Source of the DNA: Methanothrix sp.
Lineage (GTDB): Archaea > Halobacteriota > Methanosarcinia > Methanotrichales > Methanotrichaceae
Reading direction: 5' to 3'
DNA length: 49,541 nucleotides
NCBI GenBank assembly: GCA_026394565.1
Contig: JAPKYA010000110.1
Coordinates: forward strand, 1-49,541
Shown: one piece after another, positions 1 to 49,541 of the stretch
Position numbering within the stretch: the stretch's first letter is position 1
Layout: each line of letters begins with the position of its first letter
Made by a program: the position numbers and the translations under genes
The notes under the pieces: model-generated
The model's input: only the letters and a program-made list of their open reading frames with translations
Database searches by the model: none
What the model was told of the DNA's origin: nothing

Positions 1-139
1 TGTCGTTCTTCTTCTGGCCTATCTGAAAGTTCTTGATCTCAAACTCGCCGCCCATGTCCATGATCTTGTCCAAGACCTTTGTTAGGATCTGCGAGTCGAT
101 GAGATGGCCCTGCATCTCAATATCTGCAATTTCGCTCAT
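1..139 (-). CDS. N-terminus of LOR/SDH-family (TIGR00300) ornithine cyclodeaminase-like protein, cut by window edge
   Basis: Only the first 46 codons lie in the window. The peptide starts MSEIADIEMQGHLIDS and continues through GGEFEIKNFQIG. This EGHLIDS/GGEFEI pattern is typical of the archaeal LOR/SDH (TIGR00300) family. Family knowledge: a Methanococcus member has been reported to be an ornithine cyclodeaminase, but annotation of the family is mixed. It is the last gene seen of a minus-strand run that starts near 5252 and follows the RNA ligase after 13 bases, so co-transcription is likely. The catalytic part is outside the window, so the function is inferred from the N-terminus only. Confidence 0.6.
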   Translation of the reverse strand, partial: MSEIADIEMQGHLIDSQILTKVLDKIMDMGGEFEIKNFQIGQKKND

Positions 140-152
140 AAGCTTTGGCCTT

Positions 153-1274
153 CTACCACATTTCCCCATCCAGGAGCGCCTGGGTTTTATCGTTTGTGCT
201 CATGACAAGCTTTGTGATTCTTACCACATAGCCGTCGTCATCGGGCTCGGGCGGCTCGAAGATGGTGCGAATTCCGCATCTCCGGAGGTGATGCTCAAAC
301 TCCCTGGCCGTCTGCAGGCTTTTCACCCGGATCTGCACCTTCTGCACAATATTTTCGCCCTGCTGCGCTCTCTGGATGGTCTCGACCAGAGGCAGGAGAA
401 TGCTCTCACCCAAAGACAGAGCCCTCGCCCTTCTATCCTCTTCCGACTCATTCCATTCCACAGACTGAAAGCCCACCCGCACGGCCCGGGAGACAAAGAA
501 GTCCAGAGCATAGTCATTATAGTAGCGAAAAGCCACGGCCAGGTCGCTGCAATTGGTGCGAGAGCTGGTGTACTTTAGCGGTGCCACAATATTTTCCGGG
601 TCTTTCATGACCACGCCCTCTCGCCCCTGGCGGCCAAGCTTGATCACGATCTGCTTGATCCTCTCTGCAGCGCTCTCCTTATGAAACTCGCCCAAAAAGG
701 CGGTGGCCAACAGGCCGAACTCCTGGGCAAATTCGTGGGTTTTATGCACACCCAAGGTGCTCTTGCCGTTCTTTTCGGCTATATCGAAGAGATAGAATTC
801 AATCGTGTCCGTAGGATAGATTTTATTTGATACGTAGGGATTTTCCGGGCCCACCATCTCTCCGCACAATACCCTTTGAGGATGCTTTTCGAATACGGCC
901 TCAGGCACCAGCCGGCGCGCCACCTCCGTGGAATAGGGACAGATAAACCCGCCTCGGGTAAGGGCCACAATCTCACCGTTTAAGGAGAGGATGCGCACAT
1001 TATGGCCGTTCATCTTCTCCTCCACAGCCACAAGATCGGAAAAATGCCGCTTTATCGCCGCAGCGAGCATGAGAGGACGGCGGATCTTGGGATAGCCGAA
1101 AACGATCTCGCCGTTTTCAAAAACAACAGTCCCGGCCTCGATCCCCGAGGCCTCCTTTTCAAAGCGGAGAAGCCGTGGCTCGGGCCAGGCAGATTCTCTG
1201 ATTACCGTCTCTTGCAGGCCTTGCAGCCTTTCTTTAGTTATTCCCAGTCTCTGTGCAACTCTTGCCAGATTCAT
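153..1274 (-). CDS. ATP-dependent RNA ligase, archaeal Rnl3 family
   Basis: 373 aa, the usual length for archaeal Rnl3 ligases such as the Methanothermobacter and Pyrococcus homodimeric enzymes. The nucleotidyl-transfer motif EKMNG is at residues 86-90, with Lys87 the predicted AMP-accepting lysine. Further conserved stretches follow: GGFICPYS, a FYLFDI segment, and EGVVMK near residue 220 (motif IV/V region). The rest is the all-helical C-terminal dimerisation region of the family. These enzymes join or circularise RNA ends through an adenylylated intermediate. The start overlaps the end of the upstream CBS gene by 4 bases, so translation is probably coupled. The link between an RNA ligase and CBS regulatory proteins is not explained by known biochemistry. 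Confidence 0.88.
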   Translation of the reverse strand: MNLARVAQRLGITKERLQGLQETVIRESAWPEPRLLRFEKEASGIEAGTVVFENGEIVFGYPKIRRPLMLAAAIKRHFSDLVAVEEKMNGHNVRILSLNGEIVALTRGGFICPYSTEVARRLVPEAVFEKHPQRVLCGEMVGPENPYVSNKIYPTDTIEFYLFDIAEKNGKSTLGVHKTHEFAQEFGLLATAFLGEFHKESAAERIKQIVIKLGRQGREGVVMKDPENIVAPLKYTSSRTNCSDLAVAFRYYNDYALDFFVSRAVRVGFQSVEWNESEEDRRARALSLGESILLPLVETIQRAQQGENIVQKVQIRVKSLQTAREFEHHLRRCGIRTIFEPPEPDDDGYVVRITKLVMSTNDKTQALLDGEMW

Positions 1275-2059
1275 CCGGTCCTCACCAGATAATCCAAGAT
1301 GGACCGCCTGGTGATCATGCCCACTACCTCTTCCCGGTGATTGAGAACGGGCAGGCCGCCTCTGTTCTCAGCGAGAATGATATTCTTAACCTCATCCAGA
1401 GGAGTATCGGCATATACGTACTTCACATCGTGAGTCATCACATCTGAGACCAGGATGTTATAGATGCGTGCGTATTGCTTGCTGGCTGTATCGTTCAGAT
1501 CCCTGAAGGCACGCAGGGACTTGGCCACATCCCTTTCCGATATTATGCCCACCAGCCGGCCACCCTCCACCACAGGAAGCCTTCCTACGTCTCTATCCAG
1601 AATCATGCGCCGGGCGTGAACCAGCCGGTCATTGGGGTTGGCGGTGAGGGGAAAACGCATTGCGTCGGATGCCATGCCGCTTACCTTTACAGACGCCAGT
1701 ATCTCTCTGGGCCGAACCCAGCCCAGAACCTTCTCGCCTTCCATTGCCACCAGAACGCTGGTCTTCTGCAAAAGGACCATGGCATCCTGCACGTCCATAT
1801 CCGGGAGTACCTTGATTACGGAGTCCATGGTGGCGGACGCCACATGCAGAGAGGATGCAGGCATTCCCAGGGATTTTCTGGTTCCCAGAACGCGAGCAAT
1901 CTGCCTCGTGGTGATTATGCCGCCCATCTTGTCCTTGTTGGTGACCAAGAGCCTTCTCAGATCATTCTTTTCCATCAGATCCAGCGCATGGCCCAGTCTC
2001 TCGGATTTGTCGATGGTAACGGGCTCGCTCATGATGTCCTTTACCTGCATTACTTCCAC
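1271..2059 (-). CDS. CBS-domain protein A (four CBS motifs)
   Basis: 262 aa made almost entirely of CBS motifs, arranged as two pairs. Each repeat has the pattern V-x-D-I-M then a GRLPVV-type strand and a GIIxERD helix, for example residues 5-60 (VKDIMSEPVTI) and the last repeat (VSDVMTHDVKY ... GGLPVLNHREEVVGMITRR). CBS pairs normally bind adenosyl ligands such as AMP, ATP or SAM and regulate an attached or partner protein. No catalytic domain is present, so it must act through a partner. It is the fifth and last CBS gene of the run and overlaps both neighbours by a few bases. The ligand cannot be read from sequence. Confidence 0.85.
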   Translation of the reverse strand: MEVMQVKDIMSEPVTIDKSERLGHALDLMEKNDLRRLLVTNKDKMGGIITTRQIARVLGTRKSLGMPASSLHVASATMDSVIKVLPDMDVQDAMVLLQKTSVLVAMEGEKVLGWVRPREILASVKVSGMASDAMRFPLTANPNDRLVHARRMILDRDVGRLPVVEGGRLVGIISERDVAKSLRAFRDLNDTASKQYARIYNILVSDVMTHDVKYVYADTPLDEVKNIILAENRGGLPVLNHREEVVGMITRRSILDYLVRTG

Positions 2060-2910
2060 CTCCCAACCTCTGTAATGATCTCATCGGCGGAGAAGTAGCC
2101 CACCACTTCATTCTTGTCCATAACCGGCATGCCGATGATGTTCTTCTCCACTAGGGTCTGGCTCGCCTGCACGGCCTTTATCTCCGAGCCGATGGTAAAA
2201 ATAGGCGATGTCATGATGTCCTCCGCCACAAAAGGCATCTGCTTTATATAGCGATACTGCTTTCTGCCGCCAGTGCTCTCTTTTCGGGTCATTTTGATGT
2301 TCTTGGTCTCCATCTCGTCCTTCGGCCCCATGATCTTGGAAAAGGTAAGACCGGAGCGGGTCACAATGCCCACGGGAGTCGTATTGTCCTCGTAGACCAG
2401 GGCGCGGCTCTGGCCTTGCACATTCATCTCTTCCAGGACATGGCCAATGGTATGGTGGCGGTGCACACGCAGGACATTCTTGCTCATCATGTCTCCGACC
2501 GTCGCTTTGAGATCCTGCTCAGAGAAGTACAACATTATGTCCCGGGATGTAATCATGCCCACGATCTCGCCATCTCGTTCCACCGGCAGGCCGGAAACGC
2601 CGTTTTCTATGAGAAGCTCTGCTGCTTGCGGCATAGTGGCATCAGGGAATATGGTGATGGGCTTCTCAGTCATTACCACCTGGATGGGAACCTTGTCAAT
2701 GGGCCTTCTGCGCCACTCCGGAGCCGCCTGGTTGAGCCTATTGGTGATATCGTACTTGGTAACGATGCCCACCAGCTTGCCGTCGTCCATTACCGGCAAT
2801 CTGCCAATGCCGTACTTGAACATCAGATTCCTAGCCCTCTGAATGGGCTCGTTTCGCTCAATGACGTATATGGGAGCGCTCATGTAATCTTTGACTTTCT
2901 TTATTATCAT
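2050..2910 (-). CDS. CBS-domain protein B (four CBS motifs)
   Basis: 286 aa with four CBS repeats: VKDYMSAPIYV (near residue 6), VVMTEKPITIF, VGDMMSKNVLRV and AEDIMTSPIFTI near the C-terminus. A basic linker with KMTRKESTGGRKQYRYIK lies between repeats three and four and is the only part not explained by the CBS fold; it could contact nucleic acid or a partner. The ATG at 2910 overlaps the stop of the upstream CBS gene in ATGA fashion, and the gene's end overlaps the next start by 10 bases, so the genes form one translationally coupled unit. No effector domain is present. Confidence 0.85.
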   Translation of the reverse strand: MIIKKVKDYMSAPIYVIERNEPIQRARNLMFKYGIGRLPVMDDGKLVGIVTKYDITNRLNQAAPEWRRRPIDKVPIQVVMTEKPITIFPDATMPQAAELLIENGVSGLPVERDGEIVGMITSRDIMLYFSEQDLKATVGDMMSKNVLRVHRHHTIGHVLEEMNVQGQSRALVYEDNTTPVGIVTRSGLTFSKIMGPKDEMETKNIKMTRKESTGGRKQYRYIKQMPFVAEDIMTSPIFTIGSEIKAVQASQTLVEKNIIGMPVMDKNEVVGYFSADEIITEVGRWK

Positions 2911-3890
2911 GCTAGAATTCCTCTGTTCTCGGCTAACGCCCTCACGTAGTCTCTCTCCGTCAGAATGCCGACTAAAGATCCCTTGTCCATGACAGGCAAG
3001 GATCCAATGTCATTGTCCATCATCTTCCTGGCTGCCTGGCCCAGGTCGGCTTTCTTCTCCGTGGCCAGCAAGCTTCTCTTGATCAGGCTCTTGATGGGCT
3101 GATTCATTACCTCTCCAATATCGCCGGTAACCACCTTTTCAAATGCTTCTCCGCTGCCCAGATATTTCATGATATCCGAGGCGGTGACCATGCCCATGAG
3201 GACACCCTCCTGCACCACCGGCATGCGCCGGAAGCCCTTCTGGATGATCATCCTGGTCATCTTCTCGATAGTGGTCTGCGCCGGTGCCGTCACCACATTG
3301 GGGCTCATAAAGGCCTCCACGGTAAGGCCGGTATCCAGGCCCCGGCAAAAGTGCACGAAGTCCTCTTCGGTAATTATGGCCTTGATGCGAGTATCCTCAT
3401 CGCAGATGGGAAGACCGCCCACGTTCTTCTCGTACATCAGCTTCAAAACGTCATTTAGAGTGGCTTTGTCACTGGCGTAGGTGAGGTTGGTGCTCATGAT
3501 CTCAGTGATATCGGCATTTATGGCAGTGAATATGTTTCCGCCGTACTTTTCCCGCAAGAGATTGTGCCGCAGTCCCCCGCCCAGGAAGTCCACCACGTCC
3601 ACTGAGGTCACGAAGCCGATCAGCCTCTTTGTGCCCGGATCAGCGATGGGAAGCCGGGAGAAGCCATAGAAGGTCATGGTCTTTATGGCACCCATGATGG
3701 TGGTAGTGGGCGGAACGGTGACCACATCCGGCGAGGCTACACCCACCACGTCGCTCGCCCGCTTAGCATGCCGGGAGTCGAATTGCAGGGGTCCTCTATC
3801 CCCCGAGCCGGGGGCTATGGGCATGCGATCGTTCTTTTGCGGTATCCTTGTTACTTCTTTTCCCGTTGTTGGCCCTTTGCTCATCTTCAC
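2907..3890 (-). CDS. CBS-domain protein C (four CBS motifs)
   Basis: 327 aa, the longest of the five. A polar N-terminal extension of about 45 residues (with KNDRMPIAPGSGDRGP) precedes the first CBS motif ASDVVGVASPDVVTV. Three further repeats follow: ITEIMSTNLTYA, VEAFMSPNVVTA and IGEVMNQPIKSL, ending with VGILTERDYVRALAEN. The fold suggests a ligand-sensing scaffold with no enzyme domain. It overlaps the previous and following CBS genes by 4 bases each. I infer that the five proteins form hetero-oligomers or respond to different adenosine ligands; the sequence does not prove this. Confidence 0.85.
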   Translation of the reverse strand: MKMSKGPTTGKEVTRIPQKNDRMPIAPGSGDRGPLQFDSRHAKRASDVVGVASPDVVTVPPTTTIMGAIKTMTFYGFSRLPIADPGTKRLIGFVTSVDVVDFLGGGLRHNLLREKYGGNIFTAINADITEIMSTNLTYASDKATLNDVLKLMYEKNVGGLPICDEDTRIKAIITEEDFVHFCRGLDTGLTVEAFMSPNVVTAPAQTTIEKMTRMIIQKGFRRMPVVQEGVLMGMVTASDIMKYLGSGEAFEKVVTGDIGEVMNQPIKSLIKRSLLATEKKADLGQAARKMMDNDIGSLPVMDKGSLVGILTERDYVRALAENRGILA

Positions 3891-4687
3891 TCACCAAGGT
3901 AGCTTTTGATCAGATCGTTCCTATCCACAATTCCCACGAGCTTTCCGTCGTCCACCACGGACATCCTGCCTACATTGTGCTTGAGCATCAGCTCGATGGC
4001 TGTTGCCACGCTGTCTTCCGGCTTGACGCTAAATAGCGGCGAGCTCATAAATTTCTCTACAGGCATCTGCATCGAGTCCGCCGGCCTTCTCTCGCTCTCC
4101 TTGCCGATCCGAGCTGTGCCTTTCAGCAGATCAAATCGGGTGATCATTCCTATGAGCTTGCCGTCCTTGACCACGGGAAGGCCTGTGAAATCCTTCTCGA
4201 CCATCAGATCCCAGATCTTGGTTACGTGATCATCAGGGCGGGTGGTTACAACTTTGCCGGTCATAATCTCTGATACCGACTTATGCGGCACATTCTCCAA
4301 ATCGATGTTCTTGAACACGTCTAAAAGGCTAACAACACCCCTTAGCAAGAGCTTCTCCTCGGACTCAACCACAGGAAGTAATGTTCTATTTTCCTTGAGC
4401 ATGAGCCTGGCGGCATCATGAATATCCATCTTCCCCGTCACAATAGGAACCTGCACCACATAGCCCGATACCGTCACATTCGACTTGGTCGAGGTCACAC
4501 GCAGCATATCCTGGTTGGTAACGATTCCAATAACTATGCCTTTGCTGTCTACAACCGGCAGTCCACGCACATGGTTGTCTCGGATCATCTGACGCGCTTT
4601 GGTCAGAAAAGTGGAATCCTCGACGTATAGAGGATCTCTGGACATAATATCTTCTACTAACATAGTTTTTCCCCTGCTGTCCAGCAT
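3887..4687 (-). CDS. CBS-domain protein D (four CBS motifs)
   Basis: About 266 aa from the ATG at 4687. A second candidate ATG at 4663 begins directly with MLVEDIMSRDPL and has AGGGG seven bases upstream. An open frame extends back to 4741, but that would overlap the upstream CBS gene by 44 bases and adds no recognisable sequence. Four CBS repeats: VEDIMSRDPLYV, the VSGYVVQVPIVTG repeat, VSEIMTGKVVTT and VEKFMSSPLFSV, ending GIVDRNDLIKSYLGE. A GKESERRPADSMQ linker separates repeats three and four. No catalytic domain. It ends with a 4-base overlap into the next CBS gene. Confidence 0.83.
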   Translation of the reverse strand: MLDSRGKTMLVEDIMSRDPLYVEDSTFLTKARQMIRDNHVRGLPVVDSKGIVIGIVTNQDMLRVTSTKSNVTVSGYVVQVPIVTGKMDIHDAARLMLKENRTLLPVVESEEKLLLRGVVSLLDVFKNIDLENVPHKSVSEIMTGKVVTTRPDDHVTKIWDLMVEKDFTGLPVVKDGKLIGMITRFDLLKGTARIGKESERRPADSMQMPVEKFMSSPLFSVKPEDSVATAIELMLKHNVGRMSVVDDGKLVGIVDRNDLIKSYLGE

Positions 4688-4697
4688 TAATGATATT

Positions 4698-5252
4698 CTA
4701 CCTTTTTCCGTCCCTGCAGCTCCAGCAGAGCAACTCTCCATTCACGCTCTCCAGGGTATCTGAGAGCTGGCCGCAAACCTCACAGATTCCACGCACCATC
4801 CCCCGGGGCCCTTCGAAATGAATGCTCTCCCGGTGCATCTCCAATAGATCGCTTAAAATCTCATTCAAACCGAGGGAGGACCCGGAGACAAGATCCGTAT
4901 CGGTAATTATGCCCACGAGCTTTCCTTTGAATATCACGGGCAGCCGCTTTACTCCAGAGCGAAGCATCAAGACGGCAGCTTCGCGTAGGCTGGCATCAGG
5001 TTCGATGGAAACTACGGGAGCGCTCATGATCTCTGCCACCTTTAGATTTCTGGGATCGATTCCCTGGGCTAAGACCTTCTTTACCAGATCCCTTTCCGTC
5101 AAAATGCCGGTGGGCTTGTCGCCGGATACTATTATCAGACTGCCCACGTTGGCCGAGCCCATCTTTTTGGCAGCGCTCAAAATGTCCAGGTCGGCATCGG
5201 CTGTGATCACCGGCCGGGTCATGATATCTCGCACTGGAATCTCTGTCTCCAT
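4698..5252 (-). CDS. CBS-pair protein E with C-terminal zinc ribbon
   Basis: 184 aa and the first gene of the CBS run. One CBS pair occupies residues 1-125 (VRDIMTRPVITA and VAEIMSAPVVSI, each followed by a LTERD/ITDTD helix). The C-terminus has C157-x2-C160 and C176-x2-C179, a typical four-cysteine zinc ribbon, which none of the other four CBS proteins has. Known family context: archaeal CBS proteins with a small zinc ribbon are common, but their partners are unknown. The ATG at 5252 has GGGAGAAG about nine bases upstream. It could be the nucleic-acid- or protein-binding member of the group, but that is inference. Confidence 0.85.
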   Translation of the reverse strand: METEIPVRDIMTRPVITADADLDILSAAKKMGSANVGSLIIVSGDKPTGILTERDLVKKVLAQGIDPRNLKVAEIMSAPVVSIEPDASLREAAVLMLRSGVKRLPVIFKGKLVGIITDTDLVSGSSLGLNEILSDLLEMHRESIHFEGPRGMVRGICEVCGQLSDTLESVNGELLCWSCRDGKR

Positions 5253-5299
5253 TGGCCAATCTTCTCCCTGATAGCTCTATATCCTTATCAGAGTGCTAA

Positions 5300-5314
5300 T
5301 GATATAAAAGGCTA
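5300..5314 (-). promoter_or_regulatory. Probable archaeal TATA box of the CBS/RNA-ligase run
   Basis: Read on the minus strand, the stretch CTTTTATATCA lies about 50-60 bases before the ATG at 5252 and is the only good TATA-like sequence in the gap to moaB. An archaeal start site would be expected about 25 bases further on, leaving a short 5' leader with the GGGAGAAG ribosome-binding site. Confidence 0.45.
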
Positions 5315-5359
5315 CTGCGGCCCCATAGGAATTAATATGATTGATATTATTTTTTCATT

Positions 5360-5833
5360 TTATTCATATATATGCCCAAGAATATGCCCAATTTCCGCCA
5401 GAATGAGATCCATACCCAGTCGCGCCGCGCCCGGCGAGCCGGGCAGACAGAAGACCGGCCTGTCATGATAAACTCCAGCCGCGGCCCTTGTGAGCATGGC
5501 GCGAGAGCCCACCTCATCCAGGCTTTTGTAGCGGAAGATCTCACCAAAGCCGGGAAGCGTCTTTTCAAAGAGCGGCTCAATGGCCTCTATTGTCAAATCC
5601 AAATGAGTAAGACCGGTGCCTCCGCAGATAACGATGGCATCAGCATCGCTTTTTTCCACAGCCTCCCGCAACACAAGGCCGTCCGGCAGAAGAGCGTAGC
5701 GGGCGGTATGTCCTGCCGCTTTGATCTTCGCCAAGATCACCTGGCCGGATAGATCCTCCGCCTCCTCCGGGCTTCTCGCCTGCCCAAACTTTTGATAGCG
5801 GGATGTGCTCGCGACCACTACATCTATGATCAT
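5360..5833 (-). CDS. moaB: MoaB/MogA-type molybdopterin-binding protein
   Basis: 157 aa from the ATG at 5833, which has AAAGGAAACAGC just upstream; the open frame runs back to 5908 but the extra residues are not family-like. Visible motifs are VVVASTSRY at the start, AIVICGGTGLTHLDLTIEA in the middle (the GGTG and TxxD/TxE motif that binds molybdopterin) and VFCLPGSPGAARLG near the end. The family adenylylates molybdopterin during molybdenum/tungsten cofactor synthesis, needed by formylmethanofuran dehydrogenase in a methanogen. It is divergently oriented to the DUF1786 gene with only 31 bases between start codons. Confidence 0.87.
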   Translation of the reverse strand: MIIDVVVASTSRYQKFGQARSPEEAEDLSGQVILAKIKAAGHTARYALLPDGLVLREAVEKSDADAIVICGGTGLTHLDLTIEAIEPLFEKTLPGFGEIFRYKSLDEVGSRAMLTRAAAGVYHDRPVFCLPGSPGAARLGMDLILAEIGHILGHIYE

Positions 5834-5864
5834 GCTGTTTCCTTTATGGATATGAGATAAATCT

Positions 5865-6902
5865 ATGTCGCTTTTGGCAATTGATGTAGGGGCAGGCACC
5901 CAGGACATTCTGCTTTATGACGAGGATGTATCCCTGGAAGGCTCGACCAAGATGGTTTTGCCCAGCCAAACCGTGCTGGTGGGAAACAGGATAAACAGAG
6001 CCCGTCTGGCGGGCAGGGATGTATTCCTGCGCGGGCCGACCATGGGGGGCGGGGCTTCTACAGCGGCGGTAAGATGGCATCTGGCCGCAGGGCTGCGGGT
6101 TTACGCCACGCCGTCGGCGGGCGCAACCATAAATGACAATCTGGAGCGCGTGGCTGCCTTAGGTGTCGCGATTCAAGAGGAGGCCCCTGCCCGGGCCGAG
6201 GTCATCGAAACGGGGGACATAGACATTGCCGCGTTAGCTCATGCCTTGCAGATCTTCGACATCGCTTCGCCCAGGGATATGGCGGTTGCCGTGCAGGATC
6301 ACGGTTACTCTCCCGACCGATCAAACCGTTTGGTTCGATTTGAGCATCTGGCTGCAGCTATCAGATCCGGCGGGAGCCTGGAGGCTTTCGCCTACCGGAA
6401 GCCTCCGGCGGCCATGACCAGGATGCTGGCCGTCCAGGGAGCCCTGGAAGAAGCGGGAATACAGCCGCTTCTCATGGACACCGGCCCGGCAGCGATCTTT
6501 GGGGCAGCACTCGATTTGCCGGATGAGAGGCCTGCGCTTATCATCAATTTCGGAAACGGCCATACTGTGGCCGCCCTGCTGACCGAGGACCGGATCATGG
6601 GCATCTTCGAGCACCACACCGCAGAGCTTTCCCCGGAAAAGCTGCGCGAGTTTGCAGAAAAGCTATGCAACGGAACAATTAAAAGCAGCGAGGTCTTCGA
6701 GGATGGGGGCCATGGAGCCTATGTCGATAGCGTTCCCGGCAAGGTGGGCACAACGCTCGTCACCGGCCCGTGCCGGCAGACATTTCTCTCCAGCGGAGCC
6801 CTGAAGGGCGCTGTTGCCGCGTCTCCCGGCGGGGATATGATGATCACGGGATGCATCGGCCTGGTCAAGGCCTGGAAACAAAAAGAGGATTTATGGAGAT
6901 AG
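5865..6902 (+). CDS. DUF1786 family ASKHA-fold protein
   Basis: 345 aa. The N-terminus LLAIDVGAGTQDILLYD is a phosphate-1 loop of the ASKHA (actin/hexokinase/Hsp70) ATPase fold, and IINFGNGHTVAALL near residue 230 looks like phosphate-2. The length and the motif GPTMGGGASTAAVRWHL match DUF1786, often mislabelled as a pyruvate formate-lyase activating enzyme in archaeal databases; no radical-SAM CxxxCxxC motif is present, so that label is wrong here. The molecular function is unknown. Its last 10 bases overlap the start of bud32, and the two are surely co-transcribed. Kae1, the usual Bud32 partner, is also an ASKHA protein, but this sequence is not Kae1. Confidence 0.8.
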   Translation: MSLLAIDVGAGTQDILLYDEDVSLEGSTKMVLPSQTVLVGNRINRARLAGRDVFLRGPTMGGGASTAAVRWHLAAGLRVYATPSAGATINDNLERVAALGVAIQEEAPARAEVIETGDIDIAALAHALQIFDIASPRDMAVAVQDHGYSPDRSNRLVRFEHLAAAIRSGGSLEAFAYRKPPAAMTRMLAVQGALEEAGIQPLLMDTGPAAIFGAALDLPDERPALIINFGNGHTVAALLTEDRIMGIFEHHTAELSPEKLREFAEKLCNGTIKSSEVFEDGGHGAYVDSVPGKVGTTLVTGPCRQTFLSSGALKGAVAASPGGDMMITGCIGLVKAWKQKEDLWR

Positions 6903-7465
6903 CGAGAGGCGCAGAAGCCATCATCACTTTAGAAGAGGGAGTCGTAAAGAAGGAGCGGCATGCCAAGAGCTACCGGCAGCCAGCGCTCGATGAGCGTATC
7001 CGGCAGGAGAGGACCCAGCGAGAGGCCAGGATTATGTCCGATGCCCGCAAACACGGGGTTCTCACGCCCATCATCTGCGATGTCTCTCGCTTTGAGCTCA
7101 GAATGGAGTGGATCGCGGGCGAGAAGCTCAAGGATATCATCAACATAGAACTCTCGGAGATGGTGGGGGAGACTGTGGGAAGGCTGCACCGGGGCGGAAT
7201 TGTGCATGGAGACCTGACCACATCCAATATGATGCTCACCCGCGGCAAGATCTGTCTCATCGACTTCGGCCTGTCATTTTATGAAAGAGCGGTGGAAGCG
7301 CAGGGAGTGGATGTGCATGTATACTTTCAGACCCTGGAGAGCACGCACGACCGGCCGGATGAGCTGATGGAGGCTTTTGTGGCCGGATACACCCGGACTT
7401 ACCCCCATGCGGAAGCGGTCTTGCAGAGGGTCAAGGAGATCAAGGCGCGGGGCAGATACCTGTGA
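6893..7465 (+). CDS. bud32: KEOPS complex kinase/ATPase Bud32
   Basis: 190 aa from the ATG at 6893, preceded by AAAGAGGATTT. It has the compact protein-kinase-like Bud32 fold: GAEAIITLE at the start, VVKKERHAKSYR with the ATP-contacting lysine, the catalytic loop VHGDLTTSN at residues 104-112 and the DFG motif at 124-126. The C-terminal basic tail KARGRYL is typical. In the KEOPS complex it supports Kae1 in making the t6A modification at position 37 of tRNAs. In many euryarchaea bud32 is fused to kae1; here it stands alone and overlaps a different ASKHA gene by 10 bases. Confidence 0.92.
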   Translation: MEIARGAEAIITLEEGVVKKERHAKSYRQPALDERIRQERTQREARIMSDARKHGVLTPIICDVSRFELRMEWIAGEKLKDIINIELSEMVGETVGRLHRGGIVHGDLTTSNMMLTRGKICLIDFGLSFYERAVEAQGVDVHVYFQTLESTHDRPDELMEAFVAGYTRTYPHAEAVLQRVKEIKARGRYL

Positions 7466-7524
7466 ATCCATCATCAGCAACTTTATGTAGGTTATGATTA
7501 ATTTAATTCCAAGGTGATAACCCA

Positions 7525-7794
7525 ATGGCTGAAGATGATGTCGTGTTCGTCGGCAATAAGCCTGTGATGAACTACGTGCTGGCAGAGGTTACACAGTTCA
7601 ACAGCGGCGCCAAGGATGTCAGGATCATGGCCAGGGGCCGGGCGATCTCCAGGGCGGTAGATGTGGCTGAGGTTTCAAGGTCCCGCTTTCTGCCGGATGT
7701 CACAGTGAAAGGCATCTCTATCTCCACGGAGGTTCTCAATACCGAACGAGGAGAGACCAATGTCTCGGCAATTGAGATCACAATCGGCAAGTGA
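7525..7794 (+). CDS. albA: Alba DNA/RNA-binding chromatin protein
   Basis: 89 aa, the normal Alba size. It starts with [13 protein letters not shown], the signature segment of Alba with its basic nucleic-acid-binding strand, and continues with [17 protein letters not shown] and the hairpin of [14 protein letters not shown]. Alba dimers coat DNA and also bind RNA in archaea. The ATG follows AAGGTGATAACCCA, a strong ribosome-binding site. A TATA-like CTTTATG stretch occurs in the 59-base gap after bud32, so it may have its own promoter. The lysine count near the N-terminus is low, so acetylation control cannot be judged. Confidence 0.92.
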
Positions 7795-7803
7795 GATAAT
7801 ATT

Positions 7804-8418
7804 TTGACAACCTCTTTGGGAGTCATATCCTCGGGTCGGGGAGAGAATTTGCGCTACATTCTGCATGAAGAGCGCGCCGGTCGGCTGCCCGCCCGGGTTA
7901 GAATAGTTCTCACAGATCAGCCGGATGCAGGAGCCCTCCGGATCGCAAAGGAGTTTTGCGTTCCCTGCCATTTTATCGATCCCTCTAACCATCGCCGGGA
8001 GGAGTACGATCAAAAGCTGATCGCCCACCTGGAGGCGGAAGGCGTGGAATTGGTGGTTCTCACCGGCTACATGAGGATTCTGTCATCCCTATTCGTGCGC
8101 CGTTACAAGGACAGGATCCTCAATATTCATCCCGCTCTTCTGCCCTCATTTCGGGGCATGGATGCCTTCTCCCAGGCTCTGGAGTACGGCGTAAAATGGA
8201 CGGGCACGACTGTTCATATCGTGGATGAGGATGTGGACCACGGACCCATTGTCTACCAGAGGCCGGTGCCCGTTTTGGAGAACGATACCCACGATAGCCT
8301 CAAGGCCAGGATTCAGAGGGCGGAGCACAAAGCCTACCCCCATGCGATAAAGATGTTTATAGAAGGCTGGCCAAAAGTGCAGGGAAGAAAGCTCGTCTGG
8401 CAAAGAGAGGAGAAATAA
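7804..8418 (+). CDS. purN: Phosphoribosylglycinamide formyltransferase (PurN)
   Basis: 204 aa, starting at TTG. The start motif LGVISSGRGENLRYIL binds the phosphoribosyl end. The catalytic signature NIHPALLPSFRG is at residues 107-118 (Asn107, His109), and VDEDVDHGPI carries the conserved aspartate. It transfers a formyl group from formyl-tetrahydropterin to glycinamide ribonucleotide in step three of purine synthesis. Many methanogens lack PurN and use the formate-dependent PurT, so its folate-type donor here is worth noting. It lies 9 bases after alba and 1 base before the HIT gene, so the three are probably read together. Confidence 0.9.
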   Translation: MTTSLGVISSGRGENLRYILHEERAGRLPARVRIVLTDQPDAGALRIAKEFCVPCHFIDPSNHRREEYDQKLIAHLEAEGVELVVLTGYMRILSSLFVRRYKDRILNIHPALLPSFRGMDAFSQALEYGVKWTGTTVHIVDEDVDHGPIVYQRPVPVLENDTHDSLKARIQRAEHKAYPHAIKMFIEGWPKVQGRKLVWQREEK

Positions 8419-8419
8419 C

Positions 8420-8905
8420 ATGGAAAACTTATGGGCTCCCTGGAGAATCGATTACATCTTGAGCACGAAGCCGGAGGGCTGCATTTTCTGCGATAAGCCC
8501 GCCGAGAAGAAGGACGAAGACAACTACATTCTTTACCGGGGCAAGTACCATTTCATCATCCTGAATGCTTTTCCCTACAACAACGGCCATATGATGGTCG
8601 TCCCTTACCGGCACACGGCTGCCCTCTCAGCCTGGGCTGCAGAAGAGCAGCAGGAGATGATGCAGCTCGCCGATCTTTGCGTGGATCTGCTCAAGAAGAC
8701 CATGCACCCGGACGGCTTCAATCTGGGCATCAACATGGGCCTGGTTGGGGGAGCCGGCGTTGCCGATCACATTCATCTGCACATCGTGCCCCGCTGGAAT
8801 GGGGATACCAATTTCATGCCCGTGCTCTCCGACACAAGGGTGATATCGGAGGCGCTGCGAGCGACTTACGGGAAGCTGAAAGGGGCGCTCGATGGCATGA
8901 GCTAG
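8420..8905 (+). CDS. HIT-family hydrolase
   Basis: 161 aa. The histidine triad HIHLHIVPRW is at residues 117-126. The N-terminus LWAPWRIDYI and the CIFC motif (residues 21-24) are typical of the branch of HIT proteins that resembles diadenosine tetraphosphate phosphorylases. Members hydrolyse or phosphorolyse nucleoside phosphates such as Ap4A or adenosine phosphoramidates; the exact substrate is not readable. It ends the plus-strand run that begins at 5865. Confidence 0.88.
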   Translation: MENLWAPWRIDYILSTKPEGCIFCDKPAEKKDEDNYILYRGKYHFIILNAFPYNNGHMMVVPYRHTAALSAWAAEEQQEMMQLADLCVDLLKKTMHPDGFNLGINMGLVGGAGVADHIHLHIVPRWNGDTNFMPVLSDTRVISEALRATYGKLKGALDGMS

Positions 8906-8934
8906 GGCTGAAAATAGCATCATTACGGAATAAA

Positions 8935-9068
8935 ACCACAGAGGCACAGAGCGCACAGAGTACGAACGCGGAGATGGTTATATCCTCCGAAGCTATTTAA
9001 TATCATTTTTTCCAGTCTACCCTGATAGGAAAAGCTGCGCGTCTCTGTGAACTCTGTGCCTCTGCAGC
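8935..9068. repeat. Imperfect palindromic element (ACCACAGAGGCACAGAG type)
   Basis: The left arm at 8935-8960 (ACCACAGAGGCACAGAG then GCGCACAGAG) is repeated in inverse orientation at 9043-9068 (CTCTGTGAACTCTGTGCC then TCTGCAGC). The central 22 bases of the arms pair with two mismatches, with about 80 bases between. A weaker half-copy ACCACAAAGGCACAAAG is at 9172-9188. Similar sequences are common as dispersed intergenic palindromes in bacteria and archaea. With the cas3 promoter region they fill the 434-base gap after the HIT gene. Confidence 0.6.
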
Positions 9069-9087
9069 TAATAATAGTAGCTGGACA

Positions 9088-9103
9088 TTATTATAAAATT
9101 TGA
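9088..9103 (+). promoter_or_regulatory. TATA-like box upstream of cas3
   Basis: ATTATTATAAAATTTG is the best TATA-like sequence between the palindromic element and cas3. It would give a long 5' leader to the likely cas3 start at 9340. Confidence 0.35.
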
Positions 9104-9339
9104 GAGCGATTTTGTGCATGGGATAGACGGAAGAACCTACCATTGGGCTAAACCAGGGGTTTACGATTTTCACCACAAAGGCACAAAGCTAAAAAAGAAC
9201 GCATAAAGACGAATTGGGTCAATTTATGGATCAGTTTCGCCCCGCTCAGAATATGTTTATCTCTAATGATGCACACCTCTCTTTGGCTTTGCATGAGCGA
9301 AGATCTGCCGCGCAAAGCTCTCAGGCGGAGGCCAGGCAT

Positions 9340-11869
9340 TTGGCAGAAGATGTTTCTCAGACGGAAGGGCGTTTTCAGGAGTTCTTTAGAACAGCCACAT
9401 ATGATGATAGTAGTCCGGAAGGGCACAAACCTTATCCTTTTCAGACGAGGCTGGCCACCGCAAAGGAGCTGCCGGAGCTGATCGACATTCCCACGGGTCT
9501 CGGCAAGACCGATGCCGTGGTCCTGGCGTGGCTGTGGCACAGGCGCTTCGCGGGCGAGGAGACACGCGCTGCCACGCCCCGCCGCCTGGTGTACTGCCTG
9601 CCCATGCGAACGCTGGTGGAGCAGACACGGGATAAAGCGAAGATGTGGCTGAAAAACCTGGGCCTCTTTTCAGAAAAACCGGGCGATGACAAGCTTGCGG
9701 ATTCTGGCATTTGGAGCAAGTGGACGGAAAATGCCGACCAGGATAAAACTCGCATCTGCGTCACTGTGCTCATGGGAGGCGAGGACAGAGATGAATGGGA
9801 CCTTTACCCTGAGAGGGACGCCATCATCATCGGCACGCAGGATATGCTGCTCTCCCGGGCGCTCAACCGCGGCTACGGCATGAGCCGGTATAGATGGCCG
9901 GTGCACTTCGGGCTGCTCAACAACGACTGCCTGTGGGTGATGGACGAGGTGCAGTTGATGGGGGTGGGCGTGGAGACGTCTGCGCAGATGCAAGCATTTT
10001 GCAGCGCGTTTGGGACCATCGGCACGGTCCAATACGTCTGGATGAGTGCCACTCTTGGCGAGAAGCAGCTTGCGACAGTGGATCATCCGATTCCGGTTGG
10101 CGGCCTGTCCAGTATTTCCCTTGAACCGGATGAAAAGACAATTCCTGCGGTTTCAAAGAAGTTCGAAGCGCGCAAACTATTGATAAAGGCGAGCCTGATG
10201 CTGGACAAGGAGAACGAGAAGAATTATCCAAGAGAGTTTGCCGCCCTCCTCGACTCGGTGCACAAAAAGGGGACTTTAACGCTTGCTGTAGTAAACCGGG
10301 TCAGTCGCGCTCAAAAGATCTTCGAAGAGCTTCTCAAGAATGGGCGGACGAAGGATGATACTGCGGTCCTTCATTCTCGATTCCGAGAAGGCGATCGACA
10401 AGCTCGGATGATGCTGCTTGACGAGATGATGGACCGAATCATAGTAGCGACCCAAGTCGTTGAAGCAGGAGTGGATGTGTCTGCCCACACACTCGTCACC
10501 GAGCTTGCTCCCTGGCCGTCTCTTGTTCAAAGGTTTGGGCGATGCAACAGAAGAGGCGAGTACGATGATGCGTCTGTCTTGTGGATCGATTTCGAATCGA
10601 CTGACAGATCGAGCGATTTCGCTCTTCCATATGACTCTTCAACGCTTGGAGTTGCAAGATCCCTTATCGAAGAGCTCGAAGATGCTGGACCTAAAGTTCT
10701 GGGCAAAGCGTCGGAGGGCTATCATGAGCCAGACGTCATAAGAGCTGTCGTGCGCAAGAAGGACTTTCTGGAGCTGTTCGATACAACCCCGGATCTCACA
10801 GGCAACGACCTCGATGTCTCCCGGTTCATCAGAGATGGCGAGGACAAGGACGTTTCGGTCTATTGGAGAGAATACCCTGAAAGCGGACCATCCGAGTCGT
10901 TCCAGCGTCCAGCGCGAGGAGAACTCTGTTCCGTCTCCATCAGCGAGATAACGAAGTACCTAAAGAAGTATGACGGCTGGATCTGGGATGCCTTTGATGG
11001 ATCCTGGAAAAATGTGAAAGTCTGCCGTCCTGGTCAGGTTATCCTTCTGCATCCCAAGAAAGGGGGCTACTCGTCGATCAACGGATGGGTCGGTGCAGGA
11101 GATGCTGATGGAAAAGCAGTCGAAGTCATTCCGTCCGGGAAGGATGGAAGGAACCATTCCATCGAAGACGAGGCCGAGTCACAAATGGGCGCGTGGATCA
11201 ATCTCAAGGATCATCTCAATGATGTCTCGCGGGAAGCCATCGAGTTGTCAAGACACCTTGCGATCATCGGAGACAATGTCGACGCAATTGCGACTGCGGC
11301 TCGCTGGCATGACGTCGGGAAGCTCCACGATGCTTTCCAGAACATGCTGCTGACCGGACAGCCTGATGAAGAGTCTCTGAGGGCAGCGGGGCCGTGGGCC
11401 AAGTCAAAGAACGGAGGCGGGCGTCCGAGTTATTGGATTCAATCAGATGACAAAATCGAGGAGAGGAGCTACTTCCGTCACGAGCTGGCTTCAGCCCTTT
11501 CATGGATTCAGACAGAAGGAAACAGCAGAAAAGATGCTGATCTGATCGCTTTCCTGATTGCAGGGCATCATGGAAAGATCAGAATGTCAATCAGGTCGCT
11601 CCCTGGTGAGCATGAACCACAGGATGGCCGTCTCTTTGCAAGAGGGATCTGGCAGGGTGACAGGCTGAAGCCGTATGCTGGAGTCTTCAATGGAGATGTC
11701 GAGCTTGATTTATCGCTCATGCGGATGGGAGAGGGCAGTTGGCTAGAGAGGATGCTGAGGCTTCGGGACGATCCGGCGATGGGTCCACAGCGTCTTGCGT
11801 TTCTTGAAAGCATCCTGAGGATTTCAGACTGGAGGGCTTCGAAGAAGGAGACGAAGGAAGTGAGGACGA

Positions 11870-11886
<17 letters not shown>
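9340..11886 (+). CDS. cas3: Cas3 helicase with C-terminal HD nuclease, subtype I-G
   Basis: 848 aa from the TTG at 9340, which has GGAGG eight bases upstream and begins just before FQEFFRTATYD. The open frame extends to a TTG at 9214, but those 42 extra residues are not family-like and have no ribosome-binding site. Residues counted from 9214: Walker A DIPTGLGKT at 91-99; motif II DEVQ at 244-247; motif III SATL near 277; ATQVVEAGVDV and QRFGRCNRRGE as motifs V and VI; HD pair at 699-700 in ARWHDVGKLH; a second histidine motif AGHHGK. The HD domain at the C-terminus, rather than the N-terminus, is characteristic of this subtype. It unwinds and degrades target DNA after Cascade binding. Confidence 0.95.
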
Positions 11887-15072
<3,186 letters not shown>

Positions 15073-15076
15073 TAGG

Positions 15077-16708
15077 ATGCTTGCATTCGAAATCCGGTTC
15101 CCTGCTGGCAGGTATCATGCCACCCCCTGGGACCGTCAGGTGAATGAGGGGGTGGTGGAGTGGCCGCCTTCTCCCTGGAGGGTCTTGCGAGCTTTGATCT
15201 CTACCTGGTACCACAAGGCTCAGGGAGATGTTGACGAGGCGACGGCTCGGAGCCTAATTGAACATCTGAGCTGTAGCCTTCCAAGGTTTGAGCTGCCAGT
15301 AGCGACTTTAGGGCACACCCGTCACTACATGCCTCTCTTTTCCAGCAAGACTACAAAGGTCTTCGATGCATTTGCCTCAATTGAACATGACAAGAGGCTT
15401 CTGGTAATATGGCAGGAAGTGGATCTGCAGGAACACGAAAGAACTGCATTGGAGATACTCCTTGCAAGGATGGGCTATCTCGGCCGGGCGGAGTCCTGGA
15501 TAGAGGCCCAGATCATCGATTATCAGGAAACTAAAGGGAATTGTCGCCCGCTCAGCGGGAACGAGTCCATTCCTGAGGATTGCGAAGGCGTTCGCACTCT
15601 GGCCTCCATTGCGCCTGCGTCCTATCTTTCCTGGAGGGCGACTGCGCTCTCTGAGCAGAAGGAGCGCAGGCTTGTAGAGATCCGGACCAAGGCAAAAGAA
15701 AAAAGGAAACCTGAGAACAAGGTAAAGTTGGGCAAAAAAGATCTGGAGAAGATCGAGCAGAACCTGCCTGCCGATCTCTTCGCAGCTCTTCACGCCGACA
15801 CAGCCGACCTGAAGGGCGCTGGATGGAGCCAGCCGCCCGGTAGCATCTGGGTCATGTATCTGCGCAGAAAGGATGCATTTGATATCAAGCCCGTGGCGAC
15901 TGGCGGAATGCGGCGTAACCTAGATGGTCAGCCAACCGTAGCTCGCTTTGCTGTGGCCAGCCAGGTCCCACCAAGGCTTACTGATGCAATCAGCTTTGCC
16001 GAGAGAATTCATGTAGCTCTGGTCAGCCGCTCCAATGGTTCATCTGTCTTTACCGGTTGCGACGAATCAGGCAAACCCCTCGATGGACACAGGCACGCAT
16101 TCATTCTCTGTGAGTCAAGCTTGGGCTTAGGCAAAGGCCAGAGAGGCGAGATTACTCATATCGTAGTCCACGCTCCTATGGGATTCGAGCTGCAGGATCG
16201 ACAAGCACTAGACTGCCTGACCCGCGTCTGGGGCCACGGAGGGCATGATGTTCGGCTCATCCTCCTCGGAGTGGGACAACCGGAAGACTTCGCCGGGCTT
16301 GATACGGCCAAAGGAGCCTGTCCGATCCTGGCAGAGTCTCAAAGATGGGTCTCCAGGACGCCATTTGTATCGACCAGACATCCCAAGGCCACAAAGACCG
16401 GAGTTCCCAAGCTTGATGAGAATGGTTTGCAGATCGGAAGTCCGGAACACGAACTCAGAAGGCTGCTAATGCTCGCAGGATTTCCGTCTCCATCTTCTGT
16501 CGAAGCTGTTCCTTCCACAGATCTGGCCGGCCATGAGACCAGATGGCTCAGCTTTAGACGGCAGAGGAATCATGGAGAAGGGAGGAAAGTTGCCAGCGGG
16601 CTAGGCTACGGATTTCGCGTTAAATTTCCAGACATGGTCAGAGGCCCCATCGCCCTCGGCTACGCCGCCCATTTCGGCCTCGGCCTCTTCGTCCCGGAAT
16701 CGCCCTGA
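15077..16708 (+). CDS. csb2: Csb2 (Cas5-Cas6 fusion, GSU0054 family)
   Basis: 543 aa. It starts LAFEIRFPAGRYHATPWDR followed by EGVVEWPPSPWRVLRALI, the Csb2 hallmark. In subtype I-G this protein combines the Cas5 function (5' handle binding) with a C-terminal Cas6-like crRNA endonuclease, and no separate cas6 exists in the locus. The C-terminal half has conserved GHRHAFIL and RRQRNHGEGR segments; which histidine is catalytic cannot be decided by eye. A charged linker RTKAKEKRKPENKVKLGKK sits near residue 200. It starts 4 bases after csb1 and is the last gene of the effector operon. Confidence 0.92.
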   Translation: MLAFEIRFPAGRYHATPWDRQVNEGVVEWPPSPWRVLRALISTWYHKAQGDVDEATARSLIEHLSCSLPRFELPVATLGHTRHYMPLFSSKTTKVFDAFASIEHDKRLLVIWQEVDLQEHERTALEILLARMGYLGRAESWIEAQIIDYQETKGNCRPLSGNESIPEDCEGVRTLASIAPASYLSWRATALSEQKERRLVEIRTKAKEKRKPENKVKLGKKDLEKIEQNLPADLFAALHADTADLKGAGWSQPPGSIWVMYLRRKDAFDIKPVATGGMRRNLDGQPTVARFAVASQVPPRLTDAISFAERIHVALVSRSNGSSVFTGCDESGKPLDGHRHAFILCESSLGLGKGQRGEITHIVVHAPMGFELQDRQALDCLTRVWGHGGHDVRLILLGVGQPEDFAGLDTAKGACPILAESQRWVSRTPFVSTRHPKATKTGVPKLDENGLQIGSPEHELRRLLMLAGFPSPSSVEAVPSTDLAGHETRWLSFRRQRNHGEGRKVASGLGYGFRVKFPDMVRGPIALGYAAHFGLGLFVPESP

Positions 16709-16750
16709 TCCGCCCTCATCGCCGTCCTCGCCCGGCAGCCGAATAGCCGC

Positions 16751-16838
16751 ACCGTCCGGGGCCCTCCGGTCCGCTCGTGCATCCGGGCTCGCGCGTGCGT
16801 GACCGGGAAGGATGCCGCCAGCCCAGACCGGGATCTTG
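16751..16838. repeat. GC-rich dispersed repeat, copy 1
   Basis: Begins ACCGTCCGGGGCCCTCC, identical over 17 bases to copy 2, then CATCCGGGCTCGCGCG and a TGACC block. It fills most of the gap between csb2 and hicA and is much richer in G+C than its surroundings. Confidence 0.6.
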
Positions 16839-16889
16839 AGGAAGACTTCAACGAGATGAAATGTGAGTTGGGAAGGATAAGGATCGTCT

Positions 16890-17135
16890 ATGGACAACCA
16901 AAAGCTGCTTCAGGAATTGCAGTCAAACCCGAAGAAGATTCGGTTCGCGAGGATCTGCATTATTGCGGAAGCATTTGGCTTTCAGACTCGAAGGGGGACT
17001 GGCAGCCACAGGATATATTATCGAGATGGGATAAGGGAGATCCTGAACTTTCAGAATGAAGGTGGATGGGCAAAGGCTTATCAGGTCAAACAGTTTATAA
17101 AAATCGTTGAAAGATATGACCTTCTGGAGGATTGA
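16890..17135 (+). CDS. hicA: HicA-family toxin
   Basis: 81 aa. The double-stranded-RNA-binding-like HicA fold is recognisable from the segment TGSHRIYYRDG, which carries the catalytic histidine, followed by the EGGWAKAYQVKQFIKIVERY helix. HicA toxins cut mRNA and are held in check by HicB. Compared with standard HicA (about 60-80 aa) the length is normal and no frame break is seen. The stop overlaps the hicB start, giving toxin-first order as usual for hicAB. It lies between GC-rich repeat copies 1 and 2 inside the CRISPR locus. Toxin-antitoxin genes beside CRISPR arrays are common and may stabilise the locus. Confidence 0.85.
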   Translation: MDNQKLLQELQSNPKKIRFARICIIAEAFGFQTRRGTGSHRIYYRDGIREILNFQNEGGWAKAYQVKQFIKIVERYDLLED

Positions 17136-17347
17136 TGTACGCAATTGAGATATTCTTCAGCGAAGAGGATGAGGGTTTCATCGCCACAGTCCCAGAGTTG
17201 CCCGGCTGCTCGGCCTTTGGAGAAACCGAAGAGCGAGCATTAAAAGAGGTTAAAATTGCCATGCAGCTTTGGCTGGAAACAGCAAAGGAAATCGGCAGAG
17301 ACATTCCGCTCCCGCAGAAACGCAGCCTTGTAGCCGGTACGGCTTGA
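17135..17347 (+). CDS. hicB: HicB-family antitoxin
   Basis: About 70 aa from the ATG at 17135, with GGAGG four bases upstream; a TTG at 17132 is also open. The pattern FFSEEDEGFIATVPELPGCSAFGET is the classical HicB degraded RNase-H fold. There is no C-terminal helix-turn-helix or ribbon-helix-helix extension, so this is the short form, which neutralises HicA by binding but may not regulate transcription. Overlap with hicA by one base indicates coupled translation. Confidence 0.87.
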   Translation: MYAIEIFFSEEDEGFIATVPELPGCSAFGETEERALKEVKIAMQLWLETAKEIGRDIPLPQKRSLVAGTA

Positions 17348-17420
17348 TGGCAGTTTTCCAAATTATTTTGCCACTAAGAACTTCTCGTTTTCTTCAATGA
17401 TCTTTCAGGACCGCTGCAAG

Positions 17421-17503
17421 ACCGTCCGGGGCCCTCCTGCCCGCCCAGGCGTCCGGGCCCGCGCGCACATGAGCCCGCGGGAACGCGGCCGGGCAGGGAC
17501 CGA
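17421..17503. repeat. GC-rich dispersed repeat, copy 2
   Basis: ACCGTCCGGGGCCCTCC (shared with copy 1) followed by GCCCGCCCAGGCG and GGGCCCGCGCGC (both shared with copy 3), then a TGAGCCC block. It separates hicAB from the UPF0175 gene. Confidence 0.6.
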
Positions 17504-17554
17504 TATGGAAGAGAAGTGATGCCAATTTTTTTATATCATAATCGCATACGTTTT

Positions 17555-17830
17555 ATGGAAATGGTTCTAGCGGAAGTAGACATGCCGGGATCTATCTTGG
17601 CCCTGATCAAAGTTGATCGTGACCAGTTAGCCCCCTTCATAAAGCGCTCCCTGGCAGTTGAGCTCTATCGGGAAGGCAAACTCTCTTTAGGCAAGGCAGC
17701 GGAGCTGGCCGGGACGAAGAGCAAGTGGGAGATGCTCATGCTCCTCAGCGAGAGGGGCGTGCCGATAGATTATACCTCGGAAGATGCCGAAGATGATCTT
17801 CAGACTCTTAGAGAAGTGCTGGGCCGATGA
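17555..17830 (+). CDS. UPF0175 family antitoxin
   Basis: 91 aa from the ATG at 17555; an ATG at 17561 is also possible, while the frame back to 17516 adds an unlikely hydrophobic start. The core KRSLAVELYREGKLSLGKAAELAGTKSKWEML is the UPF0175 helical DNA-binding-like signature, and the tail GVPIDYTSEDAEDDLQTL is also typical. UPF0175 genes usually sit directly before a PIN-domain toxin of the DUF3368 type; here that partner starts in ATGA overlap but is broken. A TATA-like TTTTATATCATAA about 25 bases before the ATG suggests a leaderless transcript. Confidence 0.83.
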   Translation: MEMVLAEVDMPGSILALIKVDRDQLAPFIKRSLAVELYREGKLSLGKAAELAGTKSKWEMLMLLSERGVPIDYTSEDAEDDLQTLREVLGR

Positions 17831-17988
17831 AAGTTGTATGCAACTCTACGCCGCTAATTGCGCTGGCTAAGATCAATCAGCTTAGAGTACGAAAAAATTT
17901 TATCACTCAGCACCCGCCCGCCCAGGCGGACGGGCGGGCCCGCGCGCGCGTGACCCCGATGGAACGCCGTCTGGCCGGGATCGAATAG
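17827..17988 (+). pseudogene. Truncated PIN-domain (DUF3368-type) toxin
   Basis: The frame opens in ATGA overlap with the UPF0175 stop and reads MKVVCNSTPLIALAKINQL, the exact kind of N-terminus of DUF3368/PIN toxins (VVSNSTPLIAL). After about 20 residues it runs into the GC-rich repeat (PPAQADGRARARV) and stops after 53 codons. A PIN ribonuclease needs about 130-160 residues with further acidic residues, all absent. I read this as an antitoxin whose toxin was lost by insertion of, or deletion up to, the repeat. Confidence 0.75.
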
Positions 17989-17990
17989 GC
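17908..17990. repeat. GC-rich dispersed repeat, copy 3
   Basis: Contains CCCGCCCGCCCAGGCGG then ACGGGCGGGCCCGCGCGCG and TGACCCCG. It shares GCCCGCCCAGGCG and GGGCCCGCGCGC with copy 2. CCCGCCCG and CGGGCGGG can pair as an 8-base stem. It lies at the point where the PIN toxin is cut. A fourth, more diverged copy is at about 20110-20157. Confidence 0.6.
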
Positions 17991-18259
17991 CTCTGCAAAG
18001 CACGATTCTTTTTTTCAGCAGAGTCTTCCTTCGCATCAATGGGCCGAAGCTCCTGCAATTTAAGCGAAAGATAATAATAGCGAGAGGTTTTTCGAGAGGT
18101 TATGTGGTTCCGGGAGGGCCGGGGTGCGCTCGAAACGCCTCCAAACAGCGAAAACTCCCGCGAAGACAGACGCACTTTGCAAAAAACTCCACGAGAGTTG
18201 AGGAACCTCTCGAAAACGGCCAATTTTTCGATATCTACAGAGGGCGAAAAATGGCCGCC
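17991..18259 (+). promoter_or_regulatory. Putative CRISPR leader
   Basis: 270 bases without a credible gene directly before the first intact repeat. It is on the leader side because the last repeat of the array (18696) is the decayed one and the repeats end in ATTGAAGC, the usual 3' handle side. It contains CGAGAGGTT twice (18081-18089 and 18093-18101) and a 13-base perfect inverted repeat, TTTTCGAGAGGTT at 18089-18101 against AACCTCTCGAAAA at 18204-18216. Promoter and integration signals would be expected here. Confidence 0.6.
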
Positions 18260-18731
18260 ATTTCCACGGCTGAAAAGTCGTGGCCCCATTGAAGCACGAC
18301 CTCTGTGAGCTGGGTGATGGAGTTTACGAGATTTCCACGGCTGAAAAGTCGTGGCCCCATTGAAGCTTCCTGAATCAGTACGATCTCACGGCTGATGAGT
18401 TCATTTCCACGGCTGAAAAGTCGTGGCCCCATTGAAGCCCATTTCATTAGGCCTCAGCAGAACGCCTTCCAGCATCAGCATTTCCACGGCTGAAAAGTCG
18501 TGGCCCCATTGAAGCGGAAACTGGTTGACCCATTGCTTCAGCGAGGGCCTCATTTCCACGGCTGAAAAGTCGTGGCCCCATTGAAGCTCCATGCTAGTCC
18601 AGTCGCCGGATTAGTCGTCCACGATTTCCACGGCTGAAAAGTCGTGGCCCCATTGAAGCCAGCAATTGAACGGCCATCTGTCGGACTTCGGCCTGATTTC
18701 CACGGCTGAAAAGTCGTGGCCCCCATTGAAC
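18260..18731 (+). CRISPR. Subtype I-G CRISPR array, 7 repeats, 6 spacers
   Basis: The 36-base repeat starts ATTTCCACGGCTGAAAAG and ends GTGGCCCCATTGAAGC. Repeats start at 18260, 18331, 18403, 18480, 18552, 18624 and 18696; the first six are identical and the seventh has an extra C and ends GAACG. Spacers are 35, 36, 41, 36, 36 and 36 bases, all different. CCACGGCT and AGTCGTGG form an 8-base stem (one G-U) around a GAAA loop, leaving an 8-base 5' handle AUUGAAGC after processing, as expected for a Cas6-type nuclease. Orientation is the plus strand. I did not find protospacers in this window. Confidence 0.97.
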
Positions 18732-18792
18732 GATAATCTTTTGATAGTCCATCCGGAAAATTAAAAAACATGTAAATCTCTATTTAATTGCC

Positions 18793-19950
18793 ATGCGTGT
18801 AGGATTTATCCATAAGGCTTGTTTAGCTCTATTCATTCTATTTGTTTTGGGAAAAGTAACTTCGGGGGAGGACTTTAGCGAGCTTTTTGAAGAAGATAAC
18901 GATTTGTTTAAACGACATATAATGCCTGGAGACCCATTCGATCTGCTAGAATATGATATCACGCATTATCATATGAAGTACCCGTCTCAACAAATACCTT
19001 TAAATTACTATGGAAAAAATATCACATTTCTATCGCTTTCTTTTGAAGAACGATACAAATTATTTCATACAAATTCTTTGATAAATTCAAGTACTACTGC
19101 ACCACATAACTCTTCAATTGAGAGTGCTAAAGCAAGATTAAATAAGATAAAAGAAAATTTTGAAGATCAAGAACAGGCTAGGAAAGAACTTGAAAGCAAG
19201 CTAGATTCACATTTTTATTATAATATAAGTAATACATATAATGGCTTAGAGAATCTTATATGGAACTTTTTGCCTTCATGGACATACAGAGAGGACTTCT
19301 TTGATTGCAGTGAAATGGCTGCCTACGTAGATCATAAATTGGAATTATATGGATTCGACGCAAAAATTTGCGTTTCTCACAATTTTGGAGGAACTGGCAA
19401 TGGACATGCTTGGATTGCTGTCGATCTTCCACCAGGAATTTTATCGGACGAGATGGAGCAGGTTTATGCCACGGGTCCTAAATCAAGGAATTTAAGGCGA
19501 TATTTCATCGAGCCTACAATGATTCCTTCTACATATATCTGGCAATCCGGGCCTTCATGCCATCGAGAAGAGTTCTTATCTGGAGAACTCTCCTGTGACC
19601 AGTTGTTTATCCCCGATAAGCAACTGATCATCATACCTGAAGACGGTCTCTATTTTATTTGTACTAATAATTTTGAGATCTGTGGTGAACTTTATAGCAA
19701 AAATGTTGAATATTATAAAAATTATGAAGCAATTTATGAGGACATTTACCAAGCATGTGCTAATGAGTCCGTCGAGACCTTCAATTGGTGGGCAACATTA
19801 GAAACGTCCGAGTTGGAGAGCACGGAATTCCTAAATGAAACACGCTCAGATTACCTCTTGAGGAAAGGTCAGGAGCTTTTCGGTCCTGGTGGAAGCTGGA
19901 GACCAGATCCAGCTAATTTCCGTTCGCCTATCATAATATCACCAAGCTAG
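18793..19950 (+). CDS. Secreted transglutaminase-like cysteine protein, low G+C
   Basis: 385 aa with an N-terminal signal peptide (hydrophobic CLALFILFVLGKV). A Cys-His-acid set is visible: Cys172 in FDCSEMAAYV, His205 in GNGHAWIAVD and Glu240 in FIEPTM, spaced as in transglutaminase/papain-like folds. Seven or more NxS/T sequons suit an exported archaeal glycoprotein. Residues 110-150 (KARLNKIKENFEDQEQARKELESK) look like a coiled coil. Base composition is far more A+T-rich than the cas genes on both sides, suggesting separate acquisition. It lies between the array and the detached repeats. A role in CRISPR immunity is not supported by anything in the sequence; it may be cargo. Confidence 0.65.
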   Translation: MRVGFIHKACLALFILFVLGKVTSGEDFSELFEEDNDLFKRHIMPGDPFDLLEYDITHYHMKYPSQQIPLNYYGKNITFLSLSFEERYKLFHTNSLINSSTTAPHNSSIESAKARLNKIKENFEDQEQARKELESKLDSHFYYNISNTYNGLENLIWNFLPSWTYREDFFDCSEMAAYVDHKLELYGFDAKICVSHNFGGTGNGHAWIAVDLPPGILSDEMEQVYATGPKSRNLRRYFIEPTMIPSTYIWQSGPSCHREEFLSGELSCDQLFIPDKQLIIIPEDGLYFICTNNFEICGELYSKNVEYYKNYEAIYEDIYQACANESVETFNWWATLETSELESTEFLNETRSDYLLRKGQELFGPGGSWRPDPANFRSPIIISPS

Positions 19951-20241
19951 TGCTCTGGAACGAGTGTGTTGGATAAGGCAAAGTCCTCCTGCAACGCCTA
20001 AGTAGGCCATCTTGAGCGCTCGTATTCTGTCCATGTTACAATTCTGCATCCATGGAACTTTACGAGTCAGCAAGCATGCTTTTCAGGATTATCACCCTGC
20101 ATCCCTGCCGCACCTTTGCCCCAGCCCAGGCGAATCCGCGCGTGACGCCCGCCCGGCCATCTGGTTTCATGTCTGAAACGCATAGCTCAATTGAAACATG
20201 CTAAGAAAATCTTATATGTTATTAGATACCTATCTAAAATC
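19951..20241. other. Intergenic stretch with diverged GC-rich repeat and small palindromes
   Basis: No convincing gene. At about 20110-20157 there is a diverged copy of the GC-rich repeat (CCCAGGCGAATCCGCGCGTGACG). GTTTCA-N4-TGAAAC at 20164-20179 is a perfect hairpin, and TAGATACCTATCTA at 20223-20236 has TAGATA/TATCTA arms, a possible operator in front of the broken HTH gene. Confidence 0.45.
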
Positions 20242-20352
20242 ATGGCTCAAAAACGAAGCAAAGATCAACTCATAGCTCAAATCCTCGCCTTCATGCCAAG
20301 GGGACGGAGCTGGCAAGACCAGGATTGTATATCAAGTGGGCCTTAATTTGTT
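20242..20352 (+). pseudogene. Broken winged-HTH regulator (HTH_45 type)
   Basis: The ATG at 20242 reads MAQKRSKDQLIAQIL, the N-terminus of archaeal HTH_45 winged-helix regulators. The frame then shifts by one base; the next frame reads CQGDGAGKTRIVYQVGLNL, which is the expected continuation (family pattern GxxKTRIMYxANLN). The sequence ends exactly where a CRISPR repeat begins (20350). About two thirds of the protein is missing. A TATA-like CTTATATGTTATTAG lies just upstream. Confidence 0.7.
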
Positions 20353-20461
20353 TCCACGGCTGAAAAGTCGTGGCCCCATTGAAGCATTGCTATTCACCTC
20401 CTTACGAAGAATTGCAGGTCATGACATTTCCACGGCTGAAAATCCGTGGCCCCAGCGGCTC
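20350..20461 (+). CRISPR. Detached CRISPR mini-array: one near-intact and one decayed repeat
   Basis: The repeat at 20350-20385 differs from the consensus only in its first base (G for A). After a 40-base spacer a second repeat starts at 20426 (ATTTCCACGGCTGAAAATCC, then GTGGCCCCA) and loses identity after CCCCA. It lies about 1.6 kb beyond the main array. Confidence 0.85.
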
Positions 20462-20499
20462 CGAAAGTCTTTTATTTTCGCATCATCTGTTTAGCGGTG

Positions 20500-20700
20500 A
20501 TGACTGCGAAGACTTCTAGAGAAATGCCGAAAGAACACGGACGTGATGTGCCACGTGGAGCGAGAACTGTGGCCGGGGTGGCCGGGGGTGCAGTATTCGG
20601 CTTTGCAGTCGGTGGCCCGGCTGGTGCTATGTTCGGCGGCATGGCGGGGCTGATAATTGGCGCCTCCTCTGACGTAGGAGCCTACATGGATAAATGGTGA
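20500..20700 (+). CDS. Small glycine-zipper membrane protein
   Basis: 66 aa from the ATG at 20500; the frame is open back into the decayed CRISPR repeat at 20446, which is unlikely coding. The C-terminal half VAGGAVFGFAVGGPAGAMFGGMAGLIIGA is a Gly-x3-Gly glycine zipper with one or two membrane helices; the first third is basic and polar. Such small proteins occur as bacteriocin-like peptides, phage proteins and membrane-stress proteins, so no function is assigned. It sits between two degenerate repeat loci. A 30-codon open frame starting at TTG 20708 (GAFFVVLVLPLAW, one membrane segment) follows after 7 bases. Confidence 0.5.
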   Translation: MTAKTSREMPKEHGRDVPRGARTVAGVAGGAVFGFAVGGPAGAMFGGMAGLIIGASSDVGAYMDKW

Positions 20701-20827
20701 CCTGCTATTGCCGGATGTGCCAATACCTCTATCTGGGGCATTCTTTGTTGTGCTCGTTCTACCTCTTGCCTGGAGATATATTACCTGTCGCTGGCAATAG
20801 TCAGGAATAAAACGATCCTTTTGGATT

Positions 20828-20936
20828 ATTTCCTCGACTGAAAAGTCGTGGCCTAACTGAAGCGTTATCCTTAAATTTTGATCCGTACAAAATAGCCATT
20901 ATTTCCACGGCTAAAAAGTCGCAGCACCAATGAAGC
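20828..20936 (+). CRISPR. Second detached pair of degenerate CRISPR repeats
   Basis: Repeat-like units at 20828-20863 (ATTTCCTCGACTGAAAAGTC, then GTGGCCTAACTGAAGC) and 20901-20936 (ATTTCCACGGCTAAAAAGTC, then GCAGCACCAATGAAGC) are each 36 bases long and separated by a 37-base spacer. They carry 5 to 7 changes from the consensus. The second ends 10 bases before the start of the small secreted gene at 20947. Confidence 0.8.
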
Positions 20937-20946
20937 GAGGAATGGT

Positions 20947-21327
20947 ATGAAATTAACAGCAATGGTCTTAGCACTAAGCGTGATGTTCATGTTGAACACA
21001 CTGCCGGTAATCGCACAAACCAACGACTTTGCGGGAAATTGGAATGTTGTACTTGGCAATCAAAACATGTACATGACGATGGGCAATGATCTCCGAGCAG
21101 TAATCTACAACAATGCAAATGATCTAATTCGAACCGCCGACATTAACGGAGAACTGGTCAGCAACACACATCTTATGGGAACATGGATAGCATGGCCGGA
21201 CATCACAGACCAGGGAACCGTGCATATGTACCTATCGGATGCGGACAGTTTTTCAGGAGAGCTGACTTGGGAAGAGGACGGATTGGTAGTAACATTCAGT
21301 GGAACCAGAGTACCAAAACCAAAGTAA
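20947..21327 (+). CDS. Small secreted beta-rich protein between degenerate CRISPR repeats
   Basis: 126 aa. Signal peptide of about 24 residues (LTAMVLALSVMFMLNTLPVIA, cut after QA or AQT). The mature part alternates polar and hydrophobic residues with FAGNWNVVLGNQ at its start and GTWIAWP, GELTWEEDGLVVTFSGT near the end. This resembles lipocalin-like or META-like small barrels that begin with an F-x-G-x-W motif, but I cannot name a family. The ATG is preceded by GAGGAATGGT. Its upstream boundary is a degenerate CRISPR repeat, and a further repeat-like sequence begins at its stop codon. Confidence 0.6.
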   Translation: MKLTAMVLALSVMFMLNTLPVIAQTNDFAGNWNVVLGNQNMYMTMGNDLRAVIYNNANDLIRTADINGELVSNTHLMGTWIAWPDITDQGTVHMYLSDADSFSGELTWEEDGLVVTFSGTRVPKPK

Positions 21328-21353
21328 TTTTTCCACGGCAAAAAAACGTAGCA
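21325..21353 (+). repeat. Strongly decayed CRISPR-repeat-like sequence
   Basis: TTTTTCCACGGCAAAAAAAC, then GTAGCACC resembles the repeat's CCACGGCTGAAAAGTCGTGGC core with several changes, followed by a run of T. It could also act as a transcription stop for the small secreted gene. Confidence 0.4.
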
Positions 21354-21399
21354 CCTTTTTTTCAAATGCAGGTTTAGGTATACTCATTTTAGAATTTTG

Positions 21400-21432
21400 A
21401 TGTGTCATAAAAAATTAAATATCTTTATTAAT
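21400..21432 (+). promoter_or_regulatory. AT-rich promoter region of cas4-cas1
   Basis: AAAAATTAAATATCTTTATT gives the only TATA-like sequence before the adaptation genes, about 35-60 bases before the GTG at 21463. The adaptation module therefore likely has its own promoter, separate from the effector operon. Confidence 0.4.
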
Positions 21433-21462
21433 AATGACTATTACTGCTACTACGGTGAGTGA

Positions 21463-23184
21463 GTGATTCCTAAAGCCGAAGAGCCCAACAGAGACTCGCC
21501 TGAGCTGATTCCCGCCCGTATGCTCAACGAGTTCGCCTACTGCCCTCGCCTCTGCTATATCGAGTGGGTGCAGGGAGAATTCTCGGACAGCGCGGATACG
21601 GTGGATGGCCGATTCCAGCACAGGCGCGTGGATACCGACTCCGGCAAAGCCTCCGAGGAGTTCGAAACATTTCATGCTCGATCCGTCTACCTTTCCGGCA
21701 GCTCATCCGGCATCACCTGTAGAATCGACCTTCTGGAGGGCGTTGGTGGCCGGGTCACTCCGGTGGACTACAAACGAGGAGAAGCGCCTGATATCCAGGA
21801 GGGCGCCTACGAGCCGGAAAGAGTTCAGCTCTGTGCCCAGGGGCTGGTGCTGAGGGAGAACGGCTTTGTCTGCGATGAGGGAATCGCCTACTTTGTTAAA
21901 TCGAAGAAGAGAGTGCTTATTCCGTTTGATGACATCCTGGTGGCCAGAACCAAGGAACTCATCGCTGCGCTCAGGATCGCGGCGGATCTGGGAGAGATGC
22001 CGCCTCCCTTGAAGCAAAGCCCCAAGTGCAACCGCTGCTCTTTGGCCGGCATCTGCCTGCCCGATGAGATCACCCTCCTCAAAGAGATGGAAGCTGATGA
22101 TGCAGAAGCGGGCGAGGAAGTAGGAACAGAAGAGGAAAAGAAAGAGGCTCCGGCAGGCCGAATCAGAAGGCTGCTTCCCTCTCGGGACGACGCCATACCA
22201 GTCTACGTAGTCGGCCGGGGCAATACCGTGAGGAAGAAAGAAGAACGCCTGGAAATCTGGTCGCGAGAAGGCAAAGTCAGTGAGCCCAAGCTAAGAGAGA
22301 TATCTCAGCTCTCGCTCTACGGAGGCGTGGAGATAACCACCCCGGCCATGGTCGAGCTGATGCAAAGAGGAGTGCCCGTCATCCACTACACGCACGGAGG
22401 CTGGTTCCAGGGAATCTGCCTGGGAACGACCCATAAAAACGTTGAGCTGAGGATACGCCAGTTTCAGTGTGCAATGGATCCGAAACGATCAATGCTTCTG
22501 GCTCGAAAGGCCGTAGCTGGCAAGATCAAAAACTGCAGGACGCTCATGCGCCGAAACGATTCGACGCGCTGCACAAGCTCCCTCAGCCTCCTGGCAAAAC
22601 TGGCCGCAGAGGCGGAAGAGGCATTAAACAGCCAGAGCCTCCTGGGCATCGAGGGCGCGGCTGCAGAATGCTATTTTTCCCGGTTTGCCAGCCTTTTGAA
22701 AGAAGGCGGCAAGGACTTCTCTTTTACGGATCGAAACCGCAGACCGCCAAAAGACCCTGTAAATGCAGTACTTTCTTATCTCTACGGCATCCTTGTCAAA
22801 GACCTGTTTGTCACTCTTCTCGCGGTGGGCTTCGATCCGTATCTTGGATTTTATCACCGACCCAGATACGGCAGGCCCGCTCTGGCCCTGGATATGATGG
22901 AAGAGTTCCGCCCCCTCATTGCCGATTCCGTAGCCATAAACCTGTTTAACAATGAGGAGCTTTCCAAGAAGGACTTCATCAAGACTCGTGCCGGAGTTTC
23001 CATGACCTCCGGCGGCAAGAAGGCAGTAGTAGTAGGCTATGAACGCCGCATGGAGACGGAGATCGTCCATCCCGTCTTCGGCTACAAAGTCAGCTACCGA
23101 AGGGTGCTGGAAGTGCAGGCCCGCCTCCTGGCGCGAGCCATCTCCGGCGAGATCGGGGAGTATCCACCTTTCTGCACCAGGTAA
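21463..23184 (+). CDS. cas4-cas1: Cas4-Cas1 fusion, subtype I-G adaptation protein
   Basis: 573 aa, starting at GTG. Cas4 part (residues 1-205): Cys27 or Cys31 in AYCPRLCYIEW plus Cys189, Cys192 and Cys198 bind an Fe-S cluster, and VDYKRG (Asp102, Lys104) is the RecB-type nuclease motif. An acidic linker EEVGTEEEKKEAP follows. Cas1 part: PVYVVGRG start, SLYGGVEITTPAM, catalytic Glu397 in GIEGAAAE, His465 in FYHRPRYGRP and the ALDMMEEFRP acidic motif. The Cas4-Cas1 fusion is a hallmark of this subtype; Cas4 trims prespacers and Cas1 integrates them. All catalytic residues are present, so adaptation looks intact. Confidence 0.95.
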   Translation: MIPKAEEPNRDSPELIPARMLNEFAYCPRLCYIEWVQGEFSDSADTVDGRFQHRRVDTDSGKASEEFETFHARSVYLSGSSSGITCRIDLLEGVGGRVTPVDYKRGEAPDIQEGAYEPERVQLCAQGLVLRENGFVCDEGIAYFVKSKKRVLIPFDDILVARTKELIAALRIAADLGEMPPPLKQSPKCNRCSLAGICLPDEITLLKEMEADDAEAGEEVGTEEEKKEAPAGRIRRLLPSRDDAIPVYVVGRGNTVRKKEERLEIWSREGKVSEPKLREISQLSLYGGVEITTPAMVELMQRGVPVIHYTHGGWFQGICLGTTHKNVELRIRQFQCAMDPKRSMLLARKAVAGKIKNCRTLMRRNDSTRCTSSLSLLAKLAAEAEEALNSQSLLGIEGAAAECYFSRFASLLKEGGKDFSFTDRNRRPPKDPVNAVLSYLYGILVKDLFVTLLAVGFDPYLGFYHRPRYGRPALALDMMEEFRPLIADSVAINLFNNEELSKKDFIKTRAGVSMTSGGKKAVVVGYERRMETEIVHPVFGYKVSYRRVLEVQARLLARAISGEIGEYPPFCTR

Positions 23185-23196
23185 CGAGGCGGCGGC

Positions 23197-23493
23197 ATGG
23201 GCGAACTGAAATGCTACGTAGTCAGCTACGATATAATGGACCCAAAGCGCCTGCATCAGGTGCATAAAATCATGAAGGGCTTCGGAGACCCGATACATTA
23301 CTCAGTCTTCCGGTGCAATCTCACCGAAAAGGGAAAAGTAGAGCTTATCGCGGCGCTCACCGAGATCATCAAACACAACGAGGACCGCATAATGATCGTG
23401 GACCTGGGACCCCTGGACGGCAGAGTGGAAGAAAGGATAGAATTCCTGGGCGTGCACCCCACCCAAACGGAAAGCGAGGCGGTAGTAGTCTGA
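23197..23493 (+). CDS. cas2: Cas2
   Basis: 98 aa. The first strand KCYVVSYDIMDPKRLHQVHKIM is the Cas2 ferredoxin-fold start with the conserved aspartate (YDI), followed by GDPIHYSVFRCNLTE and DRIMIVDLGPLDGR. Cas2 bridges two Cas1 dimers in the spacer-integration complex. It starts 12 bases after cas4-cas1 and ends the CRISPR-Cas locus on this side. Confidence 0.95.
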   Translation: MGELKCYVVSYDIMDPKRLHQVHKIMKGFGDPIHYSVFRCNLTEKGKVELIAALTEIIKHNEDRIMIVDLGPLDGRVEERIEFLGVHPTQTESEAVVV

Positions 23494-23556
23494 TTCGAGT
23501 GCGTTGTCCCGAATGTTCGGAATGGCAATCTTAAATAGGAAAGAGGATGTTAGAGA

Positions 23557-23892
23557 ATGGAATTTATGATAGACGGCCTGGTTCAGTTTGAAGCGGAAAT
23601 CCAGAGCATCAAGAACATCAGATCGAGGGTGATCTGGCCTGATTCGGAGGGCCCCTGGATTGAAGGCGGAATTGAGGACCTTATGGTTCATTTCACCTAT
23701 GCCGGCTGGACCGCCTATAATCTGGGGTGCGCCCTGTCCATGGCTCTATCCAGCAAAGATGAGAATCTCGGAGGCTCCGTCTCGGATCTGATGACCAGGA
23801 TGATCTCTTCAATGGGCGCCATTCAATTGGCAGAAATCCGTCTCACGCCCGGCGCAATGGACGAGCTGAAGAGGGATCACCTCGAACCCTGA
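23557..23892 (+). CDS. Unrecognised small protein directly after cas2
   Basis: 111 aa, not recognised. It has no signal peptide or membrane helix. The middle (AGWTAYNLGCALSMALSS) and end (LTRMISSMGAIQLAEIRL-like pattern) look helical; the N-terminal half is mixed. The ATG at 23557 is 63 bases after cas2 and is preceded by GGATGTTAGAGA. The same strand and short gap allow co-transcription with the adaptation genes, but no known I-G accessory gene looks like this. It could equally be the first gene of the native chromosome after the CRISPR island. Confidence 0.5.
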   Translation: MEFMIDGLVQFEAEIQSIKNIRSRVIWPDSEGPWIEGGIEDLMVHFTYAGWTAYNLGCALSMALSSKDENLGGSVSDLMTRMISSMGAIQLAEIRLTPGAMDELKRDHLEP

Positions 23893-23941
23893 AACGTAAT
23901 TTCAAATTTTGCTTTGCCGGGAAAAAAGGTATGGTTCCGAT

Positions 23942-24877
23942 CTACCTTGGAAACTCGGCTTTATCCGGAACCTTGACGCAGGTGCAGTCGAAGATGCTTT
24001 TCGCATCGGAGCCGAATCCCTTGCTGCCCTTTTGGTAGGTGTCGGTCATGGTCAGATAGCCGCCGGAGCAGCAGGGCAGCCAGTCGTCATCTTCCTCCGT
24101 TTCATCTGCTGATGCAGTGAGGTTCATCAGCTTCTCGATGTGGTAGGTTCCCCAGTAATCTTCATCCACGTCCACGAGCGGCTTCTTCCAGGCAGTGTTT
24201 ACCATGAACTTATTTTCATCGGCGTCTTCTTTGGACACCAGATCCGGATCTCCCTGCAAAAGCCCGATATGCGCGCGGCCTGCTGTCATATCCTCTGAGA
24301 TGTTCATCATGCTCACGCTGGGATCATCCTCGGAAATGAAGTCCTTGGCCAGGAGATCGAGTTCCTTGTCCAGGGCATGGGCATATTCCACTTCATGGTG
24401 CATCAGGGTGGCAGATCCACGATTCTTGAGCCAGGTCTTCTCCTTCAACAGGGAGTTGAACTGCAGCGTGCGACCTGCGTAAAATCCCGTACCTACGCCG
24501 AAGGCTATTGGGCTGTACGTCATGGTATTATCCTCTTTCAGTTGAATGCAGCTCAATGCCTCCGAATGATCCGGATCGTAGTTCTCGCTCTTATCGACTC
24601 CATAATTAGTATAGTCGGAACTTCGAGTCGCCAGCATCGATTCGGTATCGATCGTGCCGCTGCCGTGGCTGTAGTCCATGGCTTCTACCCCGTTGTTGCC
24701 TGTTCCTGAGAGTCCGAGGGTATTGGGCATCCTAGCGTTCTTGTAGGTCATGAAGTAGCCCTCGCCGCTCACGCTCTGTTTCATATCCAAAGTGAGATTG
24801 TTCTTAATGGTATATTCTGCAGATGCAACGCTGGTTAATATGGTAATTAATAATAGTATTATACATAAATTTTTCGT
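23942..24877 (-). CDS. Secreted protein of unknown function, probable ACG start
   Basis: About 311 aa if started at the ACG at 24877. That codon has GGAGG seven bases upstream and is followed by KNLCIILLLITILTSVASA, a perfect signal peptide beginning. The only regular start (TTG at 24940) would put 21 polar residues in front of the signal peptide and has no visible ribosome-binding site. The mature protein has a GTGNNGVEAMDYSHGSGTIDT-like segment and paired cysteines near the C-terminus (CCSGGY and FDCTCVKV). It looks like an extracellular repeat-poor protein of the type abundant in Methanothrix-like methanogens; no catalytic motif is seen. AT-rich promoter-like DNA lies at 24950-25030. Confidence 0.6.
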   Translation of the reverse strand, partial: TKNLCIILLLITILTSVASAEYTIKNNLTLDMKQSVSGEGYFMTYKNARMPNTLGLSGTGNNGVEAMDYSHGSGTIDTESMLATRSSDYTNYGVDKSENYDPDHSEALSCIQLKEDNTMTYSPIAFGVGTGFYAGRTLQFNSLLKEKTWLKNRGSATLMHHEVEYAHALDKELDLLAKDFISEDDPSVSMMNISEDMTAGRAHIGLLQGDPDLVSKEDADENKFMVNTAWKKPLVDVDEDYWGTYHIEKLMNLTASADETEEDDDWLPCCSGGYLTMTDTYQKGSKGFGSDAKSIFDCTCVKVPDKAEFPR

Positions 24878-25117
24878 ATTTATCCCTCCCGCAAATTCTG
24901 CTTGACCTTCACCAGAAGTGCCGTCCAAGAAGGTCAACAAATGCTTTGCTCTAATAGAGTATATGATCTTATTTGATGAAAAATCATAATCTAACAGAAT
25001 TTATCATAAAAATTATGAAACGAATATTGGCAATCAGTCGCTATAAATGGAAACAAAAAAAAGTTGGCTCCGATGGAGGAAGAGCCAAGGCTTTAGAAAA
25101 AAATAGCAGGAGGCAGG

Positions 25118-25456
25118 CTACAAAGCCCCGCCGTTCGTCTCGCCCGTCCTGATCCTGATGGTCTTCTCCACAGGCAGGACGAAGATCTTGCCATCACCTA
25201 TGTTCCCGGTATACGCTGCCTTTCTTATCAGCTCAACTACCTCGTCTTCTTTTTCATTGGGGACAACAATCTCCACCTTCACCTTGGGAAGCATGTCCAC
25301 TTTGTATTCTTCGCCACGCCACATCTGTGTTATGCCCTTCTGCCGGCCTCTGCCTTTTACCTCAATAGTGGTCAGGCTTGCATAGCCGGCTTTATCAAGG
25401 GCATTTTTTACGTCCTCTACCTTGGAGGGTCTGATTACCGCCTGGATCATTTTCAT
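25118..25456 (-). CDS. glnK: PII signal protein GlnK (paired with amt1)
   Basis: 112 aa with the full PII fold: MKMIQAVIRPSKVEDV start, T-loop GRGRQKGITQMWRGEEYKVD, then GNIGDGKIFVLPVE and IRIRTGE for nucleotide binding. The T-loop keeps the tyrosine equivalent to E. coli GlnB Tyr51 (in EEY), but the position of Tyr46 is Trp. PII binds ATP/ADP and 2-oxoglutarate and blocks the ammonium channel when nitrogen is plentiful. The start overlaps the amt stop by 4 bases, so the pair is translated together. Confidence 0.93.
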   Translation of the reverse strand: MKMIQAVIRPSKVEDVKNALDKAGYASLTTIEVKGRGRQKGITQMWRGEEYKVDMLPKVKVEIVVPNEKEDEVVELIRKAAYTGNIGDGKIFVLPVEKTIRIRTGETNGGAL

Positions 25457-26880
25457 GTTCTCACCCTTTCAGGGGAATTTGCCGGAAGGCCTTCCCCGGG
25501 TTCTTGAGTAACAAACTCCGGATAGGCAGAATATCCATGCTCGCTTATATCCATTCCAGCCAGCTCTTCTTCTCTTGTTGCCCGAAGGCCGATGGTATGC
25601 TTTATCAGGGCAAACAGAATATAACCTGTTCCAAATGCCCACACGGCAACAGTAACAACGTCAATGATCTGAGCCATCATCTGGCCGGTGTTGCCCACAA
25701 TCAGGCCGCTCACTCCTCCGTAGGTGCCATCGGCGAAGATTCCCACCGCCAGCAGACCCCATAGTCCGTTATAACCGTGCACTGCCACAGCGCCCACAGG
25801 GTCGTCGACTTTGAGCACCCAATCGTTGAACTTTATGCCGTACATTACTATGAATCCAGACACAACTCCGATTACCACCGCTGCCCAGGTGGGGATGTAG
25901 GCACAGGACGCGGTAACTCCTACCAGTCCGGCTAAAGCGCCGTTGCAGGTAAGGGCGATGTCCACCTTTCCCGACCTCAGGAAGGTCCAGTAGCAGACCA
26001 GCACTGCACCGGCGGCTCCTGCCAGGAAGGTATTGACCGCTATCACGGATATCCTAAGATCCGTGGCTGCAAGCGTCGATCCCGGGTTGAACCCGAACCA
26101 GCCGAAGAAGAGCACAAATGTGCCCAGGACAATGTAGCCCACGTCGTGGCCGGGTATGGCGTTGGGTGTACCATCTTTGTTGAATTTTCCGATCCGGGGT
26201 CCCAGGAGTATTATGCCTGCCAGGGATACAAGGCCGCCAACAGCATGCACCACGCCGGAGCCGGCGAAATCCCTTGCCCCCACGCCGTAGGGCAGAGTTG
26301 ACAGCCAGCCGCCGCCCCAAATCCAGTGGCCGTAGATGCTGTAGATGATAGCAGTGACAATGCCGCTGTAGATGAGATAGGCCTGAAGCTTGAGTCTTTC
26401 CGCACAGGCGCCTGCGACTATGGTTGCTGCTGTGGCAGCGAAGACTACCTGGAACATCCAGAACATCATGGTTGAGACGTCGTAGGAATCTCCGGTGAGG
26501 AACCACCCGCTCCATCCAATGATGCTGTTCCCGCTTTCCAGACCTGCGTAGAGCTTGGAGCCTCCGAACATGAGGGCGAAGCCCACCGCCCAGTAGGCCA
26601 AGGCACCTATGGAGAAGTCCATGTAGCTCTTAGCGAAGTAGTTGACTGTGTTTTTCACTCTCAGGGCCCCCGCACCGAGCAGGGCAAAGCCCGTCTGCAT
26701 GAAGAAGACCAGGAAGGCCGCCACGAGGGTCCATGCGAAGTTTGTGGCAATCTTTAGCCCGGCTACATCATCGGTATAGGTACCGGAGCCGTTCGGATCG
26801 CCTGCCATTGCCATAGTTGTTAATAGCAGCAATAATACGAAAACGCTTGCTGCAATAGTTGCACACTTTGTAATTTTCAT
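25453..26880 (-). CDS. amt: Ammonium transporter Amt 1, with signal peptide
   Basis: 475 aa. A cleavable signal peptide (KCATIAASVFVLLLLLTTMAMA) is followed by about eleven membrane helices. Amt motifs are VFFMQTGFALLGAGALRVKN, DFAGSGVVHAVGGL with the first pore histidine, and AVHGYNGLWG with the second. The cytoplasmic tail ends with EHGYSAYPEF, typical for GlnK-regulated channels. It takes up ammonium. A TATA-like TTTATAG (minus strand, 26923-26933) lies about 45-50 bases before the start. It is divergent to the second amt-glnK pair, an arrangement suggesting shared nitrogen control. Confidence 0.93.
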   Translation of the reverse strand: MKITKCATIAASVFVLLLLLTTMAMAGDPNGSGTYTDDVAGLKIATNFAWTLVAAFLVFFMQTGFALLGAGALRVKNTVNYFAKSYMDFSIGALAYWAVGFALMFGGSKLYAGLESGNSIIGWSGWFLTGDSYDVSTMMFWMFQVVFAATAATIVAGACAERLKLQAYLIYSGIVTAIIYSIYGHWIWGGGWLSTLPYGVGARDFAGSGVVHAVGGLVSLAGIILLGPRIGKFNKDGTPNAIPGHDVGYIVLGTFVLFFGWFGFNPGSTLAATDLRISVIAVNTFLAGAAGAVLVCYWTFLRSGKVDIALTCNGALAGLVGVTASCAYIPTWAAVVIGVVSGFIVMYGIKFNDWVLKVDDPVGAVAVHGYNGLWGLLAVGIFADGTYGGVSGLIVGNTGQMMAQIIDVVTVAVWAFGTGYILFALIKHTIGLRATREEELAGMDISEHGYSAYPEFVTQEPGEGLPANSPERVRT

Positions 26881-27233
26881 GCTCTATCACGATCCTTGAT
26901 GGGAGACCAACGCGCAGCCGAAGCTATAAATACTTTGTTAAAATATTTTCATATTAGTTATGAAAAATTCATCATAGCATCGCCTTTTTTATGCTATACT
27001 AGGAAAACTTCTCAAAAATATATTTAAATAAGAAACACCCCACAAAAAACAATGGGGATTGTTCAGCTATGAATGATTATGAATTTATCATATCGTTTCT
27101 GAATTTAGATTAAATACCCTTTTAAATTCCCTGAGCAGGGATCTTCCAGCGAAGCGCTGACGGATATCTCTGCGTTTGTCCTGAAGTTGCTGCAAAAATT
27201 AAATAGGTTTGAGTTCACATTTATTTGAGGGTG
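26881..27233. promoter_or_regulatory. Divergent control region between the two amt-glnK pairs
   Basis: 353 bases without a gene. It contains a TATA-like box for amt1 (minus, 26923-26933) and AATATATTTAAATA (27017-27030) for amt2. ATAGCAT/ATGCTAT form a 7-base inverted repeat at 26974-26997 with a 10-base centre. CCCTGAGCAGGG and CAGCGAAGCGCTG (about 27130-27160) are short hairpins in the amt2 leader. I did not find a clean GGAA-N6-TTCC NrpR operator. Confidence 0.45.
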
Positions 27234-28789
<1,556 letters not shown>

Positions 28790-28804
28790 ATGCAAATTTT
28801 TTTA

Positions 28805-29929
28805 TCAGAGAGTGCGAAGCAAGCTTATGGGAAGCCTGGGCACCAGCCAGCGCATAAAATCCTTGTAGGACATTCTGGCTGCGGCAATCTCGATATACCG
28901 GTCCAAAACCTCCTCCTGGCAGGCCAGTATGCGCAGGAATATTTCCGGATAGCTGTGCATCATTTTTGAGAAGAATAAGGCATACCTCAGCTCCTCGCCG
29001 AAATCCTTTTTGCATCTCTTCTGGTAGGCCAACGCCACCTCTGGGGCCGGCACTTCTCCTATCACCCGGCCCGCTATCTGCCCGGAGGAGAGAGCATAGC
29101 AGATGCCTTCTCCTGTGAAAGCATCCACAAATCCGGCGGCATCTCCCGCCAGGAGCACTCTGCCCAGGGCCGTCCTCCTATTGTTGCCGCCTTGCGGTAT
29201 GAGGTGACCGTGAAGCTTCTGCCCCTCAGAAAAGCCGTTTTTCTTCAGGAACTGCAGCATGGCCCGGCGGGGATGGCGCAGGCGAGATGACAGGCCGCCT
29301 ATTCCCACCGAATAGTATCCTCTGTGAGGAAAGATCCATCCGTAGCCGCCCTCCGCCACACCGAAGTGGATGTCCAGTGTGCCGGCCAGACGCTCCTTGA
29401 TTCTCCGGTCATCCTCCTCGATCTCAGCAACCAGGCAGACGCCCATGCTCTCTTTCCCGTCCGGGCCCAAGACCCTGTTTTTCAGCCCATCCTGGCATCC
29501 GGAGGCGATCACCAGAAATTTGCATTGATAAATCCCGTCCTTAGTTTTCACAGAGACTTGGTCGTCCTTTTCCTGGAAGTCCATAACCTTTTGCGTCATT
29601 AGGCCGGCACCGGCCTCTTTCGCCTTCTGCAAGAGAAGATGATCAAAGCGGCTACGGTCGATTAGAGTGATGAGATTGTAGCCCGTGTGCCTCTCAAGAA
29701 CTAGATCGCGAAAATGGACACGGGCTCCGGTGATAGTCCTCTCGCAGATATCGCCGGGAAGGGGAAAGTCCAGCAGCGAGGCCGCTCTGCGAGAGAGTGC
29801 GCCCCCGCATGGCTTGTACCTGGGAAAAGTCTCCTTTTCCAGGATCAGAGCGTCCAACCCCTGCAAAGCCGCTGCTCGGGCCGCCGTTGAACCGGCCGGC
29901 CCCGCGCCCGCTACGATCAGATCATACAT
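28805..29929 (-). CDS. Geranylgeranyl reductase family FAD-dependent oxidoreductase
   Basis: 374 aa. The FAD-binding GAGPAGSTAARAAALQG motif is at residues 8-24, followed by LEKETFPRYKPCGGALS (the PCG motif of the geranylgeranyl reductase family), GWIFPHRGYYSVGIGG and the second FAD motif LLAGDAAGFVDAFTGEGICYAL. Family members saturate isoprenoid chains of archaeal membrane lipids or menaquinone-like molecules. Archaea often carry several paralogues, so the substrate here is open. It is convergent with glnK2. Confidence 0.88.
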   Translation of the reverse strand: MYDLIVAGAGPAGSTAARAAALQGLDALILEKETFPRYKPCGGALSRRAASLLDFPLPGDICERTITGARVHFRDLVLERHTGYNLITLIDRSRFDHLLLQKAKEAGAGLMTQKVMDFQEKDDQVSVKTKDGIYQCKFLVIASGCQDGLKNRVLGPDGKESMGVCLVAEIEEDDRRIKERLAGTLDIHFGVAEGGYGWIFPHRGYYSVGIGGLSSRLRHPRRAMLQFLKKNGFSEGQKLHGHLIPQGGNNRRTALGRVLLAGDAAGFVDAFTGEGICYALSSGQIAGRVIGEVPAPEVALAYQKRCKKDFGEELRYALFFSKMMHSYPEIFLRILACQEEVLDRYIEIAAARMSYKDFMRWLVPRLPISLLRTL

Positions 29930-29968
29930 TGCAAATAGAATATTGAGCGTTGAGACTTTAATAACTTT

Positions 29969-30451
29969 CTATCTGAAGAAGAGGCTGTATCCGAACTGGA
30001 GAACGCTGGTGCTGGAGAGGACGGCCTTCAGTTTTGTATCTGTCCACCAGTTTTTCGCCTCGAAGCGAATCTGGCCTGCATCCCTCAAATTTTGGAAGGC
30101 GGCAATTCGATCCTTTGATCCTACGACCTCGTTTATGGCGCTTTCTGTAGCGGTTACTATGATAGTAGAATCGCTATAGCCCCCAGCAACGGTTCTCTCT
30201 ATCCTTGCGCTCACTACATCCATACCCACGCGAAATACGCTTCCATTGTCTCTGGTTATGATCAGGTTGATCTTCTCGCTGCCAAGAATGCTTTTAAGGA
30301 CTGTTGGCGCATTGTCGACCTTGCTGTTGTACGTGGCGACATTTTTCTGCATGCCCGACATATCCAGGGAAAATGCATCAGCATAGGAGATTAAGAGCAT
30401 CAACAGAACTGCTAAAGAGAGAACCGTATGTCTTCGAACGGGCATTCGCAT
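29969..30451 (-). CDS. Secreted protein with SCP2-like fold (tentative)
   Basis: 160 aa. Signal peptide with the hydrophobic core VLSLAVLLMLLISYADA. The mature part has the strand pattern KINLIITRDNGSVFRVGMDV, SDSTIIVTATESAINEVVGSKDRIAAFQNLRDAGQIRF, which resembles SCP2/sterol-carrier-like domains (activating-substrate-binding strand, then a VTxxE helix, then an AF-x-x-G-x-I strand). This assignment is by pattern only. It ends close to the geranylgeranyl reductase on the same strand, so a lipid-related role is possible but unproven. Confidence 0.55.
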   Translation of the reverse strand: MRMPVRRHTVLSLAVLLMLLISYADAFSLDMSGMQKNVATYNSKVDNAPTVLKSILGSEKINLIITRDNGSVFRVGMDVVSARIERTVAGGYSDSTIIVTATESAINEVVGSKDRIAAFQNLRDAGQIRFEAKNWWTDTKLKAVLSSTSVLQFGYSLFFR

Positions 30452-30531
30452 AGCAGTCCGCTCACCCTTGATGAGATAAATATCTTTTCTCCACAGAATC
30501 CTTTAAGTACAATCTTTTCAAATAGTAGACT

Positions 30532-31635
30532 ATGGATGTCCTGGTGCTCTGTATTGACCGTGACAATGATTTGGGCCGCAAGGGCGGAGTCATAAGTCCG
30601 GTTGTGGGCAGGCAGGCCAATATCGATGCCGCCCTAAAGCTGGGCATGGCCGATCCGGAGGACTCGGATGTCAATACGATCTTCGGAGGCATAAAGGTCC
30701 TGGATGAGCTGGTCCTCTCCGGCAAAACCGTGGAAATCGCCTCCCTGGCCGGCGACCTGAAGGTGGGCCTGATCTCGGACAGCAAGCTTGCCGCCCAGCT
30801 TGAAATGTTGCTGGAGAGGCTGCATCCCGAGGGGGTGATCGTAGTCTCAGACGGAGCTGAGGATGAGGCCATCTTGCCTATTATCCAGTCTCGCATCAAA
30901 GTCAACGGCGTGCGCCGGGTACTGATCAAACAGAGCCCCAACCTGGAGAGCACCTACTATCTTCTCAAACAGGTCTTCAACGATCCCAAGATCAGCCATA
31001 CCGTCTTCATTCCTCCCGCTCTAGCTCTGCTCATGTTTGCCATCTTCAGCCTCCTGGGCTACCCCAACGGTGCTGTGGTGGCCATCACCGGAGCGGTGGG
31101 CCTTTATCTCCTATTTCGGGGCCTGGGGCTGGACGACTCCATGGAGGAGGCCAAGCAGACTTTAAGAAAATCCCTTTATGCAGGCAAGATCGCTTTCATA
31201 ACTTATATTTTGGCGGCCATGCTGGTGATCATTGCCACCGTGAGAGGTTTCGCCTATTCCTGGCAGTACTACCATGAACCCATATCTCCCGGATTCTTCA
31301 TTCTGGTTATGATCTACCTTCACGAGAGCATCTGGTGGTATGTTGTCGCTGCTCTGTGTGTGGATCTGGGCAAGATCATGGACATGTATCTGGAGGGCGT
31401 AAAAGATGCTCGCACCATCTCCTATCTCTTTTTCTTGCTGGCAACAGGTCTTATCATCTGGTCTGCAACCGGCTTCATCCTGGCCAGCAATGCCGACCTG
31501 AAGTTCGGCATCGGCATGGTTGAATCGGTGCAGTATCTGGCCATATCGGCTATAGTCGCCATCCTCATAACCGTGGTTGGGGTAAATGTCTCCAAGCGCA
31601 TCGCCGGAGAGGGATCTCTGCCGCCGATCAAGTGA
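30532..31635 (+). CDS. DUF373 family membrane protein
   Basis: 367 aa. The cytoplasmic N-terminal part (residues 1-160) begins LVLCIDRDNDLGRKGG and has VIVVSDGAEDEAILPIIQSR, both diagnostic of DUF373. The C-terminal half has about six membrane helices. DUF373 is almost restricted to archaea and its biochemical role is unknown. A TATA-like CTTTAAGTA about 25 bases before the ATG suggests a leaderless transcript. It is followed after 6 bases by the FwdC-like gene, so the two are one unit. Confidence 0.88.
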   Translation: MDVLVLCIDRDNDLGRKGGVISPVVGRQANIDAALKLGMADPEDSDVNTIFGGIKVLDELVLSGKTVEIASLAGDLKVGLISDSKLAAQLEMLLERLHPEGVIVVSDGAEDEAILPIIQSRIKVNGVRRVLIKQSPNLESTYYLLKQVFNDPKISHTVFIPPALALLMFAIFSLLGYPNGAVVAITGAVGLYLLFRGLGLDDSMEEAKQTLRKSLYAGKIAFITYILAAMLVIIATVRGFAYSWQYYHEPISPGFFILVMIYLHESIWWYVVAALCVDLGKIMDMYLEGVKDARTISYLFFLLATGLIIWSATGFILASNADLKFGIGMVESVQYLAISAIVAILITVVGVNVSKRIAGEGSLPPIK

Positions 31636-31641
31636 TTGGCA

Positions 31642-32529
31642 ATGCTGCAGATTCAGGCCTCGGGCGAGAGATGTCTTTGCGACTTTACCTTTGATTTTTA
31701 CTGGCAGCATCAGGGCTCAAGACTCGACATGGATCAGACCGTAAGCGGCATCAGCTTTCGCGAAATGGTACAGGCTCTACGCCAGGGCGAGACGATCAAG
31801 ATCTTGGGGGACGCAGGCAGCCGTTTGGGCTCCAGCCTGGGAGTGGATCTGCTGCGATTGAAGGGAAAGGGTGGGCCCATTGAGGCAGCGGGCAAGATAA
31901 TCGTGGACGGCAATGTGGGCAGCCACATGGGAATCTCAATGCTGCGTGGGGCCATCTACGTATCAGGTGAGATAAAATCACCACTGGGAAATGTTGTGCA
32001 GGTACACAGCGATCTGACTGGATACAATAAGTTCGTCTCAATCACTGAAATTTTGGAAAAAAGCATGCCCGTCCTGGAGCCGAACGCTGCAGATAAAAAT
32101 GGCCTGAGCATCTGCGACGGCATTTTGAGGGATACCCTGGGAGCCAGAAATCCCACAGATAAAACCGTTCGCCTGCAAGGCGATGCTGGAATGAGCACCG
32201 GCATACTCATGCGCTCCGGCCTGATTGTTATTTCGGGCGATGCCGGCCCTAACACGGGCGTGCTCATGCAAGGAGGCAGAATTGTGGTAAGGGGCCGGAC
32301 CGGAGACTTCACTGGCGCAGAGATGAGGGGCGGCGAGATCCTGGTAGAGGGTGATGCAGGAAGCTTCACCTGCGCTCGCATGAAAGACGGGAATGTCTAT
32401 GCCAAAGAGGGCAAGCCCGTGCCGCCCGCACGCATGCAAATGCCCAGCTCCCGCGAGCTTGCTGCCATCTCCCAGGCCCTGAAAATTCCCTTGCTGCACG
32501 CCATGATGTACCGCAAACTGTGCCGTTGA
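31642..32529 (+). CDS. GXGXG-motif protein, formylmethanofuran dehydrogenase subunit C-like
   Basis: 295 aa from ATG 31642 (TTG 31636 is also open). The whole protein is a right-handed beta helix of GxxxGxxM/G turns: IIVDGNVGSHMGISMLRGAI, VRLQGDAGMSTGILMRSG, VISGDAGPNTGVLMQGG, VVRGRTGDFTGAEMRGG. This GXGXG pattern is shared by FwdC/FmdC and the C-terminal domain of glutamate synthase. No other fwd subunits are nearby, so it may be a paralogue or an orphan scaffold rather than the working FwdC. It has an extra N-terminal part (residues 1-45) and a C-terminal helix. It is coupled to DUF373. Confidence 0.75.
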   Translation: MLQIQASGERCLCDFTFDFYWQHQGSRLDMDQTVSGISFREMVQALRQGETIKILGDAGSRLGSSLGVDLLRLKGKGGPIEAAGKIIVDGNVGSHMGISMLRGAIYVSGEIKSPLGNVVQVHSDLTGYNKFVSITEILEKSMPVLEPNAADKNGLSICDGILRDTLGARNPTDKTVRLQGDAGMSTGILMRSGLIVISGDAGPNTGVLMQGGRIVVRGRTGDFTGAEMRGGEILVEGDAGSFTCARMKDGNVYAKEGKPVPPARMQMPSSRELAAISQALKIPLLHAMMYRKLCR

Positions 32530-32588
32530 ATGGCCGCTAATTGTATTGACAAAATAAGATAACAAAGAGCCTGCGCTCTTGCTATTTT

Positions 32589-32954
32589 CTACGGGCTGAT
32601 CTTCTCCAAAGCCGCTTCGCCATCAACTCCCATCACGATAGAGAATATCCACTCACTGAGCTTGGCGCAATGCTCAGGGATGCACTCCTCGATGCAGCCA
32701 GCGCAGGGCTCGAAAGCATCAAGCGCCAGCAGTGGATCGAAACGCCTGCCGCGAGGCTTTATCGCGCAATTGAGCCGATAGGTTCTGATACCCTCCGCCG
32801 ACTCTACCTCTCTGGTGATGAGATTATCTTTGAGGAGCTTGGCCACGATACGGGAGCATTTCCGAGAATCGATCTTCAAAGCCTTCCATAGATCGCTCTG
32901 CAAGGCTCCTTCCGGACATGACTTTATATATTCCAGCGCCTCCTCAGCAGACAT
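32589..32954 (-). CDS. Winged-helix protein with C-terminal four-cysteine cluster (Rpc34/TFE-beta-like)
   Basis: 121 aa from the ATG at 32954 (GAGGT just upstream; an upstream in-frame TTG at 32972 is less likely). The N-terminal 70 residues form a winged helix (ALQSDLWKALKIDSRKCSRIVAKLLKDNLITRE). Then CAGCIEECIPEHC gives a Cx2Cx3Cx4C cluster suited to an Fe-S cluster. Winged helix plus a cubane Fe-S cluster is the architecture of archaeal TFE-beta and eukaryotic RPC39; I propose this as a possibility, not a proven identity. It is convergent to the FwdC-like gene and lies directly after the LSm gene on the minus strand. Confidence 0.6.
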   Translation of the reverse strand: MSAEEALEYIKSCPEGALQSDLWKALKIDSRKCSRIVAKLLKDNLITREVESAEGIRTYRLNCAIKPRGRRFDPLLALDAFEPCAGCIEECIPEHCAKLSEWIFSIVMGVDGEAALEKISP

Positions 32955-32964
32955 TTCCGACCTC

Positions 32965-33189
32965 TTATTCAATTGGACTTATGAGAATAATGTTGTTGCC
33001 GCGCAGGATAACCGATCCTAAAGAGCGAGTCTTCTCGCCGCCGATCAGCTCCACAGTCTCCGTGAGGTGAAGGTTCAAGTATTCATCGACACTGTTGAGA
33101 ACTCCTTCCAGGACATAGCGCGGTGAGCCCTTCATCTCCACCTGAATCTTACTGCCTACCAGACTCTGTACCTTTTTAGTTGGGAACAT
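32965..33189 (-). CDS. Archaeal Sm-like (LSm) RNA-binding protein
   Basis: 74 aa from the ATG at 33189, which has AGGAG eight bases upstream; the longer frame to 33240 adds non-family residues. The Sm1 motif VQSLVGSKIQVEMKG...YVLEGVLNSVDEYLNLHL and the Sm2 motif GSVILRGNNIILISP are complete. Archaeal LSm proteins form heptameric rings that bind U-rich RNA. It lies 10 bases before the winged-helix gene and 52 bases after the nfu gene, on the same strand as both. Confidence 0.93.
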   Translation of the reverse strand: MFPTKKVQSLVGSKIQVEMKGSPRYVLEGVLNSVDEYLNLHLTETVELIGGEKTRSLGSVILRGNNIILISPIE

Positions 33190-33241
33190 AAACCAGACTC
33201 CTAATGATTGATCAATTTGCGCGAATAAAACTGAGCGCAAC

Positions 33242-33469
33242 TTAAGCGGATATCACGCCTTTTACGCCCTTTACGCTCTTCACGAGCTCTTTCTCAATGA
33301 AATTTTTGAGCGTCATCTGTGAGAAGGGACAACCCGCGCAGTGCCCTTGCAGTTTTACCTTGACTATTCCATCCACTATATCGACGAGCTCAACGTCTCC
33401 GCCGTCTACGCGAAGGCCTTCCCTGATCTTTTCCAGGGCGAACTCGACGTCATCCTTGAGGTTTTCCAT
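33242..33469 (-). CDS. nfu: NifU C-terminal-domain (Nfu) iron-sulfur scaffold protein
   Basis: 75 aa, the minimal Nfu domain: ALEKIREGLRVDGGDVELVDI, then GHCAGCPFSQMTLKNFIE with the CxxC that holds a 4Fe-4S cluster between two subunits. Nfu proteins deliver Fe-S clusters to target enzymes, of which a methanogen has many. It is the second gene of a minus-strand run after the PII-like gene (gap 7 bases). Confidence 0.93.
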   Translation of the reverse strand: MENLKDDVEFALEKIREGLRVDGGDVELVDIVDGIVKVKLQGHCAGCPFSQMTLKNFIEKELVKSVKGVKGVISA

Positions 33470-33476
33470 GAATATT

Positions 33477-33803
33477 TCAATCCCCTTTCACCTTTATAGA
33501 TGTAACTTTGTGCCCAATGATCGTGTACCTTATCCCTTTTAAAGCTTCCTCGAGCTGCTTTATGATCTTTTCGCACTTATCGGAGCCTACGACCGTGTTA
33601 ACCATGACACCCGGCTCAGAGTGGTCCCGGATCGCTTTCAGGGCCATATCAGGATTCTCATTCAGCCGGAAGGCCTTCCATGTTTTCGGCGCCATTCCTT
33701 GATACTCCATGAGGTAAAATCCGGTGATGCCCAGCTCCGTTAAGGTATTTATGACTCGAACCAGATGCTCGTGATCCACGAAAATCTTAACCATCGTCTT
33801 CAT
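33477..33803 (-). CDS. PII-like protein, MJ1244/MTH1110 family
   Basis: 108 aa from the ATG at 33803, with AGGGG six bases upstream. The pattern MVKIFVDHEHLVRVINTLTELGITGFYLMEYQG is that of the archaeal family described as a homologue of nitrogen-regulatory protein PII (MJ1244/MTH1110). It lacks the PII T-loop sequence and the nucleotide-binding RxGE end, so it is a structural relative with unknown ligand. It heads the run PII-like, nfu, LSm, winged-helix protein. The divergent promoter with cobZ lies at 33804-33897. Confidence 0.72.
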   Translation of the reverse strand: MKTMVKIFVDHEHLVRVINTLTELGITGFYLMEYQGMAPKTWKAFRLNENPDMALKAIRDHSEPGVMVNTVVGSDKCEKIIKQLEEALKGIRYTIIGHKVTSIKVKGD

Positions 33804-33897
33804 AGAGTTCCCCTAGATATATCGGTCATCAGACCTTAAATAACTTGGCGATTATCCAGATATTTTTTTATCCTACCCCGCCATAGCAGGCATTACC

Positions 33898-34377
33898 ATG
33901 GCTATGAGAGATATCAGAGATGTGCTGAAGAGCATGGGAATTGGCGAAGATGAGATCGTCTCCGCGGCAATGCAGCTTTACTTTCCCCACCCTGGAGTGG
34001 AGACGCGCGAGAAGGCAGAAGCGGTTTTTCGGCAGGAGATGGCTCTTGCGTTATCCGATCCCAATCTGGCGCTTCTTATTTATGCAGGCGTCCTGCTGGA
34101 GTCGGAGGGAGAGGGGTGCAATTTACCCAACCTGCGGCCAGCCGATTATGAGAACGATCTGACCTGTCTTATCGCGGATGAGGTCTTGGGTCTGGCCATT
34201 GCCAAGTATGTGGGCGGCTATAAAGGGCTGTTCGATTATGTCCGCTATGACAAGGCCAAGCCGGGAATCCTCTCCCGCCTGGGCCCCTTCATGGATGATG
34301 TGGTGGCCGGGCTCATCGGGGGAGTGTCTGCCAATATGTATACCCGGGCGGCTCTGTGCGAAGGGAGCTCACATTGA
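33898..34377 (+). CDS. cobZ: Alpha-ribazole-phosphate phosphatase CobZ
   Basis: 159 aa of the PgpA-like phosphatase fold. Conserved segments are DLTCLIADEVLGLAIAKYVGGYKGLFDYVRYDKAKPG and GPFMDDVVAGLIGG, where the acidic residues bind metal. CobZ of Methanosarcina mazei was identified genetically as the archaeal replacement for bacterial CobC. It dephosphorylates alpha-ribazole phosphate or adenosylcobalamin phosphate. The neighbour cobS supports this over a lipid phosphatase. TATA-like ATATTTTTTTATCC is about 30 bases upstream. Confidence 0.85.
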   Translation: MAMRDIRDVLKSMGIGEDEIVSAAMQLYFPHPGVETREKAEAVFRQEMALALSDPNLALLIYAGVLLESEGEGCNLPNLRPADYENDLTCLIADEVLGLAIAKYVGGYKGLFDYVRYDKAKPGILSRLGPFMDDVVAGLIGGVSANMYTRAALCEGSSH

Positions 34378-35138
34378 AAGACCTGCTCTTTGCTCTTAAG
34401 TCGGGATTCGGCTGGCTGTCCACCATACCGGTAGGCATATCCATGGAAGGCATCGAAGCCCTGATGAGGCATGTTTACATCTTTCCTCTGGTGGGCCTGG
34501 CCCTGGGCGCGATCTTGGGGGGGGCTGCCTACGTCGCGGGGCAGGCTCTTCCCGCCAATCTGGTGGCCATAGTGGTGATAGTTGCGATCTACAAGCTCTG
34601 CGGCATAAATCATATCGACGGTCTGGCCGACTTCGGGGATGGGGTGATCGCCCACGGCAGCCTCGAGAAAAAAGTCCAGGCTATGAAGGATGTCTCTCTG
34701 GGCACAGGGGGCGCAGTTTTCATGGCCGTGATCCTGCTGGCCGCCTTCGCGACAATATCCGACATACCCTGCGCTCTTCTGCCCCTAGCCCTGCTGGTGG
34801 CGGAAGTCTCCGCCAAAGAGGCCATGATCTGCTTTGCCGCCTTCTCCGTCTCTCTGCAGAAGGGCTTTGGCCAGATCATGATTGAGCGAACAGGCGCAAA
34901 GCAGTTTCTCATCGGCCTGGCGATATCGGCCGTCTTGTGCGCGGCGGCTTTGGGTCCCCTGGGACTGGCGGCCCTTTTCGCCGCTCAAGCGGCCGCCCTT
35001 TACATGGTTATTATAGCGAAGAGGAATTTCGGAGGAGCCACAGGGGACGGGATAGGTGCGACCAATGAGGTGGCAAGAGTGGTGGCCCTGGCGGCGGCTC
35101 TGACTTTAGGAGGTGTTCTTCCCTGGATGCTCTGGTGA
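34374..35138 (+). CDS. cobS: Adenosylcobinamide-GDP ribazoletransferase CobS
   Basis: 254 aa from the TTG at 34374, which has GGGAG seven bases upstream; a GTG at 34356 is also open. The signature is FGWLSTIPVG near the start and CGINHIDGLADFGDGVIAHGSLEKKVQAMKD with the metal-binding aspartates (HxDGLxDxxD). It is a membrane protein with about six helices and joins alpha-ribazole to adenosylcobinamide-GDP. The start overlaps the cobZ stop and its own stop overlaps cobY, so the three genes are tightly coupled. Confidence 0.92.
   Translation: MKDLLFALKSGFGWLSTIPVGISMEGIEALMRHVYIFPLVGLALGAILGGAAYVAGQALPANLVAIVVIVAIYKLCGINHIDGLADFGDGVIAHGSLEKKVQAMKDVSLGTGGAVFMAVILLAAFATISDIPCALLPLALLVAEVSAKEAMICFAAFSVSLQKGFGQIMIERTGAKQFLIGLAISAVLCAAALGPLGLAALFAAQAAALYMVIIAKRNFGGATGDGIGATNEVARVVALAAALTLGGVLPWMLW
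35108..35115 (+). promoter_or_regulatory. Strong Shine-Dalgarno that points to a CTG start for cobY
   Basis: AGGAGGTG inside the end of cobS, seven bases before CTG 35123. No ATG, GTG or TTG in the cobY frame lies within 15 bases. Confidence 0.75.
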
Positions 35139-35725
35139 TGGCGGGAGGCCGAGGCTCGCGGCTGAAGATGGGAGAAAAGCCGCTGGTGACCCTCTTTGGC
35201 AGGCCGCTTATCGAATATGTGGCTCTGGCTTTGGAGGACAGCTCTGCGGATAGTATCTTTGTGGCCACCACCGACAATGTGCCCCATACCCGGGAGTGGG
35301 CCGTTGAGAGGGGGCTCTTTGTAGTGGAGACCGGAGGCTATGGCTATGTGGCGGACATGATTGAGGCAGTGCAGAAGGCAGAGGTTACCGACCCAATTAT
35401 GATCATCATGGCCGATCTGCCTCTGGTCACTTCGGATCTGATCGATGATATCATCGAGGTTTATGAGGAGCGGCCCGAGCTGGCGCTCTCCACTCACACT
35501 CCCCTCGATCTGCACAGCCGCCTGGGACGAAGGCCTGATTCCCTCTTCAACTACCAGGGCCGGCTCATCGTTCCGGCAGGCATAAATGTGCTGGATGGAA
35601 CCGAGATAGAAAAGGAGCAGGAGGACTTTCACCTGATATTGGAGAGAATTGAGCTGGCGGTGAATGTAAATGTGGCCGGGGACCTCATGCTCTGCGAGAA
35701 GATAATGCAAGGTGATTTCCTTTGA
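35123..35725 (+). CDS. cobY: Adenosylcobinamide-phosphate guanylyltransferase CobY, probable CTG start
   Basis: 200 aa if started at the CTG at 35123. The strong Shine-Dalgarno AGGAGGTG (35108-35115) stands seven bases before this codon. From there the protein reads LDALVMAGGRGSRLKMGEKPL, exactly the family start (MDALIMAGG...), where the DALVMAGG strand carries the GTP-binding loop. The regular candidates GTG 35135 and ATG 35138 are over 20 bases from the Shine-Dalgarno and cut off the first beta strand. Other motifs are TTDNVPHT, MADLPLVTSDLI and VPAGINVL. CobY is the archaeal, non-orthologous replacement for CobU. It overlaps the cobS end. Confidence 0.85.
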   Translation: MDALVMAGGRGSRLKMGEKPLVTLFGRPLIEYVALALEDSSADSIFVATTDNVPHTREWAVERGLFVVETGGYGYVADMIEAVQKAEVTDPIMIIMADLPLVTSDLIDDIIEVYEERPELALSTHTPLDLHSRLGRRPDSLFNYQGRLIVPAGINVLDGTEIEKEQEDFHLILERIELAVNVNVAGDLMLCEKIMQGDFL

Positions 35726-36093
35726 ACAACACCATAACCGTAAACGGCGAGAATTTCTCCGCCGATGACCTGCTGCTGCTTTGCGGAGCGGATGATATCA
35801 AGGAGCCCAATCAGATCAAGGCCTACATCCTGCTCGTGGCCAGGGCTCTTCGAAACCCCATGAGGCTGCCCTGGCTGCTAAAGGACATCTTCAACCTCTG
35901 CATCCAGGAGGAGGATCAGAGGGACATGAGGCTCTGTCTGATCCGGGTGCAGGTGGAGGCGGAGCTGATGATGACCCAGGATATCCAGAGGTATCAGCAG
36001 AGGCGCTATGTGGCCCAGGTGATTGAGATCCTGCTCTTCAATGAGCTGTTGCTGGCGCCGCGCGAGCCTGTGGAAGAGGGAGAGGTGGAGTAG
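35722..36093 (+). CDS. Unrecognised conserved-looking protein after cobY
   Basis: 123 aa, TTG start overlapping the cobY stop by 4 bases. Not recognised. No signal peptide or membrane helix. It is mostly helical, with a long leucine- and arginine-rich stretch (IKAYILLVARALRNPMRLPWLLKDIFNLCIQEEDQRD) and an acidic C-terminus. Its close coupling to the cobZ-cobS-cobY genes suggests co-expression, but no catalytic motif is visible. Confidence 0.6.
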   Translation: MNNTITVNGENFSADDLLLLCGADDIKEPNQIKAYILLVARALRNPMRLPWLLKDIFNLCIQEEDQRDMRLCLIRVQVEAELMMTQDIQRYQQRRYVAQVIEILLFNELLLAPREPVEEGEVE

Positions 36094-36096
36094 GGC

Positions 36097-36316
36097 TCAA
36101 ACCTCTTTTTTCCCATTCGATCGCTCACGGTTGAGGATGGATTCAATTTCTGAGCGTATCTCTGGGGCGAATTCCTTGGCGGTCTTCCACACAATAGCGT
36201 GTCTTTTCATCAGCCAGAAAATCCTCAAAGTCCATTCCCTCCACGAAGCTCTCTGCCTTCTCCAGGTTATTCACGATATCCTGCAGAAAGTCGATGTGCC
36301 TTCGCTCGGGCTTCAC
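36097..36316 (-). pseudogene. HepT (HEPN) toxin with its middle deleted
   Basis: It starts at GTG 36316 in overlap with the mntA stop. The first 40 residues VKPERRHIDFLQDIVNNLEKAESFVEGMDFEDFLADEKTR (two segments) match the HepT N-terminus. The frame then runs to a stop at 36143. In another frame, IVWKTAKEFAPEIRSEIESIL, the typical HepT C-terminus, continues to 36097. The missing 50-60 residues include the catalytic RxxxxH motif, so no active ribonuclease can be made. The gene was the partner of the MntA gene just upstream. Confidence 0.75.
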
Positions 36317-36657
36317 AATGCTACCTTCTCCCGAAGAATGCGCTCTCCAATATCGCCTTTTAAGGCGCGAATTGATACGAGATCAACTTTTATGCCGGTG
36401 ATCTCGCGCAGCTTCCGCTCAAGGGAGATGAACTTGGGAAGTGTGGGCACTTCCTCGAACTGCACTAGAATATCAAGATCGCTACGCTTGTGCTGCTCGC
36501 CCCGAACGTAGGATCCGAAAAGCCAAAGGGAACCGACGCGATATTCCCTGCGCAAGTCCGCCAGGTTATCGCGAAGCAACTGCTTTAGATCCTCCAGAGC
36601 GGGCTTTGGCTTAGATTTCGATGGCTTTGAGACGACTTGAGACTTCATGCTTTGCAT
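36313..36657 (-). CDS. mntA: MntA-type nucleotidyltransferase antitoxin
   Basis: 114 aa. Minimal nucleotidyltransferase: GS at residues 48-49 and DLD at 60-62 in GSYVRGEQHKRSDLDILV give the GSx10DxD motif. The N-terminal 20 residues are basic and lysine/proline rich (KPSKSKPKPALED). Family knowledge: MntA AMPylates its HepT partner toxin and so neutralises it. Here the downstream hepT is broken, so the antitoxin is orphaned. The start may be the second ATG four codons in. Confidence 0.87.
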   Translation of the reverse strand: MQSMKSQVVSKPSKSKPKPALEDLKQLLRDNLADLRREYRVGSLWLFGSYVRGEQHKRSDLDILVQFEEVPTLPKFISLERKLREITGIKVDLVSIRALKGDIGERILREKVAL

Positions 36658-36771
36658 TGAATACTATCCGGTTTTCAAGGGATAAAGATATGTGGATTCT
36701 GCACAAGAAAAGAAATTAGATTTAGGGGCTGGATTTTATAAACTTCCTAATGACAGAGAAATCCTGTAATT

Positions 36772-37365
36772 CTATTCAATTGTAATGTACTCATTTTCAA
36801 GCTTTTCAAGTTCTATTCTTATCTCGGAAATCAATTTGGATAAACTTGCCTTTTCGAGTTCATAGTTGGTGTAGAAACGAATATTTCCTGACTCAAGAAT
36901 AAGAAATTCAATAACATATAGAACAGATTTGCACAATCCCGGCAATATTGATATTTCAAGACTCCATGAAGATGGTACGAAGTGAATAAAATTATTTCGA
37001 AATTCATTTAATGTTTCCATGGCATAATCAGTTTCCATCGAAGCCAAAAGATTCTTACTACTAACACCTATCTTCATCCGATCTTCGGATTTTATGTCCT
37101 TATATAAATCTAAAAAATTTTTCATTCGTAGCTCGGGATAGTCGTCTCCAGAAAACATCGCATCTAGGAATTTTTTCCTATTTTTGCAGACATTGAATGA
37201 TGCGGTACCTTTCAATGCCAAGACCATAAATGCTTGAGTGGAGTTATGAAGTGCGATTATAACCCATTTCCAGTTGTAAGCATCTTCATGGATCTGCAGT
37301 ACAAATTGATGCGTCTTATGAAGCGATTTTATAGCTTCATTTGTTTCATCTGTCCGCAGCCACAT
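36772..37365 (-). CDS. HEPN-like protein, low G+C orphan
   Basis: 197 aa, not assigned to a named family. Helical throughout, with FRNNFIHFVPSSWSLE around residue 122: Arg123-x4-His128 matches the HEPN ribonuclease motif, and the following FVPSSWSLE is often seen in short HEPN-like proteins of mobile origin. Base composition is much more A+T-rich than neighbouring genes. The ATG follows one base after the stop of the broken ATP-grasp gene. HEPN proteins often act as toxins or in antiviral defence; no antitoxin partner is visible next to it. Confidence 0.55.
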   Translation of the reverse strand: MWLRTDETNEAIKSLHKTHQFVLQIHEDAYNWKWVIIALHNSTQAFMVLALKGTASFNVCKNRKKFLDAMFSGDDYPELRMKNFLDLYKDIKSEDRMKIGVSSKNLLASMETDYAMETLNEFRNNFIHFVPSSWSLEISILPGLCKSVLYVIEFLILESGNIRFYTNYELEKASLSKLISEIRIELEKLENEYITIE

Positions 37366-37366
37366 C

Positions 37367-37645
37367 TTAGCTCAAATCCTCCTTCCTAAACACGTACTCC
37401 CCCTCCACGTGCACCTCTTTTGGCATCCCTCCAAACCTCGCCCCCATGATCAGTTCTCCTATCTCCTCTCGGATTACCCTGGCGATGCAGATGATGGAGG
37501 TGGTCGGCCTGGCGTTCACATCCACCGCCCAGGGCCGCTCCCTCAGTACGAAGTCGATCCCGGTATAGCCGGAGAGCCCCAGTGTAGCTGCCGCCTTCCT
37601 CGCTTCAGCCCAAATTTCATCGGCGCGGGGTATTGCGTTAAAAAA
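37367..37645 (-). pseudogene. C-terminal fragment of an ATP-grasp ligase
   Basis: An open stretch of 92 codons without start codon: NAIPRADEIWAEARKAA, SGYTGIDFVLRERPWAVDVNARPTTSII and so on to the stop. GYTGIDFVL...DVNARPTTS is the metal-binding end of archaeal ATP-grasp enzymes of the MfnD/DUF201 kind. The first two thirds, including the ATP-binding loop, is missing. It begins in frame directly behind the stop codon of the secreted peptidase-like gene at 37646, so a deletion or insertion joined the two. Confidence 0.75.
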
Positions 37646-39448
37646 TCAGGGGAACGTGGGGGTTCCCACGCCCGGCAATCCGACGGAGCTCGGCCTGCTC
37701 ATACCGCTGCCGGAGGATGGGATCGGCCCAGATATCTTGGAGCTGGTCAAGTTCGTGATGTCTGGAATCTTTGCCATATCCGTGGGGACATTTTTAGAGA
37801 CGAATTGCAGCGACATCTCTTGCCTTCCCCCGTTCTTGCGAGAGACGACGAGAGAAGGCGTTGACACACCACCGATGGATCCGGCAAAGTCCATGGAAAC
37901 GGCATCATCCGGCCGCAACATTAGATCGAGGCTCTTGAATGAGGACGACGCCCCGCTCCCCGGATCAAGGGAGGTCAACAGAAGCTGCAGCGTTCCCGGC
38001 TTGAGATTTCCGAGCGTGCTCATGCGAAAGGCTTCCAGAGCCGGATTCATAGAGATATTGATCCTGCCGGATGGGTCGATTTTCAGGCCGCTAAGGGTGA
38101 TTCTCTGATAATCGGTATCTATTGAGATGGAGGGAGACAACTGGCTGCTGGCTCCAATGCTGACATTATATGCTTCATCCTCATGGAAAAGATCCATGCT
38201 CTGCTGCTGGCCCTGCCCCAGGTCAGGAACGGAGGAGGCCAGGGCAAAGCCTGGGGCAATGATGGCCGTATCTGCCTGATTTTTTTGGCTGCCATTGGCA
38301 GTGCTGCTGATTTCTATGGCCAGGTGAGAAGCATTTATCGTTGCTAAGGGAAGCAAAATGACTGGCGGATGAGCATTTCCGATGCCGGCAAGGCCAAACT
38401 TCAGACTGCGAATCTCTGCTCCCGGGATCTCATTTACAAACTGGCCCGATTCCAGGAGACCAACTCTGCTGCCGTTTTCATCCGTGATCAGTGCGCGAGC
38501 CTTGCCGCTCTGCCAGATCTGGATGTTTTTCGCGCCCTGCCCCACCCCTTTGCTCACATCATTCCCGGCAGCACTTCCATTGCCAGCGCTATTTTCCTCT
38601 CCGCAAAAATCGCACTGCTGCTGCCCGAGGCGCGAGGAGAGGGAGACAATCTCCAGATTCCTGGTGCTGGCGTTACCGGAATAGAGGCTGTTCGGCTCAT
38701 CCGGATTGACCGATGCCTGGTAGCGCCAGGTATTGGAGAGCGTATCCACCTCGATGAACCTACTTTCCTTGGGCCAATTATTATCATATACCAGAATACG
38801 GGCCGTGCCGTTGCCGCGATCCTCTACAGCAAAAGGCGTAATAGCGTGACCGCCGCTGCCGTCAGGCAGATAGATGCCCATGACCCACCATTCTCCGGAT
38901 CCGGAACCATTGCCGAAGGCCCCGGCCAGAGTGTCCAGCACCGCCCTGGGGGACTCCAGCACTTTCTTCGATCCGCCGGGACTTGTGACCTGGGTGGTCC
39001 ACCAGTAGCCTATCTCCCGCTGCAGCAAGACATCTTGCAGCGAGAGATCAATGACGCTGTTGCCACCAAAAAGGCTGGGGCTTGTCTGGTTGTAATACAT
39101 AAGGCTGGATAGGACGGCGATGCCCTCGCAGTGTCCCGATTTCATTGCAGAGACGGCCTGATTCATCCAGCGCTCGGCAGGATAGGTGAGTGTGCACTTG
39201 CCGCCAGCGGTGCTGGCGCAAACCTTGTCTCCGAACATGCGCTGCATCTCCGCCGGGGTCAGGTCGACGGTCTGGGGATTCTCGCCGTAATTTTGAAAGC
39301 CGAATCCATCGACATTGGGACGAAAACCGCTATCGTTTATCTCCGCACCTCCCAGAAAGATGCTGCTGTTATTCACGGCCCCCATTGCACAAAACAAGAT
39401 CGCATTTAGAGATAGTAATGCCATCACTGCAAGATATTGCTGCCTCAT
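37646..39448 (-). CDS. Secreted papain/C39-like cysteine peptidase-type protein
   Basis: 600 aa. Signal peptide LAVMALLSLNAILFCAMGA. A Cys-His-Asp/Asn set is visible: Cys107 in SGHCEGIAVL, His201 in GSGGHAITPFAVED and Asp222/Asn224 in LVYDNNWP, the order of papain-like and C39-like folds. From about residue 280 the protein is serine-, glycine- and asparagine-rich, with CDFC and many sequons, and beta-strand-like to its end, suggesting a cell-surface stalk. It is divergent to the small secreted gene at 39584, so they may share the control region 39449-39583. Substrate unknown. Confidence 0.62.
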   Translation of the reverse strand: MRQQYLAVMALLSLNAILFCAMGAVNNSSIFLGGAEINDSGFRPNVDGFGFQNYGENPQTVDLTPAEMQRMFGDKVCASTAGGKCTLTYPAERWMNQAVSAMKSGHCEGIAVLSSLMYYNQTSPSLFGGNSVIDLSLQDVLLQREIGYWWTTQVTSPGGSKKVLESPRAVLDTLAGAFGNGSGSGEWWVMGIYLPDGSGGHAITPFAVEDRGNGTARILVYDNNWPKESRFIEVDTLSNTWRYQASVNPDEPNSLYSGNASTRNLEIVSLSSRLGQQQCDFCGEENSAGNGSAAGNDVSKGVGQGAKNIQIWQSGKARALITDENGSRVGLLESGQFVNEIPGAEIRSLKFGLAGIGNAHPPVILLPLATINASHLAIEISSTANGSQKNQADTAIIAPGFALASSVPDLGQGQQQSMDLFHEDEAYNVSIGASSQLSPSISIDTDYQRITLSGLKIDPSGRINISMNPALEAFRMSTLGNLKPGTLQLLLTSLDPGSGASSSFKSLDLMLRPDDAVSMDFAGSIGGVSTPSLVVSRKNGGRQEMSLQFVSKNVPTDMAKIPDITNLTSSKISGPIPSSGSGMSRPSSVGLPGVGTPTFP

Positions 39449-39583
39449 AGTTCCCCTGCCTACATTGGATTTAAAATTGCTTAGTCGTTTTTCCTTGGGA
39501 CTTATACATCTTTTGCCGCAATATTAACGCAAAATTTAAATTCAAAGAAGCATGACGCAAGGAAAAAAAGAGTGGGTGTAAAA

Positions 39584-39850
39584 ATGAAGAGCTTCATAGC
39601 AATGGCATCAATGCTTCTGCTCGTATTCGCAGCTCAAGCTTTTGGACTTGCCTTCGGGACAGAGCAGACAACGACAAATGATTCGATTAACGCTACCCAG
39701 ATAAATGAAACCCTCAAGAATGCAACTCTCATCAATGGATCACTTGAAAATGTAACACTCATCAATGGGACGCTAGGAAATATGACTCCGACCCAAAATG
39801 ATTCGAATCCATTTGCAAATGCAAAGAACCGCCAGCCGGGTCACAGATAG
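39584..39850 (+). CDS. Small secreted sequon-rich protein
   Basis: 88 aa from the ATG at 39584 (GGGTG upstream; GTG 39572 is also open). Signal peptide FIAMASMLLLVFAAQAFG. The mature part has an imperfect repeat, NATLINGSLENVTLINGTLGNMT, and about nine N-x-S/T sequons in under 60 residues. It has no other recognisable fold. It is probably a heavily glycosylated surface peptide, by analogy with archaeal S-layer glycosylation. Confidence 0.6.
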   Translation: MKSFIAMASMLLLVFAAQAFGLAFGTEQTTTNDSINATQINETLKNATLINGSLENVTLINGTLGNMTPTQNDSNPFANAKNRQPGHR

Positions 39851-39867
39851 ATTTTAATCAATTTTTT

Positions 39868-41388
39868 TTATCCAATGATCAGCCTGCCTAACGTCACGAG
39901 AAATAAGGCCATAAGCAGCCATCCTACAATGCCCTCCGCAATTCCCAGATATTTATAGTGCCCCCGCAGAGGAAGCCCTTTTGAATTAGCGGTAAAGGCG
40001 ATCGTACTGTAGAAGAGAGAAGCTACCATGAGCTGGTGGCCGTGAATATCGTGAAAGCCTTCTACGCCCCTGCCAAGCCAATAAATAATGGAGAAGATGA
40101 GAATGATCACCATTCCGCAGAGAAGCGCATAGTGAGGACGCACCCCATAACCGCAAGAAAGCCAGGCCAATTCATCCAGAATTTTGGAAAAGCCGATCGG
40201 CTTACGAGCCTGATTCAGATATCGATACTCATAGTAGCATTCATTGGCATCGTTGCCCTGGCCGAGGTCCTTATAATTCTTGATCAACGAGAGGTAGGCA
40301 GCAGTGTCAAAACTGAGGATATCGCGTATCTGACTCCAGCTCACTATAAACCTGTTGATATCTGCTTTGGCCAGATACAAGCGAGATCCCCCGCTGAAGG
40401 TTGAACCATCAAACACCATACCGGCAATCTTTGTGCTATTCATTTTTAAATCGCCTTCAAAAGCGATATAAGACATATCCGTGGGTGCCTGAAATTGCGC
40501 ATTATCAAAATCGGCATCTTTACCGAAAACAGTATCGTTGAAGAATACCGGCCCATCGAACTTGGCATTCAAGAAACTGGCCACATCGTTGAAGTGAGCT
40601 TGAGAAAAGATGGAATCCTCGATAAAGTGAGATCGAGCAAAATCCGCCTGCCCAAGAAACTGCGCATGGAAAAAGCCTACGCCATTTGAGTACTTTGTTG
40701 CATGAAAGTCGGCGTTTTTTTCCAGTCGCGCATCTGCGAAGGTGCTGTAAGAATTGAACTGACTGCCGTAAAAATAGACGTCTCCAATGCATTGCGCGGA
40801 TTCGAAGTTGGCATAAGCACCATTGAATTCCGAGAAGGGAAACTGAATTTCTCCCATAAATGTAGCGTTATAAAAGGTTGCGAATTTATCAAACCAGACA
40901 CCGGCAAAGTCGGCCAGACCATTAAAATAGGTAAAATCAAAATTCCCACCATCTGTAAAGCGGGACATATTGAAGCTAGCCTCACCCAGGAAACGGCTGC
41001 CGTTGAAATTCGCTGCCGTCATGAATTTGGTTTCATTAAAAATGGCATTCCTTTGGAAAATGGTATTTTCAAAATTCACATCCCCATAAAATGTCACCCC
41101 TTTGCAGCTTACATTATCCCTGAATACTGAATTTGTTATCCTTATGGGAGTATATTGATCTATATTCAAAAATAAATCGCCCGCAATGATTACATGGTCA
41201 TAGATAGTAAGGCTACTATTTGCGTTTGCCATGACCTCTTGGGCAGATATCTCCCTTAGCTGAAAAGATTCTGATAAGGGCAAAACATTATCTGAAACCG
41301 CCCCGTTCGCCAATGCTGATAAAATTATTGACAGCATCAGGCATATCCTCAGGATCATTTCCTCACTCATGCCCAAAGCCGCCTTCAA
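39868..41388 (-). CDS. Pentapeptide-repeat protein with two-helix channel-like C-terminus
   Basis: 506 aa. Signal or anchor helix near the N-terminus (ILRICLMLSIILSALANG). Residues 80-340 are pentapeptide-type repeats with phenylalanine every fifth residue (ANFNGSRFLGEASFNMSRF, ADFAGVWFDKFATFYNATF), which build a right-handed quadrilateral beta helix. The C-terminal 110 residues have two membrane helices (LLCGMVIILIFSIIYWL and IAEGIVGWLLMALFLVTLG) around a loop STIAFTANSKGLP, the place of a potassium-channel filter. The TxGYG filter itself is missing. It is probably a membrane-anchored surface protein rather than a potassium channel. Confidence 0.72.
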   Translation of the reverse strand: MKAALGMSEEMILRICLMLSIILSALANGAVSDNVLPLSESFQLREISAQEVMANANSSLTIYDHVIIAGDLFLNIDQYTPIRITNSVFRDNVSCKGVTFYGDVNFENTIFQRNAIFNETKFMTAANFNGSRFLGEASFNMSRFTDGGNFDFTYFNGLADFAGVWFDKFATFYNATFMGEIQFPFSEFNGAYANFESAQCIGDVYFYGSQFNSYSTFADARLEKNADFHATKYSNGVGFFHAQFLGQADFARSHFIEDSIFSQAHFNDVASFLNAKFDGPVFFNDTVFGKDADFDNAQFQAPTDMSYIAFEGDLKMNSTKIAGMVFDGSTFSGGSRLYLAKADINRFIVSWSQIRDILSFDTAAYLSLIKNYKDLGQGNDANECYYEYRYLNQARKPIGFSKILDELAWLSCGYGVRPHYALLCGMVIILIFSIIYWLGRGVEGFHDIHGHQLMVASLFYSTIAFTANSKGLPLRGHYKYLGIAEGIVGWLLMALFLVTLGRLIIG

Positions 41389-41426
41389 AGTATCTAAATG
41401 TTTCCGTATTTTATAATTTTATCAAA

Positions 41427-42656
41427 TCAGAGCCCCAGTCGAGCTTGTTGAGGCACATTGACGCTTCCCAAGACCTTCAGACGATAATCCTGCTGCAACG
41501 TAGCCTTGAGCTTGCCGGAGTAAACGCTGAGTGTGATCTCCTTGGTCCGACCGTATCGACCTTTGCTTATTACGATCGTGTGCAATATGCCCAGCATATC
41601 CAGCTCTGCGATGAGATCTGTTATCCTGCGATGGGTCAAATAGTCGGTTTCAACCAGAGGGCAGAGCTGTTTGTACATGTTGTAGACGGCACTGGTGGTG
41701 ATGTTTCTTGTTCCCTGCTCTTCTAATAGAACAATGCTGTAGAGCACCAGTTTGGACTGGGTGGGCAGTGTCTTGATTACCTCTTCTACCCTGTCCTGCT
41801 CAATCTTTTCTCGGGCAGAGCGCACATGATCCTCGCTTACCACAACAGAGCGAGCTCTTTCAGCTAATTCTCCGGATATGCGGAGAAGATCCAGAGCTTT
41901 GCGAGCGTCTCCATGCTCTTGGGCCGCAAAAGCAGCGCACAAGGGTATGACGCTCTCTTGAAGAACGCCTGGACTGAAAGAGAGCTTGGCTCTCTGTTCC
42001 AGAATGTCTCTAATCTGCTCGGCATCGTAAGGCGGAAAGATGATTTCATCCTCGCCAAGGGAGCTTTTTACTCTTGGATCCAGAAACTCTGTGAACTTAA
42101 GATCATTGGATATGCCGATGATGCTGACCTTGGAGCGGAGCAGATCAGAGTTAATGCGGGAGAGGTTGTAGAGGACATCGTCTCCTTTTCTCACCAGCTT
42201 GTCTACTTCATCCAGCATTATCACGACAACTTGTTTCTCTCCATCTACAGCATTTCTGAACTCCGCATAGACTTGATCCGTGGGCCAGCCGGTCATTGGG
42301 ATCTCTTTGTCAAAATGCCTTGCTAGATGAGCCAGAATTCTGTATTGGGTGTCTACCACTTCGCAGTTGATGTAGATCACTGCACACTTCATATCACCAA
42401 AACTCGCTTCCTCTAGTTCTTTTCCCACGTACTTAGCGACTGCAGTTTTACCAGTACCGGTTTTTCCATAGATGAGAACATTGGAGGGGGTTTCACCTCT
42501 TAATGCAGGAACCAAAACAGATGCCAAGCCGTTGATCTGCTCATTTCTATGAGGCAGTTCGCTTGGTGTATAGGTAGGACGCAGGACATCCCTGGACTGA
42601 AAAATGCCTCCCTGCGCTAATAAATCAGCAAATAACCCTTTTGAAATAGATACCAA
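41427..42656 (-). CDS. cdc6: Orc1/Cdc6 replication initiator
   Basis: 409 aa, starting at TTG 42656 with GAGGGG about eight bases upstream. AAA+ domain: Walker A GKTGTGKTAV at residues 64-73, Walker B VVIMLDEVDKL, sensor IIGISNDLKF, and arginine-finger region DPRVKSSLGEDEIIFPPYDAEQI. The C-terminal winged helix (ITTSAVYNMYKQLCPLVETDYLTHRRITDLIAELDMLG) binds origin DNA. The gene reads away from an AT-rich 520-base gap with origin recognition boxes, the standard archaeal cdc6-oriC arrangement. Confidence 0.95.
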   Translation of the reverse strand: MVSISKGLFADLLAQGGIFQSRDVLRPTYTPSELPHRNEQINGLASVLVPALRGETPSNVLIYGKTGTGKTAVAKYVGKELEEASFGDMKCAVIYINCEVVDTQYRILAHLARHFDKEIPMTGWPTDQVYAEFRNAVDGEKQVVVIMLDEVDKLVRKGDDVLYNLSRINSDLLRSKVSIIGISNDLKFTEFLDPRVKSSLGEDEIIFPPYDAEQIRDILEQRAKLSFSPGVLQESVIPLCAAFAAQEHGDARKALDLLRISGELAERARSVVVSEDHVRSAREKIEQDRVEEVIKTLPTQSKLVLYSIVLLEEQGTRNITTSAVYNMYKQLCPLVETDYLTHRRITDLIAELDMLGILHTIVISKGRYGRTKEITLSVYSGKLKATLQQDYRLKVLGSVNVPQQARLGL

Positions 42657-42716
42657 GATAATTCCCCTCGAACAGTTTTTCTTGGTCTTGGGGGATATTA
42701 AGAGTTATGGTAAACA

Positions 42717-42737
42717 CCCCCTTGTTTCCAGTGGAAC
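42717..42737 (-). promoter_or_regulatory. Origin recognition box 1
   Basis: On the minus strand it reads GTTCCACTGGAAACAAGGGG followed by G, close to the archaeal ORB consensus (TTCCACTGGAAAC then a G-string). It is 60 bases upstream of cdc6. Confidence 0.8.
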
Positions 42738-42749
42738 TCAAGCCCCCTA

Positions 42750-42770
42750 CCCCATGATTTCCAGTGGAAC
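42750..42770 (-). promoter_or_regulatory. Origin recognition box 2
   Basis: On the minus strand it reads GTTCCACTGGAAATCATGGG followed by G, then a second G-run. It is 33 bases from box 1, about three helical turns, so both would lie on the same DNA face. Confidence 0.78.
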
Positions 42771-43039
42771 GATAATAAAAAGGGCGTAATTTCTCATGAT
42801 AGATAATGAAATAAAAAAGGCTTGTTGTATGGTTTGATTTGCTTATATATAAGTTTTTTTGTCATAGAAGCAATCCTTATTATCATTATTATTATAGATA
42901 GCATGGTTAGATTTTGTCGCAAAAGAGTTCTGCAAATCAATCGGTTCTTCAGTGAAGTCCGGATTACAGTAGAAAACTAGTAGTTGCACATCGCGAGAAA
43001 GAAATAGCTATTAAAAGTTTCTGCATAAAATTGAAGACC

Positions 43040-43079
43040 AGAGAGACTGAGTCTCCAGTGGAAATCATACGGTCTCTCT
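43040..43079. repeat. Inverted repeat enclosing a mini-ORB
   Basis: AGAGAGAC (43040-43047) and GTCTCTCT (43072-43079) are perfect inverted arms. They enclose the palindrome GACTGAGTC (43045-43053) and the mini-box CTCCAGTGGAAATC. Confidence 0.6.
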
Positions 43080-43157
43080 TCTACCTTGCATTTTTTGTTG
43101 TGGTTGCTCTCTTCTTAGGCTAAAGGACCATGCATGGCTGGTATCAGGAAACTTTTT

Positions 43158-43205
43158 TTTAAGCTACCAGCATGATCTCAAGCTACTGGTATGGTTTCAA
43201 GCTGG
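43158..43205. repeat. Imperfect 19-base tandem repeat at the end of the UPF0147 gene
   Basis: AAGCTACCAGCATGATCTC, AAGCTACTGGTATGGTTTC and a partial AAGCTGGCTGGC follow one another. The second and third units overlap the last codons of the UPF0147 gene; the first is in the origin gap. Confidence 0.5.
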
Positions 43206-43453
43206 CTGGCAACATTCCAGATCAAAGTTCTTGTGTGAAGAGGAATATTGGGGTCATTGCTTATCTCGTCAAGTATGGAGATGGCAGATGCGGCCTTGAT
43301 TGCTTCGCTTACTCTCTCGTCCATGAGGATGGATTTAACGTTCTCTGCGGAGCGCCTGATGTTCCTCGGGACGGCATCATCGCTCATAATACGTTCTAGT
43401 ACCTCAACGCATTGCTTAAGGACATTATCAGCTGTCGTAGAATCACCACCCAT
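43178..43453 (-). CDS. UPF0147 family protein
   Basis: 91 aa from the ATG at 43453; the frame is open to a GTG at 43537, but a TATA-like TTTAAATA lies inside that extension, so the shorter form is preferred. The sequence [29 protein letters not shown]...[33 protein letters not shown] covers the whole UPF0147 helical family. Function unknown; restricted to archaea. It reads towards the origin. Confidence 0.88.
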
Positions 43454-43551
43454 TTCTGGGAAAAAGGTTATGACGATATCCGTCTTAATCAGTTGAGGAG
43501 TGATGATATGGTCGTTGTATTTAAACGTATGTGGCACGTAGGTGATGAGAC

Positions 43552-43962
43552 ATGGATGAGGATGAAGTTCTTAGCAAGATAACCAAGCTCCTGGAGCAGG
43601 GCTGCACCATGTTGGCCACACATCATGACTGTGGCGCACCTCTTTTTCGTTGCCGGGGTGAGGTCGTCTGCCCCGTCTGTTCTTTTGCCGATGAGCCTAA
43701 TTCGCAGGCAAGAGCGCGGCCTTCCGGCTTATCCGGGGCAGAATTGGAGGAAAAACCAAAATCTGATCGCGCACATTTGCCGGAGAGAGAGGAAATAGAT
43801 GAAGAATTGATTGCTGCGATAGGCAATCTGCGTGTTTCTCTCTTGCATAGGTTGCGAGAGATCGCTGCAGTCCTGGAAGATGAGCATGATCCGGATAAGC
43901 TGAAAAAGCAACTGGACTGCTTGGAAGGATTGTTGCGGGTGCTGCGATCTTTGCAGAGGTGA
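43552..43962 (+). CDS. Sjogren's autoantigen-1-like zinc ribbon protein
   Basis: 136 aa. The N-terminal part [35 protein letters not shown] has a CxxxC-like and CPVC pair and matches the archaeal homologues of Sjogren syndrome/scleroderma autoantigen 1. The C-terminal half is an acidic and then leucine-rich helical region ([27 protein letters not shown]), a likely coiled coil. Family function is unknown. It lies between UPF0147 and the third origin box, on the far side of the origin from cdc6. Confidence 0.85.
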
Positions 43963-43963
43963 T

Positions 43964-43983
43964 CTCCACTGGAAATAAAGGGG
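43964..43983 (+). promoter_or_regulatory. Origin recognition box 3 (opposite orientation)
   Basis: CTCCACTGGAAATAAAGGGG on the plus strand is an excellent ORB. It faces away from boxes 1 and 2 and lies 1.2 kb from them. Its AAGGGG also sits where the ribosome-binding site of the lipoprotein gene would be. Confidence 0.75.
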
Positions 43984-43991
43984 TTGATCAA

Positions 43992-44786
43992 TTGAGTGTA
44001 AAAATTTTTAGTAAGTGTGGTATAACTCTAATTTTATTTCCTTTTATCCTGGCGTTATTCTGTCTGACGGGCTGCCTGGAGAAGGCAGGGGACATCACTC
44101 AGACGCCTTCTACGATGCCTGAGGGTCAGCCGGCAATGCAGATGGATTTTGATGCTGAACTACGAAACGATCTTTTTAGTGTGCGGGGGGACCTTATGCT
44201 GTCCGGCAATAGCTCGCTTGCTTATCTCATGCTCAATGCCACTCTATGTCAGGGGGAGAGAGAGCAATTAAACACCAAATACCTGCTGATGCAGATCGAG
44301 CCGAACCGGGATTACAGCTTTGAGATCGCCAAGAATGTGAAAATTCCGGCAGGAGAATATGATTGTGCAATAGAAGCAAAGGGTCCCCAAGGCGTTTTAG
44401 CGATGGAGAGCAGGAGAGTCAGCCTGGAAAAGTCCGGGCAAGAGCGGGCATTCGAGCAAGTACCATGGCCGGTGGATCTGGATGAAGAGTTTTCCAAGCA
44501 AAAGCTGGATGAAGAGCGGCCCGTTGAGGAGAGCATCTCTACGAAAGAGACGCAGGATGCTCCGGAAGAGATAGGTGGCAAAGAATCCGTTGCAGGAGTG
44601 GCATCGTCTTCGACTTTGTCCAATGAGGCGAAAGCCACTTTTATGGGAAGCATTACCTCGAAAAAGTACCATCGAATGGACTGTCGCTATGCTCTCAAGA
44701 TAAAGCCGGAGAACCGCATCTACTTCCAGAACATGGAGGACGCAAAGAGGCAGGGCTATCTTCCTTGCAAGAGCTGCAATCCTTAG
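43992..44786 (+). CDS. Lipoprotein with C-terminal Ada-like metal-binding domain
   Basis: 264 aa from the TTG at 43992; the frame back to GTG 43959 would put the origin box inside the gene. A lipobox L-T-G-C with Cys28 follows the membrane segment ITLILFPFILALFCL, so the mature protein is lipid-anchored. Residues about 30-150 have a beta-rich pattern. An acidic low-complexity linker (KQKLDEERPVEESISTKETQ) leads to the C-terminal 45 residues FMGSITSKKYHRMDCRYAL...YLPCKSCNP, an Ada zinc-binding-like domain with its cysteines. This domain is frequent at the end of secreted proteins and nucleases, without DNA repair function. Convergent with cbiE. Confidence 0.72.
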   Translation: MSVKIFSKCGITLILFPFILALFCLTGCLEKAGDITQTPSTMPEGQPAMQMDFDAELRNDLFSVRGDLMLSGNSSLAYLMLNATLCQGEREQLNTKYLLMQIEPNRDYSFEIAKNVKIPAGEYDCAIEAKGPQGVLAMESRRVSLEKSGQERAFEQVPWPVDLDEEFSKQKLDEERPVEESISTKETQDAPEEIGGKESVAGVASSSTLSNEAKATFMGSITSKKYHRMDCRYALKIKPENRIYFQNMEDAKRQGYLPCKSCNP

Positions 44787-45355
44787 AATTCGCCAATGAA
44801 AACACAGGATAGGCCTGGGGCCTGGGGCGGGCTGGCTGTGTTGGTCCGCTCAATCCTCTCCTCAGGATAGCCCAGGTCGATTAGAACGGCGACCTCTCTA
44901 TGCAGGCCCTGCGATTCCAGATTTCGGCAGAGGCTCTGCAGGTCGGTGTCATCATCCGTAAGCAGAAAGACGCATTTTCCCCTGCGAAGTTCAAAGGCTA
45001 CGGCTTCCGGGTCCAGGCTGCGGCCGTGCACCGTGATGGGAACCACTTTGAGCTGACTGATTTTTAGGCGGGCGCAGGCCACCTGCAGGCTGGAGATGCC
45101 GGGGATTACCATACCCCTGAGATATCCCAGGCCGGAGAGCATGGGGTCGCCTGTGCTTAAAACCACCGCGTCATCCGCAAGATCGTGTAGCTTCTTGTAG
45201 TCCTCAATGACTCTGACTGTGCAGCCCGGATTTATGTGCTTTCTGACCAGATCGATGGCCCTCTTTGATCCGTAGATGAGTCCGGCCTGGGCGACTGCTT
45301 GTGCAGCCTGTGCCGTCAGCATCTGCGGGCCGGCGCCCACTCCTATTATGATCAT
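44783..45355 (-). CDS. cbiE: Cobalt-precorrin-7 C5-methyltransferase CbiE
   Basis: 190 aa. Tetrapyrrole methylase fold: MIIIGVGAGPQMLTAQAAQAV, YGSKRAIDLV, VVLSTGDPMLSGLG and PGISSLQVACARL. SAM-dependent methylation of C5 in the anaerobic cobalamin pathway. The usual partner CbiT (C15 methylation and decarboxylation) is not fused and not in the window. Last gene of the minus-strand cbi operon. Confidence 0.9.
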   Translation of the reverse strand: MIIIGVGAGPQMLTAQAAQAVAQAGLIYGSKRAIDLVRKHINPGCTVRVIEDYKKLHDLADDAVVLSTGDPMLSGLGYLRGMVIPGISSLQVACARLKISQLKVVPITVHGRSLDPEAVAFELRRGKCVFLLTDDDTDLQSLCRNLESQGLHREVAVLIDLGYPEERIERTNTASPPQAPGLSCVFIGEF

Positions 45356-45397
45356 GATCTTGCCTGCTCCATAATTTACCTAAATATGAATTCTGCT

Positions 45398-46441
45398 TTA
45401 TGGCACATCTGCCAGGATGCTTCCATCTTTGCGCAGCAGAACGATGCGAGTTTTGGGCAGCTTCTTTTTGGCCATCTGCAAAGCCCTGGCGATGTTCCGA
45501 TGCTGCGGCTCTATCTCTACCATCCCGGCCACAGTGCCGTAACCTGTTTCATCCAGGATCTGGGGCCAAGCCCATTTGAGAATGAGGGCGGGCAGTCCGC
45601 AGAGGATGCTCTCCTGTTCTTTCTCAAATGCTATCCTGTCGAGCTGGCTTCCCATAAGCACAGCTTTATGATCGGGAAAGAGAATGCGGCAAAACTTTAG
45701 GCCCGTTCTGCCGGTGGTGACGAGCACCTTCTTGGCGCCTTTCAGCTCCAGGGCTCGATCGCCGATGAAGTGATCATTCCAGGGTTCCACAAAGCCGGTC
45801 GAGCCCAGGATGGAGATGCCTCCCATTATGCCCAGGCGGGGATTGAGGGTCTCATTGGCAAACTTTTCCCCGCGGGGAATTGACAACTCCACCTCTGCCC
45901 CTGCCAGCCCCGTCTCATGCAAGGCCTGCTTGATGGCCAACATGATCTGTTCTCGGGCTGACGGGCTAATGGCGGGCCTTCCCACCTCATCGCATAGCCC
46001 CCTGGCTGCAATCCTGCCTACTCCCTTTCCTGCCACAAGAACCGTCTCCTCTGACGGACTGGCCTGGGCCGCAATCTCCAGGCCGGCGGTGACATCGAAT
46101 TGATGGTCGCCGCCATCTTTAACGGCCAGGCAAAAGCCCCCCTTGGCCACTACAGGCAAGGAGACGGGGATGCCGGCCGGGGTCGCGACCTCCAGGACAT
46201 GGACCGATCCCTTCAGGGAGAGGACGGCTCCCTTGCATGCTCCTGCTGCTGTCGTTCCTGTGGTCAGGCCGCGTCTGCAAAGAAGGCCGCTGGAGAGAAT
46301 GACCCATCTGCCGCTTTGGATCTTTTGCAGAGCCTCTGGATCTGGGCAGAGCCGGATCCAGGAAAGGGGAATGGCAAAGCCCGTTATTGGATCTTTGACA
46401 GCATCTTTGACGGTATCAGTGTTTGGCTCGGGCATAGGCAT
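45398..46441 (-). CDS. cbiD: Cobalt-precorrin-5B C1-methyltransferase CbiD
   Basis: 347 aa. The CbiD hallmark LCRRGLTTGTTAAGACKGAV is near residue 55, with later motifs VAGKGVGRIAARGL, SIPRGEKFANETLNPRLGIMGGISILGSTG and the C-terminal AMVEIEPQHRNIARAL-like segment. It methylates C1 in the anaerobic route. The first 45 residues are an extension with ITGFAIPLSWIRL. The start overlaps the cbiC end by 26 bases; ATG 46435 is an alternative. Confidence 0.93.
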   Translation of the reverse strand: MPMPEPNTDTVKDAVKDPITGFAIPLSWIRLCPDPEALQKIQSGRWVILSSGLLCRRGLTTGTTAAGACKGAVLSLKGSVHVLEVATPAGIPVSLPVVAKGGFCLAVKDGGDHQFDVTAGLEIAAQASPSEETVLVAGKGVGRIAARGLCDEVGRPAISPSAREQIMLAIKQALHETGLAGAEVELSIPRGEKFANETLNPRLGIMGGISILGSTGFVEPWNDHFIGDRALELKGAKKVLVTTGRTGLKFCRILFPDHKAVLMGSQLDRIAFEKEQESILCGLPALILKWAWPQILDETGYGTVAGMVEIEPQHRNIARALQMAKKKLPKTRIVLLRKDGSILADVP

Positions 46442-47048
46442 TTATGATCTCGTTTATGGCCGCGACGGCGATGGGCGTCCCTCCGCGCGTGCCTGCCGTA
46501 GATATGGACGGCACATCGATCTCTCTCAGTCGCTCCTTGCTCTCCGCCGCATTGACAAAGCCCACAGCAGCGCCTATGACGAGGCGCGGCAAGACCTTTC
46601 CCGCCTCTATGAGGTCGCACAGCGTGAGCAGAGCGGAAGGCGCATTTCCTATCACTACTATGGATCCGGAGAGCTTGTCTTGCAGGGCCATGACTCCGGC
46701 CGAGGTGCGGGTAATGCCCTGTGCCGTAGCCAGAGCATCCCCCTGGCCGATGAAGGCCTCAATGGGGCTATTATGCCCCTTCTTTAAAACCCCTGCTTGC
46801 ACCATCTTTATGTCCACGAAAATAGGCGCTCCTTTCTCCAGGGCCTGCAGGCCTGCCTCGCCGGGCCGGCCCTGAAATCTCAAAATTTCGGCCACGCCGG
46901 GATCGCCGGTGGCAATGACGCATCTCTGTTTGATTCTATCCTGAAGAGTGCCGTCTCCAATCATCTCCGAGATGATCCGCCGGCTCTTTCTGCTTATCTC
47001 CAGGGCCTCGGGGGTGACAGCACCAATATCCGTGTAATCTTCCATCAT
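46416..47048 (-). CDS. cbiC: Cobalt-precorrin-8 methylmutase CbiC
   Basis: 210 aa. Family pattern: PEALEISRKSRRIISEMIG, RCVIATGDPGVAEILRFQG, PIFVDIKMVQAGVLK and TRTSAGVMALQDKLSGSIVVIGNAPSALLTL, ending GTRGGTPIAVAAINEIINAYA. It moves the C11 methyl group to C12 to give cobyrinate. The catalytic histidine that I would expect in the V-I-H-A-T-G-D segment reads C-V-I-A-T-G-D here, so the residue needs alignment with other archaeal CbiC proteins. Between cbiH and cbiD. Confidence 0.9.
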   Translation of the reverse strand: MMEDYTDIGAVTPEALEISRKSRRIISEMIGDGTLQDRIKQRCVIATGDPGVAEILRFQGRPGEAGLQALEKGAPIFVDIKMVQAGVLKKGHNSPIEAFIGQGDALATAQGITRTSAGVMALQDKLSGSIVVIGNAPSALLTLCDLIEAGKVLPRLVIGAAVGFVNAAESKERLREIDVPSISTAGTRGGTPIAVAAINEIINAYARAKH

Positions 47049-47069
47049 GGGAAATCAGCTCGAATAGCT

Positions 47070-48470
47070 CTAGTAGCAGTATTTGCTCTCATATCCTCGT
47101 TTGGTGATTATCCTTCCCTCTAATATGCGCGAATTGGCGGAGGCGACAAGCAGTGTGTTGCGAAAACCATTCGGCTTTGCAGCCAAAAGGTCCTCAGCCG
47201 TGAGAATCATAGTATTTTCTCCCTCTCGGGATACATCCTGGGCCAAAACAACGGGTCGCATCGGGTCGACGTCTTCCAGCAGTGGGGCAATTTCCTGTCC
47301 TTTTACATTGTAGGCCACCACGGCAAAGCCGGCTCCTGCGAGCGCACAGAGTCGTGCCGGATCATGAGCCGAGGAGAGAAGGGCGAAGTCGCTAACCAGG
47401 GGCGCGCCGGCTCTTGCGGCCACAGAGGAAAAAGCGCTGACCCCGGGAGAGATGTGCACGGGCAGCGCGGCCTGATCCAGGATTCTCCAGCCGGAGCTGA
47501 AGATGCTCGGGTCGCCGCCCGTGAGGATGGATGCCTTGCCGCCGGCCCCGGCAACTTGGACTGCCTCCTTTAAGCGGGCGGCCATCCTCTCCGGGCAGGG
47601 GCCGCTGTGAGTGACCTTCTGGGCAGAAGTGATGTCACCAATTAATTGCAGGTATCTCTGTGCCCCGTAGATCTTCTGCGAGGCTCTTAAGATGCTATGC
47701 GCTTCCTGCGTTAAGTTTCCATAATCGCCCGGGCCGATGCCCACCAGGTTTATTGCTGCCTCCCGGCATGCCGATCCCCGGAATACGCCCCGGCCGAGGA
47801 TGATGACCAGAGAGGTCATATTGATCCTCTCTCGCAGGCTCTCCTCTTCCATCAGCTTTTCCGAGCTGGTGCAAAAGATCTCTTCTGCCTCGCGACCGAT
47901 GTTTTTTGCCACCAGGACGTCTCTGGACCCGCAAATGTCCAAAGCGTGCAGGAGCTGCCAGTCGCGCCTCTTGCTTTTGGGATTGTAGAGAGCTACAGGC
48001 ATCTGTGTCTCTGCGGCCAGGCGCAGGCGGCCCTCGATCTGCGGCCAGGGTGTGAGCAGATCGCTGAGGCTGATCACGGCCACGCACTCGCAAAAGGCGA
48101 GGCCGGCGCGGCAGGAGGCGGCGGTAAAAGAGGTGACTCCAGGCACAATCTCGACTGCAGAGGGCCGCTCGGCCAGCTCCAGGCCGAGACCGGCCATGCC
48201 GTAGACATTGGGATCCCCGCTGCTCACCAGGGCCACCGACCCCCTTTCCTGAAGATCGACTGCTGCTGAGACCCTATCCACCTCCTTTCCCATGCTGCTG
48301 GAGAAGACCTGCTTTCCCGGCAAGAGATCGCTGATCAGCTCCAGATAAGGTTTGTAGCCGACCACGAAGTCAGCCAAGCGTATGGCCCGCGTGGCCGCAG
48401 CGGTGCGTAGCTCCCGCGAGCCGGGGCCGATGCCCACGATGGAGAGTTTATGCCTACTCTCCGATGGCAA
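47070..48470 (-). CDS. cbiH: Two-domain CbiH-type precorrin methyltransferase fusion
   Basis: 466 aa, twice the usual length. TTG start with GGGAGG eight bases upstream. Domain 1 (about 8-235) is CbiH, the C17 methyltransferase and ring-contraction enzyme: LSIVGIGPGSRELRTAAA, VGYKPYLELI, SSMGKEVDRVSAAVDL, SSGDPNVYGMAGL, ALYNPKSKRRDWQL. Domain 2 (about 240-466) repeats the fold: LVGIGPGDYGNLTQEAHS, YGAQRYLQLI, LTGGDPSIFSSGW, HISPGVSAFSSVAARAG. Domain 2 is less typical and its substrate position is unclear. It overlaps cbiG by 17 bases. Confidence 0.85.
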   Translation of the reverse strand: MPSESRHKLSIVGIGPGSRELRTAAATRAIRLADFVVGYKPYLELISDLLPGKQVFSSSMGKEVDRVSAAVDLQERGSVALVSSGDPNVYGMAGLGLELAERPSAVEIVPGVTSFTAASCRAGLAFCECVAVISLSDLLTPWPQIEGRLRLAAETQMPVALYNPKSKRRDWQLLHALDICGSRDVLVAKNIGREAEEIFCTSSEKLMEEESLRERINMTSLVIILGRGVFRGSACREAAINLVGIGPGDYGNLTQEAHSILRASQKIYGAQRYLQLIGDITSAQKVTHSGPCPERMAARLKEAVQVAGAGGKASILTGGDPSIFSSGWRILDQAALPVHISPGVSAFSSVAARAGAPLVSDFALLSSAHDPARLCALAGAGFAVVAYNVKGQEIAPLLEDVDPMRPVVLAQDVSREGENTMILTAEDLLAAKPNGFRNTLLVASANSRILEGRIITKRGYESKYCY

Positions 48471-49335
48471 TTGTTACCCTCCCGTAGGCTTTCTTGGGAA
48501 AAATGAGCTTTGTGGCCAGGGCCAGGACGGCCGGCTCGGCCACGCCTGTCAGCCCCAGGTCCTGGGCCCGGGAGGCAGTGCTGGGTGCCTGAGAATTGAG
48601 AGCCTCCTTGGAGAGGCAAATCATCTCCTTTCCCAAGATGTTTGCGGCCTGGAGCATGCCCTCTTCCTCGCTCTTCAGCCAGGCGGTGGCCAGGATGGCG
48701 ATATCTTCACGCTTTCTGCCAGTCTCTTTTAATGCCTCATCAATGGCCTGCAGCACCTCCGAGGCGCGGACACCCTTCCTGGCGCCTATGCCCACAACCA
48801 GGCCCTTCGTTTTCAAGACAGCCACATCCTCATCCACTACTACTATCCTGGGCCCCTTCAGCCTTAAAACGGGAACGTCTTCTTTTAGGAAGGCCAGGTT
48901 GACGGCTTTGGAGGCCTCTTTGTTGACGACTGTTGCGCGAAGCCGGGCCGCAACCTCTTCCAGGCAGGTCTGGCCGCAGGCGTCGGTGGCGGTGGTGACG
49001 GCCGCATAAAGGCCAAGTTGAGACGCCAGGAAGCGGGCCAGCTCATTGGCTCCGTGATGGCCTCCCACAACCGGCACGGCGCAGGAGAGAGCAGAATCGA
49101 CGGCCACGACGGGCCGGTCCGTCCACTTATCTTTGAGGTGTCGGCAAAGGCTTCGCACAACAATTCCTACGGCCATGACTGCTACAACCAGCTCATATCT
49201 CTCCAGCACCATCTCAATTTTGTCTTTCTCGTAAAGGACAATGGTAGGAGAATAACTCTCTTGCAGAGCCTGGGCTATTCTCTCTGCCTTCTCCCTATCT
49301 CTGGGGAAGGCCAGGATGGCTACCGATCTCTGTAT
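48454..49335 (-). CDS. cbiG: Cobalt-precorrin-5A hydrolase CbiG, probable ATA start
   Basis: 293 aa if started at ATA 49335. The Shine-Dalgarno GGAGGT lies seven bases before this codon, and the frame from there reads (M)QRSVAILAFPRDREKAERIAQAL, the normal first strand and helix of CbiG. The first regular start, ATG 49212, would drop 41 residues including that strand. Further motifs: LVVAVMAVGIVVR, DKWTDRPVVAVDSALSCAVPVVGGHHGANELA and the C-terminal GIGARKGVRASEVLQAIDEAL. It opens the ring lactone and releases C20 as acetaldehyde. The start overlaps the cbiF end by 16 bases. Confidence 0.88.
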   Translation of the reverse strand: MQRSVAILAFPRDREKAERIAQALQESYSPTIVLYEKDKIEMVLERYELVVAVMAVGIVVRSLCRHLKDKWTDRPVVAVDSALSCAVPVVGGHHGANELARFLASQLGLYAAVTTATDACGQTCLEEVAARLRATVVNKEASKAVNLAFLKEDVPVLRLKGPRIVVVDEDVAVLKTKGLVVGIGARKGVRASEVLQAIDEALKETGRKREDIAILATAWLKSEEEGMLQAANILGKEMICLSKEALNSQAPSTASRAQDLGLTGVAEPAVLALATKLIFPKKAYGRVTIAIGE

Positions 49336-49541
49336 AGGTGAGACCTCCGAAATCCCGTTCTTTTCACCACGCCGCCTACCAGGATGAGGGCGCTCTTGCT
49401 TATGCCTGCCGCCTCTACCTTTTCGGCGATATCAGCCAGGGTTCCCTGCAGCACCATCTCATCTGGCCAGGAGGCATGATAGACCACAGCCACTGGAGTG
49501 TCGCCTGGTCGGTCCAGGTTATCGACAATGTCCCGGATCTT
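49320..49541 (-). CDS. cbiF: C-terminal part of cobalt-precorrin-4 C11-methyltransferase CbiF, cut by window edge
   Basis: The last 73 codons are present: DNLDRPGDTPVAVVYHASWPDEMVLQGTL, ADIAEKVEAAGISKSALILVGG and the end FRRSHLYRDR (given here in pieces). GDTPVAVVYxASWPDE and the RSxLY end are diagnostic of CbiF. The stop TAG is at 49320-49322. It is the first gene seen of the cbi operon, and its last 16 bases overlap the proposed cbiG start. Confidence 0.88.
   Translation of the reverse strand, partial: KIRDIVDNLDRPGDTPVAVVYHASWPDEMVLQGTLADIAEKVEAAGISKSALILVGGVVKRTGFRRSHLYRDR
49342..49347 (-). promoter_or_regulatory. Shine-Dalgarno that points to an ATA start for cbiG
   Basis: GGAGGT on the minus strand, in CGGAGGTCTCACCTATACAG, inside the end of cbiF. 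The codon at standard distance is ATA; no ATG, GTG or TTG in frame is within 100 bases. Confidence 0.7.

Follow-up and report, generated by a model that had tools for sequence, protein, structure and literature searches.

CRISPR arrays are usually viewed as regular stores of DNA fragments of 30-40 nt. Insertion sequences can split such arrays, for instance IS6110 in the DR locus of M. tuberculosis. Moreover, isolated cases of gene-sized DNA between two repeats have been described in Sulfolobus. In the array CRISPR_2 of Sulfolobus islandicus LAL14/1, the 'pseudo-spacer' SiL-E1 of about 2 kb with five ORFs is described to lie flush between two complete repeats, which are followed by further repeat-spacer units, and its authors regarded illegitimate recombination as unlikely (PMC3718332). 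SiL-E1 is one case, resembles a conjugative plasmid throughout and resides in a family I array that is linked to subtype I-A (PMC3718332). CRISPR locus F of S. solfataricus carries a plasmid-like insert of 899 bp between two repeats, which is presented as a single event in a leaderless locus, and the same review stresses that mobile elements seldom interrupt such arrays (PMC4390879). Repeats also occur away from arrays, as described for the solitary repeat units and Racr RNAs of viruses (PMC10651486). Finally, the CreTA modules consist of degenerate repeats around one spacer next to a small toxin gene in the cas region (PMC10097628).

Here, we describe a type I-G CRISPR-Cas locus of Methanothrix, in which three gene blocks interrupt the leader-distal part of the array. 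The window, which is the whole analysed stretch of 49,541 nucleotides, stems from a metagenome-assembled genome (MAG) of 124 contigs, and all of the window's features listed here are located on the plus strand. The array lies between the effector genes cas3g, cas8g/csx17, cas7g/csb1 and csb2 (9214-16708) and the genes for a Cas4/1 fusion (21463-23184) and Cas2 (23197-23493). All six Cas proteins were recognised above the cut-off by Pfam or NCBIfam, and the 36-nt repeats and the leader also conform to type I-G. The leader (18173-18259), which resembles those of other loci of the family, is followed by seven repeats (18260-18731), of which the seventh carries an additional C and is damaged at its 3' end. 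Block 1 (18732-20349) consists of the gene for a 385-aa protein (18793-19950) and a frame-shifted remnant of an HTH gene (about 20241-20349), which ends at the next repeat. This detached repeat (20350-20385) has 35 of 36 matching positions with G as its first base, and a 40-nt spacer (20386-20425) separates it from a second copy (20426-20461; 29/36 ungapped), which is repeat-like up to about nucleotide 29 and cargo-like in place of the 3' end. Block 2 (20462-20827) contains a glycine-zipper gene and the remnant of a membrane-protein gene. It is followed by two repeats with 31/36 matches each (20828-20863 and 20901-20936) around a 37-nt spacer (20864-20900). Block 3 (20937-21327) consists of the gene for a secreted-looking 126-aa protein (20947-21327), behind which a faint repeat is located (21328-21363). 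All three blocks are bounded by repeats on both sides, although the flanking repeats are partly decayed. In contrast to SiL-E1, the Methanothrix locus belongs to type I-G, has three blocks in one array and decayed repeats, and its layout recurs in the family, with cargo of chromosomal appearance and of the toxin-antitoxin type.

The four detached repeats and the two pairs with 40- and 37-nt spacers, which the initial annotation had pointed out, were confirmed as same-strand copies. Their gapped scores of 34, 22, 26 and 26 (20350, 20426, 20828 and 20901) are far above those of decoys in the whole 49.5-kb window, where the best of 12 shuffled repeats reached 11 and the maximum of the minus strand was 10. 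The faint copy, which had been placed near 21325, fared less well: at 21328 it is significant in the 138-nt gap from the last cargo gene to cas4/1, where 400 shuffled repeats and 400 shuffled intervals all scored lower (p 0.0025 each), but window-wide its score of 11 is at noise level and is exceeded at the unrelated positions 20162 and 40941 (12 and 14).

The gene content was also found as claimed, whereas the 385-aa protein had been labelled 'secreted' and 'transglutaminase-like' by eye from its sequence. For this protein, Pfam yielded one sub-threshold match to a family other than transglutaminase, NCBIfam gave no match, and a PDB sequence search returned none either. Its relatives among 50 family genomes are partial only, and AlphaFold, run on the single sequence, produced a low-quality model (mean pLDDT 36.5). 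The HTH fragment was named from its likeness to a gene of genome G008, and its 51-aa frame gave no Pfam match. A DNA search of 26 genus genomes for the donor of block 1 recovered, besides the window itself, only one HTH stretch of 70% in G008; relatives of the cargo were sought in genus and family genomes. The glycine-zipper gene (start 20446 or 20500, end 20700) has only sub-threshold family matches. For the three window cargo proteins, PADLOC gave no match and no transposase family was among the Pfam and NCBIfam matches. Thus, the locus shares with arrays split by insertion sequences the interruption by other DNA, but its cargo lacks a transposase family match and is bordered by repeats.

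The comparison with related strains, of which most are represented by fragmented MAGs, supports the proposal that one long array was broken by insertions. The close relative G020, whose cas4/1 is 92% identical to that of the window, has an unbroken array of 18 repeats (locus L068) that ends directly at the same glycine-zipper gene, and the membrane-protein gene is complete in this genome. By contrast, the array of the window is interrupted by a 1.6-kb block and continues with further repeats beyond the glycine-zipper gene. With the faint-repeat test, no repeat was detectable to the right of the shared cargo in G020, nor on the left side of locus L215. In G011 (L093), the array directly abuts the promoter region of cas4/1. 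In the genomes searched, the cargo genes were not found in place without repeats; the sole repeat-free copy of a cargo block that was found, in G007, is located in an unrelated genomic place.

Similar arrangements recur in other genomes. An acylphosphatase-like gene, for which weak coiled-coil matches were disregarded, occurs with one or more detached repeats (L070, L071), a YafQ-type pair with a faint repeat (L072), a 132-aa gene before a repeat pair (L079), and MNT/HepT genes between two arrays with leaders (L076). G023 and G021 contain units composed of leader, repeat, genes and repeat, with two perfect repeats in G023, and in G001 PemK, UPF0175 and PIN genes lie between two repeats. In total, Methanothrix and its near kin were found to have ten gene blocks that are flanked by repeats or sub-arrays, and four of these blocks are of the toxin-antitoxin type. 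The blocks, five of which have Pfam support while five were called as ORFs only, have the orientation of the repeats in all ten cases (two-sided p 0.002); next to the repeat of L171, a one-sided site, the gene points in the opposite direction. Moreover, gene-sized same-strand gaps are present in 5 of 12 arrays of the family as compared to 2 of the 44 type I-G arrays from outside the family (p 0.003). An assembly artefact is very unlikely: repeats pose difficulties for assembly and the MAG is split into 124 contigs, but like layouts exist in several independently assembled genomes, and the window contains no Ns.

The detached repeats of the window look like the decaying remains of an array. Their hairpins weaken with the distance from the leader: the copy at 20350 retains the full hairpin, whereas later copies fold with only -4.5 and -1.0 kcal/mol. 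Two detached repeats from other loci were folded as well, and one of them kept a strong hairpin (L071, -11.2 kcal/mol). Selection was not visible in a set of 13 repeats that share the window-type consensus and are detached, solitary or terminal, the faint copy and other consensus types being excluded: 88 of 104 stem pairs were intact versus 89.3 expected (P 0.72). These data bear on the idea that the detached repeats serve in RNA processing, with a Cas5/6-like cleavage at them freeing the cargo and cas4/1 mRNAs from a long transcript. The common direction of the array, the cargo and the cas genes and the full hairpin at 20350 would suit such a role, but the later hairpins are weak and not conserved, making it very improbable. 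Similarly, the repeat pairs could encode CreTA-like or other regulatory guides controlling the adjacent small genes. Indeed, the window has repeat-like pairs around single spacers within the cas region and beside small genes, as described for CreTA (PMC10097628). However, the cargo consists of protein genes between repeats, the stems are not kept, the best pairs are located behind unrelated cargo, and the detached spacers do not match their neighbourhood better than shuffled sequences. When the spacers were compared with both strands of positions 17000-21500, against 60 mononucleotide shuffles per spacer and with the six array spacers as controls, the detached spacers gave p values of 0.55-0.97 and the lowest value belonged to the control spacer S1 (p 0.03). 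We therefore consider the guide reading highly improbable. In viral contigs, neither detached spacer had an exact match to its 30-nt core, and the 24-nt repeat core of the window was not found; a related degenerate repeat pattern occurred in five records. Unlike Racr RNAs, the solitary repeats of our analysis are mostly located on archaeal MAG contigs, some of them with a leader.

Truncated genes at detached repeats end 0-1 nt from the 5' edge of the repeat in 3/3 testable cases, which suggests repeat-directed joining; the HTH-repeat edge in the window is exact, and the genes cut at solitary repeats include cas4 and a conserved gene of G009. Locus L170 of G017, which at first resembled a flush repeat-gene edge, was not counted because the conserved part of its gene starts near a TATA-like stretch at this place. 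On the other hand, the left junction of block 2 lies inside a repeat, at the short run GGCCC(C)A that is common to the repeat-free copy in G007, and the HTH homolog of G008 carries ATTTCCAC, which resembles the repeat start. Both observations fit plain microhomology-mediated joining. Thus, ordinary illegitimate recombination is a possible source of the blocks: the old, dispensable array ends would take random insertions and deletions by neutral wear, and the repeats would not be involved in joining. The decay of the detached repeats and the missing right-hand repeat in G020 are in line with this explanation. However, it does not account well for the three cut genes at repeat edges, two of which lack clear microhomology, for the G023 unit with its two perfect repeats and for the excess of gene-sized gaps in one family. 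Moreover, a repeat accompanies the acylphosphatase gene, since gene and 3' repeat recur at another site of G019, where the homology stops at the 3' end of the repeat; the copy at G019:C117 has no repeat on its 5' side. Altogether, we regard neutral wear as unlikely, albeit as an explanation to be taken seriously.

With a probability of roughly 0.6, we favour the interpretation that gene blocks were set between repeats of the old, leader-distal part of a type I-G array, likely by repeat-directed joining. The order of events may be inferred as follows. Gene-sized DNA blocks would have entered a single array between its old repeats, at or near the repeat boundaries and most likely directed by the repeats rather than at random, and the detached repeats would be leftovers that decay without visible constraint. 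Joining could have occurred by exchange between repeats, or Cas4/1-Cas2 could have joined a long DNA end to a repeat edge, against which it counts that the spacers of the locus are only 35-41 nt long. The suggestion of the initial annotation that the repeats are landing or recombination sites is hence backed by circumstantial evidence, namely the ten blocks and the three edges, but one junction of the window lies inside a repeat. The co-oriented cargo, which is several times of the toxin-antitoxin type, may be tolerated or kept because the slot is part of a co-directional stretch.

We found no report in the literature of gene-sized inserts between repeats that recur in a family, and array finders may split or overlook loci of such layout. 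It is a rather doubtful, though conceivable, extension that in Methanothrix the Cas4/1-Cas2 integrase attaches long chromosomal DNA ends to repeats at their 5' edge and thereby captures whole genes, the arrays acting as gene-capture platforms. If true, rearrangements by Cas4/1-Cas2 would be marked by a solitary repeat where the DNA was joined, and the arrays would gather co-oriented toxin-antitoxin and secreted-protein genes as a CRISPR counterpart to integron cassettes. The recurrence of gene-length DNA in the arrays of one family directly raises the question of gene capture or chromosome rearrangement by a CRISPR integrase, and it may also be asked whether the toxin-antitoxin cargo helps to retain the CRISPR locus.

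The type I-G CRISPR-Cas locus in the window runs in a single direction through cas3g, cas8g, cas7g, csb2, the array, three gene blocks, cas4/1 and cas2. The closest named relatives of the window are Methanothrix (Methanosaeta) MAGs, and its source genome, of which the window is contig C34, is incomplete (2.29 Mb in 124 contigs, 79% complete). The same genome carries a second cas4/1, which is 63% identical (G000:C9:13890-15497), and a wrecked type I-G locus (G000:C16, L226), where a fragment of cas4 leads into sequence that by eye appears to be the end of cas2, followed by a repeat. Upstream of the leader in the window, a G+C-rich 72-nt sequence occurs twice (17432-17503 and 17913-17984, 74% alike) around a UPF0175 gene.

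The array (18260-18731, forward strand) consists of seven 36-nt repeats. As the initial annotation had claimed, further repeats lie detached from it on the same strand at 20350, 20426, 20828 and 20901; their gapped scores are 34, 22, 26 and 26 of 36, whereas none of 12 shuffled repeats scored above 11 at any place in the window. Spacers of 40 and 37 nt, the lengths given initially, separate the repeats within the two detached pairs. The faint repeat annotated near 21325 was located at 21328 on the same strand with a score of 11; it is significant within the 138-nt interval before cas4/1 but not over the window as a whole, in which two unrelated sites score 12 and 14. Block 1 (18732-20349) holds a gene for a 385-aa secreted-looking protein and a frame-shifted remnant of an HTH gene, which breaks off at repeat 20350; the homolog of this remnant in genome G008, also frame-shifted, continues past that point. 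In block 2 (20462-20827), a glycine-zipper gene is accompanied by a remnant of a membrane-protein gene, of which genome G020 has the complete form. Block 3 (20937-21327) is a gene for a secreted-looking protein of 126 aa, and its stop codon directly adjoins the faint repeat.

Two relatives have an uninterrupted array. In G020 (locus L068), whose cas4/1 is 92% identical to that of the window, 18 repeat units, one of which is damaged internally, run without a break right up to the glycine-zipper gene, and one further solitary repeat follows cas2; blocks 1 and 3 were not found by searching this genome. In G011 (L093), 23 repeats abut the cas4/1 promoter region with no cargo. In other relatives the slot is occupied by an acylphosphatase-like gene with one or two detached repeats after it (L070, L071), or by a YafQ-type toxin-partner pair, beyond which lies a faint repeat (L072). 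L079 has a 132-aa gene and then a detached repeat pair, the array here following cas4/1-cas2, and in L076 an MNT/HepT pair lies between two leader-array units. A leader-repeat-genes-repeat arrangement was found in G021 (L168) and in G023 (L167), the two repeats of the latter being perfect and identical. Moreover, PemK-like, UPF0175 and PIN-like genes lie between repeats in G001 (L169), MNT/HEPN follows leader and repeat in G033 (L172), and a PemK pair precedes a repeat in G021:C52 (L176).

Several other features accompany these repeats. In L076 (Methanotrichaceae), the stretch preceding the array is duplicated (6652-6849 and 9321-9503) with an array after each copy, and a third array of another repeat type follows cas2. 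A similar HIT-family gene lies near single or paired repeats in L169 (G001:C81), L171 (G006:C251) and L173 (G035:C23), which suggests an orphan array site shared by three genomes; Pfam was run only for L173. In G009:C13 (L174:9968-10003), a 341-aa ORF continues in frame through a CRISPR repeat, and the two halves of this ORF each match a different gene elsewhere. Related repeats also occur in five IMG/VR records, as a single match in four (L230, L231, L232 and L234, of which L230 and L234 look like one and the same sequence) and as an array in L233; they may represent solitary repeat units of viruses, or else DNA of a host. Four array-end or lone repeats (L176:8147, L184:5633 and, on the reverse strand, L179:2299 and L230:11504) are followed by a similar stretch containing an inverted repeat (GAGCCC...GGGCTC), which may be a conserved trailer or terminator of arrays.

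Ten blocks have repeats or sub-arrays on both sides: the three of the window, the acylphosphatase block of L070/L071 (counted once), and those of L072, L076, L079, L167, L168 and L169, window block 2 and L068 also being counted once. All ten are co-oriented with their repeats (p 0.002), as judged from Pfam hits in the oriented gene for five and ORF calls for five; L167 has opposite-strand ORFs too. Among the three one-sided sites scored, the orientation matches in L172 and L176 and is opposite in L171. Of 80 cas4/1 loci fetched, 55 had a detectable array and 25 had none. Gene-sized gaps, sorted by eye as same-strand gaps of at least 400 nt that do more than span cas genes, are present in 5 of the 12 family arrays (window, L070, L071, L076, L079) vs 2 of 44 others (L109, L138; Fisher p 0.003), or vs 5 of 44 when the minimum for the latter is lowered to 150 nt (p 0.03). 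L068/L079 and L070/L078 each share one genome, and contig ends limit all block and gap counts. Gene-sized inserts between repeats are already known in Sulfolobus: the blocks are of the same kind as the 2-kb plasmid-like pseudo-spacer that directly abuts a repeat on either side in S. islandicus LAL14/1 (PMC3718332, in part) and the 899-bp array insert of S. solfataricus (PMC4390879, in part). For their recurrence in type I-G arrays, no report was found in the available portions of open-licence papers.

Junctions were compared for genes that are truncated at a detached repeat and for which an intact homolog was available; the joint could be located in three cases. A conserved, by eye SBP-like gene in G009:C13 ends within 1 nt of the repeat (uncut homologs in G000:C76, 97% identical DNA, and G021:C120, 92%). 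In G009:C254, cas4 (85-87% identical to L079 and L083) extends to the base that immediately precedes the repeat, with no evident shared homology, and the HTH remnant of the window ends at the first base of repeat 20350. Three joints within 0-1 nt have a probability of about 1.5e-4 under a uniform 0-37 nt of leftover spacer, and we infer that joining was directed to repeat edges. The main rival is ordinary illegitimate recombination into an array end that is no longer used. Microhomology could explain the HTH joint because ATTTCCAC in the G008 homolog resembles the start of the repeat. Against edge joining, block 2 joins inside repeat 20426, at a short run common to a repeat-free copy of its cargo in G007 (89% identical DNA), and its right edge has a five-base ATTTC common to the window and L068. 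Elsewhere in G019, on a 17.5-kb contig of other genes, the acylphosphatase-like gene is again followed by a degenerate repeat; there, homology to L070 stops at the 3' end of the repeat, and no repeat was detectable 5' of the gene. This family, which has a coiled-coil-like tail, is strongly expanded in G019 and its relatives (29 matches in G019); since it is so large, mobility of gene plus repeat rests on one example.

The predicted hairpin energy is -12.5 kcal/mol for the array repeat as well as for the detached copy at 20350, and -9.6, -8.9, -4.5 and -1.0 kcal/mol for the next four copies; two detached repeats of relatives gave -5.2 (L070) and -11.2 kcal/mol (L071). Across 13 detached, solitary or terminal repeats, stem conservation above chance was not seen (88 of 104 pairs kept vs 89.3 expected under random substitutions), which argues for decay rather than a kept RNA function. 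A guide as in CreTA, a module of degenerate repeats around one spacer beside a small toxin, was tested and not supported.

Gene blocks between repeats are recurrent and co-oriented, and several adjoin the adaptation genes of a type I-G system. In some cases the joint is exact. Type I-G Cas4/1-Cas2 is described as forming half-site intermediates, in which a single strand of the prespacer has been joined to the repeat on its leader side (PMC10504553). Such a half-site reaction, hypothetical for gene-length DNA, would give edges of DNA followed by repeat like those observed. Recombination between direct repeats has been inferred for Sulfolobus arrays (PMC4390879, in part), and exchange between repeats could move repeat-gene units.
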